64,000 nucleotides of DNA from a virus, in the IMG/VR virus record IMGVR_UViG_3300032245_001170, positions 37,588 through 101,587 of that record. One strand, 5' to 3'. How positions within the stretch are numbered: position 1 is the stretch's first letter; every line of letters begins with the position of its first letter. A program made the translations under genes and the position numbers. Below are positions 1-64,000 of this stretch, piece after piece. The notes under the pieces were generated by a model. It had not been told where the DNA came from. It saw nothing but the letters and a program-made list of their open reading frames with translations, and did no database searches.

Positions 1-756
1 GGAGCGGCTGGAAACCTAAACTCAGGAACAATTGAAGAAGTAACTTTTATTCCTGGAAACATTGTTCCAGAGGCTATTGGTTACCTTGCAGTTTCTAACC
101 CTTCTGCCTCCTTTGGAGGAGCTGATGGTGATGATAATGATCAGATACGGTCAAAGGTTAAGAAAGCAATCAGCACTCGTCGTAGAGCAATAACTATTGC
201 AGACTATGCGGCATTAGCTTCACAAGTACCTGGGGTGGGACGAACAAAAACTGTAGCTGCTGTATACAGCGCCGTAACCCTATATCTACAGTCTCAAAAT
301 GATGATTCAGTAACTCCTGGAATTGTTAGCGGATCCCCTACGTTAAATTGGACAGAGCTATCTGCGGCGGTTTCCTCATACCTTTCAGATAAAATACCTG
401 TAGGAACCACAGTTACTATTCAACCACCTACATACGTAGATTTTTATGTAACGCTAACTGTTACTGCAAATTCGTCATACAACAATGCAGATGTTGAGCA
501 GGATATTAGAGATGTATTCTTAAACCCTGGCGGTTTGTTTGCTTATGAAAGCGTTAGTTTTGGTCAACTAGTTGCTTATTCAGCAGTCATGGCTAAAGCT
601 GCGGGAGTAGAAGGCGTGGAGTCCATCGTAATTGCAAAGCTAAACACAGACAACACAAGTACGGCTCCTACCTCTGGAGTCCAATTAACCAATGGTCAGA
701 TACCGGTATTGCAAACTACAAACCTAATCATTAACGTAACTGGTGGTTTGTCATGA
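1..756 (+). CDS. Baseplate J-like protein (C-terminal part)
   Basis: The reading frame is open from the first base, so the true start lies outside the window. The visible part carries the typical baseplate J signature: a GGADGDDNDQIRSKV-like segment, then RRAITIADYAALASQVPGV, then beta-rich sequence. In contractile-tail phages this wedge protein surrounds the central hub of the baseplate (T4 gp6 / P2 gpJ family). An internal ATG does not occur near the domain start, so an N-terminal truncation by the window edge is the simple reading. It is followed by two more tail genes on the same strand. The family call is fairly secure. Confidence 0.85.
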   Translation, partial: GAAGNLNSGTIEEVTFIPGNIVPEAIGYLAVSNPSASFGGADGDDNDQIRSKVKKAISTRRRAITIADYAALASQVPGVGRTKTVAAVYSAVTLYLQSQNDDSVTPGIVSGSPTLNWTELSAAVSSYLSDKIPVGTTVTIQPPTYVDFYVTLTVTANSSYNNADVEQDIRDVFLNPGGLFAYESVSFGQLVAYSAVMAKAAGVEGVESIVIAKLNTDNTSTAPTSGVQLTNGQIPVLQTTNLIINVTGGLS

Positions 757-808
757 CAGCAGAACTAAAGTCTTAGAGAATAACCCAAGAGAATAGAATA
801 GGTGAGAA

Positions 809-1330
809 ATGGCTGCTCAGTACCCGTCGTCAATTAGGTCTTTTACCCCAAAGGTAGACCTTGTAGATACAGTATTTGCTGATCACGTAAACGTCTTACA
901 GGACGAGACACGTGCCCTGCAGGTATCCCTTGGAACTAGCCTACTATCGTCTAACTACTCAGGTACTCATGCCCCTACAACTACCTGGTCATCTTTATCT
1001 GCTCGATTAGCTAACATTGAGTTTGGCTTAGCTACAGGAGTAGCCACTGCCCCTTACTTTAAGAAAACCGGAGATACCGTTTCTCCAGCTTCTGGAATAG
1101 TAGGGCTTACAGCAAAAACAACCGCTGGAACTGCAAACCTCATTGAAACAAGGAACGCAGCAAATACTCTTAGATTTAATGTTGACTTTGATGGCCTACC
1201 AAAAGTAGGTACCGCAGAAGTTCTTTATGTAGGTGGAACTGCTTATACAAGTCTTACTACCGTAGTAAATGCTATCGAAACAATCGCAAAAGGAAATAGA
1301 TTTAATCCATTTTTACTAGCTGGTATGTAA
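809..1330 (+). CDS. Tail-associated protein, probably fibre or baseplate linked
   Basis: A 173-residue protein that starts MAAQYPSSIRSFTPKVDLVD with an ADHVN.LQDE helix-like segment, followed by Ser/Thr/Ala-rich beta-type sequence and a GDTVSPASG stretch. Comparable N-terminal segments are familiar from phage fibre or neck-attachment proteins, but no enzymatic domain is visible. It sits between the baseplate J-like gene and the large 1142-residue tail protein, which supports a structural role in the distal tail. Start is ATG after a GGTGAGAA stretch. The exact function is not recognised. Confidence 0.6.
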   Translation: MAAQYPSSIRSFTPKVDLVDTVFADHVNVLQDETRALQVSLGTSLLSSNYSGTHAPTTTWSSLSARLANIEFGLATGVATAPYFKKTGDTVSPASGIVGLTAKTTAGTANLIETRNAANTLRFNVDFDGLPKVGTAEVLYVGGTAYTSLTTVVNAIETIAKGNRFNPFLLAGM

Positions 1331-1347
1331 ACTAATAGGGGCAAAAC

Positions 1348-4300
1348 ATGGCAAAATATGCATTTGGGATTTATGGCGATCCTAGTTTTAAGTACGGTCA
1401 AAGCGATGCTGACCGCCTGTACTACTCCTCCCAAATTACTGCATGGGCATACGACTACGGAGTTATTTCCCTTCGTTGGAAAGCGGTTACCGCAAACCCT
1501 GCATCTATTGCCTTAGGAGAACAGTTAACTCACTGGAGATTAACAAAAACTTTTACTGGTACTCCAGACGGTGCTTATGTTGGAGACGTTGTTCTATCTG
1601 GCAGCACTGGATCATATTTAACTAGCTATATAGATACTGCTTCAGACCTGTCTCAAGAAAACAGAGAAGTTACCTATACTCTATGGATTTTCAGTACTTT
1701 AAATGGTTGGATTAATTGTGGCACCTCTAAAGTAAACACAATTATTGAAAATAAAACTCAACGTTATTTTAAAAATTGGCTTCCAGCTGCTTGGCTAAAC
1801 GAAGTTGAAGGTGTTGGGGATGCCGTTGGAGAGTACGAAGAAAATGAATTTACTGCTGTTCTGGATGCGTATGGTTTTGAGTATGACAAGATAAAAGCTC
1901 AGGCAGAACTTCTATATAACTCTTTTGACGCTTATAAAATTCCATCTAACCTGTTAAAAAACAAAATTACAGATTTAGGGTTTATTTACGAACCCGCTCT
2001 TGGAGACACTTACCATAGATCCCTGTATAAAACAGGAAACTTCATAAACTCAGCTAAAGGAACTAGTGCTGGCATTACAACCTACACCACTGCTTTAACT
2101 CACTGGGATAGTGGCATTGCCTATGGAAATAATTTATTTTTAGACTACAACGATTCTTCTTTTGAAGAGTCCGTAGGTCGTTGGGCGGCAACTAACGGCA
2201 CTGTGGGCATCTGTACATATGCAAACACCTTATCTACTTTAGGGGTTGGTTTAACACCTCCAAAGCCAACTTTGGTAAATAAAGACTACCCTCTACGTCA
2301 AATATCTTTAGGAGTAGTGACAGCTTCAAGTACTAGTGATATTACCTTACGCTGCCCATCAAGCTCTGCAAGTGCAATTCTTTACGGAATTCCAGTAGAA
2401 GCCAACTCTAGGTATATGTTTAAAGGATTTATTAGAGCAATAACTAATTCTTTTACCGCAGTAGCTAAAATTCAATGGTTTGATAGCGCCGGTAATTCTA
2501 TATCTACAAGTACTTCAGGACCAACTCTTTCGGCTACTACCGGTTACTGGTCTGAGTTTAGATCAGCATCTTCTGGTGTAGAAGACGGCTTAGTAGCCCC
2601 AAGTAATGCTGTATATGCTAAACCTACTTTAGTTATTACTCCTACAGCTGGGTCAGATAAGTTTGTATTAGATATGCTTCAGTTTAGAAAACTTCCAGTT
2701 AGTGAAATTACAATTAGTGGTAAATTGCCAGCTTTAGTATACGAAGACCCTAGACTTGTTAAGTTAAACATTAAAACAGACTTAGAAAACTTAATCCCTA
2801 ATCCAGGTTTTGATTTAGGAACTACTGGTTGGGAACCATTTAATGCTGAGTTAATACAGGTAACGCCTGCCCCAGCAAACTCTGCTATTTTTGGTAACGC
2901 TGTAGCAAAGCTCACTGCTCTATCTAACGGAAGAGTAGCGCTTGTATCTGATTGGATTCCAGTAACCCCGGGAGCTCCGCATAATTTTGCTATTTACGCA
3001 AGTGGAGCAGCAAAAGTAGCAAAAGCAAGAATTGAATTTTCTGCACCGCAAACACAAGAAGAGCAGACTACCGTTCTTATTGATGGGGATGGGCGATACT
3101 TCAAATCAGAACCTTATTACGTCGATGGAGACCCACTAACACTTACAAACAGCGCAACACGTTTGTATGTGCAGGCAGTATCGGCTGTTTCTACACCGGA
3201 TTACGGCAACCCCCTATGTAAAGTATCTATTTACATAGATAATGCTGTGGCAGGTGACGTATTTTATTTTGATGGCGCTATTTTAGCAGAAGCAACTAAA
3301 GTTGTTGATTATTTCCAAGGTAACGGTGCTCCAGTGCCTAATGACCCAAACGTTAATTATTATTACAAAACTAGTGATTGTTTTTGGGAGCGTAGGAATC
3401 AAGTAAACCTAGTGTCTATTTCCTCTTTAGAAAATGCAAGTAAATGGACGGCAGCTTCCGGAACTACCTTGACTATAAGTACTTCCGAATTTAAGTACGG
3501 AACCAGTTCTTTAAGCGTATCTGCCTCAGGAGGTGGCTCTGCATCTACGGTAGTAAAACTTCCTATGGGGGCAGCGTTGGGCGGGGAAGACTTAATCATC
3601 TCTACCTACGTAAAGGGAGTAGCTGGTCTTTACTCGATCAGCACTAACGGTCAAATGTCAGGTAATTTTAGAATTACTGTTCCAAACGTTTGGACCCGTA
3701 TTGAAACTAAAAGAGTTTCTGTAGCAGGAGAAACGCAGTTTACTATTACAGTTTCTTTAACAGAAGCTGGTACCGGAACTAAAGTATTTTTCTTAGACGG
3801 CATTCAAGCAGAATATGGAAGAGTAGCAACTCCTTACATCGACCCCGCTGATCCAGAAACATCTGTGTTTACAAATCCATCTGATGCACTAGAGACTTTG
3901 TCTGTAGCTAATAGTCTTATGGTAGGTAGTGGTACAAGTTATTATGCAAATCGCTATATACAAAAGACAGCTAGATTAAAATCAACACTAGGAAGCTTTA
4001 TGCCCGCAGGATCCACGTGGTCTATTGAACCTTCTTCAGAATTACTTGGTTTTCCGGATGTTGAAGACAATCTTGCTCCTTCAGGATCATTTGAAAACAG
4101 TACCTATGGATGGTCTGGTGTTTCTGCAACCCTTACTAGAACTACTGCTAGAGGAAGCATCTTTGATGAGACCCTTGTTCAAGGTGCCGCTTACGCAAAA
4201 GTAAAAGCTTCTGGCTCAGGAACTTTTGGTGCTATAACAAATCTAATCTCAGTAATACCTGGAAAGGGATACTACGGATCTGTAGCAATCCGCCCAGAAA

Positions 4301-4776
4301 ACGAAGATGCATATGGAACTTATGTTATGACCCTTAAATGGTACGACTTAGCGCAAAACTTCTTAAGAGAAAAGACAGACACTGTAGTATTGAATCGTGG
4401 AGATCGCTGGGCATACTTAAACATTGTTGCTCCCGGATCTAAGACGGTTACTTTATCTTCTCTTTCCGTAGCATCTAACGTAGTTACTGTAACTACTGTA
4501 GGAAATCACGGATTCTCAATAGGTGAAGAACTATACGTAGGTATTGGTGAGTCGGCCTATGCCGCCCTTAACGGCAGTGTTACTATTACGGCAGTAACCC
4601 CCAATACCTTTTCATATAGCCAGACTTTTGCTAATACGGCGTCTACTGAAATAACCGGAAGAGCAACATTTGCTAATACCAGCATTGGTTTTGCAAAAAT
4701 TCAGGTTACCTGCACCCCTTCAGTTTCAGGAACAGGCCGAGTCTTCCACCTTGACAAGGTTTTGTTTAGAAGGTAG
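1348..4776 (+). CDS. Large tail/adhesion protein with four carbohydrate-binding-like modules
   Basis: 1142 residues. Residues about 130-260 resemble a phage tail protein I-like region (RYFKNWLPAAWLNEVEG followed by a helical stretch). The rest contains four modules that each open with an N..P.(G/S)FE...GW-type motif, near residues 262, 480, 685 and 907. This is the usual signature of jelly-roll carbohydrate-binding modules. A C-terminal Ig-like segment lies near residues 1030-1085 (VTVTTVGNHGFSIGEELYV, with NGSVTITAV following). A receptor-binding or baseplate-attached adhesion role is inferred from modules and position. Position directly after baseplate J fits. No protease or depolymerase residues are recognised. 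Confidence 0.7.
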   Translation: MAKYAFGIYGDPSFKYGQSDADRLYYSSQITAWAYDYGVISLRWKAVTANPASIALGEQLTHWRLTKTFTGTPDGAYVGDVVLSGSTGSYLTSYIDTASDLSQENREVTYTLWIFSTLNGWINCGTSKVNTIIENKTQRYFKNWLPAAWLNEVEGVGDAVGEYEENEFTAVLDAYGFEYDKIKAQAELLYNSFDAYKIPSNLLKNKITDLGFIYEPALGDTYHRSLYKTGNFINSAKGTSAGITTYTTALTHWDSGIAYGNNLFLDYNDSSFEESVGRWAATNGTVGICTYANTLSTLGVGLTPPKPTLVNKDYPLRQISLGVVTASSTSDITLRCPSSSASAILYGIPVEANSRYMFKGFIRAITNSFTAVAKIQWFDSAGNSISTSTSGPTLSATTGYWSEFRSASSGVEDGLVAPSNAVYAKPTLVITPTAGSDKFVLDMLQFRKLPVSEITISGKLPALVYEDPRLVKLNIKTDLENLIPNPGFDLGTTGWEPFNAELIQVTPAPANSAIFGNAVAKLTALSNGRVALVSDWIPVTPGAPHNFAIYASGAAKVAKARIEFSAPQTQEEQTTVLIDGDGRYFKSEPYYVDGDPLTLTNSATRLYVQAVSAVSTPDYGNPLCKVSIYIDNAVAGDVFYFDGAILAEATKVVDYFQGNGAPVPNDPNVNYYYKTSDCFWERRNQVNLVSISSLENASKWTAASGTTLTISTSEFKYGTSSLSVSASGGGSASTVVKLPMGAALGGEDLIISTYVKGVAGLYSISTNGQMSGNFRITVPNVWTRIETKRVSVAGETQFTITVSLTEAGTGTKVFFLDGIQAEYGRVATPYIDPADPETSVFTNPSDALETLSVANSLMVGSGTSYYANRYIQKTARLKSTLGSFMPAGSTWSIEPSSELLGFPDVEDNLAPSGSFENSTYGWSGVSATLTRTTARGSIFDETLVQGAAYAKVKASGSGTFGAITNLISVIPGKGYYGSVAIRPENEDAYGTYVMTLKWYDLAQNFLREKTDTVVLNRGDRWAYLNIVAPGSKTVTLSSLSVASNVVTVTTVGNHGFSIGEELYVGIGESAYAALNGSVTITAVTPNTFSYSQTFANTASTEITGRATFANTSIGFAKIQVTCTPSVSGTGRVFHLDKVLFRR

Positions 4777-4786
4777 GTTTCTGGCT

Positions 4787-5062
4787 ATGACAGAACTTCT
4801 AGTGGCAGCTTGGGCAACAGCCTGTCTATTAACAGCCATAGAAGAACTATTAATATCCTTAGGAAAATGGAGGGGCCTACTTGCCCTCTCTATGAGCACA
4901 GTAGCGTGCTTAGTTCTTATGCCGATAGGGTGGAATTTAATTTTCTACGTCCTCGCCTCCGCTTTTGTGGGGCTAACCTCTTCTGTGGTTATTGAAAATC
5001 TTGTAACGGGAACCCCAGAAAGAATTCAACGCGGCTTGCCAAGAAGGGTACCTCCCCTATAG
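4787..5062 (+). CDS. Small membrane protein, two to three predicted helices
   Basis: 91 residues from the ATG just after the tail gene's stop. An upstream in-frame codon would overlap the tail gene by about 100 bases, so this start is preferred. Hydrophobic segments are LLVAAWATACLLTAIEELL, LLALSMSTVACLVLMPIGW and LIFYVLASAFVGLTSSVVI, followed by a basic tail (RIQRGLPRRVPPL). Its place at the end of the tail operon makes a holin or tail-associated membrane protein possible, but nothing proves it. Better holin candidates sit at 24454 and 27540. Confidence 0.55.
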   Translation: MTELLVAAWATACLLTAIEELLISLGKWRGLLALSMSTVACLVLMPIGWNLIFYVLASAFVGLTSSVVIENLVTGTPERIQRGLPRRVPPL

Positions 5063-5087
5063 AGTCTGCTCCGACAAGGAGGAGACT

Positions 5088-5990
5088 ATGAAGTCACCAT
5101 ATTCAGACCCAAACCTTTCGCTACGTGCTAGAGGTTTATTTGCCTATTACGTTGAAGTTGGACGTGTGTTATCTGCCGACGAAATGTCTGCATCTGTACC
5201 AGAAGGTCGAGATGCAATTAGAAATGCTATGGCAGAATTAAAACTGCATCGATATATAAAAGCCGTAAGGCATCAAGATAATTCTGGTCAATGGAGAACA
5301 AATCTCAAATTCACCGACGACGGATTATCAGGCGTTCTATACATTGACAGAGGTACAATGACTAATACTAATACTAGTGATATGTCTACTAGAGTTAAGA
5401 GTATAGATACAGTTACTAACGTAACTGTATCTATAGAGGCTGCGCCTCAAACAGAGAAAGGAACTGAGATGGCATGGGATATGTTCGAAGACAGCACAGA
5501 CCCGAAACCTAAGAAGAAGGTTTTGGATACTGAAGATGATTCTGGTGCTATAGGAAAAGTTAATACTTTGAAGGTGGGCGGTGCTCGCCGTAAAAAAACT
5601 AGGGTTGAGGTAGAGGCCCGTAATAGAATCAATGTTCCGGAAGAAGACTGGTCAACTAATGATCTTGTTGCAGAATTCTACGACCTGTACATGGCTACCT
5701 GCGGTGGCAGTGGCGCAGTAAATCAAATCTCTGGAAAACAACTTGCTACTTGGATTAACAAACGAGTTGGTGAAGGTGTTGAACGCATTCACATTCTCAA
5801 GGGCATGCGGATGTTCTTTGGAGATACCCGAGTTATCGCAGACCCCGGTTTTGGACTTCCGATGTATCAAAGATTTATGAAGTACTACGGAATGATTCAC
5901 GGAATGGTAAGTCGAGTTGACGAACCGATTGGTTTGGACGAAGATACGTTAGCGCATCAGGAAAAGATGCTGAAACTATTGGAGAGCTAA
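5088..5990 (+). CDS. Winged-helix replication-initiation-like protein
   Basis: 300 residues with a strong AGGAGG ribosome binding site. Residues 1-80 look like the winged helix of phage replication proteins (MKSPYSDPNLSLRARGLFAY ... VPEGRDAIRNAMAELKLHRYI). The middle is acidic and low in structure, with a KKKTRVEVEAR basic patch. The C-terminal part (from about residue 190) is helical. It overlaps by one base with a DnaC-like loader gene, then DnaB and primase follow, so an origin-recognition or primosome role (DnaD/O-like) is the best inference. The specific family is not certain. Confidence 0.65.
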   Translation: MKSPYSDPNLSLRARGLFAYYVEVGRVLSADEMSASVPEGRDAIRNAMAELKLHRYIKAVRHQDNSGQWRTNLKFTDDGLSGVLYIDRGTMTNTNTSDMSTRVKSIDTVTNVTVSIEAAPQTEKGTEMAWDMFEDSTDPKPKKKVLDTEDDSGAIGKVNTLKVGGARRKKTRVEVEARNRINVPEEDWSTNDLVAEFYDLYMATCGGSGAVNQISGKQLATWINKRVGEGVERIHILKGMRMFFGDTRVIADPGFGLPMYQRFMKYYGMIHGMVSRVDEPIGLDEDTLAHQEKMLKLLES

Positions 5991-6664
5991 TGTACAAACT
6001 TGAAGACGTGGCTCCTAGCCTTAGAGCACAGATCAGGGCAGCCAACCTCCCAATGAAAACCGTTGGGTTGGAGTTCTCTGATTTGACTCCAAACAGCTCC
6101 TTTGAAAAGGTTCAAAAATGGATCGATTCAGTTAAGGCTGGCAAAGTCGTACAAGCGGCTGGAAGCCCTAATTGCGGTAAGGGTCTACTGCTCCTAGGTA
6201 AACCTGGTCACGGCAAGACTACTATCGCCTCTGTGGCCCTCCAGGAGCTTATTAGGGGTATGTCAGCCGAGACCTGGGGCTCCCCAAATACGACCCTTAG
6301 GCGTCCAGGGCTTTTTATGGACTATCCAAGGCTTCTTCGAATCGAGAAGTCTCAATGGGATGACTTTGATGATGCGACTGAAACTATGATCAATGGGATC
6401 TATGGAGACGGTCCCAAGGAAAACGTCATTCGAACATTTGTTCTAGACGATATCGGTAAAGAGCACAAAACCGCATCCGGTTGGGCAGAAGACAAGTTTG
6501 ACGAATTGCTTCGTTCACGCTTTAATTCGGGATTACCAACTATCGTTACAAGTAATACACCGCTTAGTAGGTGGGAAGAGCAATACGGCGCACCAATGGC
6601 TAGCTTTGCCTATGAAGCATTCATCATACTTGAGGTAAACTCTGGAAAGGATCTACGAAAATGA
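5990..6664 (+). CDS. DnaC/IstB-like helicase loader ATPase
   Basis: 224 residues with a P-loop LLGKPGHGKTTIAS (about residues 66-79), a Walker B-like FVLDDIGKE near 150 and a sensor-1-like VTSNTPLSRWEE near 185-195. This is the AAA+ layout of DnaC and IstB loaders, which load the replicative helicase onto DNA. It is coupled to the upstream HTH protein (TAATG overlap) and lies 0.7 kb before the DnaB gene. The call is solid at family level. Whether it loads the phage helicase or captures a host one is inference. Confidence 0.85.
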   Translation: MYKLEDVAPSLRAQIRAANLPMKTVGLEFSDLTPNSSFEKVQKWIDSVKAGKVVQAAGSPNCGKGLLLLGKPGHGKTTIASVALQELIRGMSAETWGSPNTTLRRPGLFMDYPRLLRIEKSQWDDFDDATETMINGIYGDGPKENVIRTFVLDDIGKEHKTASGWAEDKFDELLRSRFNSGLPTIVTSNTPLSRWEEQYGAPMASFAYEAFIILEVNSGKDLRK

Positions 6665-6957
6665 GGTTTGCAGTGAAGAACTGGCAAGTGTCACAATTGT
6701 TTTTATCTGACACTGGCGTGCACGAAGTTGATATCGAAACTAGCTCTTTAAAGTTACGTTGCAACTGCCCTGGGTTTAAAAATAGAAGTTCCTGTAAGCA
6801 CGTTCGTTTTGTTCGTGAACGCATGTCTGAAAACGACGGAGTCTACCCAACACAAATCTCTACGAAAGCCCCAGTGCTTGAGGCCAACCTCGCTGTCGGC
6901 TCTCCAGAAGCTTTTAGAAAACTATTAATTAATTACGGCAAGATCGAAGTAATTTAG
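6661..6957 (+). CDS. SWIM-type zinc finger protein
   Basis: 98 residues starting at an ATGA overlap with the loader gene. The segment LRCNCPGFKNRSSCKHVRFV shows the C-x-C-x(n)-C-x-H pattern of SWIM domains, which bind zinc and often DNA or partner proteins. The rest is unremarkable. Sitting between helicase loader and helicase, it may be a replication accessory factor; this is inference from position. Confidence 0.65.
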   Translation: MRFAVKNWQVSQLFLSDTGVHEVDIETSSLKLRCNCPGFKNRSSCKHVRFVRERMSENDGVYPTQISTKAPVLEANLAVGSPEAFRKLLINYGKIEVI

Positions 6958-7361
6958 TGAAGGGCGGGGACATCTCAAATGAGGTCCCTCTTCGAGTAGT
7001 AGTAACACTGGATTGCGTTCTTGATAGAAAACCAACTGTTAAGAAAGTTTTAGGTGTCCCTGTATTCGGAGAAGAGTCTCAGTATAACCGGCAGTCTCTT
7101 TCTCTATTTTGGCGTTTTGCAGAAAAGTACGGGTATGCACTAGAGCTAGTAGGGTTTGGTTATACAAAAAAAGAAATGGAAGAAGTCTTTGAAGATTTAA
7201 ACAATCTCGGGACTAACCCATTCAACTATGTACAAAGGTATGAGTCAGTAGCAGATTTGGTTGGAGAACTTCCCTATCGTCCAGAACTCAAAGGAGTTGT
7301 GGATATCCCCTCTAGGGGGCTAAGGTATGGCAGTAAATATTTAGACATGGGGAGGTTGTAA
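6957..7361 (+). CDS. Degenerate HAD-like protein (GTG start)
   Basis: 134 residues from a GTG start overlapping the previous stop. The N-terminus VVVTLDCVLDRK has the outline of HAD motif I (hhhDxDGxL), but the nucleophile position holds Thr. The end (VVDIPSRGLRYG) looks like the last HAD motif region. The gene at 33669 shows the same outline. If this is correct the protein is a catalytically dead HAD fold. Family assignment is weak and rests on pattern only. Confidence 0.4.
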   Translation: MKGGDISNEVPLRVVVTLDCVLDRKPTVKKVLGVPVFGEESQYNRQSLSLFWRFAEKYGYALELVGFGYTKKEMEEVFEDLNNLGTNPFNYVQRYESVADLVGELPYRPELKGVVDIPSRGLRYGSKYLDMGRL

Positions 7362-8602
7362 TGGCAGCAGATAACGAAGTGCGACTCCTGTCCCGTGCAA
7401 TACGTACCAGAGACATTTCAGTTCTACTTGAAGCCGGAGTACAAGACGACTGGTTTTTTGTTGAAGAGAATAAAGCTGTTTGGAAGTTTATTCGTCAACA
7501 CTGGACCAGGTATCAAGAAGTGCCTACCGGAGTTACTGTATTAGATAACTTCCCTATGTATCGTTTACTTGCAGTAGACGACAACATTGATTATTTATTA
7601 GATCAGTTAATTGAATACCGCAAACGTCAAAGCACTATCTCAGTAGTTCAAGATGCATCAGAGGCAATTGCTTCGGGTGATCACAACACTGCTATTGCAG
7701 TACTTGGACAAGGCGTAGCAAAGTTACTTGATGAAGGTTCTCGGGAGAGCACTGACATTGATTTAACTAACAATGCCACTAAACGATTTGAAGAGTATCT
7801 AAATGTTAAGACTCGTCCAAATGGTTTACTAGGAATCGCTACCGGTTTTAAAACTATTGATCAAGCAACTGCGGGTTTACAGCCAGGTCAGTTAATTACA
7901 ATTATCGCTCCACCTAAGACAGGTAAGTCAGTACTTGCTTTGCAGGTAGCGGTTAATGTTCACAAAGATGGTTTCGTTCCTTTGTTCCAGTCTTTCGAGA
8001 TGAACAACATTGAGCAACAACATCGACACGATGCAATGCGTTCCCATATTGCTCACTCTCGGTTGATTCGCGGGGGCCTGACTAAAGAAGAAGAAGCTCG
8101 ATATCAAAAGGTTCTTGAAGAGATGGAGAGCATGCACAAGTTCTACTTAACAGATGCAGTATCTGCAATGACTGTTACAGGACTTGCTGCAAAGATCGAC
8201 AAGCTTCGTCCAGACATCGTATTTGTAGATGGTGTGTATTTGATGGTTGATGAGATTACTGGGGAGCAGAACAGCCCTCAGGCGTTAACTAATATAACTC
8301 GTGGCCTAAAGCAACTTGCTATGGCTAAGAAAATTCCTATTGTTATTTCTACTCAGGTTCTATTGTGGAAGATGAAGAAGCGCCAGGTATCAGCAGATGC
8401 AATTGGTTACTCATCATCTTTCTATCAAGACTCTGATGTAATTCTTGGATTGCAAAAGCAAGATGAAGAAGACGATACTTCCCGTGAACTACGTATCGTA
8501 GCAAGTCGTAATTGTGGGCCAGCATCAAGTGACCTGTTATGGGACTGGGAAGAAGGGAAGTTTGAAGAGTATGGATCTCTATTCGGAATCAGCACCATTT
8601 GA
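7361..8602 (+). CDS. dnaB: DnaB-like replicative DNA helicase
   Basis: 413 residues. It has a short N-terminal helical domain with LLEAGVQDDWFFVEENKAVW, then a RecA-type core: P-loop IIAPPKTGKSVLALQ near 183, FQSFEMNN near 210, the DIVFVDGVYLM acidic strand near 285 and STQVLLW near 325. This is the DnaB/gp41 ring helicase that unwinds the fork and recruits primase. It is shorter than bacterial DnaB (about 450-470) because of a reduced N-terminal domain. Neighbours are loader, primase and polymerase. Confidence 0.9.
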   Translation: MAADNEVRLLSRAIRTRDISVLLEAGVQDDWFFVEENKAVWKFIRQHWTRYQEVPTGVTVLDNFPMYRLLAVDDNIDYLLDQLIEYRKRQSTISVVQDASEAIASGDHNTAIAVLGQGVAKLLDEGSRESTDIDLTNNATKRFEEYLNVKTRPNGLLGIATGFKTIDQATAGLQPGQLITIIAPPKTGKSVLALQVAVNVHKDGFVPLFQSFEMNNIEQQHRHDAMRSHIAHSRLIRGGLTKEEEARYQKVLEEMESMHKFYLTDAVSAMTVTGLAAKIDKLRPDIVFVDGVYLMVDEITGEQNSPQALTNITRGLKQLAMAKKIPIVISTQVLLWKMKKRQVSADAIGYSSSFYQDSDVILGLQKQDEEDDTSRELRIVASRNCGPASSDLLWDWEEGKFEEYGSLFGISTI

Positions 8603-8825
8603 TGGGACTCAACTTTGCAAGTCTGTTGATCCAGATTTGTTTTTTCCTGAGGACTACACAGACCGTTTGAGCGTGATGAGCGCCAAAGCTGTGTGCCAGG
8701 GCTGTCCGCTAACCATTGCTTGTTTAGAGTATGCTATGTCAGATAGCAGTCTTGATGGTGTTTGGGGCGGAACTACCCCCCAAGAAAGAAAGAACCTAAG
8801 AAGACGGAAACGAGCCCTAGTATGA
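8571..8825 (+). CDS. WhiB-family iron-sulfur regulator 1
   Basis: 84 residues from the ATG at 8571, overlapping the helicase gene by 32 bases; an earlier GTG would force a longer overlap. Four cysteines at 16, 42, 45 and 51 (C...CQGC.....C) match the Fe-S ligands of Wbl proteins, followed by the DGVWGG turn and a basic RRRKR tail. Wbl proteins bind sigma-A/RNA polymerase and are confined to actinobacteria and their phages, so this gene is strong evidence for the host. It overlaps the next gene through ATGA. Confidence 0.9.
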   Translation: MDLYSESAPFDGTQLCKSVDPDLFFPEDYTDRLSVMSAKAVCQGCPLTIACLEYAMSDSSLDGVWGGTTPQERKNLRRRKRALV

Positions 8826-9010
8826 GTTTAGATCTACGAGATAAGGATGCTCCACTTCACGTTTGCGTGTGCGGTTCTACTTTATGGAACGTAAAAGCAA
8901 TGTTTGAAGATGGCGAAATTTCTTTATATATGTTAGACATGGAATGTGCGTTATGTGACGCACTTGCAACAGCACCGACACCAATTGATGGGATGGATTA
9001 CAGTGGCTAA
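8822..9010 (+). CDS. Small zinc-ribbon-like protein
   Basis: 62 residues starting at an ATGA overlap with the WhiB gene. It carries two cysteine pairs, C-x-C (VCVCGS) and C-x2-C (ECALCDA), about 27 residues apart, as in a zinc ribbon. No known family is recognised. Tight coupling suggests co-translation with WhiB. Confidence 0.55.
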   Translation: MSLDLRDKDAPLHVCVCGSTLWNVKAMFEDGEISLYMLDMECALCDALATAPTPIDGMDYSG

Positions 9011-9218
9011 ACTTAGAATGCCTACCGACGAACAGCTTATGGAACGTGGGTACATGACCGTTGATGAGTTTGTAGATAAGTTTGCTGAAAGCTTGCGTGG
9101 TTACATGCACTCTAACTGGCCAAGCACAGCTGAAGAGTTGCATCACCCAGAAGACCTGGCAGCTAATGCTGCTATTTACACTGAGGTTATGTACCGAGTT
9201 ATTGGGGACTTTTCTTAG
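9003..9218 (+). CDS. Small helical protein of unknown function
   Basis: 71 residues from a GTG just upstream of the previous stop; an ATG 15 bases earlier is possible. Sequence is acidic and helical (MTVDEFVDKFAESLRGYMH). It ends immediately before the primase start, so it belongs to the same transcript. No family is recognised. Confidence 0.5.
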   Translation: MAKLRMPTDEQLMERGYMTVDEFVDKFAESLRGYMHSNWPSTAEELHHPEDLAANAAIYTEVMYRVIGDFS

Positions 9219-10202
9219 ATGTACCGCGACGGGGATATTGAGAAGGTACTCCTTCGTCTAGGCGTAGATGGAACCCAACGTAATCGTGAGATTACCGGTT
9301 TATGCCCAATGCATTTAGAACGTGTTGGTCGTCAAGATAATAATCCGTCTTGGTCAATCAATGCTGAAACTGGTGTCCACCACTGCTTCTCCTGTGGATA
9401 CAAAGGTATTTTGCTTGGTCTTATAGCGGATGTACTTGAACTTAAAACTAAGTTTGATCGTCCTGACTATGAGGCTGCAAAGGCATGGCTACAGCAAGAG
9501 ATCGAAGTTGACTTTGAAGAGCTCGCTAAACAGCTTGAAGAGATGCGTAACGCTTATGTTGGTCCATCACCGCGTCCAATTGAAATGAGCGAGGCTCGTT
9601 TGGCTGTATTTGATGAGGTTCCGGATTGGGCTTTGCAAGCACGTCAGTTAACCCAGAGTGCTGCTTGGAATCACGGACTTAAGTGGGATACAAAACAAGA
9701 GGCTTGGATTATTCCAATTAGGAATGCTGAGAGTTCTAAACTTATGGGTTGGCAAGAAAAGGGCCAGACAAATCGGACATTTCGTAACAGACCCGCTGGA
9801 GTTCAGAAGTCATTAACTCTTTTTGGAATTGACTCGTTACTCAACACATCTATGATGGTAGTTGAGTCTCCATTGGATGTTGTAAAGCTCAGCTCATCTA
9901 AGCTTCAGGTAGGCGGAGTAGCGACCTACGGAGCATCAGTAAGTCAGGCCCAGTTTGATTTGTTCAGACGAGCTGAGAAGTTGATTTTTGCTTTTGATAA
10001 CCCTAGGATTGATGCAGCGGGAGAAAAAGCATCTAAAGAAATGTTTGCTAAGTGTAAAGAAGCCGGCATGGAGTGTTGGTTTTTTAATTACGCTGGCACT
10101 GATATAAAAGATATAGGAGACATGTCTCGTGAGCAGATCGAGTACGGCATTGAAAAAGCTAAACACTTCGTATTTGGTGAGCAAGCAATTTACGGAGACT
10201 GA
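9219..10202 (+). CDS. dnaG: DNA primase (CHC2 zinc finger plus TOPRIM)
   Basis: 327 residues. Zinc-binding residues C29, H32, C56 and C59 (LCPMH ... HHCFSCG) form the CHC2 finger that reads template. The TOPRIM core shows VVESPLDVV (Glu near 215) and FAFDNPRIDAAG (Asp pair near 260). The protein is about half the length of bacterial DnaG and lacks the helicase-interacting C-terminus. It makes RNA primers next to the phage DnaB and polymerase genes. The call is secure. Confidence 0.88.
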   Translation: MYRDGDIEKVLLRLGVDGTQRNREITGLCPMHLERVGRQDNNPSWSINAETGVHHCFSCGYKGILLGLIADVLELKTKFDRPDYEAAKAWLQQEIEVDFEELAKQLEEMRNAYVGPSPRPIEMSEARLAVFDEVPDWALQARQLTQSAAWNHGLKWDTKQEAWIIPIRNAESSKLMGWQEKGQTNRTFRNRPAGVQKSLTLFGIDSLLNTSMMVVESPLDVVKLSSSKLQVGGVATYGASVSQAQFDLFRRAEKLIFAFDNPRIDAAGEKASKEMFAKCKEAGMECWFFNYAGTDIKDIGDMSREQIEYGIEKAKHFVFGEQAIYGD

Positions 10203-10326
10203 GGCTGCTTTACGAGAAAAGATCATTAAAGAGATTGCTCACGTAAACGAGTACTACCGGAACGGTTCGCCCAAGTCCGCTACTGCTATACTTGTAGAGG
10301 TAATGGCAATCATTCGGGGGAACTAA
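10177..10326 (+). CDS. Short helical protein of unknown function
   Basis: About 49 residues from an internal GTG at 10177; another GTG at 10129 would overlap the primase gene by 74 bases. Neither start has a clear ribosome site. The C-terminal helix (EALREKIIKEIAHVNEYY-like) ends one base into the next helicase gene. The frame is probably coding because of this tight junction, but the start is uncertain. Confidence 0.45.
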   Translation: MSKQFTETEAALREKIIKEIAHVNEYYRNGSPKSATAILVEVMAIIRGN

Positions 10327-11888
10327 TGACGTTTACGGGCACCCTGCTTCCCTATCAACCGGAGGCTGTAGATGCCATGTGCGATCGTGGCAAGATGTTA
10401 GTTGCTTACGACCTTGGTTTGGGTAAAACTGTTCTTACTATCGCTGCAGTAGAGCGTCTTATGGACGAACAAAAGATTACAGAGCCGGGTATAGTTATCT
10501 GCCTGTCCAGTTTAAAATATCAGTGGGCAGAACAGATTAGGAAATTTACAGATGGAACTTCAACACCTTTGGTCATTGATGGAACGCCAAAACAAAGAGA
10601 AGCCCAGTACCAAGAGGCGTTCGACTGGGGGCATACACTCGTTGATTACGTTATTCTCAACTACGAGCAAGTTGTTAACGACTGGGAGTATGTACGACAG
10701 CTCCCTACAGGATTCATTATCTGTGACGAAGCAACCGCAATCAAAAGTTTTAGATCCAAACGCTCCAAGTACGTAAAGAAACTAAAGAGCGATTACAAGT
10801 TTGCTCTTACTGGTACACCGGTAGAAAACGGAAAACCAGAAGAGCTCTACTCAATCATGCAGTTTGTAGACAATAGTCTATTAGGTCGTTTTGATTTATT
10901 TGATCAAACCTTTATTGTTAGAAACAGATTTGGCGGAGTAGACCGTTACCGTAATCTTCCTTTATTAAATACGACCTTGTCTGCTGCTTGCGTAAGAAAG
11001 CGTCAATCAGATCCAGATGTCGCTCCATATTTGCCTGAAACTATTTTTGCTGAGCCCATCTTAATTCAATTTGATTCAGCTGGTTCTAAACTCTATAAGA
11101 GCATAGCGAACGAAATACTTACAGATTTAGAAGAAGCTATGGAATCTTATGGAACTAACTTTGACATTTTTTCTCATTACGGTCAAGCAAACTCCTTTGA
11201 TGGCGCTGACGCATTACGTGGAAAGATCATGTCTAAACTAACGTCATTAAGAATGTTATGTGATCACCCTGAATTGCTTCAGGTATCTGCAAAATCATCA
11301 GGTTATGTAGCTGACTTAAAAGAGACGGGTCGCCTAGATGCCGTTACAAAAGCACCTAAACTCTCTGCATTAAAAGAGTACGTAGACAACTTCTTAAGCC
11401 AGTATGAAGGAAATAAGGTTGTTATATTTACTAGTTATGTCCATATGGTGGACATTATTAGGAACACTTTACTTGTAGACTGGGGTAGTACGCCCTACAC
11501 CGGAGAAATGAATGCAAAGGACAAAGAAGAGTCTAAGCTTCTGTTTCAGACTGATCCTAATGTTAGGATCCTTGTTAGCTCTGACGCTGGTGGCTACGGC
11601 GTGGACTTGCCTCAAGCTAACCTACTTATTAATTATGACTTGCCGTGGAATGCTGGCTTGGCTGTACAACGTAACGGAAGAATTCGTAGGGCGTCATCTA
11701 CCTGGACGTCGATAGTTATTCAAGATTTCCTTATGGAGGGGTCTATTGAAGAGCGTCAACACGCTATGTTGCAACAAAAAATAGCTGTAGCTGCTGCTGT
11801 ATTAGACGGTGAGGGCATAGATGATAAGGGCGGAGTTGCTTTAACTGCAGGATCACTTAAGGCTTTTTTGCAGAATATAACGGTTTAA
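10326..11888 (+). CDS. SNF2-type superfamily 2 helicase
   Basis: 520 residues. Motif I DLGLGKTVL near 28-37, a DEAT motif II (ICDEATAIKS) near 135, motif III LTGTPVENGKPEE near 160, a C-terminal helicase half with IFTSYVHMVD near 370, and motif VI QRNGRIRRASS near 450. This is the compact SNF2/RapA-like translocase common in phage replication blocks, where it may remodel stalled forks or drive branch migration like T4 UvsW. The exact role is inferred. Confidence 0.85.
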   Translation: MTFTGTLLPYQPEAVDAMCDRGKMLVAYDLGLGKTVLTIAAVERLMDEQKITEPGIVICLSSLKYQWAEQIRKFTDGTSTPLVIDGTPKQREAQYQEAFDWGHTLVDYVILNYEQVVNDWEYVRQLPTGFIICDEATAIKSFRSKRSKYVKKLKSDYKFALTGTPVENGKPEELYSIMQFVDNSLLGRFDLFDQTFIVRNRFGGVDRYRNLPLLNTTLSAACVRKRQSDPDVAPYLPETIFAEPILIQFDSAGSKLYKSIANEILTDLEEAMESYGTNFDIFSHYGQANSFDGADALRGKIMSKLTSLRMLCDHPELLQVSAKSSGYVADLKETGRLDAVTKAPKLSALKEYVDNFLSQYEGNKVVIFTSYVHMVDIIRNTLLVDWGSTPYTGEMNAKDKEESKLLFQTDPNVRILVSSDAGGYGVDLPQANLLINYDLPWNAGLAVQRNGRIRRASSTWTSIVIQDFLMEGSIEERQHAMLQQKIAVAAAVLDGEGIDDKGGVALTAGSLKAFLQNITV

Positions 11889-11897
11889 ACTTATTCA

Positions 11898-12041
11898 ATG
11901 CCTAACGCACCTAAGACACCAACACGGACTATTCGTGTAGCCAGCGACCTTTGGGCTGCTGTAAAAGACAAAGCCGCCATCGAGGGTCGCACAGTGACCG
12001 ACGTAATCGTTGAGGCATTAAAGAAGTACGTCTCGGAATAA
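11898..12041 (+). CDS. Ribbon-helix-helix DNA-binding protein
   Basis: 47 residues. The RTIRVASDLWAAVKDKA strand-helix followed by GRTVTDVIVEALKKYV matches the CopG/Arc ribbon-helix-helix fold. Such proteins dimerise and bind operators. It lies alone between the SNF2 helicase and the Hsp20 gene, so it may repress one of the local promoters. No toxin partner is visible next to it. Confidence 0.7.
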   Translation: MPNAPKTPTRTIRVASDLWAAVKDKAAIEGRTVTDVIVEALKKYVSE

Positions 12042-12121
12042 ATTCCGTAGTACTATTGTTACACCCTAAGACCTGCTCACAATGAGGGGTCTATTACTAG
12101 TTATCGTCTAAGGAGATAATT

Positions 12122-12631
12122 ATGGCTCTTATACCTATGCCTGGAAAAGGCTATCCAGATCACGATTGGCACAAAAAGCAAGTAGCTGTGCCGCCAAAAT
12201 CAATAACAATCAATTCCCTATTCCCAAACTTTGATCGTTGGGCTATTGGGTTTGGACCTATGTTAACTACCTTTAACGAGGTATCAGCTTCGGCTAAACA
12301 GGCTTCCTACCCTCCGTACAATATTCGGCAAATTAACAAAGATCTTTATTACATTGAGATGGCTTTGGCAGGCTTTAACAAAGAAGGCCTAAGCGTGACA
12401 GTCCAAGAAAACATCTTAACTATTTCTGGCGAGGGAATCAATAGTTTCCTAGGAAATAGTGAGTTTGACTATGTACACCAAGGCTTGGCTAGACGGGACT
12501 TTGACCAAGAGTTCACCCTTGCTGAGCACGTAGAAGTTACCTCCGCTGAATTTAAGGATGGGCTTCTAACTATTACCCTAGAACGAATCCTCCCTAAAGA
12601 AAAGCAAGCTAAAGCTATTACCATCCAGTAA
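12122..12631 (+). CDS. Small heat shock protein (Hsp20/IbpA type)
   Basis: 169 residues with an alpha-crystallin core: PPYNIRQINKDLYYIEMALA at about 60-80, LSVTVQENILTISG, a RRDFDQEFTLAEHVEVTSAE strand pair and FKDGLLTITLER near 150. The ribosome site (AAGGAGATAATT) is strong. Hsp20 chaperones hold unfolding proteins and are known from several large phages, where they are thought to help capsid or replication proteins. It has its own hairpin-containing leader (12069-12092), so it may be separately expressed. Confidence 0.88.
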   Translation: MALIPMPGKGYPDHDWHKKQVAVPPKSITINSLFPNFDRWAIGFGPMLTTFNEVSASAKQASYPPYNIRQINKDLYYIEMALAGFNKEGLSVTVQENILTISGEGINSFLGNSEFDYVHQGLARRDFDQEFTLAEHVEVTSAEFKDGLLTITLERILPKEKQAKAITIQ

Positions 12632-12632
12632 C

Positions 12633-12660
12633 TTGCACTTTGTCGGTGGGGTGGTATAGG
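12633..12660 (+). promoter_or_regulatory. Candidate sigma70-type promoter before 12681
   Basis: TTGCAC and TATAGG hexamers are separated by 16 bases, about 20 bases upstream of the AAAGGAGG ribosome site. The spacing and hexamers fit a housekeeping actinobacterial promoter. No experimental support exists. Confidence 0.4.
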
Positions 12661-12680
12661 ATGTTTCTAAAGGAGGCAAC

Positions 12681-13115
12681 ATGCCAAATATCATCCCACC
12701 GGACAAAAAGCCGGTAAGTTCAGTACTAAGTAAGGTTCAACAATTTATTGCTATTAAGCGTCAATTAGACGACTTAACTAAAGAGCAGACACAGCTTAAA
12801 AATTATCTTTCTGATCTAGTAGATAAAGAGGGTGAGCCTGACGATAAGGGTCATCTCTGGTATCCACTAGAAGAAGAAGTAGATGGCTATCGTTCATTAC
12901 AGCGTCAACGTAAAGTCTCTCAAAGCCTTGATGCAGATGCTGCTACTCGTATCCTTGCTGAACGAGGATTAGCAGATCGCTGTTACTCTATGCAACCAGT
13001 ATTAAATGAGGACGAGGTTATGGCCTGTCTTTATGAAGGAAAGTTGTCAGAAGAGGATATCGATACGATGTTCCCTAAGAAAATTATTTGGGCCTTTATT
13101 CCTTCTAAATCTTAA
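12681..13115 (+). CDS. Conserved-looking phage protein, unknown function
   Basis: 144 residues with a good AAAGGAGG ribosome site. Residues 15-50 form a likely coiled coil (VQQFIAIKRQLDDLTKEQTQ), followed by a DDKGHLWYPLEEEVDGY segment and an acidic C-terminal helical part. No enzymatic motif is visible. Position before an HTH protein and the SSB-like gene suggests a replication or recombination accessory role; this is inference. Confidence 0.55.
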   Translation: MPNIIPPDKKPVSSVLSKVQQFIAIKRQLDDLTKEQTQLKNYLSDLVDKEGEPDDKGHLWYPLEEEVDGYRSLQRQRKVSQSLDADAATRILAERGLADRCYSMQPVLNEDEVMACLYEGKLSEEDIDTMFPKKIIWAFIPSKS

Positions 13116-13122
13116 GGTAGAT

Positions 13123-13590
13123 ATGAACGACGAAGTTGACAAACTGTTTGAAGGCCTGGATGATTACTACCCTGGCTCAAAACGTAAACGTCGTAAACCA
13201 GATCCAAATGTAAAACCACGCAAAGTTTCTGCACCAAATGCTTGGAATGCTGACCCTCAAGTCAAAGCATTACCAAACGGAAAGGTGATAGAATTGTTTA
13301 GTGCCGGAGCTATGGCTCTTGCATTAGGCAGACCGTTAGTTACTTTGAGACTTTGGGAACGAAAAGGTTATATACCACGTGCACCCTATCGCCTGAAGTC
13401 AATGATTGTGAATGGTGTAAAGAAGCCCGGATGGCGGATGTACAGCAAAGCAATTGTCGAAGCAACTATTGAGAGCTTTCAATCTAGAGGACTTCTTGAA
13501 GCACCTCGGGTTGATTGGAATCGGCATCATGATCTATCAATTGAATTGATGGAGAAATGGACTAAGATTCATACTCAAGAAACAACTTAA
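13123..13590 (+). CDS. MerR/excisionase-like DNA-binding protein
   Basis: 155 residues from the ATG after an AAGGTAG site. The N-terminus is highly basic (SKRKRRKPDPN). The centre, IELFSAGAMALALGRPLVTL followed by RLWERKGYIPRAPYR, matches the winged helix of MerR or excisionase-like proteins, in which a W..RG.IP turn follows the recognition helix. A regulatory or DNA-architectural role is likely. No effector domain follows. Confidence 0.6.
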   Translation: MNDEVDKLFEGLDDYYPGSKRKRRKPDPNVKPRKVSAPNAWNADPQVKALPNGKVIELFSAGAMALALGRPLVTLRLWERKGYIPRAPYRLKSMIVNGVKKPGWRMYSKAIVEATIESFQSRGLLEAPRVDWNRHHDLSIELMEKWTKIHTQETT

Positions 13591-13636
13591 TATGACCATC
13601 AACCAATGATCCACTGACTATGAAAGGAATATCCAA

Positions 13637-14338
13637 ATGGGTATCCGCATTGAAAGCCAAGCAACACCAAACGTCGATTCTTATGTAGTCGACACCCCTA
13701 CTACCGAAGTTCTCGAAGAGATCTTCCAAGCTGAAGACGAATCAGAAGTTCCTGAGCGTTCTTCAGTAATTCAAACAGGTTGGGCAGCAGCTAAGAAAGC
13801 TGTAGCAAAGTCCAACAAAACATTCGCAACTGACTTCCGCTTTGACGAGGATGTCCAACTAATTAAATTCATTGGTAATGAACCAATGTCCTTTATGCAG
13901 CACTGGGTAAACCGTCCTGGAAAGAAGTCCTTTATTAGCATTGGTGAGGGTGACCCGCTAGTTGCTGTAGGAAGTAAGCCAGATCAAAAGTTTGCGTTTA
14001 CTGTACTTAACCTATCTGACGAAGATCCACAACTACAACTAATGATTGTTGGAGTTCGTCTCTGCGGACAACTTGAGAAGCTTGATTCTGATAAGAAGAC
14101 AGGTCCACTTAATCGTCCTGACATTTACTGGGCAGTCAGCAAGTCTGGCACCGGTACAAAAACATCATACTCAGTTACACCTGTAAAAGAGCGTGACCTT
14201 GCTGAGGATTGGGGTATTGACCCTGTTGCAGCCTCAGAGCTAATCAAAACAATGAAGCCACTAGGACCAGATGCGTTACATACATCTACCAAGGCTGAAC
14301 TTGCTGAGATTGCTCGTGAAATTGCATCCGGTAACTAA
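13637..14338 (+). CDS. Single-stranded DNA-binding protein-like
   Basis: 233 residues. The core VQLIKFIGNEPMSFMQHWV ... PGKKSFISIGEGDPL ... FAFTVLNL followed by SGTGTKTSYSVTPVKERDL resembles SSB-like proteins found beside polymerase genes in large actinobacterial phages. In those, a similar loop carries zinc-binding cysteines; here the region has lost them (EGDPLVAVGSKP). It is followed by a strong hairpin and then the polymerase. The function is inferred from similarity of pattern and position. Confidence 0.65.
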   Translation: MGIRIESQATPNVDSYVVDTPTTEVLEEIFQAEDESEVPERSSVIQTGWAAAKKAVAKSNKTFATDFRFDEDVQLIKFIGNEPMSFMQHWVNRPGKKSFISIGEGDPLVAVGSKPDQKFAFTVLNLSDEDPQLQLMIVGVRLCGQLEKLDSDKKTGPLNRPDIYWAVSKSGTGTKTSYSVTPVKERDLAEDWGIDPVAASELIKTMKPLGPDALHTSTKAELAEIAREIASGN

Positions 14339-14350
14339 TCCCAAATAATC

Positions 14351-14402
14351 GTGCTGGGGGCTCAGTCTCTTGTCTCCTTTCTCTAATGAGCCCCCAGCGC
14401 AC
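14351..14402 (+). terminator. Strong hairpin after the SSB-like gene
   Basis: Arms GCTGGGGGCTCA and TGAGCCCCCAGC pair over 12 bp with a loop of about 22 bases. There is no T-tract, so it may be an attenuator or processing site rather than a classical terminator. Confidence 0.6.
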
Positions 14403-14418
14403 CTAATCAAGGAGCGCT

Positions 14419-16395
14419 ATGAATATTATTACTACAGAAAAACAACTTAAAGATCTTGTTGCTGCCTACGATAAAGTAGATGCGTTTTGTTTCGACGTAG
14501 AAACAGTTGGCAACCATAGAGGAGACCCACGTCAAAATATTGTTACGTGGATTGCGTTAGCTACTCATGATCGGGTAGATGTTATTCCAATGGGACACCC
14601 AAATGGTGAGTATTTGCGTACCGAATACCCTTTGCTTCCTTCTGCCGTAGTCAGAGTATCTAAAGGCATGGAGTTAAGAGATTCTGATTACAGTAAGGAT
14701 GAGCGCAAAGCAACTCGTATCTTTGGCCCAGCACCTGAGCAGTTAACTGCGGGAGAAGTGTTTAAGGCTTTAAAGCCCCTATTACATAGTGACAAGGTAA
14801 AGATTGGTCACAACCTTAAGTTTGATTTACAAAGCGTTACTAAATACATTGGGCAATTGCCTACACCAAATTACTTCTGCACATTGAATGCTGCGTTTAT
14901 CTTAGATAACCAGAACCGCAACGATCTTGGATTAGATGATTGTTTAAAGCGCGAGTTCGGTTATCACATGGTCAAAGGAGTAGGTAAAGAAGTAGAGAAG
15001 CACAGTTTTGACGAGGTTGCTACATACGCTGCGTTAGATGCTGAGTGGACTTGGAAGTTGTACCTCCTTTACTCTATTAATCTTGAGAAGGACGGTCTCC
15101 GTGGCATTTTTAACTTAGAGATGGATGTTCTAGAAGTTATCTGCCGTATGGAATTACGCGGTGCGGATATAGATGTTGCAGAGCTAGAAAACTTGAAGGC
15201 CAACCTTGAAGTTCAGCTTGAGACTTGTAAGGCTACTATCTATCGTCTTGCAGGAAAAGCTTTTAACATCAACAGTGTTCCTGAAAAACAAAAGATGCTG
15301 TATTCACCTAAAAAAGATGGTGGCAGAGGGTTGCGTCCAAAGGTACTTACTCCTGCTGGACAGAAGCGGGCAGAGGAAGGTCAGCCCTCCTCGGTAGCTG
15401 ACTACTCAGTAGCAGAGCCTGCGTTACAGGCCTTTGCAGGAAAGGATCCATTAGTTGATGCTCTTATTGAGTATTCAGATTTAAACAAATTATTAACTAC
15501 TTATGTAATTCCGTATATGGGTGGGGATATAACTAGAACTTTGGCGGGTAAATCTAAAGTTACCGCTAAGAAGAGCATCATGTTCAAGGGCAGAATCCAC
15601 ACAGACTTTGTTCAGTATGGCGCAGAGACTGGTCGTTTTTCTAGTCGTAATCCAAATCTTCAAAATGTACCTGCTCCACACACATTTAACGGAAAAGCCA
15701 TTCGTAATCTTTTTGTTGCTCCGGAGGGGCACTCTTTAGTAGTTGCCGACTACAGTCAGATCGAACCTAGAGTTATTGCTTCATTTAGCCAAGATCGAAT
15801 TATGTGTGGGGCTTATCTAAATGGAGAGGATATCTATACCACTATCGGTAACACTATGGGTGTAGATAGAAAAGCGGGTAAGGTCTTAGTTTTATCCTTA
15901 GCTTACGGTGTGGGTCCAGATAAAATTTCTGATTCAATTGGTTGTTCTTTACCTGAAGCTAGAGAGCTATTGGATGAGTTCGTCCGCAAATTCCCATCTG
16001 TTGCTAGGTACAAGAAACAGGTTATCAGCGATAGCCGTAGGCAAGCTCCAATCCCCTTTGCTAGTACTTTGTTAAAACGTCGCCGGTATCTACCTGACCT
16101 GAGATCCCCAGAGGTTTGGAAGCGTTCTAGGGCTGAACGTCAGGCTTTTAACACGGTTATTCAAGGGTCGGCAGCCGACCTCATTAAACTTGCTATGATT
16201 AGGGCTAACAAAATGATCCCAGAAAGGGCTTCTCTAATTTTAACTGTGCATGATGAGTTAGTTACTGTTACCCCTAATGAGATTGCAGAAGAAACGGCTG
16301 AACAGATTCGTAAAGCTATGGAAGAAATTAAAGCATTGAATGTTCCGATGCTCGCAGACATCACGATTGTAAAGCGATGGGGAGAGGCTAAATGA
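14419..16395 (+). CDS. polA: Family A DNA polymerase with 3'-5' exonuclease
   Basis: 658 residues, close to the length of T7-like polymerases. Exonuclease motifs: FCFDVETVG (D26, E28), IGHNLKFDLQSV near 130 and YAALDAEWTW near 210. Polymerase motifs: A VVADYSQIEPRV near 440, B DRKAGKVLVLSLAYG near 480-495, and C LTVHDELVT near 612. All catalytic Asp/Glu residues are present. There is no 5' nuclease domain. This is the replicative polymerase of the phage. Good AAGGAG site before the ATG. Confidence 0.95.
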   Translation: MNIITTEKQLKDLVAAYDKVDAFCFDVETVGNHRGDPRQNIVTWIALATHDRVDVIPMGHPNGEYLRTEYPLLPSAVVRVSKGMELRDSDYSKDERKATRIFGPAPEQLTAGEVFKALKPLLHSDKVKIGHNLKFDLQSVTKYIGQLPTPNYFCTLNAAFILDNQNRNDLGLDDCLKREFGYHMVKGVGKEVEKHSFDEVATYAALDAEWTWKLYLLYSINLEKDGLRGIFNLEMDVLEVICRMELRGADIDVAELENLKANLEVQLETCKATIYRLAGKAFNINSVPEKQKMLYSPKKDGGRGLRPKVLTPAGQKRAEEGQPSSVADYSVAEPALQAFAGKDPLVDALIEYSDLNKLLTTYVIPYMGGDITRTLAGKSKVTAKKSIMFKGRIHTDFVQYGAETGRFSSRNPNLQNVPAPHTFNGKAIRNLFVAPEGHSLVVADYSQIEPRVIASFSQDRIMCGAYLNGEDIYTTIGNTMGVDRKAGKVLVLSLAYGVGPDKISDSIGCSLPEARELLDEFVRKFPSVARYKKQVISDSRRQAPIPFASTLLKRRRYLPDLRSPEVWKRSRAERQAFNTVIQGSAADLIKLAMIRANKMIPERASLILTVHDELVTVTPNEIAEETAEQIRKAMEEIKALNVPMLADITIVKRWGEAK

Positions 16396-16811
16396 GGTTC
16401 TGGAGATCAAAGAAACGTAAGGTAAATGTTACTCAAGTGCCCTTAAGTGTTTTGATGCGTCAAATTGTTTATGATGCAATGCTAACACCTACAGAGGGCA
16501 TAGCAGAAATGATGGGGCTCCCACCTATTTCTGATGAGGTAGCGGATATGGAACAAGAAGCTCATGAAACTCGTTTAGGAAAGATTGCAGGCTTACTTCC
16601 CTTTATCGATGCTCACGCAGAAATACTGGCAAAGATTGCAACTGCTGCGTATACGCTAGACCATGACTTTGATGAAAGAATACCTGAGGAAGGTTTAGAT
16701 CAATTAAGTGAGTTGTTTAAGATGGTTGCCTTGGCTTCTTCAGTCTCTTGTGTATCAACACTAAATAATATTGGGTTAATTCATTCGAAAGTGAGTATGG
16801 ACGATGAGTAA
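16392..16811 (+). CDS. Phage protein of unknown function
   Basis: 139 residues starting four bases inside the polymerase stop (ATGA coupling). The N-terminus is very basic (MRFWRSKKRKV); the rest is helical and mildly acidic. The FIDAHAEILAKIATAAYTL stretch looks like a soluble helix bundle. No family is recognised. Coupling to polymerase hints at a replisome accessory. Confidence 0.5.
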   Translation: MRFWRSKKRKVNVTQVPLSVLMRQIVYDAMLTPTEGIAEMMGLPPISDEVADMEQEAHETRLGKIAGLLPFIDAHAEILAKIATAAYTLDHDFDERIPEEGLDQLSELFKMVALASSVSCVSTLNNIGLIHSKVSMDDE

Positions 16812-16926
16812 GTTTATTTGTAAAATTTTTGGTCATAAGATGTATAACATCTCTTGGGGTGAGTCTGAGTTTACAGTGCTCTGCACTCGTTGCGAAAATC
16901 AATGGGGAACTAGAAATGTCAAATAA
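16804..16926 (+). CDS. DUF1660-like small zinc protein
   Basis: 40 residues. FICKIFGHKM and LCTRCENQWG give a C...H...C-x2-C set. The CKxFGHK start is typical of the short phage DUF1660-type family (from memory). It overlaps both neighbours by a few bases. Confidence 0.55.
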   Translation: MSKFICKIFGHKMYNISWGESEFTVLCTRCENQWGTRNVK

Positions 16927-17305
16927 TTGGTGGGCAAATAAGCTAGGCACCCCTGTACAGCCTTCTTCTACTCCAAATACAAACCTTCCATCAGGAACTG
17001 TTTATCGTCCCCCACAACAAACTCCTAACGTACAGGTTTCTTATGATCCAAACCAAGATCAATTAGTTACCAGAGCGCAGAGCGCCAGGGATTCAGAACG
17101 TTGTCCTGGCTGTATGTCTGGCAACTATATGGCCCCAGTTGGCACTCAACGTAAACGTTGTTATGATTGCGGCTATCCAATTGTTCAGGCAGGTACTGGA
17201 GCAGGCGGTACAGGTGCGTCTAGTAGCGGTCCAACGATTGCAGCTAAACAACCAAATCAAAGCGGTGGATTTAATCCAACAACAATCGTAGGGAGACTTG
17301 AATAA
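16916..17305 (+). CDS. Pro/Gly-rich protein with a central zinc ribbon
   Basis: 129 residues. Disordered N- and C-termini rich in Pro, Thr, Gly and Ser flank one ribbon: RCPGCMSG and KRCYDCGYP, 18 residues apart. The gene ends in an overlap with recA. It could be a single-strand-binding or recombinase accessory protein; this is inference from neighbours only. Confidence 0.55.
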   Translation: MSNNWWANKLGTPVQPSSTPNTNLPSGTVYRPPQQTPNVQVSYDPNQDQLVTRAQSARDSERCPGCMSGNYMAPVGTQRKRCYDCGYPIVQAGTGAGGTGASSSGPTIAAKQPNQSGGFNPTTIVGRLE

Positions 17306-18354
17306 TGGCATTAAGTACAGAAGCATTAAAGATCGCAGCAGGAATTAATAAGAAGCTTGGTGCTAACACAGTTATTCTTGCTGGAGAGGCACAGTTGTCT
17401 CAACGCATTACGTCTGGCTCTTTGACTCTAGATGTTGTTCTTGGTGGTGGTTGGCCTATGAATCGTTGGGTTGAACTAGTTGGTGAGGCTTCTCATGGAA
17501 AGACTGCAATTGCTCTAAGAACTATTGCAGCTAACCAAAAACTTAATCCAGACTTTACTGCTGTATGGATTGCCGCAGAAGACTTTGACGCTAAGTATGC
17601 AGAGCTTTGCGGAGTAGATAACAGTCGTGTATTACTTGTAGAAACTAATAGTATGGAGGATGCTTTTGATTCGGTTATTCAATTCATGGAGAGCAAGGCT
17701 GTTGACATGGTTGTTGTGGATTCCCTTCCAGCCCTTGTTCCTGGCGCAGAAGATGAAAAGCATATGGAAGAATTTACTGTGGGTCGTGGCGCACTTATTA
17801 CCAATAAGTTCTTTAGAAAAGTGGCGTCAGCTACCAAACGAGACCTCATCGAATCAGAACGACCAGTCCTAGGAATTATGATTAACCAGTATCGTATGAA
17901 GATTGGCGTTATGCACGGAGATCCTAGAACCACTCCTGGAGGTTTGGGCAAGGATTATGCGTATAGCGTACGTTGCGAAGTAAAGCGTGATGACTGGGTA
18001 GAAGTAGGGACCGGAGAAAGCAAGCGTCGAGTAGGTCAAACTATTCGTGTTCGTACAATTAAGAACAAGACTTTTCCTCCACAACAGACTGCTTACCTAG
18101 ACTTTTACTTTGCAGACGGCGGTGCAATTGATGCCGGTGGATATGACACTGGTAAAGAGATTGTTGCTCTATCTATTCTTAACGGGATTGTTGAGCGACG
18201 CGGTGGATGGATGTACTACGGAGACCGCAAATGGCAGGGAGCACAGGCTCTTATTGATTCTCTTAGAGAAGAGATTGAGCTACGTGAAGAGTTAAGTAAG
18301 GCGGTAATGAGCACTATTAAGGCTCAACCGATTTTGGCTATTGATGAAGAGTAA
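17305..18354 (+). CDS. recA: RecA/UvsX-type recombinase
   Basis: 349 residues, normal RecA length. P-loop GEASHGKT at 60-67, AVWIAAEDFDAKYAELCGV near 95, Walker B VDMVVVDSLPALVP near 134-147, and a long L2-like region ending MINQYRMKIGVMHGDPRTTP. It polymerises on single-stranded DNA and drives strand exchange, supporting recombination-dependent replication and repair. SSB-like and nuclease genes surround it. Confidence 0.9.
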   Translation: MALSTEALKIAAGINKKLGANTVILAGEAQLSQRITSGSLTLDVVLGGGWPMNRWVELVGEASHGKTAIALRTIAANQKLNPDFTAVWIAAEDFDAKYAELCGVDNSRVLLVETNSMEDAFDSVIQFMESKAVDMVVVDSLPALVPGAEDEKHMEEFTVGRGALITNKFFRKVASATKRDLIESERPVLGIMINQYRMKIGVMHGDPRTTPGGLGKDYAYSVRCEVKRDDWVEVGTGESKRRVGQTIRVRTIKNKTFPPQQTAYLDFYFADGGAIDAGGYDTGKEIVALSILNGIVERRGGWMYYGDRKWQGAQALIDSLREEIELREELSKAVMSTIKAQPILAIDEE

Positions 18355-18661
18355 GGGACAAAAAGAATCTCTAAAGCATGAGAAGCGTTTAGAGAAGTTG
18401 GTGGATGGTCAGCGTTCTGCAGCGTCAGGCGCTTTCTGGTCACGTAAAGGGGATGTACGGAGTGATGATCTTTTGATTGAGCACAAATGGACTGGCAAAA
18501 AGTCAGTAACCATTAAATCAGAAGTTCTTAAGAAGATTACTACCGAAGCTATCCTTGATAGTCGTATTCCGGTTTTAGGTCTTCACCTTGATGGCGAGAA
18601 CTATGTAGTTTTAGGAGAGGAGGATTTCTTTGAACTTCGTAACGCACTCAGGGGTGACTAA
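18344..18661 (+). CDS. PD-(D/E)XK nuclease-like protein (resolvase type)
   Basis: 105 residues from the ATG at 18344, overlapping recA. The core SGAFWSRKGDVRSDDLLIEHKW gives a D ... E-x-K triad (Asp in GDVR, Glu/Lys in IEHK), as in small Holliday-junction resolvases and related nucleases; a later LDSRIPVLGLHL strand fits the fold. Coupling to recA supports a recombination role. Confidence 0.6.
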   Translation: MKSKGQKESLKHEKRLEKLVDGQRSAASGAFWSRKGDVRSDDLLIEHKWTGKKSVTIKSEVLKKITTEAILDSRIPVLGLHLDGENYVVLGEEDFFELRNALRGD

Positions 18662-18991
18662 ATGGAACATGACAATGAGCCTAGTTGGGCTTGGAGATAC
18701 GACGCTAAATGTCGAGGAGAAGATACAGAGATATTCTTTCCTCCGAGAGATAAGGCGTTATACAAACCTATAGCTAACAAAGCGAAAGCTATTTGTTGGG
18801 GGAAAGACGGTAGACCCGCTTGCCCGGTTAGGAAAAATTGCCTTAAAGAGGCTATCATTAACGATGAGTTGCATGGCATCTTTGGTGGAATGTCTCACCG
18901 AGAAAGAAATGCAGCAAAGCGTAAGTATGAAAAACAAGGTTTAACACTAGACGAATGGATAGAACAAGATGGCAAATACGGGCAAACCTAA
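18662..18991 (+). CDS. WhiB-family regulator 2 with altered cysteine spacing
   Basis: 109 residues. Cysteines at 17, 45, 54 and 60, followed by HGIFGGMSHRERN and a basic helix, mark a Wbl protein. The usual C-x2-C pair is replaced by C45-x8-C54 (ICWGKDGRPACPVRKNC), so the cluster loop carries a six-residue insertion. The C-terminal extension (LTLDEWIEQDGKYG) is unlike WhiB 1. It overlaps the exonuclease gene start. Confidence 0.8.
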   Translation: MEHDNEPSWAWRYDAKCRGEDTEIFFPPRDKALYKPIANKAKAICWGKDGRPACPVRKNCLKEAIINDELHGIFGGMSHRERNAAKRKYEKQGLTLDEWIEQDGKYGQT

Positions 18992-19865
18992 GACGGTTTC
19001 TTTAAAGGCATATCTAGACGCTAATAAACGAGATACTCGTTTGGTAGGTGCTGTTGAGCGCCACTTGTTAGCAAAGCCTTTTGATAATCGTAAGATGGAT
19101 ATCATTCACCCATCTGACATGATTAAGCCCGAATGGTGCCACCTTGCTCAGTATCATGCAATTAAAGGTAATTACAAAGAGGTTCGTGAAAAGCCTACCC
19201 TTCGCCTGCAGTCTATATTTGACGAAGGCCACACTATCCACGCTAAGTGGCAGAAGTGGTTAACAGAGATGGGCGTTCTATTTGGTAAATGGGATTGCTC
19301 AGAATGTGGCCCATCCGATTGGGAGTTGGCTTCTGACTTAAACTTTAATGATCCAGACTGCGGAGTATTTGAATATCGAGAAGTACCTTTGTGGAGCAAT
19401 AAGCACCGGATCGGTGGTCACTCTGATGGTTGGGTAAAGGGTTTGGGAGATGACTTCCTTATAGAGATTAAGTCTATTGGCGCAGGCACTCTTCGCTTTG
19501 AAGCACCAGCTTTACTGGCTCAAGCAGATGGAGACTTAGAAAAAGCATGGCGCAATATTCGTGCTCCTTTTCGTTCGCATCAGTTGCAAGGTCAGGTATA
19601 CCTGCATCTAACTCATTTGATGGTTGAGAGCGGAGACCTACCTTCTGCACCAAATGAGATCGTATATATCTATGAGCTTAAAGCCAACCAAGATTACAAA
19701 GAGTTTACGGTCCAGTACAACCCGGACTTTACAAAAGAGCTCTTTGATCAAGCATTGGATATTGCGTGGGCAGTTGACAACGACCGTCCACCTGTGTGTA
19801 GTATTGACCCTATCAAGGGCTGTAAACGTTGCGAACCCTTTAGGAGTCAAGATGCCAAACTATGA
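18969..19865 (+). CDS. Cas4/RecB-like exonuclease with probable 4Fe-4S cluster
   Basis: 298 residues. PD-(D/E)XK core: GHSDGWVKG (Asp near 150) followed by FLIEIKSIG (E-x-K near 163), with a QLQGQVYLHL motif downstream. C57 together with C276, C285 and C288 reproduces the one-plus-three cysteine pattern of Cas4/AddB cluster nucleases. There is no CRISPR array or Cas1/Cas2 here, so it most likely resects DNA ends in the recombination module. Confidence 0.75.
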   Translation: MANTGKPKTVSLKAYLDANKRDTRLVGAVERHLLAKPFDNRKMDIIHPSDMIKPEWCHLAQYHAIKGNYKEVREKPTLRLQSIFDEGHTIHAKWQKWLTEMGVLFGKWDCSECGPSDWELASDLNFNDPDCGVFEYREVPLWSNKHRIGGHSDGWVKGLGDDFLIEIKSIGAGTLRFEAPALLAQADGDLEKAWRNIRAPFRSHQLQGQVYLHLTHLMVESGDLPSAPNEIVYIYELKANQDYKEFTVQYNPDFTKELFDQALDIAWAVDNDRPPVCSIDPIKGCKRCEPFRSQDAKL

Positions 19866-20022
19866 ATACAAGTGTGTTAAGTGTCAGTCTAGTTTTGAAA
19901 GTTTTTTCCCAATTGCAGAAGGTCCAGCACCTGCTGTAGTGTGTGAGTGTGGGGGAGAGGCGTTTCGCCAGTACTCAACATTTGGTATTCAACTTAAAGG
20001 CGGAGGGTGGGGCGGTCAATGA
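19852..20022 (+). CDS. FmdB-type zinc ribbon protein
   Basis: 56 residues. PNYEYKCVKCQSSFE followed by VCECGGEAFR is the FmdB/CxxC regulatory ribbon (Y.Y.C..C...F ... C.CG). The end is glycine-rich. Function of the family is unclear; a regulatory or metal-binding role is usual. Overlaps both neighbours. Confidence 0.7.
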   Translation: MPNYEYKCVKCQSSFESFFPIAEGPAPAVVCECGGEAFRQYSTFGIQLKGGGWGGQ

Positions 20023-20183
20023 TTAAGTACCCGGGGTTGTTAGAGGTTGGGCTTGATCTTCCAGTATTAGTGGGAGATGACGACTTTATAGAACATCTAC
20101 ACGAAAACGGTTTTACAGATACGATTGATATTAACGACTTAATGTTTGAGTGGATTGACTGGGCAAAGGAGAACGTAGCATGA
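20019..20183 (+). CDS. Small acidic protein of unknown function
   Basis: 54 residues between ATGA overlaps on both sides. Acidic and aromatic (DDDFIEHLHENGFTDTIDI). No family recognised. The double overlap supports coding. Confidence 0.5.
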   Translation: MIKYPGLLEVGLDLPVLVGDDDFIEHLHENGFTDTIDINDLMFEWIDWAKENVA

Positions 20184-20677
20184 GTCCAATTGAGTTAAGA
20201 GTTGCAGAGGCTAGTCGTAAGACTATTGAAGCTTTACAGCTTCAGGGTATGAGTGTAAATCAGAGCTATGGCTACGACGCACCATCCCTTCCTTCAGACA
20301 TTACAGATCTTATGGAAGAACAAGTTATGGATCTCTACAGTAAGTACGTTGCTTACTTGGAGTTTATTAGCCTACAACTTTGGTGTGCAGAGGTAGACAG
20401 AGCAGAGGCAGATAAGAACTTATCTTTTATAAAGTCACAGAAAAGGTTGGCTTTAAAGAAAGCGGGAACTTCTGTATCTATGATTGATGCAGAGATCGAT
20501 GTAGATCCAGACTACAAAGCTAAGCTAGATGCTCTACAGGAGCTATCTAACTACCGTGGCCTTATTCACATCATCTCTGAACGTCTTTCAAAAGACATTT
20601 CGTTAATCAACAGAGAGATTACACGCAGAGTTAATATTAATAAAGCAACCGTTAGAAGTTCATGGACAACGCCATGA
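20180..20677 (+). CDS. Helical protein, possible UvsY-like recombination mediator
   Basis: 165 residues, almost all helical. LYSKYVAYLEFIS ... SFIKSQKRLALKKAG ... then a C-terminal helix ending LINREITRRVN. The order (LYSKW-like helix, basic QKRxALK helix, C-terminal helix) resembles T4 UvsY, which loads the recombinase on SSB-coated DNA. Similarity is by eye and low; the recombination neighbourhood helps. It could equally be an unrelated helical protein. Confidence 0.35.
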   Translation: MSPIELRVAEASRKTIEALQLQGMSVNQSYGYDAPSLPSDITDLMEEQVMDLYSKYVAYLEFISLQLWCAEVDRAEADKNLSFIKSQKRLALKKAGTSVSMIDAEIDVDPDYKAKLDALQELSNYRGLIHIISERLSKDISLINREITRRVNINKATVRSSWTTP

Positions 20678-21297
20678 AGCAAGAATGGGAGCAGCTTTCT
20701 TTATTCACTGATGATGAGTTAGGTTTACCCAAAGGCCCTACTGGTTGGCCTGGATATGAAATCATTGGCCTTACTGGTTACGCACAATCCGGTAAAGACA
20801 CTGTTGCCTCTATCTTGGTAGAGAAGTATGGCTACCGTCGCATTGCCTTTGCAGACACAATTAGAGATTTTTTGTATGGGATTAACCCTATGGTTGCATG
20901 CAGTCCTACTGGTTATCTGCAAGATCTTGTAAACCTAGTTGGTTGGGATACCGCAAAACAAGAGCCTCAAGTTCGTCGTTTATTGCAGGACTTGGGTATC
21001 TCTGCAAGAGATCTACTTGACAAAGACATTTGGATTACTAGCGCATTGAACAAAGTAAACAGTGGTGATCGTGTGGTAGTAACAGACGTTAGGTTTGAAA
21101 ACGAAGCTGAAAAAGTTAAATCTTTGGGCGGTCAACTCTGGCGTATAAAGCGTGTTGGGTTTGGTCCAGTAAACGAACACGTTTCAGAATCTGAATTAGA
21201 CGGATATAAAGTAGATCAAATTTTTGTAAACAACGGGTCTATTGAAGATTTAGAGGTTTTAATTACTACTAGGATGCGTAATGCCCTCCCAGAGTAG
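20662..21297 (+). CDS. Deoxynucleoside monophosphate kinase
   Basis: 211 residues (an ATG at 20674 in an ATGA overlap is an alternative start). EIIGLTGYAQSGKDTVASIL holds the P-loop near 34-45, FADTIRDFLYGINP resembles the nucleotide-binding lid, and RVVVTDVRFENEAE is the conserved acidic strand of the T4 gp1-like dNMP kinase family. It turns dNMPs released from host DNA into dNDPs. A class II ribonucleotide reductase lies at 35684. Confidence 0.85.
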   Translation: MDNAMKQEWEQLSLFTDDELGLPKGPTGWPGYEIIGLTGYAQSGKDTVASILVEKYGYRRIAFADTIRDFLYGINPMVACSPTGYLQDLVNLVGWDTAKQEPQVRRLLQDLGISARDLLDKDIWITSALNKVNSGDRVVVTDVRFENEAEKVKSLGGQLWRIKRVGFGPVNEHVSESELDGYKVDQIFVNNGSIEDLEVLITTRMRNALPE

Positions 21298-21631
21298 AAA
21301 ACATCGTGGCTACAAGTCACAAAAAATTGTGGCTAATTACCTGGTAGAACATGGCTGGCCTTATGCGGAGTCAACCGGTGCCGGTAGGTCTGGTACTGAC
21401 GTTACAGGAACTATTGGCATTGATTGGGAAGTAAAGGCTAGAAAAGATTTCAACCCATCTGCAGCTATAAAACAGCTAAAAGAACGCCATAACGGTAAAG
21501 ATTTGCCGGTAGCTGTCCTTCGTCTTAATGGCCAAGGTGAGGCAAATATTGGGGAATGGCCGGTAATGCTAAGGCTAGAAGACTTTGTCAATCTGCTGAA
21601 AGAGGCTGGATACGCTGACGGAGCCTCCTAA
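21281..21631 (+). CDS. Holliday-junction resolvase-like PD-(D/E)XK nuclease
   Basis: 116 residues. RGYKSQKIVANYLVEHGWPY, then GRSGTDVTGTIGIDWEVKAR with the D ... E-x-K triad, and a KQLKERH helix. This matches small archaeal-type Hjc or VRR-NUC-like resolvases common in actinobacterial phages. Second nuclease of this fold in the block after 18344. Overlaps the kinase gene. Confidence 0.65.
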   Translation: MPSQSRKHRGYKSQKIVANYLVEHGWPYAESTGAGRSGTDVTGTIGIDWEVKARKDFNPSAAIKQLKERHNGKDLPVAVLRLNGQGEANIGEWPVMLRLEDFVNLLKEAGYADGAS

Positions 21632-21690
21632 ATCACGTACCTTTTACCTTAGAGGGCGACTCTAAATCGAAACCTAAGGACTACAAAAAC

Positions 21691-21975
21691 GTGATTGAAA
21701 AAGATTCAGGTGAGGAACAGTTCCTGCGTGTAAGCGCTGGTTCTAATGCACAGTCGGTAGGCTCGGCTATTGCTCATGCACTGTATGAGCGCCCACAAGT
21801 AAAGTTGAGGGCAGTAGGGGCTTCCGCAGTAAATCAAGCAGTAAAAGCTATTGCTATCGCCCGTGGCTATGTTGCACCTAGAGGTTTAGACCTCAGTTGT
21901 AGGCCAGGATTTACCACAGTAGATTCTCGTGACGGACAAATTTCTGCAATAGTCTTTACTATCAATGTAAATTGA
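21691..21975 (+). CDS. SpoVS-like (Alba-fold) protein, GTG start
   Basis: 94 residues. FLRVSAGSNAQSVGSAIAHA, LRAVGASAVNQAVKAIAIAR followed by GYVAPRGLDL, and a final AIVFTINVN strand follow the SpoVS family almost end to end; the bacterial protein is about 86 residues. SpoVS has an Alba-like nucleic-acid-binding fold and acts in sporulation and cell division of Firmicutes. Its role in a phage is unknown. It stands alone after the replication block with about 60 bases upstream. Confidence 0.8.
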   Translation: MIEKDSGEEQFLRVSAGSNAQSVGSAIAHALYERPQVKLRAVGASAVNQAVKAIAIARGYVAPRGLDLSCRPGFTTVDSRDGQISAIVFTINVN

Positions 21976-22017
21976 TATATTCTTTATTACAAGAGATCTC
22001 TAACAGTTAGGAACACC

Positions 22018-22386
22018 ATGGCAAAAGGCTCAATCCCAAGCCCTGACGAGGCGCTTGCAGGTATGGCAAAACAAGGTCGCAAGCCTATGATGAAAGATGG
22101 AATTAAGTTTACTTCTCCATCTGCATCACCTAAGGCAGGAACACTTGTACCAAAAAAGGGAGCACAGTCTGGAGACCCATACGGTCAAAAGGGTGCACCA
22201 CGTAGCAACATTTCTGCAACAGGTCAAGACCGTGCAGGAGCAGCTTATTCAATCAAGGGCGGACCTCGATATACAAAGATGGTCGATCCATCAGCAGGAG
22301 CAACACAGGCTAACGGAAGAATCATTAGCACTGCTGCAAAGCGTGATCGTATGAACTTTGATTCAGGTGCTGGCACTTCGTACTAA
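22018..22386 (+). CDS. Basic disordered protein, unknown function
   Basis: 122 residues, rich in Gly, Ala, Ser, Lys and Pro with repeated GxPR/KGGPR-like bits. No folded domain is visible. It has the style of the small basic proteins at 27.8-31.5 kb, which may be virion or nucleoid components. A stable terminator follows. Confidence 0.5.
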   Translation: MAKGSIPSPDEALAGMAKQGRKPMMKDGIKFTSPSASPKAGTLVPKKGAQSGDPYGQKGAPRSNISATGQDRAGAAYSIKGGPRYTKMVDPSAGATQANGRIISTAAKRDRMNFDSGAGTSY

Positions 22387-22403
22387 TTTGATGTATGCTA
22401 GTT

Positions 22404-22434
22404 ACTAGGCCTTGGGGTTTCCTCAGGGCCTAGT
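22404..22434 (+). terminator. 14-bp hairpin with TTT loop
   Basis: ACTAGGCCTTGGGG pairs with CCTCAGGGCCTAGT over all 14 positions, with two G-T wobbles and a three-base loop. It ends the replication-side transcript before the 22463 gene. Confidence 0.75.
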
Positions 22435-22436
22435 AC

Positions 22437-22442
22437 TATAAT
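22437..22442 (+). promoter_or_regulatory. Perfect TATAAT -10 element
   Basis: A TATAAT hexamer sits just after the terminator and about 20 bases before the ATG at 22463, ahead of an AGGAGG site. The -35 would fall inside the hairpin (TTGGGG, 19 bases away), so the promoter may be unusual or activator dependent. Confidence 0.4.
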
Positions 22443-22462
22443 CGGAGCAATAGGAGGCGGAT

Positions 22463-22696
22463 ATGTCGTTGCAAGATTTGTATGCTGAAGTGAAGTCATC
22501 AGGTAACTTAAAGCTTTGCATTGTAGGGCAATGGGCAGAGTCGCTACCAGAAGAAGATAAAAAAATACTTGAAGTAGCCATTGAAGATGACGATCTAAGC
22601 ACAAAAGATTTATTTTTACTACTCCGCCGTGCCGGTGGAACATTTGGCAAAACTGCCGTTCGTGACCACCGACGAGGAGATTGTGTATGTCTTTAG
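22463..22696 (+). CDS. Small helix-turn-helix-like protein
   Basis: 77 residues. The end, LLRRAGGTFGKTAVRDHRRG, matches the (R/K)AG..FG.T.V..HRRG.C pattern of small phage DNA-binding proteins. Expressed with the metallophosphoesterase, whose start it overlaps by ten bases. Confidence 0.55.
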   Translation: MSLQDLYAEVKSSGNLKLCIVGQWAESLPEEDKKILEVAIEDDDLSTKDLFLLLRRAGGTFGKTAVRDHRRGDCVCL

Positions 22697-23865
22697 CAGA
22701 TGATTACAACGAAATTATAAAAGCTGGACAAGAAGGTTCAGATAAAGTAAGTAAAAGTATTCCGGAAGCATGGCGACCACGTTCTGAAATAGGAACAGAT
22801 GGCGGCTTTATTGTTTCTACACCACGTCCAGATGGTAATACTCCTGGAGCAGAAGAAATTCTTATTGAAGCAAAGCTAGATCCAGCAGAGTGGGTTATTG
22901 TTTCTCACCGACGCTCACGTTGGCAAACATTTAACGGTGATTGGTTAGAGTCTTTTAGAGTTAACGTTGTACCTTCAGGTAAGACCAATGCACCAGATTA
23001 TGACTTAGAGCAATTATTATCTGTAATTGTTAATTGGACTCCAGGAGAAGTTTTTAGTTCTAAAGGTGATTTAACTGCTGTTTATAGTATTGGCGATACG
23101 CAATATGGTAAGGATGATACTCCTGCAATTATAGATAGAGTTCTTACATCTCTTGATGAGGCTGTTGCACACCACAAGTATCTTGCTAGCAAGTATTCAA
23201 TCGGACAGATTGCACTACCTCAATTGGGTGACTGTATTGAGGGAATGACAAGTCAAAAGGGTAAAGTAATGGGACGCCATGACATTGGTGTTTCAGAGCA
23301 AGTCCGTGTAGGACGCCGTATGTTACTTGCACAGATTAAGGCTTTAGCCCCATTAGCTGAAAAGATTATTGTTCCTGTGGTTCCAGGTAACCATGATGAG
23401 GTACAGCGTTTCTTAGTTGGTCGTCCAGAAGATTCTTGGCAGATCGATGTTGTAGCTCAGGTAGAGGACATTTGCAAGGAAAGCGAGTTCCTTAGGGATC
23501 GTGTTGAATTTAGATACCCAGCAGCAGATGACAGCACGCTAACTGTAAACCTAAGCGGGGTTATGTATGGCATGGCACACGGGCATCAAGCACGTGACAT
23601 GGTTAAGTGGTGGCAAGGTCAAGTTATGGGACGTTGTTCTGTAGCGGACGCAGACATTCTTAACGTAGGCCATTACCATCATTATCGTTCACAGAATGTT
23701 GGACCACGTTTGTTTATTCAAAACCCAGCAATGGATAATGGGTCAGCTTGGTTTAGAGATAAGTCTGGGCTTGAAAGCGCACCAGGAATTATTTCTTTAG
23801 TTGTTGGTGAGGGTATAGATCCTCGAAGAGAACTTATTGTACTCGGCGGTAAAAACGACCGATAA
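22687..23865 (+). CDS. Calcineurin-like metallophosphoesterase
   Basis: 392 residues from the ATG after a GAGGAG site. The metal-binding signature is complete: SIGDTQYG near 140, LGDCIEG near 180, VPGNHDEV near 235, MAHGHQ near 298 and NVGHYHHYR near 330. The fold cuts phosphodiesters or phosphomonoesters with two metals (Mre11, SbcD and phage Lambda phosphatase relatives). The long N-terminal 120 residues are not recognised. Substrate unknown. Confidence 0.82.
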   Translation: MSLADDYNEIIKAGQEGSDKVSKSIPEAWRPRSEIGTDGGFIVSTPRPDGNTPGAEEILIEAKLDPAEWVIVSHRRSRWQTFNGDWLESFRVNVVPSGKTNAPDYDLEQLLSVIVNWTPGEVFSSKGDLTAVYSIGDTQYGKDDTPAIIDRVLTSLDEAVAHHKYLASKYSIGQIALPQLGDCIEGMTSQKGKVMGRHDIGVSEQVRVGRRMLLAQIKALAPLAEKIIVPVVPGNHDEVQRFLVGRPEDSWQIDVVAQVEDICKESEFLRDRVEFRYPAADDSTLTVNLSGVMYGMAHGHQARDMVKWWQGQVMGRCSVADADILNVGHYHHYRSQNVGPRLFIQNPAMDNGSAWFRDKSGLESAPGIISLVVGEGIDPRRELIVLGGKNDR

Positions 23866-23870
23866 TAAAA

Positions 23871-23895
23871 AACCCCCGGTTATTAGCCGGGGGTT
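23871..23895. terminator. Bidirectional terminator between convergent genes
   Basis: AACCCCCGG and CCGGGGGTT pair over 9 bp with a 7-base loop, flanked by A-rich sequence on the left and TTTATTT on the right, so it can end transcripts from both strands. Confidence 0.9.
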
Positions 23896-23905
23896 CTTTA
23901 TTTAA

Positions 23906-24454
23906 TTACTTACCGCAGCAAGAACATTTCGTAGCTGCAGGGGTTGCAGGAGCTGCGCCAAACTTAGGGCGACCAAATCCTACAATAGAGATCATAACTT
24001 TCTTAGGGTTTTTCTTATAAGCACGAAGCTTCTTAGATACCTGTCCACCATTGCGTTGTGAGCCTTTATCATCTGGGCTTGTGTTTCCTTCGATACACCA
24101 TACAGTTCCATCGCCATTATCTTTTACAACAATGCCTACGTGACTGATTCTATCGACACCGTCTGAGGGAAAATCAAAATAGGCGATATCACCTGGTTCT
24201 GGATCTGCAACATCTCCATCAATCCATGATCCAGCTTTCTTAAACGCTGCTGCTCCACCTGGGGTGTAAACGGTATTAGGTACCTTTACTCCAGCTTCGT
24301 TAGCGCACCAGTTTACGAAAGATCCACACCATGGCTGGAAATTAGCCTTGGTATAGGCACCGTACTTTGTTTCATTATCCTTTGGACCTTCAATGGTTCC
24401 AAGTTCCGCTGTCGCTACTTCAATGAGTTTAGCTGCTGTTCCTTTGTCCGCCAT
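23906..24454 (-). CDS. CHAP-domain endolysin (peptidoglycan amidase/endopeptidase)
   Basis: 182 residues. The CHAP core is clear: catalytic Cys43 in QPWCGSFVNWC, His105 in DRISHVGIVV and the polar partner near 122-124 (CIEGNTS). The end after a linker is KCSCCGK. It cleaves peptidoglycan for lysis. There is no separate cell-wall-binding domain. It overlaps the holin-like gene by one base, forming a lysis cassette on the minus strand. Confidence 0.88.
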   Translation of the reverse strand: MADKGTAAKLIEVATAELGTIEGPKDNETKYGAYTKANFQPWCGSFVNWCANEAGVKVPNTVYTPGGAAAFKKAGSWIDGDVADPEPGDIAYFDFPSDGVDRISHVGIVVKDNGDGTVWCIEGNTSPDDKGSQRNGGQVSKKLRAYKKNPKKVMISIVGFGRPKFGAAPATPAATKCSCCGK

Positions 24455-24837
24455 TACTTATTCCAATCTTCGTCTACAGGTTGTTCTGCGGGTACTTCTC
24501 CATCAGGCTTAGCTGCAGCTGCATAAGAAACAGCGCCTGCTGAGCTGATTACGATATCTGTACCGTTTTGCTTAGCCTCAACCTTTAGATCAGACTCAGT
24601 CTTAGCCTTAGTATCAACTGCAGAGAAAGCTGAGTTAATTTCTTCTAAGTCAAGTTTGCCATCATTCATAAAGCCACGTGCTAGCTTCTCTACGACTGCG
24701 GCAACCGCTGTAAGACCAGCAACTGTTACTGCTGTAAGGGTGTCAACACCTGCAATGGCACCAGCACCGATTACTGACAAACCGCTAGCTGCAAATACAG
24801 CTACGATTCTCAATAAGATATTTCCGATTGATTTCAT
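24454..24837 (-). CDS. Holin-like membrane protein
   Basis: 127 residues with two hydrophobic stretches (LLRIVAVFAASGLSVIGAGA and TLTAVTVAGLTAVAAVVEKL) and a long hydrophilic acidic tail. Placement directly upstream of the endolysin gene on the same strand is the classic holin position. The family is not certain. Confidence 0.6.
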   Translation of the reverse strand: MKSIGNILLRIVAVFAASGLSVIGAGAIAGVDTLTAVTVAGLTAVAAVVEKLARGFMNDGKLDLEEINSAFSAVDTKAKTESDLKVEAKQNGTDIVISSAGAVSYAAAAKPDGEVPAEQPVDEDWNK

Positions 24838-24989
24838 TATTCCTCATCCTTTGGGTTACGAAGGGGATAGGTAACGGCCCAAGCAAACAAAGTTCCAATA
24901 ATTGCGTAACCAACAACAGTCTTTGCAGATCCGTCAAGAACAACCCAGGCAATAAACATGCCTAACAATGTCCATAGTTGATCAATCAT
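24837..24989 (-). CDS. 50-residue double-membrane-spanning protein
   Basis: Its stop overlaps the holin-like start (TAATG). Two helices, LWTLLGMFIAWVVL and VVGYAIIGTLFAWAVTY, connected by a short polar loop. It could be a second holin or an antiholin. The size and coupling support coding. Confidence 0.55.
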   Translation of the reverse strand: MIDQLWTLLGMFIAWVVLDGSAKTVVGYAIIGTLFAWAVTYPLRNPKDEE

Positions 24990-25003
24990 GTCTTTAATAA
25001 TCT

Positions 25004-27235
25004 TCAAGGTTTACGTCTCCTAACGCCTTTAGAATCTCCGGAAGCTCCACCGCCACCGGATCCACCACCGCTACCACCACCGGATGATGGTGCTGCGGGT
25101 CCACCTGCTGCAGATGCAGCAATACCTACCGCATTAAGCGCAGCATTACCTGCGATAATTGCGGCAACTACCATTTGTTGTGCTTCTTCACGTTCTTGTG
25201 GGGACATATCAGCACCTATACTTCCAAGTGCTTGTAGGGCTTCGCCCGGATCGCTAAATATTGCGCCAATTAATTCTGCAGGGTTCTCAAGTAGTACGAG
25301 GGCTGCAGCAACGTCTGCCGTAATGATAACTTTATTTCCGTTTTCATCCTGCCTAACCTCGACAGGAGTCTTTGGGGGAAGGTCCTTATACTCAAGTCCC
25401 GCTTCAGCAATTGCTTCAGCAGTTACTGCTTCGCCAGGTTTTAGGTCTTCTATAAGTGTGTTAACCTTTTCCTCTATTGATGGAGGTTCAGGTGATTCTG
25501 GTAACGGATTTTGTGGCTCTGGCTCTGGTGACACTGGTGCTGGTTCTTGTTCCAAAGGTGGTTCGACTTCCGCAGGAGGCTCCTCGGGTTCTACGGGTGG
25601 CGCTTCGGGTTCTACCGGTGGTAGTGGCTCTTCTGTGGGTGGTAATGGCTCTTCTGTGGGAGGTTCAGTAGGCAATGGCTCAGGATCAGGAATTGCTACA
25701 GGTGGCTCCTCAGGTTCTGGAGCAGGTTCTGGAGCAGGCTCGGGTTGCGGTTCAGGTTCTGGAACAGGTTCAGGAACGGGTTCTGGTTCAGGCGCAGGCT
25801 CAGGCGCAGGTTCTGGGGTTGGCTCTGGCAAAGGCTCAGGCTGTGGTGCAGGCTCTGGTTGAGGTTCAGGAGTCGGCGCAGGTTCAGGAGCAGGTGTCGG
25901 ATTGGCCGGGACCGGGTCCACTGGTGGAGTTGTAACAGCCGCTGCTGCAGCCTCTGCCGCAATACGTGCTGCCTCCGCTGCTGCGGCTAATCTTGCTGCC
26001 TCTGCAGCTGCTGCAGCTTGTCGTTCATATTCTGCTTGTACGGCCGCTGCTTCTGCCGCAACTCTAGCCGCTTCAATTGCTGCTAATCGTGCAGCTTCAA
26101 CTCTTGCTGCCTCAGCTTCTGCTGCTACACGTGCCGCTTCTGCTGCCGCTGCTTGTTCTGCAGCAATTCTTGCAGCCTCTGCGGCTGCCGCTTGTTCTGC
26201 TGCAATACGTGCAGCCTCTGCTGCTGCAGCTTGTTCAGCAGCAATTCTTGCTGCTTCTGCAGCTGCTGCTGCAGCCGCTGCTGCTGCTTGTTGTGCTTCT
26301 AATTCTGCTTGAGTTAATGCGTTTGCTGCAAGCTCTACTGGAGCGTCAATCTTTGTAACGTTTGCTTGTTCAAGGGTAGATACTGTTCCGTTTTGTAAGC
26401 GAGCACCATTACGTTCATTACCTGCTAGAGGGCCATCTACAGAGTATGTGTATGAAACATTTCCGTCTGTAAGGATCTGTGCAGTAATGACAATTTGAGT
26501 TGTATCACCAGTCATAGTTCCAAATGGACGATATTTACCATCAACTTGAAACCCACCATCAGAGGTACGAATAATAAAGTGAGTATCTGGCATTTGATTA
26601 GGCAATGCCCACCAGTCTTTAGATTCAACAGAGATAGATGGCGTATTTGGGTATGCCCAATAAGTGCCATCAGGTTGACCAAAAGTAATAACTGAGTTAG
26701 TTGTTGCGTAAATATCTGTATACTGAACACCGTTAAATAACACTGGCACAGTAATAGGAATACGATAGGAGCTATCGTCACCAGCATTGGTAACGGTTTC
26801 TACTACTGGATTTACTACTGGTGCCGCAACTACTACAGGTGGAGGAGTTAAAGATGGTTCCGGATTTGTTTGCGGTGTGCTTACTGGTTCTGGGGTTGGG
26901 GTTGGTTCTGGGGTACTTGTTGGCGATGCCTCGGGTGAAGGTGTTGGAGACGGCTCTACACTCGGAGAGGGAGAACTGGTTGGCTCGGGAGTCGAAGTTG
27001 GCGCAGGCTCACTCGTTGGCGATGTTGAAGGTGAAGGACTTGGAGTCGACTCAGTTGGACTTGGACTCGGACTTGAGTCGGGAGTCGGAGCGACAGTGGG
27101 TTGAGAAGTCTCAGTGGAAGCTGGGCTAACGGCAACTACTTCAGTAGTTGTTTCTTCTGCGTATGCTGAGTTTTGTCCCAATATAAATAGGAATAGTGCG
27201 AGGATTAATGCTGCGAATAGGCGCAGTGGGTTTAT
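25004..27235 (-). CDS. Secreted modular Pro/Ala-rich protein, probable AUA start
   Basis: 743 residues if translation starts at the ATA at 27233-27235, five bases after AAGGAG. This adds [19 protein letters not shown] and an SAYA/EE cleavage site, a textbook signal peptide. The first ATG/GTG/TTG-type codon (TTG, 27179-27181) would lose it. Order: signal peptide; Thr/Pro/Ser linker (about 25-120); a folded nidogen-like region near 150-290 ([20 protein letters not shown]); Ala-rich coiled coil ([12 protein letters not shown] repeats, about 290-440); Pro-Glu repeats (about 440-575); helical domain; Gly/Ser tail ending RRRKP. A secreted or surface protein beside lysis genes; function unknown. Confidence 0.7.
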
Positions 27236-27247
27236 TTTATCTCCTTA

Positions 27248-27301
27248 GTAACTATGGTCATACTTTAACATGACGGGGTGTAATTTGTGTATCATAGTTA
27301 C
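27248..27301. promoter_or_regulatory. Nested dyads in the divergent region
   Basis: GTAACTATG at 27248-27256 and CATAGTTAC at 27293-27301 form a perfect 9-bp inverted repeat. Directly inside the left arm, GTCAT and ATGAC (27257-27274) form a second dyad. Two genes diverge from here, so an operator for both promoters is likely. Confidence 0.45.
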
Positions 27302-27329
27302 GCTTACAACTTAAACTCTTGGAGATCTA

Positions 27330-27536
27330 ATGTCACCTCAAGACTGGGCCGCGTTTGCACTTTCAATTAGTTCGTTAATTGGTGCATTTGCAATAATGAT
27401 TCGTTGGATGGTTAAACATTACCTATCTGAATTGAAACCAAATTCCGGCAGCAGTTTAAAAGATGCTGTCAATAGATTAGAATCAAGAATTGATGATCTA
27501 TACGTGATCATCGCAGAACGAAATAACAAGGAGTAA
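27330..27536 (+). CDS. Small single-spanning membrane protein
   Basis: 68 residues. One hydrophobic helix (FALSISSLIGAFAIMIRWMV) is followed by a charged helical tail (SLKDAVNRLESRIDDLYVII) likely to form a coiled coil. The size and shape fit phage holins or spanin-like helpers. It lies right before another holin candidate. Confidence 0.5.
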   Translation: MSPQDWAAFALSISSLIGAFAIMIRWMVKHYLSELKPNSGSSLKDAVNRLESRIDDLYVIIAERNNKE

Positions 27537-27539
27537 CAA

Positions 27540-27827
27540 ATGAAAATTGATCCAAAGATTGTAGCAATGCTTGCCTCTTGGGCCCGCTCTTTTATTGCAG
27601 CGGCTACCGCTTTGTGGGCAACAGGTAATACAGATCCAAAGGGTCTTATTGCAGCAGGTTTAGCAGCAGTGATTCCCGTAGCTCTTCGTGCCATTAACCC
27701 TAAAGACCCAGCATTTGGTATTGTGAAGCTAGCTCTTCCACAAATTACCAAGCAATTAGACGCTGTTCTTGAGGCTTCTAATAAAAAAGCAGCCGCTAAG
27801 AAAGCCGCAACACCTAAAAAGAAGTAA
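27540..27827 (+). CDS. Holin-like protein
   Basis: 95 residues with two hydrophobic segments (SFIAAATALWATG and IAAGLAAVIPVALRAI) and a lysine-rich tail (KKAAAKKAATPKKK). This matches the layout of actinobacterial phage holins. AAGGAG ribosome site. Together with 24454 there may be two holins; which one forms the hole is unknown. Confidence 0.55.
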   Translation: MKIDPKIVAMLASWARSFIAAATALWATGNTDPKGLIAAGLAAVIPVALRAINPKDPAFGIVKLALPQITKQLDAVLEASNKKAAAKKAATPKKK

Positions 27828-27836
27828 ACTCTAGGT

Positions 27837-28379
27837 ATGCCTTCCTCACATCAAAATTGGCAGTACCTTGGAGCCAGCGGTTATATTGGCGCTTACACCA
27901 CCACTGGTGGTGGAGGCACGCCTGTCGTACCTCGAAGCTCTATGGATTTCTTGCGTATGGGTGTGGGAAGAACTCCAGAAGCTGAATACCCAGATGGTTA
28001 CCTAGGAACAATTCGTTCTCGTCGTGACGATAAAGGCAAGCCTTACGCAACTTCAGATACAGTTTTAGATTCTCTTAAGGCACGTCAGAACCAACGTGGA
28101 TACCAACGAGGTGTTCACAAAGGTGAGCGAATTGATCCGGGTGAGTACGCCTGGCCAGATGGTTTGAAACCAGATCGTAGATTAAAAGTGTCTCCTAAGT
28201 TCGATGAGAACGAGGGCAGCATGCTTATGTATGTTCGTAGAAATGCGCCTAATCAAAATTTAGCGCCTGCTCCTCATCTTGTTAATGATGGTAAAGCAAA
28301 TGTTTCTGCAAATGTTCCTGCTGAATTCCACCCAAGAACTGCAGCTCACTTCCAACATCTAAAGCCTAGGTTTCAATAA
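27837..28379 (+). CDS. Unknown protein, possibly virion associated
   Basis: 180 residues, Gly/Arg/Pro-rich with few predicted helices. Repeated R-rich turns (GTIRSRRDDKGKPY, RGYQRGVHKGERI). No family recognised. First of a run of small basic proteins up to 31.5 kb. Overlaps the next start. Confidence 0.45.
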   Translation: MPSSHQNWQYLGASGYIGAYTTTGGGGTPVVPRSSMDFLRMGVGRTPEAEYPDGYLGTIRSRRDDKGKPYATSDTVLDSLKARQNQRGYQRGVHKGERIDPGEYAWPDGLKPDRRLKVSPKFDENEGSMLMYVRRNAPNQNLAPAPHLVNDGKANVSANVPAEFHPRTAAHFQHLKPRFQ

Positions 28380-28729
28380 TGTATACACAAGACTCTGTTT
28401 ATGATCATAGTAAGGGTCGTCCCATTACCTCTGAGGATCCGGGGATCCGTTACGATTACATGGGGCCTTTTAAAGATACACAAGAGGCTTTGTTAACTAG
28501 AGCTGTTCGTTCAGTAACTCTTCCAAAGCAGATGGTTCAGGATATTGTTCGACCACCTTTGCCACAGATACAGCTATTCCCACCGCGTTACGGTTACCGT
28601 ACACGTGCTATTGGCATTATGGATGTAATGGATGTTGATGCTCAGTTTGAGCCTACAAGAACAGACTATTCACAATCTCCCACCTCATATCAGGGAACTA
28701 GCCGTAACGTATCAGAATCAGTATGGTAA
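28379..28729 (+). CDS. Unknown protein of the basic cluster
   Basis: 116 residues beginning MYTQDSVYDHSKGRP and containing PPLPQIQLFPPRYGYRTRAI. No recognised domain. Start overlaps the preceding stop by one base. Confidence 0.45.
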   Translation: MYTQDSVYDHSKGRPITSEDPGIRYDYMGPFKDTQEALLTRAVRSVTLPKQMVQDIVRPPLPQIQLFPPRYGYRTRAIGIMDVMDVDAQFEPTRTDYSQSPTSYQGTSRNVSESVW

Positions 28730-28735
28730 CGGGTA

Positions 28736-28972
28736 ATGAGCGATGAGTTTGTAAAAAAATGGAAGGGTGTAAAAAAGGGAGACCCTGAATACACCGGAGT
28801 TATGACAAATTCAAGGTATCATTGTAAAGATTGTTTTGTAAATTCTGGATGGTCTCACGGAGAAGATCGAGCTGCAGCAGTAGCTGCTAATCGTGCTCCT
28901 AAACTTTCTGGAATTTGCAGGGATTGTTCTACCCTTAGGTCTACAGATGGAAAGTGTGGTTGTAATGATTGA
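28736..28972 (+). CDS. Zinc-ribbon protein
   Basis: 78 residues with YHCKDCF, ICRDCST and KCGCND cysteine pairs, enough for one or two zinc sites. Basic N-terminus. No family recognised. Confidence 0.55.
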   Translation: MSDEFVKKWKGVKKGDPEYTGVMTNSRYHCKDCFVNSGWSHGEDRAAAVAANRAPKLSGICRDCSTLRSTDGKCGCND

Positions 28973-29135
28973 GGAATACAGCACTGAAACTATCTATGAT
29001 GGTAGTGTGGAGTGTCCTAAGTGCGGCCTATTTATGACCCCAGTAGAAGCTATGTACACTGATGGAAAGATGTGTCCGTCTTGCAGAAACGATCTTTATG
29101 GAAAGCATATGAAAGGAGCTATGAGTGGCCGCTAA
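28965..29135 (+). CDS. Small zinc-ribbon protein
   Basis: 56 residues from the ATG overlapping the previous stop. ECPKCGLFM and MCPSCRND form a standard C-x2-C pair 21 residues apart. No family recognised. Confidence 0.6.
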   Translation: MIEEYSTETIYDGSVECPKCGLFMTPVEAMYTDGKMCPSCRNDLYGKHMKGAMSGR

Positions 29136-29412
29136 TTCAGGTGGAAAGCCTCCTAGAAACAGTACTCCCTCAGGAGCAAAAAAAGCCCGTGTGAGCAGAG
29201 TTCATACCGTAAGCGCTATCAAACGTCGATCATCCTTCAGCTCAGTAGAGTCTTGGGATCGTAAGTCTGCTGGAAAATGGCAGGCAGGGCAATCAAGCAG
29301 CCTCAATCCCGGCTCTGAACAAGCTACAGCTAGGCGCAGGAATACTACTAAGTATGTTGCTAGAACTAAGAAAGTCATTAGACCTAGGGTTCGTAAACAG
29401 CAAAAAGGCTGA
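29125..29412 (+). CDS. Highly basic protein, GTG start
   Basis: 95 residues from a GTG after an AAAGGAG site. Arg/Lys/Ser-rich throughout, ending KVIRPRVRKQQKG. It resembles small nucleoid- or virion-packaged basic proteins. No fold is visible. Confidence 0.5.
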   Translation: MAANSGGKPPRNSTPSGAKKARVSRVHTVSAIKRRSSFSSVESWDRKSAGKWQAGQSSSLNPGSEQATARRRNTTKYVARTKKVIRPRVRKQQKG

Positions 29413-29443
29413 CAATACATAAAAAAGGGTAGATACTAAGAAT

Positions 29444-29569
29444 ATGGCTATCAGAACTCCAGACGGCAAAGACGCTAAGTACAAGGTCGTACCTCTAAAG
29501 GTAAAGACCAAGGCTGATGTTGAAAAGGAAAAAGAAGCTAAAAAGAAAAAGAAAGCAGGCAAGAAATGA
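29444..29569 (+). CDS. 41-residue lysine-rich protein
   Basis: MAIRTPDGKDAKYKVVPLK followed by a Lys/Glu tail. Ends with an ATGA overlap with the next gene, which supports coding. Function unknown. Confidence 0.45.
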   Translation: MAIRTPDGKDAKYKVVPLKVKTKADVEKEKEAKKKKKAGKK

Positions 29570-29745
29570 GCAACGTACCTCGTAGAGAGAATGCCTCAAG
29601 TCGTGGATCTTTTACACACAGTGTTAGAGCTAAAGACGGTTCTTGGTCAGGTTCTGTAACCCCTATGGGTGCATCTTCTGCTGCTCATGCTAAAGGAATT
29701 ATTGAACAAGACGGCAAGTACGAAGTTACTACAGGTAAGGATTAA
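29566..29745 (+). CDS. 59-residue protein with VPRRE start
   Basis: Starts MSNVPRRENASSRGSF. The VPRRE box is shared with the next gene. Gly/Ser-rich, basic N-terminus, KDGSWSGSVTPMG centre. Function unknown. Confidence 0.5.
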   Translation: MSNVPRRENASSRGSFTHSVRAKDGSWSGSVTPMGASSAAHAKGIIEQDGKYEVTTGKD

Positions 29746-29747
29746 TC

Positions 29748-29903
29748 ATGGCTGCTGGAGTACCACGTAGAGAAAAAGTTCGTAAAGGATTTACTTCACC
29801 AAAAGGAATTGCTTTCTTATCAAAAGCTTCAGGAAACAAAAAAGTAGAACCAACTACAGTTAAAAAAGTTACGCCGCTTTATGACCAAGAAAAGGACAAG
29901 TAA
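29748..29903 (+). CDS. 51-residue protein with VPRRE start
   Basis: Starts MAAGVPRREKVRKGFTSPKG. Shares the VPRRE box with the previous gene, so the two may be remote paralogs or bind the same partner. Very basic. Overlaps the next gene by one base. Confidence 0.5.
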   Translation: MAAGVPRREKVRKGFTSPKGIAFLSKASGNKKVEPTTVKKVTPLYDQEKDK

Positions 29904-30187
29904 TGGCAACTAATGAATCACGCTCACTTAACGCATCTATGAATGATGGAGCAACCGACGGTAAGTACCGCAAGGTACGCCCTAACACTACTGTTGCCGA
30001 TCCTTCTACAGGAGATGACATCATGCGAGCTAACCGCAGTGGTCTAAATCCATATTGGAACTATGACTTTATTGAGCAAGAGGCAACAACAAAGGTTAAT
30101 CCTTTGTCAAGCAACGCTTCAGCTACACGTCGTGCACCTATGCCAGTTGCTGACATTGAAAACAATCAAATGGGTGCTAATTACTAA
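29903..30187 (+). CDS. Unknown small protein
   Basis: 94 residues, Asn/Ser/Arg-rich, without a recognised domain. Starts in a TAATG overlap; a GGAGCC site for the next gene follows. Confidence 0.45.
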   Translation: MATNESRSLNASMNDGATDGKYRKVRPNTTVADPSTGDDIMRANRSGLNPYWNYDFIEQEATTKVNPLSSNASATRRAPMPVADIENNQMGANY

Positions 30188-30197
30188 GGAGCCGTAA

Positions 30198-30452
30198 ATG
30201 GCTGACGACAAGTGGGGCAAAGTAAAAGACAACGTAAGAAAGATTTCTGACGCTGTCGGTTTGACCGACCCTAATTCTCATTGGGTACCCATTCCAGGTA
30301 AGGCATATGATGAACTACATCCAGCTGTGCGTGCACAGCGTAGCGGAGATCGTGCCGAACACTTAAAGCAGTTTGATTTAAGCGGTCCTTCTAATGTGGT
30401 ATCTATTAATGTTGCTAGAGAAAATAGAAAGTTAAAGAATAGTGGCACGTAG
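30198..30452 (+). CDS. Unknown small protein
   Basis: 84 residues beginning MADDKWGKVKDNVRKISDAV, with DLSGPSNVVSINVARENRKL at the end. No family recognised. Overlaps the next gene by 11 bases. Confidence 0.45.
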   Translation: MADDKWGKVKDNVRKISDAVGLTDPNSHWVPIPGKAYDELHPAVRAQRSGDRAEHLKQFDLSGPSNVVSINVARENRKLKNSGT

Positions 30453-31521
30453 ACGTCCTAACTCTGGACCTAAATTAGACTCTGCTGATTTTGAGGCACT
30501 GAGCTCTACCGATGTAGCGACCCCTAATAAAGTTATACCAAAAAAGATTACAGAAGCAGGCGCTGATAGTTATTTAAGGAACCCAAAGCTTAAAAAAACA
30601 AGCAAACTTTACTGCGAAGCAGATATGAGTGGACATGAAGCCACCCATCTTTTTACGCCACAAGGTGGAGATGAAGTATCTCTTTGCAAAACACATTTAG
30701 ATACTGCAGTAACTCACGCAATTATTAATAATAAGACTATTAAACAACGTCCTATAACAGTAGACGATGTAGAACCCCACGCTTTAAAGCGCCGCCTACA
30801 AATGTTTAATCAACGTAAGGTAGTAGAAGATGCTTTTCGGGCATCTGGTTTAACGGGAGCTGATGCTCTTTCTGGAAGAGAAAAAGAAGAAGTAGGGGGT
30901 GGTCGTAGACGCCACAGAGACCCTAACATTCCAGTAACTCCAGGAAAAGAGTTAGCTAAAGCCGCAAGATCTAAACCTCACCCAGCTGAAGAGGTATTAG
31001 CCGCTGTTGAAGAAACAGGCGGTCACAATGTACTTAGAGACTTAAACATTCTCAATGCTAAAAAGAACAAGATAGAACAGCCTCAAATGTATGATGGTGC
31101 CGGTAACAGAATATATGAGCTTGATAGAACTGGTAAAACTAAGGCTCTTCCTACACCAAGTGATAAGACTCTTGAAGAGATTCGTGCAGAGAATCACGCA
31201 AAAAGAAGTGAAGCGGCAAAAAACGCTAAGAATACAGGTAGATTTTCTAAGGGAAGCAATAAGAACCCTGGTCGTGGAAAAGTACCTGTACTTCCTGGCA
31301 CAGGACCTGTAGTATCTGACGATACTCCTTTAGGTAAGGCTTTTGAAATTAAGGCCAACCTAGAAGATAAGAGACAGCTGTCTGGAATTAGCTCGGCTAC
31401 TGATGCAGAAAGACTACGACATATTGAGCGTTTGAAGACTGACCCTGCTTACCGTAAGGCTCAGGAAGCAAAGGCTCGTAAAAACGCACAAAACAAGTCG
31501 GCACCACCCTTTACTACATAG
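30442..31521 (+). CDS. Large basic protein with a C/H zinc-like motif, GTG start
   Basis: 359 residues. Near 55-90, YCEADMSGHEATHLF followed by SLCKTHLDTAVTHA gives a C...H...H...C..H set. The remainder is Lys/Arg/Glu-rich and likely flexible. It closes the basic-protein run. Role unknown; a virion or DNA-associated role is inference. Confidence 0.45.
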   Translation: MARRRPNSGPKLDSADFEALSSTDVATPNKVIPKKITEAGADSYLRNPKLKKTSKLYCEADMSGHEATHLFTPQGGDEVSLCKTHLDTAVTHAIINNKTIKQRPITVDDVEPHALKRRLQMFNQRKVVEDAFRASGLTGADALSGREKEEVGGGRRRHRDPNIPVTPGKELAKAARSKPHPAEEVLAAVEETGGHNVLRDLNILNAKKNKIEQPQMYDGAGNRIYELDRTGKTKALPTPSDKTLEEIRAENHAKRSEAAKNAKNTGRFSKGSNKNPGRGKVPVLPGTGPVVSDDTPLGKAFEIKANLEDKRQLSGISSATDAERLRHIERLKTDPAYRKAQEAKARKNAQNKSAPPFTT

Positions 31522-31551
31522 TAGGATACGACTACTAACTCGGAGGAAAAT

Positions 31552-32133
31552 ATGACAATCCCTATTTTGGGTCAAAATGGACAACCAGCAGATCAAGGTA
31601 AGTACACAGAGATTAAGGACGATGGTCCTAAGATTCGTTTGTTGTACTGCTACAACTGTAAGACCATTGAAGAGTTACCAGACTTTGAAGGCAATCCAGA
31701 AGACGATGTAACTCTTGAAATTCTTGTAGAGCAACATCAATCTGCGGGTATACCCCACACCGGTTTTCTATCTAAGATCGGAGTAAAGCTTTACTCCCGC
31801 CCAGAAGTTCGTAAACAGGTTATTGAAAACTTACGTAACCGAGTTGGTGGCGGACTTGCAGATATCGATCCAGACTATTACACTACTAAAGCAACGTTTT
31901 ATGATGATGCAATGAAGTGCTATAGTAAGCACCTCAGACCAAAAGAGGGATGCCCTGATTGGAGAGCAAAAGACAAGCGTCTTGTTCCCAAGAATACCGC
32001 TGAACTCCGTAAGGAAGCAGGTTTGATGTCTGCTGCTAAATCAGCAGGCACCAATGTGTTTCTTTGTGATTTTTGTCCAGTTAAGTCCCACGTAGTAACC
32101 CAGCAGCGCAAGGCCGCTGGAATGTATGAATAA
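31552..32133 (+). CDS. Conserved-looking protein with two CxxC pairs
   Basis: 193 residues with a GGAGG site. LLYCYNCKTIEELPDFEG begins it and FLCDFCPVKSHVV ends it. Between them, helical VLVEQHQ/RPEVRKQV-type segments and further cysteines (KCYSKH, EGCPDW). A metal-binding protein of unknown role; likely conserved in related phages, from pattern only. Confidence 0.5.
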   Translation: MTIPILGQNGQPADQGKYTEIKDDGPKIRLLYCYNCKTIEELPDFEGNPEDDVTLEILVEQHQSAGIPHTGFLSKIGVKLYSRPEVRKQVIENLRNRVGGGLADIDPDYYTTKATFYDDAMKCYSKHLRPKEGCPDWRAKDKRLVPKNTAELRKEAGLMSAAKSAGTNVFLCDFCPVKSHVVTQQRKAAGMYE

Positions 32134-32143
32134 GGAGAATCCA

Positions 32144-32461
32144 GTGTCAGAAGACCGTCCAGTAAACGCAACGATTGAGGAATCAGCAGAACTTCTTGAA
32201 ACCCTTAATCCAGAACCAGAACTTAAAGAATCAGGCGCACCTAAGATTGCAACTGGCTTTGCAGTATTGATCGATGTAGATGGGCACGTATTTGTTGAAC
32301 GTGACCGAACTCTATTCTCTATGCCGGTTGAGCGAGAGATTACCTTGCTTGAGGTTCGTCGATATGCTTCAGAGATCATTGCAGATCTACAGGCACAGGC
32401 AGCTGCAGAATATACAGTAGCTCGCTTGGAAGCCCTAGAAATGCAGAAGAAAAAGAAGTAA
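32144..32461 (+). CDS. Unknown protein; GTG start favoured
   Basis: 105 residues from the GTG at 32144, six bases after AAGGAG (32132-32137). An ATG at 32126 overlaps the previous gene and lacks a site. Acidic N-terminus, then a small beta segment (TGFAVLIDVDGHVFVERD), then an Ala-rich helix. Confidence 0.55.
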   Translation: MSEDRPVNATIEESAELLETLNPEPELKESGAPKIATGFAVLIDVDGHVFVERDRTLFSMPVEREITLLEVRRYASEIIADLQAQAAAEYTVARLEALEMQKKKK

Positions 32462-32477
32462 ATAAACTTTATTTACT

Positions 32478-32507
32478 AATAGGCAGGCCTTTAGGGGTCT
32501 GCCTATT
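32478..32507 (+). terminator. Rho-independent terminator
   Basis: AATAGGCAG and CTGCCTATT pair over 9 bp around a GCCTTTAGGGGT loop and are followed by GTTTTGTT. Confidence 0.85.
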
Positions 32508-32531
32508 GTTTTGTTATGAAAGAATAGGTCT

Positions 32532-33407
32532 ATGACCTTTGCGACTTCCTACTTCAGTAGGCCTTCAGAACAGCTTGATCCAAAGCTGTTTGACTCTGAA
32601 GGTTTAAAGCCTTGGGTTCGCACAGGTGTACTTTCTATGCTCTTTGATTATTTAGCAAAGAACTACACCTCACCCCATACCTGGACAAAAGCTTGGCTTG
32701 CCGGATCTGGAGTCTCTTACCAGTGGGAAGCTGCACGGGAACCTGGTGACTTAGATTGTTTAGTTGGAATTAACTATGTTCTTTTTAGACAAACTAATCC
32801 AGATTACGTTAGCTTATCGAATCAAGAAATAGCTTCGTTAATCAATGAGGGTTTTAATGCAGACCTTATGCCAAAGACTCGTAACTGGGAAGGCTATGAG
32901 CTTACATACTATGTCAACGAGCAATCAGATATTAGGGACATCAACCCATACGCAGCTTATGACTTAATTGGCGATATTTGGGAAGTAATGCCAGAAAAAA
33001 ATATTCAAGCACCGTACAGTCGTGCTTGGGAACAAAAAGCACAGAGAGACCAAGAAATGGCTAAAGAAATGTTAGCTCGCCATTCTTCAGCTCTTGAAGA
33101 AGTTCGCGGTGCAACTAACCCTGCTCATAGATTGAACGCTGAACGTAGACTAAAGATGGCTACAGACCAGGCGTCTACATTTTTTGATGATATCCATGCC
33201 GGAAGAAAAATTGCATTTAGCAAGATTGGCGCAGGATACTCAGACTTTAATAATTATAGATGGCAAGCAGGCAAGCGTTCTGGAATTATTCAAGCTCTAA
33301 GAACAATAAAAGATTCTAAGACTGAGGCTGAGAAACAACAACAGCTTCAGACCTATGGAGTTGAACTACCAGATACAGATACTTTACTAAGGAGAATACA
33401 TGGCTAA
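32532..33407 (+). CDS. Nucleotidyltransferase-fold protein
   Basis: 291 residues. The segment KAWLAGSGVSYQWEAAREPG followed by DLDCLVGI is the GS...DxD signature of the polymerase-beta nucleotidyltransferase fold. A later strand (GYELTYYVNEQ) could supply the third acidic residue. The C-terminal half is helical and charged. Activity could be NMP transfer to protein or RNA. Substrate unknown. Confidence 0.6.
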   Translation: MTFATSYFSRPSEQLDPKLFDSEGLKPWVRTGVLSMLFDYLAKNYTSPHTWTKAWLAGSGVSYQWEAAREPGDLDCLVGINYVLFRQTNPDYVSLSNQEIASLINEGFNADLMPKTRNWEGYELTYYVNEQSDIRDINPYAAYDLIGDIWEVMPEKNIQAPYSRAWEQKAQRDQEMAKEMLARHSSALEEVRGATNPAHRLNAERRLKMATDQASTFFDDIHAGRKIAFSKIGAGYSDFNNYRWQAGKRSGIIQALRTIKDSKTEAEKQQQLQTYGVELPDTDTLLRRIHG

Positions 33408-33660
33408 GTCACCAGCATGGCAACGCAAAGAGGGTAAGAACCCTGAAGGCGGTCTCAATGCTAAGGGCAGAGCATCTGCCAAAGCACAGGGTCACAACCT
33501 AAAGCCACCAGTGTCTGCTAAGGAAGCGAAGAGCTCACCTAAGTCTGCAGCACGTCGTAAGTCTTTCTGTGCACGTATGGGCGGTATGCCCGGCCCTATG
33601 AAAGATAAGAATGGTAAACCAACTCGTAAGGCACTAGCACTTAGAAAGTGGGATTGTTAG
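33400..33660 (+). CDS. Small basic protein (DUF6321-like)
   Basis: 86 residues starting MAKSPAWQRKEGKNPEGGLN, close to a small family I know from large marine phages (DUF6321, from memory), including the RRKSFCARMGGM block and a WDC end. Function of the family is unknown. Confidence 0.6.
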   Translation: MAKSPAWQRKEGKNPEGGLNAKGRASAKAQGHNLKPPVSAKEAKSSPKSAARRKSFCARMGGMPGPMKDKNGKPTRKALALRKWDC

Positions 33661-33668
33661 GACACTAA

Positions 33669-34133
33669 ATGGCCACAGCATTCGTAGCATTAGACGGAGT
33701 ACTAAGAACAGAAGTAGGCGATCCAATAGCAGAGGGCGTTAAACTCTTTCGTATTCTTGCACAACATTACCGGGTCATTATTGCCTCGGATCATAGCCCT
33801 GAGCAAACAGAACACTGGCTTCGTACTAACCTGATAGTTGGGTATGGAGATATCTATGATAGTAGATACTTCTTTGAAGGCCAAGACTTACGCTCCAGGC
33901 AGCTAGCTATAGCTCAAGCTCAAGGTCGAGTTGACCTTTTTGTAGATCCGGATGCGGATCGCTGTGCTTACGCTCTGTCTAAAGGCGTACCAACTATGCT
34001 CTTTGCTTCTCCTAAGTTTGTACGTAGAAGCCGTCAAGTGCGGCAATGGCAGGATCTGGCTGATGAGGTAGAGAATCAACGAGCTGCTCTTATGGCGGCT
34101 GAGCTTGGAAGCAATGTTAAGAGATTTGAATGA
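33669..34133 (+). CDS. HAD-like protein lacking the nucleophile
   Basis: 154 residues. VALDGVLR matches HAD motif I except that the nucleophile Asp is Ala (A-L-D-G-V-L). VIIASDHSPEQTEHWL fits motif II, and FVDPDADRCAYALSKGVPT fits the metal-binding motif IV and cap. Probably a non-catalytic or altered HAD fold. Overlaps the TGT-like gene by four bases. Confidence 0.55.
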   Translation: MATAFVALDGVLRTEVGDPIAEGVKLFRILAQHYRVIIASDHSPEQTEHWLRTNLIVGYGDIYDSRYFFEGQDLRSRQLAIAQAQGRVDLFVDPDADRCAYALSKGVPTMLFASPKFVRRSRQVRQWQDLADEVENQRAALMAAELGSNVKRFE

Positions 34134-35644
34134 ATATAGTTTTCATGGGCGGAGAAGTACCGTCCCACCGATTATTGTTAATTGACTCTGGTGTACAGCA
34201 TATATCTCTGAGCTACTGGGCCCTAGCTAAGCGAGGTTTGCCCAAGACTAAGAACTATCTATTATCAGAGAAGTATCCTAGTGATGTAAAGGTTTACCTG
34301 GATGGCGGCGGCCGGCACGCAGATGCAGCTGGGCTGAGTACCCGTGAGCTGCAGGATTATGCGGCAGCCTTTGAGGACTTCATTGCCAATAACTATGATC
34401 ATATTGCCGGGGTAATTGAGTTTGATTCTCAGGTTCTAGGATCTGATTGGATCGCCGGTCAAAGGAAAACCTTGGGGTTCGAGCTGCAAGAAAAATACTG
34501 GCCAGTATGGAAACCTGAAATGGGGCATGCTGCCCTCTACGGACTCTCTGAACAATGGGAGAACGTGGCTTTACTAGGAAACACCATAGATAGCGATACG
34601 ACCCTCTCAGGGCGTACCAGAGCTCTTCAGACACAGTTTGGTACCAAGTTCCATGGGTTGGGTTGTGCTAAACCCGATAACCTACGCCAGGTTCCATTAG
34701 AAACAGCAAGCACCTTATCGTGGCTATCACCCATGATGCGTGGTGAGACAATAGTTTGGGATACCACTAGACTAGTTCGATATCAGAAGAAACAGAAGGA
34801 CCAAGCACGTCCCCGTTATAAAAACGTTATAACTCGGGCAGGTCTTGACTTCGATAAGATTCTTAATGATGATAGTAATGAGGTAACTCGCCTCGCAATT
34901 TGGTCCTACCTGGAGTTGGAGAAATCGTTGGATAAAAAGAAACCGCCACACCTAACGGTGGTCAGTGACGAGAAGTTATCTGATAACAGTGTGCACATAG
35001 ATGACCCAGGTTCTGCGGAAACACTAGGGGTAGAACCTGATAACAGTGGTCTTGAGGTGCGGAAAGATTCTGGCCTTGAACCATCTAAAGTTATAGTTAG
35101 AGATGCATCAGAAACGCGTACTTTGCCAGTTTTTTCAGTAAATACTAAGACTGTTATTGATAAAGATGGCGACGGAAGAGACCTGATAAGAGACGTTCCT
35201 ATCCTTGAAACTACCTCTGTATCTTTACGTCAATGCGATACGTGTTTTGTTGCTGCTAACTGCCCTGCTTTCAAGCCACAGAACACTTGTGCATTTAATT
35301 TACCAGTAGAAGTAAAGACTAAAGACCAACTTAAGGGTTTGTTAAATGCCATCATTGAGATGCAGGGAGCAAGAGTCGCTTTTGCCAGATTTGCTGAAGA
35401 ATTAAATGGCGGCTATCCAGATCCTAACACGGGACAAGAGATTGACCGTTTATTTAAGATTGTTAAGAGTTTGAAGGAATTGGAAGAAAATAAAGAATTC
35501 GTTAGAATGACCGTAGAACGTCAAACTTCAGGCGGTGTACTGTCAGCACTCTTTGGTGATAAAGCTAACACCTTGAGAGAGATACCGAACGGTGGGATTT
35601 CTGAGGAAGAAACCACTAGAATAATCTCCGATCACATTGATTAA
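34130..35644 (+). CDS. tRNA-guanine-transglycosylase-like protein with Cys-rich C-terminus
   Basis: 504 residues. The N-terminal half has a TIM-barrel layout seen in TGT/DpdA-like proteins: FMGGEVPSHRLLL, VKVYLDGGG (usual DSG position), AGVIEFDSQVLG and a FHGLGCAKPDNL block. Residues about 360-504 are a separate domain starting CDTCFVAANCPAF and ending GGVLSALFGDK, with four cysteines. TGT-like phage proteins can insert 7-deazaguanines in DNA. No Que synthesis genes are seen here. Moderately sure of the fold, not of the substrate. Confidence 0.55.
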   Translation: MNIVFMGGEVPSHRLLLIDSGVQHISLSYWALAKRGLPKTKNYLLSEKYPSDVKVYLDGGGRHADAAGLSTRELQDYAAAFEDFIANNYDHIAGVIEFDSQVLGSDWIAGQRKTLGFELQEKYWPVWKPEMGHAALYGLSEQWENVALLGNTIDSDTTLSGRTRALQTQFGTKFHGLGCAKPDNLRQVPLETASTLSWLSPMMRGETIVWDTTRLVRYQKKQKDQARPRYKNVITRAGLDFDKILNDDSNEVTRLAIWSYLELEKSLDKKKPPHLTVVSDEKLSDNSVHIDDPGSAETLGVEPDNSGLEVRKDSGLEPSKVIVRDASETRTLPVFSVNTKTVIDKDGDGRDLIRDVPILETTSVSLRQCDTCFVAANCPAFKPQNTCAFNLPVEVKTKDQLKGLLNAIIEMQGARVAFARFAEELNGGYPDPNTGQEIDRLFKIVKSLKELEENKEFVRMTVERQTSGGVLSALFGDKANTLREIPNGGISEEETTRIISDHID

Positions 35645-35650
35645 TATAAT
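35645..35650 (+). promoter_or_regulatory. TATAAT -10 element before the reductase
   Basis: A TATAAT hexamer directly follows the previous stop and lies 33 bases upstream of the TTG start of the reductase gene. The -35 region (TAATCT) is poor. Confidence 0.3.
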
Positions 35651-35683
35651 GTAACTACACACATAAACGAGAAGGGCACGACT

Positions 35684-37714
35684 TTGTTTTCTTTTAAATT
35701 AGCCGAAGACTTTGTAAACTCATATAAGACCAAGACAGTTCCTTGGGGATATGCAGACGCTGCCGGAAATAGCGTAGGTGAAATTACTTTCTTAAGAACA
35801 TACTCTCGTCTTAAAGAAGATGGAACCAAGGAGACTTGGGTTGAAGTATGCGAACGTGTAATCAATGGGATGTACTCTCTACAGAAAGACCACGCTAAAT
35901 CTCAAAGACTTCCTTGGTCTGATTCCAAGGCCGCGGCTTCTGCTAAGGAAGCTTATGATCGTTTGTTTAATTTGAAGTGGACTCCACCAGGACGTGGTCT
36001 ATGGGTAATGGGAACTTCAATTGTCAATGAGCAGAGGAACTCTGCTGCGCTACAGAATTGTGCTTTCGTTTCAACTATGGAAATGACAAAGCTCAACCCA
36101 GCAAAACCATTTGCTTTCTTAATGGAAGCATCCATGTTAGGTGTCGGAGTAGGGTTCGATGATAAGGGGGCTGACAAGGAATTCACAATCTATGAACCTA
36201 CCGAAGGAGATATATATGTCGTTCCAGACACCAGAGAAGGATGGGTCGAGTCAGTTACGGCCGTCATCAATGCCTACCTCAAGCCAGATAGCAAAACTCC
36301 AATATTTGATTACAAAGAGATCCGCCCATCAGGCACTCCGATCAAAACGTTTGGCGGAACAGCCGCGGGACACGAACCACTAGAGCGTCTACATAACTAT
36401 ATTCATAAATTGTTCGTAGGTCGTGGTGGAGAGAAGCTAACTCGTAAGGATATTGCCGATATAGGCAACCTCATCGGGGTTTGTGTTGTAAGCGGTAACG
36501 TACGTCGTTCTGCAGAACTACTTATTGGCCGTATTGATGATGAGGACTTTCTCAATTTAAAGAATGCTGATATTTACCCAGAACGCAACTCCTATGATCC
36601 AAAGAACCCGGGATGGGCTTGGATGTCTAACAACTCTGTTGAGGCAAAGGTAGGCTCTGATTTCTCTAAGATTATTGATGGCATTGTCCGCAATGGTGAG
36701 CCGGGAGTAGTCTGGATGGATGTATCCCGCAAGTACGGTCGTTTAATTGATCCACCTAACAATAAGGATTGGCGTGTTGCCGGATATAACCCATGTGCTG
36801 AACAAAGCCTTGAATCTTTTGAAATGTGTACCCTTGTAGAGACTTACTTGAACAGGCACGACTCCTTGGACGATTTTAAGCGCACCCTAAAGTTTGCCTA
36901 TCTATATGCCAAGACTGTGACCCTTCTCCCTACTCACTGGGAAGAGACCAACGCCATCATGCAGCGCAATCGCCGTATTGGTACCTCAATCTCAGGCATT
37001 GCCAACTTTGCAGACAACAACGGTTGGACTGTATTAAGGGACTGGTTGAATGAGGGATATGGTGTCGTAAAGGGTTACGACGATTCATACTCAGAGTGGT
37101 TGGGTGTTCGACCATCTATTAAAATGACAACTGTAAAGCCTTCCGGAACCGTATCTATCTTGGCAGGAGAATCACCTGGAGTTCATTGGGCTTCCGGAGG
37201 TAAGTTCTTTAATAGAGCAATTAGGTTTGCTAACTCTGATCCAATGCTGCCGCTATTCAAGATGGCAAACTACCGGGTAGAGCCAGCATCCGAATCACCG
37301 GATACAACCTCTGTTGTCTTCTTCCCTATCAAAACTGATGCTAAGCGAGCAGAGAAAGAAGTATCTGTACACGAAAAGGTAGCGCTTGCGGTTGTAACGC
37401 AACGCTATTGGTCAGATAACTCTGTATCTGTAACTGTAACCTTCGACCCTGAGAAGGAAGCGGACTCAATCGCTTCAATCCTTCACATGCACGACGGTCA
37501 GCTGAAGACTGTTTCGTTCTTGCCTATGGGCAACACTGTATACCCACAGATGCCTTACACTCAGATTACTGAGAGTGAGTATGAAGATGCCCGCATGAAG
37601 CTGTTCCCAATCGACTTTGCCGGAGTGTACGCAGGTATGGCGGCGGATGCAGTTGGCGAGGCGTATTGCACTACAGACGCTTGTGAAGTTAAGCTGATTA
37701 AAGATAATAAATAA
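35684..37714 (+). CDS. nrdJ: B12-dependent (class II) ribonucleoside-triphosphate reductase
   Basis: 676 residues from a TTG start (GAGAAGGGC site upstream; no ATG nearby). The monomeric RTPR-type layout is complete: Cys near 125 in ALQNCAFVS, the NPCAEQSLESFEMC active-site block (Cys pair 11 apart, Glu between), and the C-terminal YCTTDACEVK pair five apart that recycles the active site. It makes dNTPs without oxygen or a partner subunit but needs adenosylcobalamin. It is slightly shorter than the Lactobacillus enzyme (about 739). Confidence 0.92.
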   Translation: MFSFKLAEDFVNSYKTKTVPWGYADAAGNSVGEITFLRTYSRLKEDGTKETWVEVCERVINGMYSLQKDHAKSQRLPWSDSKAAASAKEAYDRLFNLKWTPPGRGLWVMGTSIVNEQRNSAALQNCAFVSTMEMTKLNPAKPFAFLMEASMLGVGVGFDDKGADKEFTIYEPTEGDIYVVPDTREGWVESVTAVINAYLKPDSKTPIFDYKEIRPSGTPIKTFGGTAAGHEPLERLHNYIHKLFVGRGGEKLTRKDIADIGNLIGVCVVSGNVRRSAELLIGRIDDEDFLNLKNADIYPERNSYDPKNPGWAWMSNNSVEAKVGSDFSKIIDGIVRNGEPGVVWMDVSRKYGRLIDPPNNKDWRVAGYNPCAEQSLESFEMCTLVETYLNRHDSLDDFKRTLKFAYLYAKTVTLLPTHWEETNAIMQRNRRIGTSISGIANFADNNGWTVLRDWLNEGYGVVKGYDDSYSEWLGVRPSIKMTTVKPSGTVSILAGESPGVHWASGGKFFNRAIRFANSDPMLPLFKMANYRVEPASESPDTTSVVFFPIKTDAKRAEKEVSVHEKVALAVVTQRYWSDNSVSVTVTFDPEKEADSIASILHMHDGQLKTVSFLPMGNTVYPQMPYTQITESEYEDARMKLFPIDFAGVYAGMAADAVGEAYCTTDACEVKLIKDNK

Positions 37715-37753
37715 TGGTGTACGATTTTCTTACCTACTAGTACGGGAGCTGTT

Positions 37754-37891
37754 ATGGAAGACCTAGATCCAGATCTGTTTGATGAAGACTTTGAAGAGGA
37801 CTTCGAAGATATTATCGATGAACTCGACATTGAAGAGGATGATTTAGACGATCTAGAAGACTTGTTTCTAGACGACGAAATCGACTCCTAA
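37754..37891 (+). CDS. 45-residue extremely acidic protein
   Basis: 27 of 45 residues are Asp or Glu and there is no Lys or Arg. The pattern (LDPDLFDEDFEEDFEDIIDE...) would form an acidic amphipathic helix. Good GGGAGC site; own terminator directly after it. This composition suits a DNA-mimic inhibitor of host restriction or of a nucleic-acid-binding protein, but short acidic tails also occur in unrelated helper proteins. Confidence 0.6.
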   Translation: MEDLDPDLFDEDFEEDFEDIIDELDIEEDDLDDLEDLFLDDEIDS

Positions 37892-37899
37892 AAAACCCA

Positions 37900-37951
37900 A
37901 CACAAACATTTGGCCCCCCGTCGTGAGACGAGGGGCCATTTGCTTTGTGTC
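37900..37951. terminator. Long bidirectional terminator hairpin
   Basis: The core TGGCCCCCCGTC/GACGAGGGGCCA (37911-37938) is extended by flanking ACACAAA and TTTGTGT. It separates convergent plus and minus gene blocks. Confidence 0.85.
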
Positions 37952-38104
37952 TTATTTACAGTCGCAGTTACCGCAGTCGCATTGCTTTTCTTCAGCAGCG
38001 CCAAACGTTGCGGATGTGAACTCATAAAGAGATTCTTCACCCTCTTTAAGTTCTTTGACTATATCGTTAACAGTTTTAAAGGGAAGTACTTTTTCGTAAT
38101 CCAT
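37952..38104 (-). CDS. 50-residue protein with C-terminal CDCGNCDC
   Basis: Short helical body, then EKQCDCGNCDCK at the end, a likely metal-binding tag (four Cys in eight residues). Coupled to the next upstream gene through an ATG/stop overlap. Last gene of the minus block. Confidence 0.55.
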   Translation of the reverse strand: MDYEKVLPFKTVNDIVKELKEGEESLYEFTSATFGAAEEKQCDCGNCDCK

Positions 38105-38397
38105 TATGCATCCACCTTGTAACTTAGTTCCCCGTCAATTTTGAGAGGCTTATCAGTTGTTACATCTTTGACAGTTACAGCCATCTTGACTGACTTACGA
38201 GGTGTGTTAGCCAGAACTACTTCCTTCAGATACCGCTTTGCAGCTGATGGATTAGACCATGCCGAACAATGATCAAGGATGTAATCCTCAGCACCATCAG
38301 TCTTTATGGTTATAGTTAGCAACCAAGCTCCACCTTTTTCTACAAGGGTGTTCTTAGCTAGGTTTGCTTTTAGTGTTTGATTTACTTTTTTAGCCAT
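38104..38397 (-). CDS. Unknown protein
   Basis: 97 residues. Basic, with a short beta-type centre (WLLTITIKTDG) and an ELSYKVDA end. No recognised domain. Its stop overlaps the next start by one base. Confidence 0.45.
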   Translation of the reverse strand: MAKKVNQTLKANLAKNTLVEKGGAWLLTITIKTDGAEDYILDHCSAWSNPSAAKRYLKEVVLANTPRKSVKMAVTVKDVTTDKPLKIDGELSYKVDA

Positions 38398-38406
38398 GTA
38401 TTGGTC

Positions 38407-38655
38407 CTAACCTAGTTTGATGTCTTTATCGAAACCTACTTGTTTTAGGTCTCTCAGTATATTTTTTGCGGCTCGCCAGTCCCCAAGTGAATTCCCACCA
38501 AAGAATACTACCTTATGTGTTTGGGGGTTTTCTACACGGATGTGTTGCTTACCTTTTGTAACGGTTACCTGTAGCCCTGCTGTTTCCAAAGCAGATACCA
38601 ATTTGCGGATGTGTTTATCCTTTATGGTTCCGCTAGCAAACTCCATAGCCAACAT
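38407..38655 (-). CDS. HicA-like RNA-binding-fold protein, orphan
   Basis: 82 residues with an AAGGGAG site. KLVSALETAGLQVTVTKGKQ followed by HIRVENPQTHKVVFFGGNS and a final AAKNILRDLKQVGF fit the dsRBD-like HicA fold with the conserved His. HicA toxins cleave mRNA; no HicB is next to it, so it may be a phage orphan or an inactive relative. Confidence 0.5.
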   Translation of the reverse strand: MLAMEFASGTIKDKHIRKLVSALETAGLQVTVTKGKQHIRVENPQTHKVVFFGGNSLGDWRAAKNILRDLKQVGFDKDIKLG

Positions 38656-38694
38656 GTATTTCTCCCTTCTTTTATGCTATAGACTATACACGTA

Positions 38695-38714
38695 AACTCT
38701 TAAAGCTCAGAGTT
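38695..38714 (-). promoter_or_regulatory. Leader hairpin upstream of 38655
   Basis: AACTCT and AGAGTT pair around an 8-base loop, just upstream of the AGAAGGGAG start motif of the 38655 gene. Confidence 0.45.
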
Positions 38715-38721
38715 CACGCCT

Positions 38722-38952
38722 TCAGTTGGAGACCTCCGGAGTGCTACCGGAGGCTTCATCATCAATGACTTGAATCTTGACGATTTTGTGAGACTCCCCT
38801 GGACGAGTACACTCGCTCAATGGAATCCACTCACCTTGGTTTCTATCAAATACCCATAGAGACCAGTCGTGGTTGTCTTTTACGTTTGGGTCATCAATAC
38901 GCCAAGGCGCAATCTTAACGTCAAACGTTATTCGTAAGTGATACGGTTTCAT
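38722..38952 (-). CDS. Unknown beta-rich protein
   Basis: 76 residues beginning MKPYHLRITFDVKIAPWRID. Its 3' end contains a hairpin (CCTCCGG/CCGGAGG, 38734-38754) that may help terminate transcription. Overlaps the upstream gene by 32 bases. Confidence 0.45.
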   Translation of the reverse strand: MKPYHLRITFDVKIAPWRIDDPNVKDNHDWSLWVFDRNQGEWIPLSECTRPGESHKIVKIQVIDDEASGSTPEVSN

Positions 38953-39529
38953 TTACGTCCCCTTCTCTAGTTGGGAAATAATCAAAGATATCTTCATCAG
39001 GTTCTAAGTACATTCGTACGTTAGTCCATGATTCCCAGTCTTTGAACTCTACACATTCACCTCCAATATACATTCTGTAACCTGAAAAGTCACTTCCTGA
39101 CTCATCGTAGGCGTGGTGGATTTTTACTTTGGGGAATTGTTTTGCTAGCATGTCAATTGCATACATAGGCGGGGACCATGCACTATCAAACTCCATTTGA
39201 ACATATCGTTCATCGGGAGCAGTGAATGATTGGTATCCCACTGAGGCTGCATTACTATCGTGAATAATGCGGGCATCAACATCCCATTTTGTACCCCAGT
39301 TGTTTACCTGGAACTCATACCAATCTTTTGCCCCATACATACGAGTTAGGCGTTCCGCTTCATCCCCATCTCTGTTTGGCGCAGTTAATTGTTTTAGTTC
39401 TTCGGGAACAGCTATGATCTTTGCTAAAGACAATGAGGTTTTATCCTCACCTTGTACTGTTTCAAGGAGTCTAGATACTTCATCTGTAGGTCCTTTAAGC
39501 AACAATACATTTTGACACCAGTTAGGCAT
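38921..39529 (-). CDS. DUF1281/Api92-like protein
   Basis: 202 residues. The start MPNWCQNVLLLKG and the block DWYEFQVNNWGTKWDVDA are the marks of the YubB/Api92-like ferredoxin-fold family (DUF1281), found in plasmids and phages and without known function. Confidence 0.75.
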   Translation of the reverse strand: MPNWCQNVLLLKGPTDEVSRLLETVQGEDKTSLSLAKIIAVPEELKQLTAPNRDGDEAERLTRMYGAKDWYEFQVNNWGTKWDVDARIIHDSNAASVGYQSFTAPDERYVQMEFDSAWSPPMYAIDMLAKQFPKVKIHHAYDESGSDFSGYRMYIGGECVEFKDWESWTNVRMYLEPDEDIFDYFPTREGDVNETVSLTNNV

Positions 39530-39987
39530 CAGCCTGTCTCCTTTACTTTAGTTGTGCGTAGTATGCCGATTGTTTGTGTTGGCCATAGATATGGCAGGTC
39601 ATCTTCTACCTCAAAGAGGTAATGAGTTGGATCTTTACGTTTGAGATTAGACTGATGACTTTTATGGAACTCTTCGTTACCAATCCACCACGGTTCTGTA
39701 AAAGATTCGGGAGGTAGGTCTCTCATTAGTTCTTTAACTTGATCGTGCACATTATCTTTGTATCCTAAGGCAACCCATCTGGCACACATCATTAATGTAT
39801 ACACGGCTAAGCTACCTTCGTGACCACGCCACATAACTGCAGCGGGGTGATTCCTCCAACCTTTAGTTAGACCCAGGTTGGCTCTCAGTATTTGGAGTGC
39901 TTCCACTCTCTGTTTGCCCAGACGTTTCACGTCCAGAGTCCTCGCTACTGCTTGATACGTTGGTAGCGGAAGGAATGTGTTTACCAT
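39529..39987 (-). CDS. MSMEG_6728-like / pyrimidine-dimer glycosylase-related protein
   Basis: 152 residues from the second Met (MVNTFLPLPTYQAVARTLD). The pattern LGKQRVEALQIL, GWRNHPAAVMWRGHE and FHKSHQSNLKRKDP...Y matches the MSMEG_6728 family, distantly related to the T4 endonuclease V fold. It may be a DNA repair protein. Its 5' part overlaps the upstream gene by about 125 bases. Confidence 0.75.
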   Translation of the reverse strand: MVNTFLPLPTYQAVARTLDVKRLGKQRVEALQILRANLGLTKGWRNHPAAVMWRGHEGSLAVYTLMMCARWVALGYKDNVHDQVKELMRDLPPESFTEPWWIGNEEFHKSHQSNLKRKDPTHYLFEVEDDLPYLWPTQTIGILRTTKVKETG

Positions 39988-40459
39988 CTGTTTCTCCAAT
40001 CTTTGTGATTATAAAGTCTGGCTCAGACTTGTAGCAAACTTCCATTACTTTTACGTGTAGTTCTTCTCTCATCTTAGTTAGCATCTTTCCTGGATAACCA
40101 GCATTAGCTGCTTTCATTAGTATGTTATTAAGAGAATAGTTAGGTGCATGCACTGCTGCATAACCCACATGCTTGTAGAACTCTTCCATAGCGTCTACTT
40201 CGTAGGCCATTGCTCCGGCTACTACAATAAACGGAATGTCTTCTCCAAGTTTTGTTTCAGCTGCCATATGACAGAGGAAGTCAATGACTTCTTGTAGGTC
40301 GTAGTATTTAGGCAGGCCTAGCATAAAGTCTCTAACCTGCATATCATTGTTCACTGCGAATACAATCTTGTCAAATACTTCACCCTCTGGCACATCTTTG
40401 CCAATGGACTTACGTATTAGTTCACATGCTTCTTTGCGTGTTACGGTTTCAATTGTCAT
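39863..40459 (-). CDS. DUF4192-like protein with a Ser-rich tail
   Basis: 198 residues from the second ATG (MTIETVTRKEACELI), which overlaps the upstream stop. IVVAGAMAYEVDAMEEF ... YSLNNILMKAANAGYP resembles the C-terminal part of actinobacterial DUF4192 proteins. The last 40 residues are Ser/Glu/Thr-rich and lie over the next gene in another frame, so the tail may be a recent readthrough extension. Confidence 0.45.
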   Translation of the reverse strand: MTIETVTRKEACELIRKSIGKDVPEGEVFDKIVFAVNNDMQVRDFMLGLPKYYDLQEVIDFLCHMAAETKLGEDIPFIVVAGAMAYEVDAMEEFYKHVGYAAVHAPNYSLNNILMKAANAGYPGKMLTKMREELHVKVMEVCYKSEPDFIITKIGETDGKHIPSATNVSSSSEDSGRETSGQTESGSTPNTESQPGSN

Positions 40460-40616
40460 CAGAGTCCTCATCTGTTGTAATAGAGAATCCTGTTTCTGTA
40501 CGAGTTACAGTTATCCCAGGGAACTCTGATTCAATTGCATCTTTAGTTTCTTCGAATGTTTGATACTTGTGAGATAACTCTTGTAATCTACTCATATCAG
40601 CTAGCGTCATGCTCAT
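40449..40616 (-). CDS. Small acidic helical protein
   Basis: 55 residues. MSMTLADMSRLQELSHKYQT, then a TVTRTETGFSITTDEDSDDN end. The stop overlaps the next start by 11 bases. Function unknown. Confidence 0.45.
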   Translation of the reverse strand: MSMTLADMSRLQELSHKYQTFEETKDAIESEFPGITVTRTETGFSITTDEDSDDN

Positions 40617-40770
40617 GTGTTTCCTCCTCTAGTCCGAGCATTGGTATTAGGTCTTCCGCATCATGCTTAATTAACAGGGTACGGGTTGCAGCTTTATACT
40701 TTTCGTATATTGCATCTTCTTGTGCTTTCATGGCATTGTTATCCATATAGATTTCTAACTTCTTACTCAT
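40597..40770 (-). CDS. Small helical protein
   Basis: 57 residues starting MSKKLEIYMDNNAMKAQED. Charged, one long helix. Overlaps neighbours by 4-20 bases. Function unknown. Confidence 0.45.
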   Translation of the reverse strand: MSKKLEIYMDNNAMKAQEDAIYEKYKAATRTLLIKHDAEDLIPMLGLEEETHEHDAS

Positions 40771-40967
40771 GATAGAACTCCTAGTTCTGCTTCTAACCCA
40801 TTATCCAAAGCCCATTCCTGAGGTTCAGAGACAGGTTCAATGGTTAAGTCTGAAACATAATCATTAATGGTTATCCCTGACGCATGCAGGACGAACATTT
40901 GTGCATCCTCATGGTCATTGAATGGTCCAATGATTGTTTCAGTCATATTGTCAAATACAACGTACAT
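40767..40967 (-). CDS. Small protein, unknown
   Basis: 66 residues beginning MYVVFDNMTETIIGPFNDHE; the first half is beta-like. GGAGG ribosome site. No family recognised. Confidence 0.45.
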   Translation of the reverse strand: MYVVFDNMTETIIGPFNDHEDAQMFVLHASGITINDYVSDLTIEPVSEPQEWALDNGLEAELGVLS

Positions 40968-40976
40968 AATTACCTC

Positions 40977-42902
40977 CTAACGCATTCTCGAACGCTTTTT
41001 GATGGCACTTACTACGACCTGTTTAGCGAATGGAAGCAGGTCTTTAGCATCAGAGATTCTGGCAAATACTTCTGCTTTGTGGCGCAACTGTTCTTCATTG
41101 AGTTGGTTGTGCTCCTCTACATAGTATTTCCACTCTCTATCGTCCATGATTAGAGTCATGGCTGTCAAGATACCTCTGCGATTGATGCGTTCAATTAGAT
41201 CATCGTTTTTGTTTGTGTTGAACACACCATCAGTTACGATAAACAACATCTTATTCTTCTTACGAGAAGCCATAAGTAATTGTTCAGCAGCAAGCAGGGT
41301 TGGATACGGTTCTGTACCGCCACTGCCATAGATAAACTTGTACTCAGTCTTGTGTGCAAGTTCGTTACGGGTATACGCAATCTCGGCAGCATCATCAAAT
41401 GCATAGACTGTGACGGGAGCGTTGATATGTTCTAGTGCACGTTTGATAGTCCAGCAAGCAACAGATGCTTTCTGGTCATTGCGTCCACTAGACATGGAGC
41501 CAGAACGATCGACAAGGATAACTGCTTCAATATCACAGCCATCATCACCTTCATCCCAGCGGTCAAAGGCAGCATCAATCTCGCAACCTCTAATTACACG
41601 TTGCACATTGAGTCGACCAGTTGGTGTCTCTCTTTGCCACGTAGGTTCTGAGTCATCACGAAGTCTTTGTAATTCCCTAGCGAACTTACGATAGGAGATT
41701 ATTGCTTCTTGAGGAACTGCAGTGTTATGGAACTTGCCTCGTTTAGTTATGTCCTCATGCTTGCCATCTCCACCAACAATTACTCGTTGTTTGGTTCTGA
41801 CATCTGCTTGGACATCCTTGCGAGCCAATACATCATCGATTGCATTATTGAGCATGTCATTGATGCTATCGGGTAGTCCACCAAGACTAGGAGCATGTCC
41901 TTCACCGGCTGTTGCAGGAGTTTGGGTATCTACGTTTTGTTCACGTATACCCAAAGCTTGCTCAACAGAGGTTGGTGCGCTTCGTTGTGTCGGTGTCCCA
42001 TTACTTGTATTATCTGGCTTATTACTTCCGTCAGAGGATTCGGTTTGTGTTGGAGACGAGTTAGATGGTTGCGGTTGCTGTTTAGGTTTAGGTACGTAAG
42101 TAGATTCTTTTGTACCCATTCCTTTAGCACGTTCAGCATCTTTCTCCTGAGCCTTGCCTGGTTCGGGACGACCTTTAGATGTTGGTGAGCGTTCACCACA
42201 TTTGTTAGGGCCACCGTCCATGTTAGGAAGCATTCCCATAGGGATGCATACCTCGTTGTAGAATCGTTCTACTAGTTCTTTTGCTTTCTCGTATCCTTGT
42301 GGGAACGGAAGCAAACGATACTGATCAACGATGTCAATGATTGCTGGGATTAGCTCAGGGAAGGCAAACTCATCACGGAATGCTTGTCTAATCTCAACAG
42401 GTAGATAACGACGACCACGAATGCAGACATAGTTACCACTGATATCTTCTGATGCACCCAACCAACGAGCCACTGTGGCTGTTAGATATGGTGCAATAGA
42501 TGGATACCTACCTACTAGTAATGTTTCGATACGTTGATCCTCCAAGATATTAAACGCTTGGAAGTAATTGTTATCGATAATCCACTTGACTAGTTCTGTG
42601 CCTTTGCGAGGCGTATACAGGTGGTGGGCCAACTCGTGATAGTTGAGGCCGTTTACCTGTGTCAATGTTTCCAAGTCCATATCTTGAATCTCATTGAGAT
42701 TGATATAGATTGATGCACCATCAGACCACGCAGGTGCGGGGCCATCAGGAACAACATTGACTATGACTGGGTCGCCAGTTAGAACACGGTCCGCCTGTTC
42801 GTACACGCGGCATAATGCATTCAACCGAACTGAACGCTCTTGCGTTTCCTCGGTTCTGGCTTCTCCGTAATAACTATTGTCATTGAGTTCTTCAATTAAC
42901 AT
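40977..42902 (-). CDS. VWA-domain/HExxH metallopeptidase-like protein (CobT-like)
   Basis: 641 residues. Near 85, NYHELAHHLYT gives HExxH, and NILEDQRIE downstream supplies the third ligand. The centre (about 225-360) is low-complexity Ser/Pro/Thr/Gln. The C-terminal VWA domain has the MIDAS motif VILVDRSGSMSSGR near 460 and a VTDGVF strand near 560. Such proteins pair with MoxR ATPases; CobT of cobaltochelatase has a similar outline. The partner ATPase lies directly upstream. Confidence 0.8.
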   Translation of the reverse strand: MLIEELNDNSYYGEARTEETQERSVRLNALCRVYEQADRVLTGDPVIVNVVPDGPAPAWSDGASIYINLNEIQDMDLETLTQVNGLNYHELAHHLYTPRKGTELVKWIIDNNYFQAFNILEDQRIETLLVGRYPSIAPYLTATVARWLGASEDISGNYVCIRGRRYLPVEIRQAFRDEFAFPELIPAIIDIVDQYRLLPFPQGYEKAKELVERFYNEVCIPMGMLPNMDGGPNKCGERSPTSKGRPEPGKAQEKDAERAKGMGTKESTYVPKPKQQPQPSNSSPTQTESSDGSNKPDNTSNGTPTQRSAPTSVEQALGIREQNVDTQTPATAGEGHAPSLGGLPDSINDMLNNAIDDVLARKDVQADVRTKQRVIVGGDGKHEDITKRGKFHNTAVPQEAIISYRKFARELQRLRDDSEPTWQRETPTGRLNVQRVIRGCEIDAAFDRWDEGDDGCDIEAVILVDRSGSMSSGRNDQKASVACWTIKRALEHINAPVTVYAFDDAAEIAYTRNELAHKTEYKFIYGSGGTEPYPTLLAAEQLLMASRKKNKMLFIVTDGVFNTNKNDDLIERINRRGILTAMTLIMDDREWKYYVEEHNQLNEEQLRHKAEVFARISDAKDLLPFAKQVVVSAIKKRSRMR

Positions 42903-42904
42903 AG

Positions 42905-44332
42905 TTATGCCAATTTAGATGCGTATTGACCAGCCCACGCTTTGAGTTGTTCTTCAGGAGATAGTCCTTCAGGCTCTTGCTCAACAACAATTGGGATTTC
43001 AATACCGAAATCAGTCTTGATGTTGTGTTCGTGTGTCTGGAATACCAATCTAACGCTTGCTGCTTCGTCAGGGCTGAAGTGAGCAATGAAGTTTTCCACT
43101 GCGAACTCATAGCCTAGAGCGTCAACAAAGTTAACGAACTCTTGAAGCATGTTAGTTGAGATTGGTGTTTCGTATTGACCTTTGTTAGCTTCAATACGTA
43201 GTTGTTTAGCAACGACCAACAATGCCTTAGATGAAACCAACTTAGCCTCGACCTTGTCATCATAATCCCAAGGGATTTGGATATCAAAGCGATTACGGAA
43301 GGCAAAGTTGAGCGGTGTTGTACCAATGTAATCTGGATTCATAGTAGCGAAGATAGTGAGGTCTTTGTGAGCCTCAATAGTTTCACCATGATGATCCAGC
43401 AATGTAATGGCACGACGACCGTCTAATAGTCCGTAAAGAACTGTGTAGATCTTAGGGCTGATGAAGTTAACCTCGTCGAGCAATAAGACACCACCATTAC
43501 GAACTACATCAGTGACAGGGCCATCAATCCAAGCAAATGAACCATTACCATCTGATACGAACTTACCAGTCATTTGACTAGGCTCCATAGAAGCATTGCC
43601 TGAGACTGTAGCCATACGTAAACCGCGTTCAGCAGCCCACGCTTCTACAGATGTGGTTTTACCTGGACCTGTTGGGCCATAGATTAGAACGTTGATGTTT
43701 TTGCTACGAGCATGATCAAAGATTTCAAAGTCCTCACGGGACCAGATATCTCTATGCACATAGCGTTTTGCTAGTTCAATCCGTGGCACTGATGCCAATG
43801 ATGCTTTAATCATTGGACCGCTAGATTCTGCAACTCTAATTGGAGTTGGTTCAATCGTTGCGGGTGCGGGCATTGTTTGTGTTGGCGCTGACACTAACGG
43901 AACAGGAGTTCCCGGCATACGGCGGTTGTCAATTACATGAGACTCAAGAGAATCATCACCAATACTTACCGCTTCGTAGATTTCGCATAAGCGTTCTACA
44001 AAGGACATAGTATCTGTGCTGATTGCTGCTTTAGTATGCGCTTGACATGCCTTGGTGCCGAGGACTGGGGAATAACCTTTGTCCGTCATAGCACGTTCAT
44101 CTGCTGATGTAACATATACAGCAACAGGTGTGCGTGTGAGCTTTTCGTCAGTACCTATCTGTCCTGTAATACTATCTAGGTCAGTTTCCTCCCACTTATT
44201 GTGAGGACCCTTTGTCCCATCAGTATCACGTGAATAGATTCGTACGTTACCATCATGTGGAGTGATAAGAACCTGGCGGCGCTTAGCCCCCATGGTTGGT
44301 TCGTACGACTCAGTGAATACAGCGATATCCAT
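42905..44332 (-). CDS. MoxR/CobS-like AAA+ ATPase
   Basis: 475 residues. P-loop LIYGPTGPGKTTSVEAW near 212, MTGKFVSDGNGSFAWIDGPV near 245-270, Walker B VLLLDEVNFISP near 285, sensor FATMNPDYIGTT near 325, and RNRFD arginine finger near 345. The first 130 residues are a separate unknown domain. MoxR ATPases work with VWA proteins to insert metals or remodel complexes, so this and 40977 are one functional unit. Confidence 0.85.
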   Translation of the reverse strand: MDIAVFTESYEPTMGAKRRQVLITPHDGNVRIYSRDTDGTKGPHNKWEETDLDSITGQIGTDEKLTRTPVAVYVTSADERAMTDKGYSPVLGTKACQAHTKAAISTDTMSFVERLCEIYEAVSIGDDSLESHVIDNRRMPGTPVPLVSAPTQTMPAPATIEPTPIRVAESSGPMIKASLASVPRIELAKRYVHRDIWSREDFEIFDHARSKNINVLIYGPTGPGKTTSVEAWAAERGLRMATVSGNASMEPSQMTGKFVSDGNGSFAWIDGPVTDVVRNGGVLLLDEVNFISPKIYTVLYGLLDGRRAITLLDHHGETIEAHKDLTIFATMNPDYIGTTPLNFAFRNRFDIQIPWDYDDKVEAKLVSSKALLVVAKQLRIEANKGQYETPISTNMLQEFVNFVDALGYEFAVENFIAHFSPDEAASVRLVFQTHEHNIKTDFGIEIPIVVEQEPEGLSPEEQLKAWAGQYASKLA

Positions 44333-44407
44333 ATCTTTACCCCTTCTTTGGTAATGGAATCGTTTGTCATATTGCTATGACATTCCCTAACGATTTGTTA
44401 AGGAAAC

Positions 44408-44650
44408 TTAGTCTTCGTCGTCCTCTAGGACACGGTTTTCAATGACAGCGGCCATTTCGTAGGCAACTTGCTTGTCACGAGGCCATTTAGTAATCAGGTC
44501 AAATAAGATGCCGTGATTCTCTGCCTTCTCCATAATTAAATTCATTTGCTTACTAATGTAATCGTAAAACTCTTGCTTTTCAACAGGCGATAAGGAATCA
44601 AAACTAGGGGTGTATTCGTCTTCACTATCATCTTCATCAAAGTTAAACAT
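44408..44650 (-). CDS. Small acidic helical protein
   Basis: 80 residues with an AGAAGGGA start motif. Acidic ends (MFNFDEDDSEDEY ... VLEDDED), helical centre (SPVEKQEFYDYISKQMNLIM). No family recognised. Confidence 0.5.
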   Translation of the reverse strand: MFNFDEDDSEDEYTPSFDSLSPVEKQEFYDYISKQMNLIMEKAENHGILFDLITKWPRDKQVAYEMAAVIENRVLEDDED

Positions 44651-45006
44651 TTTATTTCCCTTCTGTTAGGTTTAGGTTCCCAGAGCAGGTCTTTAAGACC
44701 TGCCCTGGGGTATCTACAAGGTGTACGCACGAAGGACAAGAGAGGCTGGAAACTTAGCTACTACGGGCTTGCATCAAGTGAGTTTAGGTACCGCGGAAGT
44801 GGTTGGTTGGACTAACTGTGTCACGCTCAACCATCTTCCTAACGGCCCACTGTTATTGCTTTCCGACTTGGGTTGGATCAAGTATCTTGCCGAGTGCTTC
44901 TAGTCTTGTAAACGTTGACACACCTCAAGGAGGGGACGCTGGATTGCCAGATTGTGGTCGCAGGCCCGGTCAAGAGGATATGCCAAATTTGTTTGTGTTG
45001 AAACGA
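44651..45006. ncRNA. Noncoding stretch with strong hairpins
   Basis: No convincing gene. It holds a 13-bp near-perfect hairpin at 44679-44709 (CCCAGAGCAGGTC/GACCTGCCCTGGG, loop TTTAA), a second at 44795-44839 (GGAAG TGGTTG with CAACCA CTTCC, one bulge), and smaller ones (ACTTG/CAAGT near 44866-44883; CTGG/CCAG near 44939-44950). The 12-mer TTGTTTGTGTTG lies at its right end. Strand of the RNA is not known. Confidence 0.4.
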
Positions 45007-45468
45007 TTACGCTTCTGCTAACCATGAACTCTCTGCTTGTGGCAGTTGGCTAATTAGAAGTGTTTGATAGAAAGGTCCAGGCATTTGTTTGGTCATGGCT
45101 TGTGCTACTGACCAGATAAATGAAGATGCTTCCTCAGGCTTGTTACGTGCGATTGCTTCTACTACAACGTTGGGATGGCCCCAAGAGTATGCAACAGCAG
45201 TCACATACTCAGTCATTGTTCGTATAGATACTTCATCTGCTGCACCACGTAAACCAGTGCATAGCGCTTTGAGTGCTGTGTCTTGGTCAACTGCATCTCG
45301 CAATATGTAACCAATAGTTACATCTCTGAAGTGAGTGTTGGTGCTTAGATCTTTTAAGTTAGCTGGAATGTAACCTTGCAAGATTTGAGTAGACGCTTGT
45401 AAAGGCGTTGTTACTAAACCCTGAGTGGGAACAGACTCTCCAGTGTAATTAACTGTCAAGTTTGACAT
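45007..45468 (-). CDS. Helical protein, DUF4192-like in part
   Basis: 153 residues; the EYVTAVAYSWGHPNVVVEAI ... SSFIWSVAQAMTKQMPGPFY part recalls the C-terminal repeat of DUF4192 proteins, as in 39863. Function unknown. Overlaps the upstream gene by 20 bases. Confidence 0.45.
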   Translation of the reverse strand: MSNLTVNYTGESVPTQGLVTTPLQASTQILQGYIPANLKDLSTNTHFRDVTIGYILRDAVDQDTALKALCTGLRGAADEVSIRTMTEYVTAVAYSWGHPNVVVEAIARNKPEEASSFIWSVAQAMTKQMPGPFYQTLLISQLPQAESSWLAEA

Positions 45469-46156
45469 ATGCTGCGATCCTTCTCTCTAGTTCGGTTGGT
45501 GGTTGCTTTACTATGTTGCCATCTTTTAACCTGAGTGGAGAACCATCCCAAGTAATAGATATAAGCTTGTTCCCATAGTCTTGTTTGCCTGTGCCACTAC
45601 AGCTACGACAATCTCTTCCTTTAGGAACATTGTGACTATCTGCAAATCCATGTGAGCATTTACCATAGTGCCAGTAAGAAGACCGACCTTGGGTCGGTGT
45701 CCATTCTGGATGGTCTGCACATGGAAAGTGATTACTGCAATATGGCGGGGAACACCAATCGTCTCTCTTACCAGAACCTTTACAACCTCTACACTTTTGC
45801 ACCTTTGATGGGGTGCGTAAAGCATCTTGAGTTGTTATGTAAACGGTTCCTTCTTTTTGGAATACGCCCTGTAATTTACCAAAGTGTTTGATGTTGTATC
45901 TAACACCTTGAGAGCGTAATGGATTCCATGTGCCACCCCACCGTGTTGCTGTTGATTGAGGGCATTGGATTGTTAATGTGCCATCAGGATGAAATAGAAC
46001 AGGGTTGAATCCATACCATTTATCTACGATGGCAATGTCTTTGCCATGATTTTGTAGGCGAAGCCCACGCATATACATTGGTCGGTCCCATTTCTTACGA
46101 CCGCCTGCTAGATATACTTTGGCTTCATCATAATTTGATATCCACCACGCACCCAT
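45449..46156 (-). CDS. Protein with DnaJ-type zinc-finger motifs
   Basis: 235 residues. KCRGCKGSG and DCRSCSGTG are two C-x2-C-x-G-x-G boxes of the DnaJ zinc-finger type, with a Cys/His-rich loop between them (WCSPPYCSNHFPCADH). The N-terminal half (MGAWWISNYDEAKVYLAG) is unrecognised. Start overlaps the upstream stop. Confidence 0.55.
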   Translation of the reverse strand: MGAWWISNYDEAKVYLAGGRKKWDRPMYMRGLRLQNHGKDIAIVDKWYGFNPVLFHPDGTLTIQCPQSTATRWGGTWNPLRSQGVRYNIKHFGKLQGVFQKEGTVYITTQDALRTPSKVQKCRGCKGSGKRDDWCSPPYCSNHFPCADHPEWTPTQGRSSYWHYGKCSHGFADSHNVPKGRDCRSCSGTGKQDYGNKLISITWDGSPLRLKDGNIVKQPPTELERRIAAYVKLDS

Positions 46157-46446
46157 TAGTTAGCTTCTACGCTTTCAAATAATGTGCGATTAGATACATC
46201 AAATGTAGTTTCTCTGTGTTGCTCTGTTACTCTGTCTTCATCGTAATCTTCATCGAACCATACGATACTAATTGGATTACGTCTTGCTGCTTCTGGTGAC
46301 ACTGCAAAGAGTGCCATACCTAGACCATCTATCATGCCGGTATGGTATGCCCTGCTGTGCTGTGAATCAAGATCATGAAGGTTGATTTCTTCATCAATCA
46401 TCATGCGCTCAATTTGTTTAGTCAACTTGCGCTTGTTAAGCCACAT
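46156..46446 (-). CDS. Unknown protein
   Basis: 96 residues with AGAAGGGAG before the ATG. Basic start (MWLNKRKLTKQIERMM), then acidic beta-type middle. No family recognised. Confidence 0.45.
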   Translation of the reverse strand: MWLNKRKLTKQIERMMIDEEINLHDLDSQHSRAYHTGMIDGLGMALFAVSPEAARRNPISIVWFDEDYDEDRVTEQHRETTFDVSNRTLFESVEAN

Positions 46447-46813
46447 GTCGGCTCCCTTCTGTATGTTGGGCGGTTTGTTTGTGTTGGAGCAGAGGCACCA
46501 CCTCCCACGGTAATCCTGACTCTAGCCTCGGCACACGTGGGTTTCCCCGAGGTGTGCTGTCATAAGCAAACGCATTTAGTGTTTAGTGTTTTGAATGGCT
46601 GTATCGTCGGGAGTAGTTTCCCCATGGGATACCCAACGAGCCAGAGCACTTACTGTAGTACTGTGCATGACCAATCATTATGCCTCTGCCCAACGTGCCT
46701 GCATAGACGGCGAAATCTATACAGGCTCCATCACATTTGTATACCGCATGATGGTGCGGTCTTACGAAGGGCTAAGACTTCATAGCGTTGCAGTATGCCC
46801 TAGCCGTGCAAGA
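46447..46813. ncRNA. Noncoding structured stretch with a long-range helix
   Basis: GTTGG(A)GCAGAGGCA at 46483-46497 pairs with TGCCTCTGCCCAAC at 46681-46694 (14 bp, one bulged A) and closes a ~200-base domain. Inside, CCCACG/CGTGGG and the interleaved CCTCGG/CCGAGG and GCACAC/GTGTGC pairs (46504-46557) cannot all form at once. To the right lie GCCTGcATAGA...TCTATaCAGGC (46697-46726) and ACCGCA/TGCGGT (46743-46760). Possible plus-strand frames here look like chance. Confidence 0.5.
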
Positions 46814-47011
46814 TTAATCTTTGAAGAAAGATTTTGAATATAACTCATCCATCTGTGTACGCTTGTAACCTTCTTCTTTACGCTCATAAATACGATAAGA
46901 CTGGGCTTCAAAGTATCTGTTGCGCCATGCGTATGCATAGACTGTGATTCCTATTGAATAAAACAATAGGAACAGGAATAGCCATGATTGTTCAGGCGTC
47001 ATTGGAAACAC
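46814..47011 (-). CDS. Small membrane protein, GTG start
   Basis: 65 residues. A GTG is preferred because AGAAAGGA lies eight bases upstream; an ATG nine bases in is the alternative. One hydrophobic segment (WLFLFLLFYSIGITVYAYAW) and a charged tail. Function unknown. Confidence 0.5.
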   Translation of the reverse strand: MFPMTPEQSWLFLFLLFYSIGITVYAYAWRNRYFEAQSYRIYERKEEGYKRTQMDELYSKSFFKD

Positions 47012-47249
47012 TTACTGCTTCCTTTCTTACTTTGCCTGTCTTCCAGTGTGGGATAGTTGGGTGGTCAACACGACCTCCTGCTGCTTTCCATGCTTCACGC
47101 TTTTCATGGTTGCTTGCACTGCGACCGTTAATACGACCTGGTCTAGACTCAAACTTGGATTTAATTCCATCTGGTCCAGGATTCTTTTTCCATGCTTTGC
47201 CATTAGGGCGGTTATCATTTCTTGAACCGCCTGATTTTTTCCCTGCCAT
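46992..47249 (-). CDS. Basic Gly/Asn-rich protein
   Basis: 85 residues from the ATG after GAAAGGAGCC, a better site than the upstream in-frame start. GKKSGGSRNDNRPNGKAWKK opens it. Likely nucleic-acid binding or virion associated; not recognised. Confidence 0.5.
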   Translation of the reverse strand: MAGKKSGGSRNDNRPNGKAWKKNPGPDGIKSKFESRPGRINGRSASNHEKREAWKAAGGRVDHPTIPHWKTGKVRKEAVSVSNDA

Positions 47250-47286
47250 TGAAGGCTCCTTTCGGGGGTGTGTGGGTTTGTGTCGG

Positions 47287-47430
47287 TTACGGACATTGGC
47301 ATGTCCCTTGTGCACACTCATAGTTCATGAGTGCTTCTGACTCTGTGTAGCCATTGAGTATCTCAATAGCAATGAACAGATCTTTCTTTAGTTCTTCAAG
47401 CGTTGGGGAAGTTGTCTTTGATGTAAGCAA
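47287..47430 (-). CDS. Possible 47-residue Cys-containing protein, TTG start
   Basis: LEELKKDLFIAIEILNGY followed by a C-x5-C-x-C end (ECAQGTCQCP). No good ribosome site; the start lies in the preceding gene. Low confidence but helical and plausible. Confidence 0.3.
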   Translation of the reverse strand: MLTSKTTSPTLEELKKDLFIAIEILNGYTESEALMNYECAQGTCQCP

Positions 47431-47743
47431 GTTGTTTGCTGTATTGCTCGTCAAACCATTCTTTTGTCCAGCCATTGCAGTATTCCTCTCCTGTATTCGG
47501 ATGCCAGTTAAACACTGTGGTCTCAGGTATACCCATGAACTTGGTGAACTCGTGGGCACACTTGTGGCACAACGTGAATGTGAGAGGGTTTTCTTCACCC
47601 TCGTAATAGATGTTGTCTACGAACTGCATGTATCCGCCATCTAAAGATATGTCTAAAGAGACAGGTATATCAGAGTCCATTTGCATGGGCTTGAATACTT
47701 GTGGGTCTTGACATCGTGCACATTCGACTATGGTTATAGTCAT
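47396..47743 (-). CDS. Zinc-binding protein of unknown function
   Basis: 115 residues with AGAAGGGA before the ATG. VECARCQD near residue 10 and LCHKCAHEF near 60 form two C-x2-C pairs. NWHPNTGEEYCNGWTKEW follows. Not recognised. Confidence 0.5.
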   Translation of the reverse strand: MTITIVECARCQDPQVFKPMQMDSDIPVSLDISLDGGYMQFVDNIYYEGEENPLTFTLCHKCAHEFTKFMGIPETTVFNWHPNTGEEYCNGWTKEWFDEQYSKQLAYIKDNFPNA

Positions 47744-47757
47744 TGCTTTCCCTTCTG

Positions 47758-48123
47758 TTATTGACGAGTGAAGCCGATATTAAGTTGTGTAAACAACAAG
47801 CATAGTTTGATGCCGGCTGTTCTTAATGGAAACAGGCTGTGATTGTTTTCATCACCACGAGTGTTCCAAACCCTGCTGTTGAATGGGGGAGTCAGTTCTA
47901 CATCTAACTTGAATAGGCTATCTGTAAAACCAAATGCAATTTCAAAACCATAGGTTGTTTTACTTTTAGTTGTAAAGTTAAACACTCTACCTCTTCCAAC
48001 ATATGGGTCAAATAGAGGGTGCGAAGAGAAACCTGTTTCTAAATCTTTGCGACCCAATAGTTCAACTTCATCAAAGAAACTATCCACGCTGGGATAGTCA
48101 ATGATTGTTCTGCCTGTGTTCAT
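47758..48123 (-). CDS. Unknown beta-rich protein
   Basis: 121 residues with an AAGGAG site. Mainly beta-type sequence (RVFNFTTKSKTTYGFEIAFG). No family recognised. Confidence 0.45.
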   Translation of the reverse strand: MNTGRTIIDYPSVDSFFDEVELLGRKDLETGFSSHPLFDPYVGRGRVFNFTTKSKTTYGFEIAFGFTDSLFKLDVELTPPFNSRVWNTRGDENNHSLFPLRTAGIKLCLLFTQLNIGFTRQ

Positions 48124-48134
48124 CTGTTCTCCTT

Positions 48135-48247
48135 ATAGTAGTTGGTGAGCCTTTTAGCATTCACATGCTCAGGTGAGGCGCAGATATACCCCGATGCTCG
48201 GGACATGTTTTACCTCAGGTCATGTCTGACCAACCACGCATAGCGTG
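48135..48247. ncRNA. Structured RNA candidate with four-way junction
   Basis: P1 GTTGGT (48141-48146)/ACCAAC (48229-48234) closes three inner stems: GCCT/AGGC with inner AGCAT/ATGCT (48149-48179), CCCGA/TCGGG (48190-48202) and ACATG/CATGT with inner ACC/GGT (48203-48225). A fifth hairpin CACGC/GCGTG (48235-48247) abuts P1. No tRNA T-loop motif. It lies between two minus-strand genes. Confidence 0.5.
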
Positions 48248-48266
48248 TATCCCCTTCTCGGAGGAA

Positions 48267-48356
48267 TTATTTACGACGCCATGCTTTGATGGCTACAATG
48301 AATACCAATGAGATACAGATGATCACAATGGTTTGTGGTTCAAATTCAATATACAT
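48267..48356 (-). CDS. 29-residue single-span membrane peptide
   Basis: Begins one base after the upstream stop (TAAATG). Hydrophobic helix TIVIICISLVFIVAIKAW with a KAWRRK end, a positive-inside tail. Too short for confident calling but well formed. Confidence 0.45.
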   Translation of the reverse strand: MYIEFEPQTIVIICISLVFIVAIKAWRRK

Positions 48357-49028
48357 TTACATACCCTCCACATCTCGTAGAGCCTTCTGTAAAGCGTCTT
48401 GCTGTTCTTTGAGTGAAGCAATCTTTGCTTCTTTTATCTTCTCCTTAGCCGTTGCTAAGAATGAGGCGAGTTCAGTGCACTCAGACAGTTCTAGTCTGAT
48501 TGAACGACCAGCCTTGCTCACATCTACACTCATAGAGTGCTCGTTGACTTCGTATGACAATGGGTCGTCACACCAACCTGATGTTCTGGACATGGTTCCC
48601 TTTCTTGTTCTTGTTGTATTTAGGTAGTTGAATTTGTCAATCCAACAGGCAAAACTAGGGTCATAAGGCTCACCTGATTTAGATGTAAACCTAAAGGTGG
48701 CAAGCGTTTTGACTTTATAGTAGATGCCTGTTGCTTCGTCAAGGACATAGTCTGGCCAATACCAAGAGTGTTGTCGCCTGTCGAAGTTTTCATCGAACAA
48801 TGCTTCTTGCTTGCTGACTTCCCTGATGAAATAGAATTGATCGGGGTCGCTTCGCTTGCCACAATACATGTCGTATAGAATCCAAGAGCTATCTTTGTAA
48901 GTAACCTTGTCGGGATACTCCAAGATGTGATCACGATAGGCAATCCATTGCTTATCAGCACTCACCTTATGATTTTTATACCACCGCCTGTAAGATTGTT
49001 CAAGAGTCATAATGTCCTCAGTGGACAT
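48357..49028 (-). CDS. Unknown 223-residue protein
   Basis: AGAAGGGAG before the start. Aromatic, charged N-terminal part (SYRRWYKNHKVSADKQWIAY) and a long C-terminal coiled-coil helix (KEKIKEAKIASLKEQQDALQ). No family recognised. Confidence 0.5.
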   Translation of the reverse strand: MSTEDIMTLEQSYRRWYKNHKVSADKQWIAYRDHILEYPDKVTYKDSSWILYDMYCGKRSDPDQFYFIREVSKQEALFDENFDRRQHSWYWPDYVLDEATGIYYKVKTLATFRFTSKSGEPYDPSFACWIDKFNYLNTTRTRKGTMSRTSGWCDDPLSYEVNEHSMSVDVSKAGRSIRLELSECTELASFLATAKEKIKEAKIASLKEQQDALQKALRDVEGM

Positions 49029-49047
49029 GTCTACTCCCTTCTAAAAC

Positions 49048-49117
49048 AAGGCGGGAGAACAAGGAAGAAGTCGTCATACCCAAATTTGGCTCAGACTAAG
49101 TCTTGTTCTCCCACCTT
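49048..49117. other. 16-bp inverted repeat just before gene 49028
   Basis: AAGGCGGGAGAACAAG at 49048-49063 and CTTGTTCTCCCACCTT at 49102-49117 pair with one mismatch around a 38-base loop. It lies in the leader of the 49028 gene, right before AGAAGGGAG. Confidence 0.55.
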
Positions 49118-49140
49118 ATCCCCCTTCTCTGGGGTATCTA

Positions 49141-49442
49141 CCTCGCCTTGAGATAGATAGAGAGCACACTGAATTACTGAAGGAATTGCGTGAGACTCAC
49201 AACCACAGCCCCTCTTGCGTTGCAGAACTACATACACAGCCTCTGTCGCGTCTATGACTATGCCTCTGCTCTTACTTAGGCAGGTAACTATCTCCCTGCG
49301 GGTGCCTCGGCACCTAAGTCCGTACTGTTTCGCTTCTTCACGCCCCCTCTATGATAATAGTTACACTCACATAGAATCCTCGTTCTCGGTGCAATCAACA
49401 GCCTATTCAGTGTGCCCTCTGTCCATCTCAAACTTCGCGGGG
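49141..49442. ncRNA. Candidate large structured noncoding RNA (~300 nt)
   Basis: A 27-bp near-perfect terminal helix pairs 49148-49174 with 49405-49431 (three non-Watson-Crick positions; two become G-U on the minus strand). After an internal loop the helix continues for 6 bp (49141-49146/49437-49442). Within the loop a compact three-way junction sits at 49274-49319: ACTTA/TAAGT closing GCAGG/CCTGC and GGTGC-CTCG-GCACC. A CTATG/CATAG hairpin lies at 49349-49374. No gene fits. It resembles ornate phage RNAs in style only. Confidence 0.55.
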
Positions 49443-49455
49443 AAGGATTGGTGTA

Positions 49456-49596
49456 TTACTTACAATTAGTGCAATAGTTAGTTGCCCTAATGTTCTTAAT
49501 GTGGACGCGGTAAGGCTGTCCACAGTGATGACATACAACATCAGTCATCTCTTTCTTTTTGCGGGTAATGCCTATCTTGATAGATAGTGTGAACAT
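49456..49596 (-). CDS. 46-residue zinc-ribbon protein
   Basis: VCHHCGQPYRVHIKN followed by YCTNCK: C-x2-C ... C-x2-C, a compact ribbon. AAAGGATC site upstream. Function unknown. Confidence 0.55.
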   Translation of the reverse strand: MFTLSIKIGITRKKKEMTDVVCHHCGQPYRVHIKNIRATNYCTNCK

Positions 49597-49626
49597 AACG
49601 ATCCTTTCATACTGATTGTTGGAAAT

Positions 49627-49884
49627 TTACTGTCTACCTGATGACCTACCATCTAATAGATGGGGGGAGTCTGCTTCCACGTAGGTAAAGCCTTGCTTAG
49701 GAACTAGGATAAGACGATACTGCTCTTGTCTGCTCCGTAGTTCATGGGCACAGATAGGATTGAAGCAATAGTGATAGCCTGCTTCCCATCTGGCTTGTAA
49801 CACAGGCTGTCCGCAATAGATACAAGACAGAGCATTATCTAATGCTTCTAGACAAGGCTCTGAATCACAACATTGACACTTCAT
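49627..49884 (-). CDS. Small zinc-binding protein with several CxxC motifs
   Basis: 85 residues from the ATG after AGAAAGG. KCQCCDSEPC, SCIYCGQ and YCFNPICAHE suggest two zinc sites. No family recognised. Confidence 0.5.
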   Translation of the reverse strand: MKCQCCDSEPCLEALDNALSCIYCGQPVLQARWEAGYHYCFNPICAHELRSRQEQYRLILVPKQGFTYVEADSPHLLDGRSSGRQ

Positions 49885-49932
49885 AACTAGCCTTTCTAAT
49901 AGAAACACGGGATTATCTTTACGCAAGCACAT

Positions 49933-50130
49933 TGCAACCCGTGTCTATCCTTGTGTAAATACTCTCAGATAGAGAGTGAGAGATACATAGGCTCAGGACT
50001 GTAATAGTCTCTGCGTTTAAGTCGTAAACACCTATGTATCTTCCACAACCTACCTGATAACAGCCATACACCATAGTCGTAGACCTGGTGTGTCTCCCAA
50101 TGCTCATAGTTAGATAATTAGCAGTAGCCA
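49933..50130. ncRNA. Structured leader with a three-way junction
   Basis: AGATACATAGG (49981-49991) and CCTATGTATCT (50031-50041) pair perfectly and enclose GACT/AGTC (49997-50009) and GTTTA/TAAAC (50015-50029). A hairpin ACTCTC/GAGAGT precedes (49961-49977); ACACC/GGTGT with inner GTC/GAC follows near 50068-50092. It lies upstream of the 49884 gene. An overlapping minus-strand frame (49919-50131) is not convincing. Confidence 0.5.
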
Positions 50131-50166
50131 ATTCTCTATGATGAGAGATGTATCACATTGTGAGAT

Positions 50167-50211
50167 GAGAAAGCCCTAGCCGAACTTTGAAGGGGACGGC
50201 TAGGGCTTCTC
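50167..50211. terminator. 15-bp hairpin, terminator or RNA stem
   Basis: GAGAAAGCCCTAGCCG and CGGCTAGGGCTTCTC pair over 15 bp with one bulged A and a 14-base loop. No clear T-tract. Confidence 0.6.
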
Positions 50212-50339
50212 GATAGACAGAAGACACGACAGCAGCAGACTAGACTCGGGGGAGAAAGCAGGTTCCCTATGGCTACGAACCAATAGGGCTTTATCCACTC
50301 CCCATCTACGCCCATAGATACTATGGACATAGAAAGGAA

Positions 50340-50365
50340 GTGGGCGGGGGTTTCCCCCCACCCAC
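50340..50365 (-). terminator. GC-rich terminator after gene 50377
   Basis: GTGGGCGGGG and CCCCCCACCCAC form a very stable stem with a short T-rich loop, 12 bases past the stop; on the minus strand CTTCCTTTCT follows. Confidence 0.7.
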
Positions 50366-50376
50366 TAACTATCTAA

Positions 50377-50901
50377 CTAAGCAGATACTTTCTCTGATAC
50401 TAACTGGAACGACAAGAGTCGTTGTGCGGAAGCAATGAGGTCTTCCAACTCTTGACGAGCCTTTGGTGTCTTTACCATAGACACCTTCTGTAAGGACTTG
50501 ATGGCTGTGGCAATGTTTGCCTCAGCATCTAGACCGAACTTGGCTTTCTCTGCTTGGTCAAACAAGACCTTTGCGGCAATCTCTTTCTCAAGAGTGTTTA
50601 TCTGGGCAAAGAAGTCCTCAGACTCGTAGTCCAAGATGGACTCGATGACTTCATACTTCTTAGTGATGACATCACGCATAGCGTAGACAGTTTCTGGGGA
50701 AGTGCCGTAGCGGTATGAGATGTAACCCCCGAATAATACGAGAGCCTTAGCAGAGTCTAACTTCTCACCACTCGTGATGAAGTTAGATGGGACAAGCGTC
50801 TTATCTGCGCTGAAGTGCTTACTCGCTTGCTTGATGGACTCAACAGAGCCACCCTTGCCACGAGTCGCAAGGAGCGCGGATAGGTTTTCGCGTGCTGACA
50901 T
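50377..50901 (-). CDS. Unknown 174-residue helical protein
   Basis: First gene of the minus-strand block, next to the divergent control region. Helical throughout (YEVIESILDYESEDFFAQIN ... TLEKEIAAKVLF). A position nearest the promoter suggests early expression. No family recognised. Confidence 0.5.
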   Translation of the reverse strand: MSARENLSALLATRGKGGSVESIKQASKHFSADKTLVPSNFITSGEKLDSAKALVLFGGYISYRYGTSPETVYAMRDVITKKYEVIESILDYESEDFFAQINTLEKEIAAKVLFDQAEKAKFGLDAEANIATAIKSLQKVSMVKTPKARQELEDLIASAQRLLSFQLVSEKVSA

Positions 50902-50951
50902 TTTCTTGCTTTCTACTGCTGGGAGACAGGGCTACCCAATACAGCGTGCCC

Positions 50952-50974
50952 CTACTAGGAGTTGCACCTAGTAG
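50952..50974. other. 8-bp hairpin in the 50901 leader
   Basis: CTACTAGG and CCTAGTAG pair around AGTTGCA, about 50 bases upstream of the minus-strand gene. Confidence 0.45.
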
Positions 50975-51048
50975 AGGCTAGCGAGAAAGTCTGCTGCTGT
51001 TATTACCTTGAACCTTTGGTGTCTGCCACCCTTGCCCCTCTATCTTAG

Positions 51049-51130
51049 TTTTCCGTTTTCTCCCAATTTGTCCGTTTTGTCCGATTTGTCCGTTTTGACC
51101 CCCTATGCCTTAATTGTCCGTTTTGTCCGA
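51049..51130. repeat. Tandem 9-bp repeats (TTTGTCCGW), candidate iterons or operators
   Basis: Three exact head-to-tail units occupy 51067-51093, a fourth degenerate one (TTTGACCCC) follows, and two more (ATTGTCCGT, TTTGTCCGA) lie at 51113-51130; a weak copy is at 51050. The array sits between divergent gene blocks. Such phased arrays serve as replication-origin iterons or as repressor-binding arrays. Confidence 0.65.
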
Positions 51131-51239
51131 GTTCGGCCAGGTGAGACAGATTGTTGAGGTTATTTACATACAGGCAGTGGCCTAAAAATCGGGGGGATTT
51201 GGGGGATTCTAGGCAGTAGCCGGGGAGTAGACTACCTAC

Positions 51240-51740
51240 ATGCCTAGAGGTTTCGATAATCCTAATTACTACCGTAGACGAGAGCAATCTGAATCTCAGG
51301 CGGGAGATGTTAAGCTCAATGTCATAGAGGCCGCTAAGGACAAGCTAGCGCCTGTAGACATGGTTCCAGTGAGCACGCCAGAGGGACGGGAAGCTCGAGC
51401 TTCGTCTATGAGTCCTACTAATCCATGTGGCCCTGGGTACGAGTACATTACAGCGCCTACATCTGGTCAGACAGACGCTTTAGGCCGTCCGCGCCCTAGA
51501 GCCTATTACGCCTGCTACTCAATAGATAGAGAGATGGAAGTACTAGTCATAGGCATGAGAGATGGCTCTATGATCCAGTACGATGGAGTAGACCCCGTTC
51601 TATGGGATGTATTGAAGAATTCAGACTCTACCGGCGCTTTTATCAATCTATACCTAGATGGAGCACCTTGGAGTAAGACAGACTACGCAAACCTCCCCCG
51701 CAAAAGGCCTGATGAGTTTCAGTATGGGATTGGTCGATAG
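51240..51740 (+). CDS. KTSC-domain protein
   Basis: 166 residues. The C-terminal part VLVIGMRDGSMIQYDGVDP ... FINLYLDG is the KTSC pattern (RDGS.Y.Y.GV...), a small domain of unknown function often found in phages and near RNA-processing proteins. The N-terminus is polar and disordered. First gene of the rightward block. Confidence 0.65.
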   Translation: MPRGFDNPNYYRRREQSESQAGDVKLNVIEAAKDKLAPVDMVPVSTPEGREARASSMSPTNPCGPGYEYITAPTSGQTDALGRPRPRAYYACYSIDREMEVLVIGMRDGSMIQYDGVDPVLWDVLKNSDSTGAFINLYLDGAPWSKTDYANLPRKRPDEFQYGIGR

Positions 51741-51775
51741 TACGCTAGTATTGCTGTATCTACTGAAGGGCTCCC

Positions 51776-52342
51776 ATGACAACGCTAGCTGCAATTCAAG
51801 GTGATGGCTGGTCCGTTATTGGTTGCGACTCTCGTGCCTCTGACGAAGATGGTCGCTATATGGAGCTTGCCACATCTAAGATAATTAATAATAACGGTGT
51901 ACTGATAGCTGTCTCCGGCGCTTCTAGAGGTGGAAACATTACTCAATTTGGATGGAAACCTCCAAAGCCAGGTGCAACTATTGATTTAGATACATTTATG
52001 ACTAAGAAGTTTATTCCGTCAATGCGTAAAGCTTTCCAGGATGCAGGCTTTGAAGGTAAAGAAGATGGCGATGCTGCATGGCACGACTCTAACTTGCTTG
52101 TATCTGTTAGAGGAATCATCTACCCGATCTTTAATGACTACTCTTGGGATAGAGAAGCCCGCCGCGTTTACTATGCTGGCAGTGGTGGAGACTTAGCACT
52201 AGGTGCTCTTGAGGCTATGAACTACGACCGTATAACTACACCCGAGGCCGCCGAAAAGGTTTTGAAGAAGGCGATTGCAATTGCTATCAAGCACGACATA
52301 TATTCCGGTGGAGAGATCCATACATACATACAAGAGGCCTAA
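51776..52342 (+). CDS. Proteasome-beta/HslV-like Ntn hydrolase
   Basis: 188 residues. After removal of Met the N-terminal Thr would be the nucleophile (TTLAAIQGDGWSVIGCDSRA); Asp is at position 17 and Lys near 34 (ATSKIINN), then GSGGDLALGALEAM with the conserved GSG. This is the active-site layout of proteasome beta and HslV peptidases. No propeptide and no unfoldase gene beside it. Substrate could be a phage or host protein. Confidence 0.72.
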   Translation: MTTLAAIQGDGWSVIGCDSRASDEDGRYMELATSKIINNNGVLIAVSGASRGGNITQFGWKPPKPGATIDLDTFMTKKFIPSMRKAFQDAGFEGKEDGDAAWHDSNLLVSVRGIIYPIFNDYSWDREARRVYYAGSGGDLALGALEAMNYDRITTPEAAEKVLKKAIAIAIKHDIYSGGEIHTYIQEA

Positions 52343-52400
52343 TTTCTGTCATCATTTGTGAGTTCGACCGAACAACCACATTGATCAGTGAGGAAAAATA

Positions 52401-53138
52401 ATGGCAACAAATAACAATGGAAACTTGTTGGATTCATCCGGCAACGTTTTTGTAGATTTCGTTTGGGGAAACCTCTCCAAGCAACCAAATGATGAGCGTG
52501 CAGACGGTACCCCAACAATTACAACAACCGTTGGTGGAGACCAGAACGTTTCATGGACTTATTACAGCAAGATCAACAGTGCACGTCTTAACCCAGCACT
52601 AGGTGATCATTCCGATATTGAATCGGACTGGAGCGGTTTTCCAGCATTCACAGCTAACGATCCAGGCGAGAAGCTTGCAGGCGTTGCATACATCGCAGTA
52701 CCAAGCGTTGTTGGACTTACAACAGCTCTTGCTCTTGATGCTCTTAAGGATTCAGGTTACGAAGCAGCTAACATTACAACAGCTTCAGCTGCAACAAACG
52801 CAGCATCAACAATCACAGCAGTATCACGTACAGGTACAACTGCAACAATCACCTCAACAGGTGCAGGTGCAAAGTACCCAGTTGGTACAAAGATTACAGT
52901 TGCAAGCCTAGTATCACCAGATACAGCTCTCAACGGTACTTGGACAGTTACTGCAGCAAACACAGACACAATCTCATTTACAACAACTACATCTGGAGCC
53001 CTATCAACAACAGGTCTATCTGTTGCTGGTCTAACAGGCGTAGCAGGAACAATCAAGACACAGAGCACAGCAGCTGGTGCGAACTCAGTTCTAACAACAG
53101 CTACTATCACTGTGACACCTTACGCAACAGCTTCATAA
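52401..53138 (+). CDS. Virion protein with PASTA-like and Ig-like segments
   Basis: 245 residues. N-terminal part (DSSGNVFVDFVWGNLSKQPN) is structural in style; near 98-125 VPSVVGLTTALALDALKDSG matches a PASTA repeat; the rest is Thr/Ala-rich beta sequence with a NGTWTVTAANTDTISFT Ig-like module related to the end of the tail protein at 1348. Probably a highly expressed head-decoration or fibre protein; strong terminator after it. Confidence 0.6.
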   Translation: MATNNNGNLLDSSGNVFVDFVWGNLSKQPNDERADGTPTITTTVGGDQNVSWTYYSKINSARLNPALGDHSDIESDWSGFPAFTANDPGEKLAGVAYIAVPSVVGLTTALALDALKDSGYEAANITTASAATNAASTITAVSRTGTTATITSTGAGAKYPVGTKITVASLVSPDTALNGTWTVTAANTDTISFTTTTSGALSTTGLSVAGLTGVAGTIKTQSTAAGANSVLTTATITVTPYATAS

Positions 53139-53160
53139 TAGATTTACAACTAAATAGCGC

Positions 53161-53186
53161 AAAGGCCGGGAGAAATCCCGGCCTTT
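53161..53186 (+). terminator. Terminator with GAAA tetraloop
   Basis: AAAGGCCGGGA pairs perfectly with TCCCGGCCTTT around GAAA: 11 bp. Confidence 0.9.
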
Positions 53187-53224
53187 GGCATTTATACAGC
53201 AAACAATAGTGGGAGTATTTAGAC

Positions 53225-53494
53225 ATGGCCAAAGAGAAGAAGCAGTTCAAGGTTAAAAAGCACAAGCACCACGCAACCGTGGGTCGCTTGGGCGGTGGCT
53301 ATGCTGTAGGCGGTATTCCTTGGTTCCAACTTTATTACGGTGGATACTGGGGCGGAACCGCACCCGGAAATGATAATAGCCCAAATGAAACCGCACAAAA
53401 CGGTTTTGGACAGGAGTCTGGTGATGGAGCAAGTAATGTATCCGGATCAGGAGGAGCTTCAGCTTCTGACGGTGGGGGTTCGGGAGCAATGTGA
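53225..53494 (+). CDS. Small Lys/His- then Gly-rich protein
   Basis: 89 residues. Basic start (MAKEKKQFKVKKHKHHATV), Gly/Tyr-rich centre, Gly/Ser-rich end. No fold seen; possibly a virion protein. Confidence 0.5.
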   Translation: MAKEKKQFKVKKHKHHATVGRLGGGYAVGGIPWFQLYYGGYWGGTAPGNDNSPNETAQNGFGQESGDGASNVSGSGGASASDGGGSGAM

Positions 53495-53627
53495 TAAGTG
53501 CTCTGCTAGAGCACAATTTGGCGCTTTTTTCCCTACAGGCGTCCTAACCTTCTGCGCCCACCACTACAACGAACAAGCAGATGCGCTTACAAAAACAGGC
53601 GCAGTAGTTAAAATGATATTAATCTAA
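53472..53627 (+). CDS. DUF7455-like small zinc protein
   Basis: About 51 residues; the start is uncertain (GTG at 53472; an upstream ATG would overlap the previous gene more). QCDKCSARAQFG and FCAHHYNEQADAL match an actinobacterial family known as DUF7455 (from memory). Function unknown. Confidence 0.5.
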   Translation: MGVREQCDKCSARAQFGAFFPTGVLTFCAHHYNEQADALTKTGAVVKMILI

Positions 53628-53646
53628 CAAGGAACGGATCCTTATT

Positions 53647-54312
53647 ATGCCAGCACCACAGAACAACCAAGGTTTTGTACAGCCATCAAGTGGCGGAACC
53701 GGTAATTGGCTCGGAAAATTATTCGGAGGCATCGGAGATAAGTACCGCGCCCAGAATATGGCCCAACTTCAATTAAACTTACATACGCTTAAGGGCGATG
53801 TTGATACTGAAAATTTTAAAACAAGAACTGCATACTCAACTGGTTCTAAAGATTGGCTTGATGAACAGGTGTTTGAACGTGGCGGTCGAGCTATTGATCG
53901 TGGCATTGAAAAAGGCCCTGACCTAAATAAAAATAATATCGCAGGCTTTGATAGAAACTACATGCCTCAAATGCAAAGAACAGGTCAGAGAGTTAAAGAA
54001 AATAAAGCTGCTGACACTACAGATGCAACAATAAATACTCCACCTAATGATAATACGCCACCAAATAATACTCCACCTGTAGATCGTGGTGGAAATCCTA
54101 CACGTAAAGCTAAGGCACGCAACGCAACTCTTAAAGATACTATGGCAGCCTTATCTGCTGGAAAAATTGATAAGGAACAGGCAGCAGATATGAGCCCAAC
54201 CTATGCTCGTAATTTAGGTAAGAAGACAGCTTCAGAAAGTATAACTAATCCAGAGTCTAACGCAACTCCTGCAAAAGTTCGTAAACCTCGTACACCAAAA
54301 GCAGGTGCATAA
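53647..54312 (+). CDS. Disordered basic protein
   Basis: 221 residues. A short helical N-terminus (GNWLGKLFGGIGDKYRAQNM), then Asn/Pro/Thr-rich linker and a Lys/Arg-rich end. Ends by overlapping the 763-residue gene. Probably a virion or packaged DNA-binding protein. Confidence 0.45.
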   Translation: MPAPQNNQGFVQPSSGGTGNWLGKLFGGIGDKYRAQNMAQLQLNLHTLKGDVDTENFKTRTAYSTGSKDWLDEQVFERGGRAIDRGIEKGPDLNKNNIAGFDRNYMPQMQRTGQRVKENKAADTTDATINTPPNDNTPPNNTPPVDRGGNPTRKAKARNATLKDTMAALSAGKIDKEQAADMSPTYARNLGKKTASESITNPESNATPAKVRKPRTPKAGA

Positions 54313-56603
54313 TGCCTAAAAAGAAAAAACCAAATATTGGAAAGATTGTTGCTACCGGCAAGAAGATTAAGACAGAGCGTCTTGAAAAAAGAAAAGCTGG
54401 TATTGAAGCTGCTCAAGCAGCTACCGTAGAAGAATTAAAGACTACTCCCAGAAAACCTGCTGCAAAGAAGGCAGCACCATCAGCTCCTAAAAAGCCTGCT
54501 AAAAAAGCACCGGCCCCAGGAAGTAGAGTAAATGAATTTGATCAACTTAAGTCTACTCTTAAAGCTGATGCACCAGAAAAAGTACAAGAACCTGGTCGTC
54601 CCGGAGCAGCTGAATTTTCTAGTGAAGGTGCACGTCAAGCAAATATGAGAGCGGCTGCAGAAAGAGCAGCAAATCCAGAAGTTCGTTATGATCTTAGTGA
54701 AATTCCTTCTGGATCAAAACCAGAAGATATAAAAGCAGTAAGCGCTGCTAAAGAAGATCCTAAGTTAACTCCAAAGCCAACTATGGAAGCTTTGCCTACC
54801 GAAGCTGAGCTAGCACTTCAACGTAGACGCAATGCTCCATTGGCTAGGCCACAAAAGTCTGGTATTTTAACTGGTGGTACTCCAGAGCGTTATACACCTA
54901 CTACAACCGATCCTTCAAACGACAAAACTCGTTTAAGTCGTGGTATGGGTATTGCAGGAGAAGAAAAGGGAATTATTTCTCATGCAATCAACCTATTGAA
55001 CCGAGACAATGAAGTTCTTTGGCGTAGTGGAAAGTTATTTGAAAAACCAAAGATTGCAACTAGCTATGAGGATGTCCGAGACACTCATCAACATCGTTTA
55101 GCAAAAGTTATGGATACTTTTAAAGTTTCAGAAGATGCTTTAAAGGCACACGCTGCTGCAGAAAAAGGCGGCTCACGCAGAGCTTACGAAGATACTATTG
55201 AGGAACTACATTCAGCTACTCAAGAACACAATGACTTCTACGGTAAAAAAGTTCAGCTAATGCCTGGACCAAACGATTCTTGGCAAGATCCATCTACTGG
55301 ACAAACACACCCAGTAGCTGCAAATCATCCAAATATGCCAGCAGCGTTTATGAGAACAAAGCAACCTATTACACGAACAACCATGACACCAGAAGGTCGT
55401 AAATTTAAGCGAGGTCACGAAGGTTGGGACTCTGTGACTGTTGCTGGTGGAACAAAAGTTTGGCGTCAACAGACTGCTCCTGAAGGAATGGACCTAGTAG
55501 ATCATCTTCGTACTCAAATATTGGCAAATCATGCTGCAGGCGCAGCTGGACGATCTAGAAAAGTTCGTGAAGCTACTACAGTAATTGATTCCCTCAAGGG
55601 TGGAAATAAAGTAATTGGTCTTAGACAACGTGGACGTGCAGAGCCTGGTACAGGAATTCCTGCTGTGTCTACACAACCTACGGCAAGTACTGAGCCAAGA
55701 AAACGTAACGCCGTAACTGTTAAGTATGACCCAGGTCAAAACTCAGTTACAGAAGCTTTAATTGCTCCTAAGGATGCCCCTACCGGTTTGCCTACAGGTG
55801 ATAAAACAAAGCCAAAACCAGTCAAGGCACGTTCAGGTAGAGTTCTTGTTAGAAAGGGAACTACTGGTTTACCTATTAGCTCTATGAACTTGAAAACAAG
55901 AGAGCCTGAAGTATCCGTAGATGGTGGAGTTGTACCTGCAAAGAATTTACTTCGACCTTTGGTAGATAAGAATGCAATGCTTCCTGACAAGGTTCCAGGT
56001 GCAGAAGTTGTTCCAACAGCTAAGCCTGTTAAAACAACTAAAGAAGAAAAAGCTTTAGCTGCTGCTAAAATGAAAGAGAAAGGCGAAAAGGCACGTGGTG
56101 TTGGTCCTTTACAGAAGAACACCGTAAACGTTGCTGGAAAGCCATCTCTACTTGCAAACCCTCAAATGGCTCTGCCTGGGTTTGAAAACGTAGAGAATCT
56201 TCGTGTTGGTGGAAGAGCTCAACGACTTCTAGCAGAGGCTCATGGAACTACTCCTAGAGAAACTACCGCTATGGAAGACGTACGCACTATTAAGAACGCA
56301 GGGTTGATTGTTAAGCCTACTCCAAGCACTAGCCGTGAGGTTGCTGTTAGAGAAGGTTCTCCAAGTCAAAAGAACAGGGCTAGAAAAGCCGCTATTCAAA
56401 CTCGTCAAACCAGTGGTCCAATGGAGCAACCTATGCTTCCAGGAAAAGAACTACGTTCAGCTGCTTTTGCTCAAGGCGGCACCACTGAAAAGATCAGTGA
56501 GAAGACTCGCGTTCTTCAAGGAGAAGCAAGAAAACCTTCTAGGTCTTCTAACCCAATCTACGTTGCAGCAAACAAAATTCTTGAAGAGAATAAAGATAAG
56601 TAA
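54312..56603 (+). CDS. Large basic, mostly disordered protein
   Basis: 763 residues. Lys/Ala/Pro-rich, like a histone-tail mimic (KKAAPSAPKKPAKKAPAPGS). A more ordered part lies near 235-420 (EEKGIISHAINLLNRDN and QHRLAKVMDTFKVSEDALKA). No catalytic motif. Its size and position suggest an internal virion protein or tape-measure-like partner, but neither can be shown. Confidence 0.45.
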   Translation: MPKKKKPNIGKIVATGKKIKTERLEKRKAGIEAAQAATVEELKTTPRKPAAKKAAPSAPKKPAKKAPAPGSRVNEFDQLKSTLKADAPEKVQEPGRPGAAEFSSEGARQANMRAAAERAANPEVRYDLSEIPSGSKPEDIKAVSAAKEDPKLTPKPTMEALPTEAELALQRRRNAPLARPQKSGILTGGTPERYTPTTTDPSNDKTRLSRGMGIAGEEKGIISHAINLLNRDNEVLWRSGKLFEKPKIATSYEDVRDTHQHRLAKVMDTFKVSEDALKAHAAAEKGGSRRAYEDTIEELHSATQEHNDFYGKKVQLMPGPNDSWQDPSTGQTHPVAANHPNMPAAFMRTKQPITRTTMTPEGRKFKRGHEGWDSVTVAGGTKVWRQQTAPEGMDLVDHLRTQILANHAAGAAGRSRKVREATTVIDSLKGGNKVIGLRQRGRAEPGTGIPAVSTQPTASTEPRKRNAVTVKYDPGQNSVTEALIAPKDAPTGLPTGDKTKPKPVKARSGRVLVRKGTTGLPISSMNLKTREPEVSVDGGVVPAKNLLRPLVDKNAMLPDKVPGAEVVPTAKPVKTTKEEKALAAAKMKEKGEKARGVGPLQKNTVNVAGKPSLLANPQMALPGFENVENLRVGGRAQRLLAEAHGTTPRETTAMEDVRTIKNAGLIVKPTPSTSREVAVREGSPSQKNRARKAAIQTRQTSGPMEQPMLPGKELRSAAFAQGGTTEKISEKTRVLQGEARKPSRSSNPIYVAANKILEENKDK

Positions 56604-56606
56604 GCC

Positions 56607-56789
56607 ATGGCTAGAGTGGCTAGCTTTTCTCCAGAACCAGATAGACCTAATCGGTATAAATCCTTGCGCCATAACGCAAGAGAGGCTGCCGAGTATCTAA
56701 CTGGCTTACCTTACAAACAACCTAAGGCTCCTAAGTTTGATGTCTATAAGAAGCCTGGACGAGGCGCTAGCGGGGAGCACCAGAACTAA
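56607..56789 (+). CDS. 60-residue basic protein
   Basis: MARVASFSPEPDRPNRYKSL, ending KKPGRGASGEHQN. Starts four bases after the previous stop, overlaps the next start. Function unknown. Confidence 0.5.
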   Translation: MARVASFSPEPDRPNRYKSLRHNAREAAEYLTGLPYKQPKAPKFDVYKKPGRGASGEHQN

Positions 56790-57079
56790 TGGGACGTAAT
56801 AAGAAAGACCTGCACTACGGCTCTAGAGACGGCCGTGGAGGCGTTGTACGCATGTCTGTGAGCGACCGTACCTCTAAGGCTGCTCGTCCCTGGAATGATC
56901 CTCAGGTTGTTAATGCCTCATCTAGTTATGGGGTTAAGTTTAATAGCTATAAAGAAGTTCATAAGTACGAGAATACCCTTGAATCTCAAGGATCACTTGA
57001 ATCCCACGAAAGATTTACCTGTGGGCCATGTGGTAAATTAAACGCCTCATGTGCGTGCAAGGGAGATAGTAATGGCTGA
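56789..57079 (+). CDS. Small protein with C-terminal cysteine cluster
   Basis: 96 residues. Basic N-terminus, then TCGPCGKLNASCACKG at the end (C-x2-C ... C-x-C), a likely zinc site. Function unknown. Confidence 0.5.
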   Translation: MGRNKKDLHYGSRDGRGGVVRMSVSDRTSKAARPWNDPQVVNASSSYGVKFNSYKEVHKYENTLESQGSLESHERFTCGPCGKLNASCACKGDSNG

Positions 57080-57362
57080 AGAAAAAAAGTTTGGTCCCTA
57101 CAAAGGTTCCAAAGCGAATGGAGGTCGCCCTATCTACGTTTACAAGAAAAAAGTAAACGGTAAGTGGGTTACAACATCGAAAAATAAGGCTCGTGCCGAT
57201 TACGAATCTAAAAACGGAAAACTACCTAGAGGAACGGATGTTGATCATAAAGACAACAACCACAGCAATGACTCTAAGGGAAATCTAAGAGCATTGAAGC
57301 ATGGTAAGAACACCGCAAAAGAGAATAAACGAAGAGCTGGTAAAAAAGAGAATCAGAAGTAA
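57072..57362 (+). CDS. HNH endonuclease-like protein
   Basis: 96 residues from the ATG after GGGAGATAGTA. GTDVDHKDNNHSNDSKGNLR followed by HGKNTAKENK is the HNH motif (DH...N...N) with the downstream Asn/His. Homing or packaging nucleases of this type are common in phages; a position 1.7 kb before the terminase gene favours packaging help, but a free-standing homing enzyme is possible. Confidence 0.7.
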   Translation: MAEEKKFGPYKGSKANGGRPIYVYKKKVNGKWVTTSKNKARADYESKNGKLPRGTDVDHKDNNHSNDSKGNLRALKHGKNTAKENKRRAGKKENQK

Positions 57363-57368
57363 ATAAAA

Positions 57369-57390
57369 AAGGCCCGGTCTCCCGGGCCTT
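57369..57390. terminator. Bidirectional terminator
   Basis: AAGGCCCGG and CCGGGCCTT pair over 9 bp around TCTC, flanked by AAAAAA and TTTT. Confidence 0.9.
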
Positions 57391-57399
57391 TTCTATTAT

Positions 57400-57942
57400 T
57401 CAATTTTTAGGGAAATCATCAAACCATTTGGTTATACCCGGCTCTGATGGGTCTCCGTCATAGGCCCCAGAGCCGTACCCCCAAGAACTAAAATCCGTCC
57501 CTCTACCAGTCATGTAATACGCCGCTTGGGCGTTAGTAACTGGGTCAAGCAGTTCCGCATCTTTTTTAATACCGAACTTCTCTCTACGGATGGCTCCTAG
57601 ATCTCCTATCATGTTGATCTGGAATAACCCGTAAGAGTTGTCTCCTGTAGCTGAAGTCTTGTTATGGGAAGTTGGGTGACCCCGGGACTCCTTCATAACT
57701 ACTGACCAAGCTACCTTTAGGCTGTTGCCTTCAAAACCAACCAGGGCCAAGAGGTCTTTCAACTCCTTGGAGGTCAGTTCTGTTGCCCCACGGTATTTGT
57801 CGAGTGGATCTACGACCTCTACTATTGTTTGTGTTGGGGTGTCTTTCTTGTTTTCTTCGGCTGCCATTGCTACGGGGATACCGCAGACTAATACTAAATA
57901 GGCCACCATAACTGCGATTTGCGATTTTGCATCTTTATGCAC
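57400..57942 (-). CDS. Secreted lytic transglycosylase-like protein, GTG start
   Basis: 180 residues. Signal peptide (VMVAYLVLVCGIPVAMA, cleavage near AMA/AE), then a goose-type/SLT core with Glu85 in VVMKESRGHP and NSYGLFQINMIG. It cuts peptidoglycan outside the membrane. The lone minus-strand gene between the late genes suggests separate regulation. Probably a second lysin or entry aid. Confidence 0.75.
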   Translation of the reverse strand: MHKDAKSQIAVMVAYLVLVCGIPVAMAAEENKKDTPTQTIVEVVDPLDKYRGATELTSKELKDLLALVGFEGNSLKVAWSVVMKESRGHPTSHNKTSATGDNSYGLFQINMIGDLGAIRREKFGIKKDAELLDPVTNAQAAYYMTGRGTDFSSWGYGSGAYDGDPSEPGITKWFDDFPKN

Positions 57943-58047
57943 ACTATCTCCTAGGCTAGAAGGCCAGTTCTTACTTTACGTGACTGTCACCCACATAAAG
58001 CAACCTGGCGTCGGTCTGCCAGATTCGTACTGCAACCCTTTTGTTAC

Positions 58048-58102
58048 GTAGTTAGTGATGGCCCAGTTGCCTGGACCATGGATATACCGTAGCAGTAACT
58101 AC
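58048..58102. ncRNA. Hairpin structure in the divergent region
   Basis: GTAGTTA (58048-58054) and TAACTAC (58096-58102) enclose ATGGcCCAG/CTGGaCCAT (58058-58079), a stem with one mismatch. A CTGGC/GCCAG hairpin lies to the left (58005-58022). Confidence 0.4.
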
Positions 58103-58164
58103 AGGGGGTCAGCAACCAAGAAACCCATGTAGAATATCTTTTTGTCTAAAGAGAGGAATATCAC

Positions 58165-58314
58165 ATGACAACTTGGTCAAAACCATGGAATACACAGGAA
58201 ACAGTAGTTCCTGAAGTAAAAGTAGAAACTCCTGCGCCTGCAGCAGTTGTACAGCCTGTAGTAGAAGAAGTAAAGAAAACTACAAAGAAGACATCTGAGA
58301 CGCCAGCAGAGTAA
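58165..58314 (+). CDS. 49-residue Pro/Ala/Lys-rich peptide
   Basis: MTTWSKPWNTQETVVPEVK ... EEVKKTTKKTSETPAE. Low complexity; AGAGAGG site; start-stop overlap with the next gene. Function unknown. Confidence 0.5.
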   Translation: MTTWSKPWNTQETVVPEVKVETPAPAAVVQPVVEEVKKTTKKTSETPAE

Positions 58315-58574
58315 TGCGTATTGAGCGCATCGTTACGAGACAAGGGCATCCCGTACCGGAGACAGCGCATCAGCCTAAAGGACCGTTTCCTCCTGAGTTG
58401 TTTCAATCACCGGAAGTAATTACAGATTACTTTCCACAACCAGATGGCGGAGTAGACGTACCTATTGGCGGAACAGCACAGAATGAATTTAAACAAGTAA
58501 GATGGTTTCGGTGTAAAATTTGTAGTGAACATCTGCGTGAAGCAGAGGTTATGGGACACGATTGTGAGGCATAA
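58314..58574 (+). CDS. Small zinc-binding protein
   Basis: 86 residues. The C-terminal RWFRCKICSEHLREAEVMGH followed by DCEA gives C-x2-C...H..C, a single zinc site. Just before the terminase genes. Confidence 0.55.
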   Translation: MRIERIVTRQGHPVPETAHQPKGPFPPELFQSPEVITDYFPQPDGGVDVPIGGTAQNEFKQVRWFRCKICSEHLREAEVMGHDCEA

Positions 58575-58576
58575 GC

Positions 58577-58870
58577 TTGGCAAATCCAAGAAGTGTAGGA
58601 ACATTTTATTGGCATCCCTTGGTATATCCAGTAAAGCCTCCAGTAATGTGGGAAAGAGCTGAAACACAGGAAATAGCTTTTCCATTTAGAGGTGGGGTTG
58701 GTACTGCGGTACGTCTGCCATTCACTAGACTAGCTTTAGTTGTAGGTCGTTGGGTAAACTCTTATGATGAGAGTCAAGCTTTAACTAATGCCATCCATGG
58801 CAGAATACTTACAGAAGAAGAAGTTAATTGGGATTACGTTAGATTCGGAGCACAAGATGATGGGTATTAA
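58577..58870 (+). CDS. Unknown protein, TTG start
   Basis: 97 residues: VGTFYWHPLVYPVKPPVMWE and RLALVVGRWVNSY, then an acidic end. Possibly a head or packaging accessory; not recognised. Confidence 0.45.
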   Translation: MANPRSVGTFYWHPLVYPVKPPVMWERAETQEIAFPFRGGVGTAVRLPFTRLALVVGRWVNSYDESQALTNAIHGRILTEEEVNWDYVRFGAQDDGY

Positions 58871-59102
58871 GTTTCGTAAAGAATCGCCAGAGAAAGAAAA
58901 ATCTCGCATAGAGAAAAGAGTAGAGTCTTTGCCTACAGCAGATCTACTCCCTTGGACAGAGAACGCCCTGTACGCCATAGGTAGAAATCTATCTGCTTGG
59001 CAAAAAACAAAAGATTCCTCTACTTTAGAAGAGGCTCGTATAGGCGCAGAAGCTTTGCACGTAATCCTAGAATCTCTAGTAAAGAGACACTCAAATGGAT
59101 GA
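58857..59102 (+). CDS. Possible terminase small subunit or accessory
   Basis: 81 residues from an ATGATG just inside the previous gene. Charged, helical (KEKSRIEKRVESLPTADLLP ... ALHVILESLVKRHS) and directly upstream of the large subunit. Position suggests a small terminase; no DNA-binding motif is obvious. Confidence 0.35.
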   Translation: MMGIKFRKESPEKEKSRIEKRVESLPTADLLPWTENALYAIGRNLSAWQKTKDSSTLEEARIGAEALHVILESLVKRHSNG

Positions 59103-60687
59103 TTTTGAGTACGACGATCAGTTTGAAGAATTAGACCCCGAAGAAGAGCTAGAGCAAGAAGAAGCGCCTTACGAAGAAGAAGAAGTAGATGAATTAGACG
59201 AACTCTCTAAAGAGTTTGTAAAAGCTTTGATTAACAAGATCATGACCTTCATGGAGATGCTTGTTGGATATAAGCTACACGCCTATCAAGAACCTCTTGC
59301 TAGAAGAATCATAGAGTCTGTAATTATTAATGATGGTGAGGAAGTGACTGCACTGGCTTCTCGTCAGTCAGGTAAGTCTGAAACGATTGCTAATACTGTG
59401 GCAACCTTGATGGTTATCCTTCCCCGCCTTGCAAAGATGTATCCAGATCTTCTAGGAAAGTTTGGAGACGGTATTTGGGTAGGTATGTTTGCCCCTATTC
59501 AATCTCAGGTAGAAACTCTTTACGGAAGAACGGTATCTAGACTTACAAGTGAACGGGCCCTTGAGGTATTGGGAGACCCTGAGATTGATGATATGGCTAC
59601 TAAATCTCCAGGAGTTATCAGAAACATAAAGTTGAAGAATTCTGGCTCTACCCTAATGATGATGACAGCTAACCCTCGTGCAAAGATCGAGTCTAAGTCT
59701 TTCCATCTCATCATTATTGATGAGTGTCAAGAAGCTGATGACTTTGTTGTATCAAAGTCTATTGCTCCTATGGGCGCTTACTACAACGCTACGATCGTAA
59801 AGACAGGCACGCCAACTACTTCCAAGAATAACTTTTATAGAGCCATTCAGTTAAACAAGCGTAGACAAACAACTAGGTCTGCAAAACAGAACCATTTTCA
59901 ATGGGACTGGAGAGACGTAGCAAAATTTAATGATAACTACGAAAAGTTTATCAAAAAAGAAATGTTAAGAGTTGGAGAGGATTCTGATGAGTTTCAAATG
60001 TCGTATAACTGTAAGTGGCTTTTGGAAAGAGGTATGTTCCTCACTTCTACTATTATGGATGATCTGGGGGATACTTCCCAAGAAATTGTTAAGAGCTGGC
60101 ATAGGTCTCCAGTCGTCGTTGGAATTGACCCCGCTAGAAAAATGGACTCTACGGTTGTTACTGTTGTCTGGGTTGATTGGGATCGCCCTGATGAGTTTGG
60201 CTATTACGACCATCGTGTTCTAAATTGGCTTGAGATCCAGGGAGACGACTGGGAAGAGCAATACTTCCAAATAGTTAACTTCCTACAAAACTATGATGTG
60301 CTAGCTATCGGGGTGGACTCTAATGGTGTAGGAGATGCTGTAGCTGGTCGCCTAAAGGTTTTGATGCCTAGGGCAGAAGTAGTGCCTATTACCTCAAGCC
60401 CTACAGAGCAATCTAAACGATGGAAGCATCTACAAGCTTTAATTCAACGTCAGATGGTTTCTTGGCCAGCCCATGCAAAAACCCGTCGTTTAAGACTTTG
60501 GAAGAAGTTTTATCAGCAAATGACCGATGCTGAGGTCCAATACAAGGGCCCCAACTTTTTAGTTGCTGCCCCAGACGAAGCCCATGCCCATGACGATTTT
60601 GTGGACTCTTTAGCAATAGCTTGTGCCATGACCCAGGATATGGTTATGCCAACTGTTGAAGTAAGTGCATCCCCATTTTTTTCTTAA
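59095..60687 (+). CDS. Terminase large subunit
   Basis: 530 residues. ATPase: TALASRQSGKSETIANTVA near 85-105, Walker B FHLIIIDECQEADD near 205. Nuclease: VVGIDPARKMDSTV near 340, GVDSNGVGD near 405 and AHDDFVDSLAIA near 505, the three acidic RNase-H-fold positions. Acidic N-terminal extension of about 50 residues. It drives DNA packaging. Confidence 0.92.
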   Translation: MDDFEYDDQFEELDPEEELEQEEAPYEEEEVDELDELSKEFVKALINKIMTFMEMLVGYKLHAYQEPLARRIIESVIINDGEEVTALASRQSGKSETIANTVATLMVILPRLAKMYPDLLGKFGDGIWVGMFAPIQSQVETLYGRTVSRLTSERALEVLGDPEIDDMATKSPGVIRNIKLKNSGSTLMMMTANPRAKIESKSFHLIIIDECQEADDFVVSKSIAPMGAYYNATIVKTGTPTTSKNNFYRAIQLNKRRQTTRSAKQNHFQWDWRDVAKFNDNYEKFIKKEMLRVGEDSDEFQMSYNCKWLLERGMFLTSTIMDDLGDTSQEIVKSWHRSPVVVGIDPARKMDSTVVTVVWVDWDRPDEFGYYDHRVLNWLEIQGDDWEEQYFQIVNFLQNYDVLAIGVDSNGVGDAVAGRLKVLMPRAEVVPITSSPTEQSKRWKHLQALIQRQMVSWPAHAKTRRLRLWKKFYQQMTDAEVQYKGPNFLVAAPDEAHAHDDFVDSLAIACAMTQDMVMPTVEVSASPFFS

Positions 60688-60763
60688 TTTAGCATTTAAA
60701 AAGCAGCCCAAAGGTAGAGACTTATACCTGAGGACCCTCAATCCCTATGCATAAGGAGTAAAC

Positions 60764-61171
60764 ATGGCAGTAGAAAACATTGCCCCAACACCTCAGTTCC
60801 CTGAGAAGGTTGGCGCAACATACGAACGCAAGATGGCAGGATCAGTACCCGGACAACGTGGACCACTACGTTTCGAAGAAGGTATTGCAACTGACACAGA
60901 TGTCCCAAATGATTTTCAGGTGGGACTAGATCAAGGATATGACACCCCAGCTGGTCGTCCAAACCACAATGTTAACGTGTTTGAAAAGTATCCAGAAGAA
61001 ACAATGAAGCAACGTGCACATGTCGGTTCAGCCGCATGGCCAGAAGCTCCAATCTATAACGCAGAATTCTCTCAAGGTAACTTCGGTGATCACTCACAGG
61101 TAGTTATTGAAGAAGTAATCCGTTCAGGTGGACGCTACCAACGCACGAATCCTGCTCAAGTAGCAGACTAA
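60764..61171 (+). CDS. Structural protein next to terminase
   Basis: 135 residues, Pro/Gly/Asn-rich without recognisable fold. An AAGGAG site and its own terminator suggest strong separate expression, as for a head-decoration protein; this is inference. Confidence 0.5.
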   Translation: MAVENIAPTPQFPEKVGATYERKMAGSVPGQRGPLRFEEGIATDTDVPNDFQVGLDQGYDTPAGRPNHNVNVFEKYPEETMKQRAHVGSAAWPEAPIYNAEFSQGNFGDHSQVVIEEVIRSGGRYQRTNPAQVAD

Positions 61172-61190
61172 GTATAGTAGACTGTAGAGG

Positions 61191-61225
61191 CTCCCAACCC
61201 CGCACCCCTTCTCCGGGGTTGGGAG
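61191..61225 (+). terminator. 12-bp hairpin, with a second stem after it
   Basis: CTCCCAACCCCG/CGGGGTTGGGAG, then TCTTT and ACTTAGAA/TTCTAAGT (61231-61249). Confidence 0.85.
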
Positions 61226-61270
61226 TCTTTACTTAGAAATATTCTAAGTAAAAGAAGAGGGGAAAAACAA

Positions 61271-61306
61271 ATGAGTATTAACGTTAAGATGGGGAGTTGT
61301 GAATAA
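61271..61306 (+). CDS. 11-residue leader peptide overlapping the portal start
   Basis: ATG...TAA encodes MSINVKMGSCE and its stop overlaps the portal ATG (TAATG). GAGGGGAAA upstream can act as ribosome site. It may couple portal translation; too short to be sure it is real. Confidence 0.4.
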   Translation: MSINVKMGSCE

Positions 61307-63012
61307 TGGCTGGTGGCATTGATTTTTCACCTCCCAGTTACAGAGCTGCGTCATCCGATTTAACAATCTCAATTTCTCCTCTTGGTTTAGTAGAACTTGC
61401 AGATGAAGAGTTTGAAGTACACGGCCCTCGACTAAATAGATATTCACTTAACTGGGCAATGTATTTAGGCCATCACTGGTCTTATCGCCGTGAAATAGGC
61501 GAGTCACAAATGGTTTATAACTATTATCGTGCATTTACCGATTACATCATTAACTTTACATTTGGTCGCGGAGCATCTTTCCGAAGCCCTTCAGAAACAG
61601 AAGCTGTAGTACCAGACGCTCTTAAGAGAGTTTGGGAGATAGACAACGATAAGTATTCTGTAATGTGGGAAATGGGACAGCAAGGCGGAGTCTCTGGAGA
61701 TTGTTTTGTTAAAGTAGCATATGAAGAAGCTTACGAAGATTCTACAGGCCGTGCACATCCCGGTCGTGTTCGTATTCTTCCCTTAAACTCATCTTTTTGT
61801 TTCCCAGAGTTTCACCCACATGATCGTTCACGTTTAATTCGTTTTAAGCTTAAGTATCGCTTTTGGGGAACTTCTATGGAAGGTACTCGTCAGGTTTACA
61901 CCTACACTGAAATCCTGACAGATGATCGAATCGAAGAATATATTAATGACGAGTTAATTGACTCTCGTCCAAACCCAATTGGAATTGTTCCAATTGTACA
62001 TATTGCTAACGTACGTGTTTCAGGCTCACCTTGGGGCCTTTCAGATTGCCACGACATTATTGTTCTAAACCGTAACTATAACGAAGTTGCTACAGATATC
62101 GCAGATATTATTAACTACCATGCGGCACCAGTTACAGTTATTACAGGTGCTAAGGCCTCTTCCCTTGAAAAGGGTCCTAAGAAGGTCTGGGGCGGTCTTC
62201 CAAAAGACGCCCAAGTCTTTAACCTAGAAGGTGGCGGACAAGGCCTTCAAGGTGCAATGGAATATCTAAAGATAATCAAGACTGCTATGCACGAAATGGT
62301 TGGTGTTCCTGAGACTGCTCTAGGTCAAGTACAGCCAATCTCTAACACATCAGGTGTTGCTCTTTCTATTCAGTACCAGCCTTTGATGAATCGTTATCAA
62401 CAGAAGATGATTCAATACGGCGAAGGTATGCAGGCAATTAATAGTCTTATCCTCCGCACACTAGCATTTAAAGAGCCTGAAGTATTTATTTGGAATCAAG
62501 CAACTAACGGACCTATTAAGGCATTCCAACTTCCAGTTCTAGATATTAACAGCCCACTGACTTATGAGTCTTCAGTTCATTTCCCACCTCCACTACCTCT
62601 TGATAAGTTAATTGTTTTGAATGAAATTCAAAGTAAGATGGCTATGGGACTTGAAAGTCGTGAAGGTGCCCTACGTCAACTTGGTGAAGAATTCCCTGAC
62701 GAGAAGCTTGAAGAAATTAGAGCAGAGCTTATTGCTGATGCTAAGGCTGATGGAGCCCTACAGCTAGTAAAGAATCAAATTGCATCTTCTATCGCATCCT
62801 TAACAGGAATTTTGCCAGATGGATCCTTACCTCCAGGACAAGAACCTGGACAAGGTATAGGACCTGGCCCTACCGGACAGCCGGGAGTTATCTCCCCGCT
62901 TGAAGAAGGAGTACTGCAAGAACTACAGCAGACTCAAGTTGATCTTGTTACAGAGGCATACGGAACCAAGATTCCTCAACGGAGGACTCCTGATTCGGAT
63001 AAACCTGAATAA
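61306..63012 (+). CDS. Portal protein
   Basis: 568 residues. SLNWAMYLGHHWSYRREIGE, MVYNYYRAFTDYIINFTFGR, a long central helical part with LGQVQPISNTSGVALSIQYQ and NRYQQKMIQYGEGMQAINSL, and Pro/Gly-rich C-terminal tail. This is the SPP1/gp6-like portal layout. Located between terminase and scaffold. Confidence 0.88.
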   Translation: MAGGIDFSPPSYRAASSDLTISISPLGLVELADEEFEVHGPRLNRYSLNWAMYLGHHWSYRREIGESQMVYNYYRAFTDYIINFTFGRGASFRSPSETEAVVPDALKRVWEIDNDKYSVMWEMGQQGGVSGDCFVKVAYEEAYEDSTGRAHPGRVRILPLNSSFCFPEFHPHDRSRLIRFKLKYRFWGTSMEGTRQVYTYTEILTDDRIEEYINDELIDSRPNPIGIVPIVHIANVRVSGSPWGLSDCHDIIVLNRNYNEVATDIADIINYHAAPVTVITGAKASSLEKGPKKVWGGLPKDAQVFNLEGGGQGLQGAMEYLKIIKTAMHEMVGVPETALGQVQPISNTSGVALSIQYQPLMNRYQQKMIQYGEGMQAINSLILRTLAFKEPEVFIWNQATNGPIKAFQLPVLDINSPLTYESSVHFPPPLPLDKLIVLNEIQSKMAMGLESREGALRQLGEEFPDEKLEEIRAELIADAKADGALQLVKNQIASSIASLTGILPDGSLPPGQEPGQGIGPGPTGQPGVISPLEEGVLQELQQTQVDLVTEAYGTKIPQRRTPDSDKPE

Positions 63013-63124
63013 CAAGTTTAGGCAGACAAACTAGAAATAGTTTGCCAGCCTATTACCACCTAATAATCCGCAGGTCATCGTGGCACTAAATCGGACAACG
63101 ACCTCTTAAACCTAAGGAAAAAGT

Positions 63125-63901
63125 ATGTCAGAAGCAACTAACGTTGTTGATACACCGGAAGCACAGGCAGCTTTTCTAGCCGATGTTCCAGTACCAACAG
63201 AAACACTAGTAACACCAGTAAAAGATCAAGCTTTGGTAGACAAGGCTTATAGTGAAGAAGATCTAAAGCGTGTACGTGAGCAAGAGAAATCAAAGCTCTA
63301 CCCACAAATAGATTCTCTTAAGGAAGAACTTAACTTGCTTAAGAAAGAACGCGAAGAACGCATTGCTGAAGCAGCTGCTCGTGCAGCTGAAGCAGAGGCA
63401 GAAGCCAAGAAAAAGGCTGAGGCTGAAATGGACGTTCGTCAGCTTCTTGAAAGCAAAGAACAAGAGTGGGCTCAAAAGTTGGAAGCAGAACGCTTAGAGC
63501 GTGAACGTGCTTTCACTCTTCTTGAGCGTGAGCGTCAGTATGCGGAACTCACTGAGTATCGCACCCGCCGCTTGGAAGATGAGCGTGATAACATCATGCC
63601 AGAGCTCGTAGATCTCATCTCAGGAAATACCCCTGACGAGATTGAACAAAGTATTACAGGACTTAGGGAGCGATCCGCAAGAATCCTGGAATCGGCGCAA
63701 TCTGCAATGCAGAATGCCCGTAAAGAAATGACTGGGAGTCGTGTAACAGCGCCTCCATCCGGACCGATGGACACTAATATGGAACAAAATCAGTTTACTG
63801 CGGAGCAGATTGCCGCAATGTCGGTTACCGAATACGCAAAATACCGAGGAAAGTTGCTGGGTAAATCAGCATCCGACCGAGGCAAGGGAATCTTCGGGTA
63901 A
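63125..63901 (+). CDS. Capsid scaffold protein
   Basis: 258 residues. A long coiled coil (EEELNLLKKEREERIAEA-like, about 55-170) of Glu/Lys/Ala/Arg, then a C-terminal ENQFTAEQIAAMSVTEYAKY segment that usually contacts the capsid protein. Its place between portal and capsid genes confirms the assignment. Confidence 0.85.
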   Translation: MSEATNVVDTPEAQAAFLADVPVPTETLVTPVKDQALVDKAYSEEDLKRVREQEKSKLYPQIDSLKEELNLLKKEREERIAEAAARAAEAEAEAKKKAEAEMDVRQLLESKEQEWAQKLEAERLERERAFTLLERERQYAELTEYRTRRLEDERDNIMPELVDLISGNTPDEIEQSITGLRERSARILESAQSAMQNARKEMTGSRVTAPPSGPMDTNMEQNQFTAEQIAAMSVTEYAKYRGKLLGKSASDRGKGIFG

Positions 63902-63946
63902 GAAGTTACCTAATTAATCAAAAACTAACTAAGGAGTAAAACCGAC

Positions 63947-64000
63947 ATGGCATCAGCCGTAACAGGTACCGGCAATTTAGCCGCAGCACCTACCGCGTAC
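63947..64000 (+). CDS. Start of probable major capsid protein (cut by window end)
   Basis: Eighteen codons, MASAVTGTGNLAAAPTAY, after an AAGGAGTAAA site. The call rests on gene order and on the Ala/Gly/Thr-rich capsid-like start. Confidence 0.6.
   Translation, partial: MASAVTGTGNLAAAPTAY

Follow-up and report, generated by a model that had tools for sequence, protein, structure and literature searches.

A new family of pseudoknotted, modular RNA encoded in one operon of probable actinophages

Comparative analysis of the window (64,000 nucleotides, part of a 101,587-base IMG/VR virus contig) indicates that a gene-free segment encodes a structured RNA of about 290 nt, representing a new phage RNA family, class A, in which the fold has been preserved and the sequence has not across at least 17 distinct members. 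We consider it probable, at roughly 0.6, that this is a stand-alone RNA which would be cut from an operon transcript and act in trans; the processing, the trans action and the binding of a partner are what we infer. To our knowledge, only a few large structured RNAs have been described in phages, and function is open for the best studied of them, GOLLD and ROOL. Class A adds a family unrelated to either; its fold is backed by covariation and includes a pseudoknot, and its modular evolution is clear. A length of about 290 nt brings it within easy reach of probing, cryo-EM and genetics, and its structure offers a ready benchmark for RNA structure prediction. No published description of the RNA was found in the open-licence literature.

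The segment lies within a 427-nt gap between two minus-strand ORFs (48357–49028 and 49456–49596), in a leftward operon of small genes running from 50901 to 38921. The RNA is about 1.5 kb from the operon start, and genes for a MoxR-type ATPase and a vWA protein lie further downstream in the same operon. The terminase of the contig shares 52% identity with its counterpart in Streptomyces phage BRock, and the nearest proteins to its AAA ATPase come from Brevibacterium and Gordonia phages, affinities that make an actinophage most likely; we only infer a freshwater host. The MoxR-type AAA ATPase, retained across the whole phage group, adjoins a vWA/CobT-like protein as a chaperone-like pair (40977–44332, minus strand). 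The window also carries a phage gene with a proteasome-subunit domain (51776–52342, plus strand; PF00227, E = 6e-7), uncommon in phages, and, between small genes upstream of the RNA, a strong G-C-rich terminator-like hairpin of 12 bp (50339–50366, minus strand). Immediately 5′ of the RNA stands TCCCCGC (49435–49445, minus strand), also seen in several relatives, some with unrelated interiors; it shows a strand bias of 44 versus 7 in 509 kb of partly redundant loci and is possibly a transcription signal.

Relatives were sought with a MoxR protein search, which yielded 45 loci, followed by blastn, an iterated profile and a covariance model. The RNA was present in many of the 45 MoxR loci, on the operon strand every time. 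In parallel, a motif scan of the whole viral collection, independent of MoxR, gave three further members (two of them on contigs too short to reach the MoxR region) and revealed no class A member in any other setting. The final alignment holds 17 distinct members, from IMG/VR contigs of one actinophage group, and the relatives show 45–91% identity with the window across aligned positions; a more distant member, L020, matched with an E-value of about 3e-4 to 9e-4. No homologue was detected in cultured phages (BRock group, Cantare, Gordonia) by covariance model or blastn, plasmids gave no match, and in GTDB genomes the class A motif was unmatched and the MoxR gene without a relative. A scan with the 3′-end motif returned unrelated loci only. 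Several relatives, L034 and L035 among them, have the same operon and lack the RNA. Furthermore, a tRNA-Arg (CCT) gene stands roughly at the position that corresponds to the RNA in L022 (6379–6452), L023 (1828–1901), L031 (6708–6781) and L034 (6793–6866), and because tRNA genes occupy this place in some relatives without the RNA, the comparison suggests that it is a slot for RNA genes.

The features of the RNA and of its 3′ flank are as follows.

49145–49435, minus strand: structured RNA unit of about 290 nt, new family class A (covariance model match 49139–49435, minus strand; 17 distinct members aligned)
49405–49431, minus strand: terminal helix P1, 5′ strand (TTGAGATGGACAGAGGGCACACTGAAT; 26 pairs modelled, 93% of cells paired)
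49148–49174, minus strand: P1, 3′ strand (covariation counts as for the 5′ strand)
49402–49404, minus strand: internal loop AGG, facing AGTA at 49175–49178 (near-invariant in the class A alignment)
49392–49401, minus strand: P2, 5′ strand, pairing with 49177–49188 (98% of cells paired, double change in 5 of 8 pairs)
49177–49188, minus strand: P2, 3′ strand, with a 2-nt bulge (alignment count as for the 5′ strand)
49384–49387, minus strand: P2c, 5′ strand GAGA, pairing with TCTC at 49192–49195 (96% paired, double change in 3 of 4)
49348–49375, minus strand: P3 hairpin TCTATG/CATAGA (100% paired, double change in 5 of 6 pairs)
49357–49364, minus strand: pseudoknot strand 1 (GTAACTAT), in the P3 loop, pairing with 49284–49291
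49332–49341, minus strand: conserved unpaired motif GTGAAGAAGC (alignments; diverged in the four most distant members)
49325–49328, minus strand: P4, 5′ strand ACAG, pairing with CTGT at 49205–49208 (85% paired, double change in 4 of 4)
49274–49319, minus strand: P5 domain, ACTTAGG/CCTAAGT (98% paired)
49294–49302, minus strand: P6, CCC-GCA-GGG, inside the P5 domain (98% paired)
49284–49291, minus strand: pseudoknot strand 2 (ATAGTTAC; covariation and all-against-all scan)
49222–49269, minus strand: P8–P9 arm, an exchanged cassette (arm versus core identities among members)
49245–49253, minus strand: P8–P9 apical loop AGACGCGAC (conserved in the commonest arm type)
49135–49159, minus strand: alternative hairpin TATCTATCTC-AAGGC-GAGGTAGATA (most members, with compensating changes)
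49046–49121, minus strand: strong 3′ hairpin with a T-rich tail (TTGTTTT), intrinsic-terminator-like (folding, 19-bp stem)

P1 joins 49405–49431 to 49148–49174, exactly where a sequence-only reading of the window had placed a helix of 27 positions. That reading had also held that two of its three mismatches become G-U on the minus strand, and the helix there indeed comprises 24 Watson–Crick pairs, 2 G-U and 1 C-A; the stem is prolonged past the internal loop as P2, likewise as described. Double-sided compensatory change occurs in 22 of the 26 modelled P1 pairs in the 17-member alignment.

The structure was drawn by comparison first and the pairs were counted afterwards. In the first 14 sequences 89.6% of cells were paired, with double-sided change in 64 of 78 pairs, as against only 19–37 pairs when the partners were slid. 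In the 17 model-aligned sequences the figures were 92.3% and 57 of 70 nested pairs, falling on sliding the partners by 1–3 columns to 35–46% pairing and 15–27 double changes; a hand-drawn structure and a model-fitted alignment both lean towards themselves, and therefore every column pair was also scanned free of any structure. This all-against-all scan returned the drawn helices and the pseudoknot, plus one spurious helix. Covariation among homologous phage contigs, a check proposed along with the first reading, is thus strong. Moreover, folding energies lie well below those of dinucleotide shuffles on both strands, in keeping with the claim that random sequence would not give such a structure: z-scores were −4.8 (minus) and −4.3 (plus) for 49145–49434, and −6.4 (minus) and −4.3 (plus) for 49029–49455, a segment that includes the 49046–49121 hairpin. 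No reading frame is open across the members of the class A alignment, which rules out a coding segment and agrees with the description of the region as gene-free. With strong covariation, low folding energy and no coding gene, the earlier suggestion of a large structured phage RNA has stood.

Wobble cells in the alignment comprise 80 G-U against 23 A-C, and by this comparison the RNA is encoded on the minus strand, a point absent from the earlier drawing, as was the pseudoknot. A plus-strand RNA is rejected both on these cells and on its weaker fold (−4.3 against −4.8 or −6.4). The same excess of G-U over A-C, together with covariation of the internal helices and the pseudoknot and with the single copy found in each record searched, renders very improbable a DNA element, whether a miniature element with terminal inverted repeats or a replication origin with cruciform arms; such an element would otherwise fit a 27-bp inverted repeat surrounding gene-free DNA and the repeats kept around a swapped interior in L015 and L024.

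The pseudoknot between the P3 loop and a strand of the P5 domain is paired in 92.6% of cells, with changes on both sides in 7 of 8 pairs among the 17 members. It is absent from the covariance model and was recovered independently by the all-against-all scan; in L020 it is kept as 9 bp (TGAACATTG/CAATGTTCA; judged by eye). The compact three-way junction formerly proposed at 49274–49319 survives in part: P5 and P6 are kept and the hairpin GGTGCC/GGCACC is retained in 84% of cells, whereas the third arm, GCAGG/CCTGC, is found in 55% and was rejected, the strand inside it being a pseudoknot strand.

Descent from a known RNA family (GOLLD, ROOL, Y RNA, phi29 pRNA, 6S, RNase P, introns) was already disfavoured and appears exceedingly improbable, the likeness being general only (phage-encoded, ornate, with a terminal helix and a pseudoknot). 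Rfam 15 had no match within the window, a relaxed scan of the element (cmscan, E up to 10) gave chance-level matches only, and the divergent relatives tested gave no meaningful match (cmscan). The GOLLD and ROOL models were matched neither by the window region nor by divergent members (cmscan, gathering and E up to 10), so that these RNAs are, as had been surmised, relatives in concept only. ROOL is a phage-encoded, pseudoknotted, non-coding RNA with no known protein partner, found in phages and prophages and often near tRNA genes (PMC12286853). Class A resembles it in being phage-encoded, ornate, pseudoknotted and non-coding, but ROOL measures about 660 nt against 290, its covariance model was unmatched, and class A, unlike ROOL, is tied to a single operon in one group of phages. 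A further mark of ROOL is a homo-oligomeric nanocage. GOLLD, a large phage-encoded RNA of unknown function, has a conserved and a variable region and is likewise often near tRNAs (PMC12286853). It often exceeds 800 nt, and the class A unit of about 290 nt is shorter than the roughly 800 nt or more that mark GOLLD; in class A, by comparison, it is the interior that is exchangeable while the closing helix persists. A self-splicing intron was rejected, the RNA sitting between complete ORFs and interrupting no gene. Y RNAs have a long terminal helix formed from both ends and a variable interior, as does class A, whose operon moreover contains a vWA-domain gene. The TROVE domain (PF05731) was absent from nine phage records, with the positive control detected; lacking a TROVE/Ro60 partner gene in these nine and any Rfam Y RNA match, the Y RNA/Ro60 candidate was set aside.

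The genes immediately upstream and downstream of the RNA vary between members, and L026 and L008 have the same RNA although the 690-bp gene next to it in L026 is missing from L008. The RNA is thus independent of particular neighbour genes, and a leader of a single gene is therefore unlikely; a leader of the 223-aa gene in particular was rejected, L008 having an intact RNA without that gene. A riboswitch-like leader of whichever gene lies immediately downstream would fit the P1-closed fold, the alternative helix overlapping P1 in most, not all, members, and the short distance to a ribosome-binding site and start codon in L026, L043–L046 and L050; in the window a terminator lies between the RNA and the next gene. 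This reading, already disfavoured, seems improbable given that no downstream gene family is constant and that the next gene can vanish with the RNA unchanged.

In most members the outer 3′ part of P1 has a second possible partner in the sequence just downstream, and the resulting alternative hairpin and the outer part of P1 are mutually exclusive. This hairpin is above chance (combined p = 2e-5; 14 non-redundant loci), and its pairing is kept through changes in L008 (TATTTATCTC/GAGGTAAATA), L012 (CTGTCTTATC/GATAAGACAG) and L050 (ACTATGTC/GACATAGT); L014, L021 and L010 lack a good one. Further 3′, the 49046–49121 hairpin has a long loop and so falls outside the short-loop terminator scan. Clear terminators, with shorter loops than the window's, occupy the equivalent position in L014, L013 and L029, and the remaining members have no clear terminator there.

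These features bear on the main rival, and a serious one, namely a cis-acting element of the whole operon in which P1 versus the alternative 3′ hairpin would control downstream read-through, processing or stability (put/EAR-type processive antitermination, or an RNase III site). We regard it as rather unlikely, although several observations speak for it and against a stand-alone RNA. All members share one operon and one strand, with the RNA near the operon start in the window, and a cis element would show this too, although most loci were gathered via the operon's MoxR gene. The P1-competing hairpin, with its compensating changes, resembles a switch, and genes downstream would need to overcome the strong terminators that immediately follow the RNA in the window, L014, L013 and L029. 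That clear terminators are confined to some members also tells against the stand-alone RNA. Yet, against the cis reading, most members have no terminator there, and the RNA is wholly missing from relatives with the same operon, such as L034 and L035. Class A RNA, with its 290 nt, its pseudoknot and its swappable arm, also goes far beyond what known put-type elements need, and HK022 putRNA is much smaller. HK022 putRNA is structured, is transcribed with early phage genes and acts as nascent RNA (PMC9378689). Class A, for which cis action on downstream terminators, as in processive antitermination, is only a rival reading, matches it in neither sequence nor structure.

The P8–P9 arm and the core have separate histories. 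Between L033 and L041 the arm is 90% identical and the remaining core 49%; between L026 and the window the corresponding figures are 38% and 93%. By these identities the arm is evidently exchanged as a unit between phages. Likewise, L015 (class A) and L024 have P1 and 1.5 kb of downstream sequence in common, with interiors unrelated by sequence. An independent RNA module would fit both the exchange of arms and the replacement of interiors within a retained P1.

For the stand-alone, trans-acting RNA that we favour, a mechanism can be proposed. The RNA, probably without its own promoter, would be carved out of the leftward operon transcript; its two ends would meet in the 27-bp P1, a natural site for RNase III-type processing, and the hairpins and terminators just 3′ of P1 could define the end. 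The core folds around the long-range pseudoknot (P3 loop with P5 strand) and presents the exchangeable P8–P9 arm, and the RNA would then act in trans, most likely by binding a protein, a host RNA or another copy of itself, with partner contact made by this arm together with the conserved unpaired motifs. A testable prediction from the swapping of arm and interior is that one face of the RNA sets a changing specificity. A kissing-loop dimer via palindromic P9 loops was rejected, apical-loop palindromes of 8–10 nt occurring in L021 and L010 only.

Further putative long-helix RNAs lie upstream of MoxR on the same strand in L024/L047, L043/L044/L046, L050, L030, L045, L088 and L093. They are 210–310 nt enclosed by long helices, with interiors unrelated to class A, and are located as follows.

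L024, 5573–5830, operon strand: long-helix RNA
L043, 5545–5800, operon strand: long-helix RNA
L050, 6500–6810, operon strand: long-helix RNA
L030, 6355–6630, operon strand: long-helix RNA
L045, 250–560, operon strand: long-helix RNA
L088, 7620–7965, operon strand: long-helix RNA
L093, 7110–7455, operon strand: long-helix RNA

Their folding z-scores range from −3.3 to −5.3 (L093 left out); L042 (−2.3) and L048 (−1.8) are weaker candidates. No helices matching the best of these were found in 64 kb of downstream control or 80 kb of shuffled sequence. We treat these RNAs as analogues of class A and not as homologues. It is possible, and we suggest it tentatively, that a fast-evolving phage RNA system exists in several structural classes, of which class A is one. 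All would retain, in the same operon stretch, a long helix that closes the RNA and mostly has a competing hairpin on its 3′ side, with the interior (220–260 nt) or single arms swapped like cassettes. If so, a specificity or arms-race device based on RNA (e.g. a decoy or anti-defence RNA) would fit the pattern better than a housekeeping RNA.

A second, smaller conserved RNA element lies nearby (49960–50062, minus strand), consisting of CAGGTAG, a P1 helix (GATACATAGG/CCTATGTATC) and the hairpin ACTCTC-TATCTG-GAGAGT, and usually followed by a ribosome-binding site. It had no convincing Rfam match and gave 32 motif matches across the window and related loci; individual phages have several, placed ahead of different small genes. 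Its P1 and hairpin covary, CAGGTAG is able to pair with the hairpin loop, and the element looks like a translational operator or a riboswitch-like leader.
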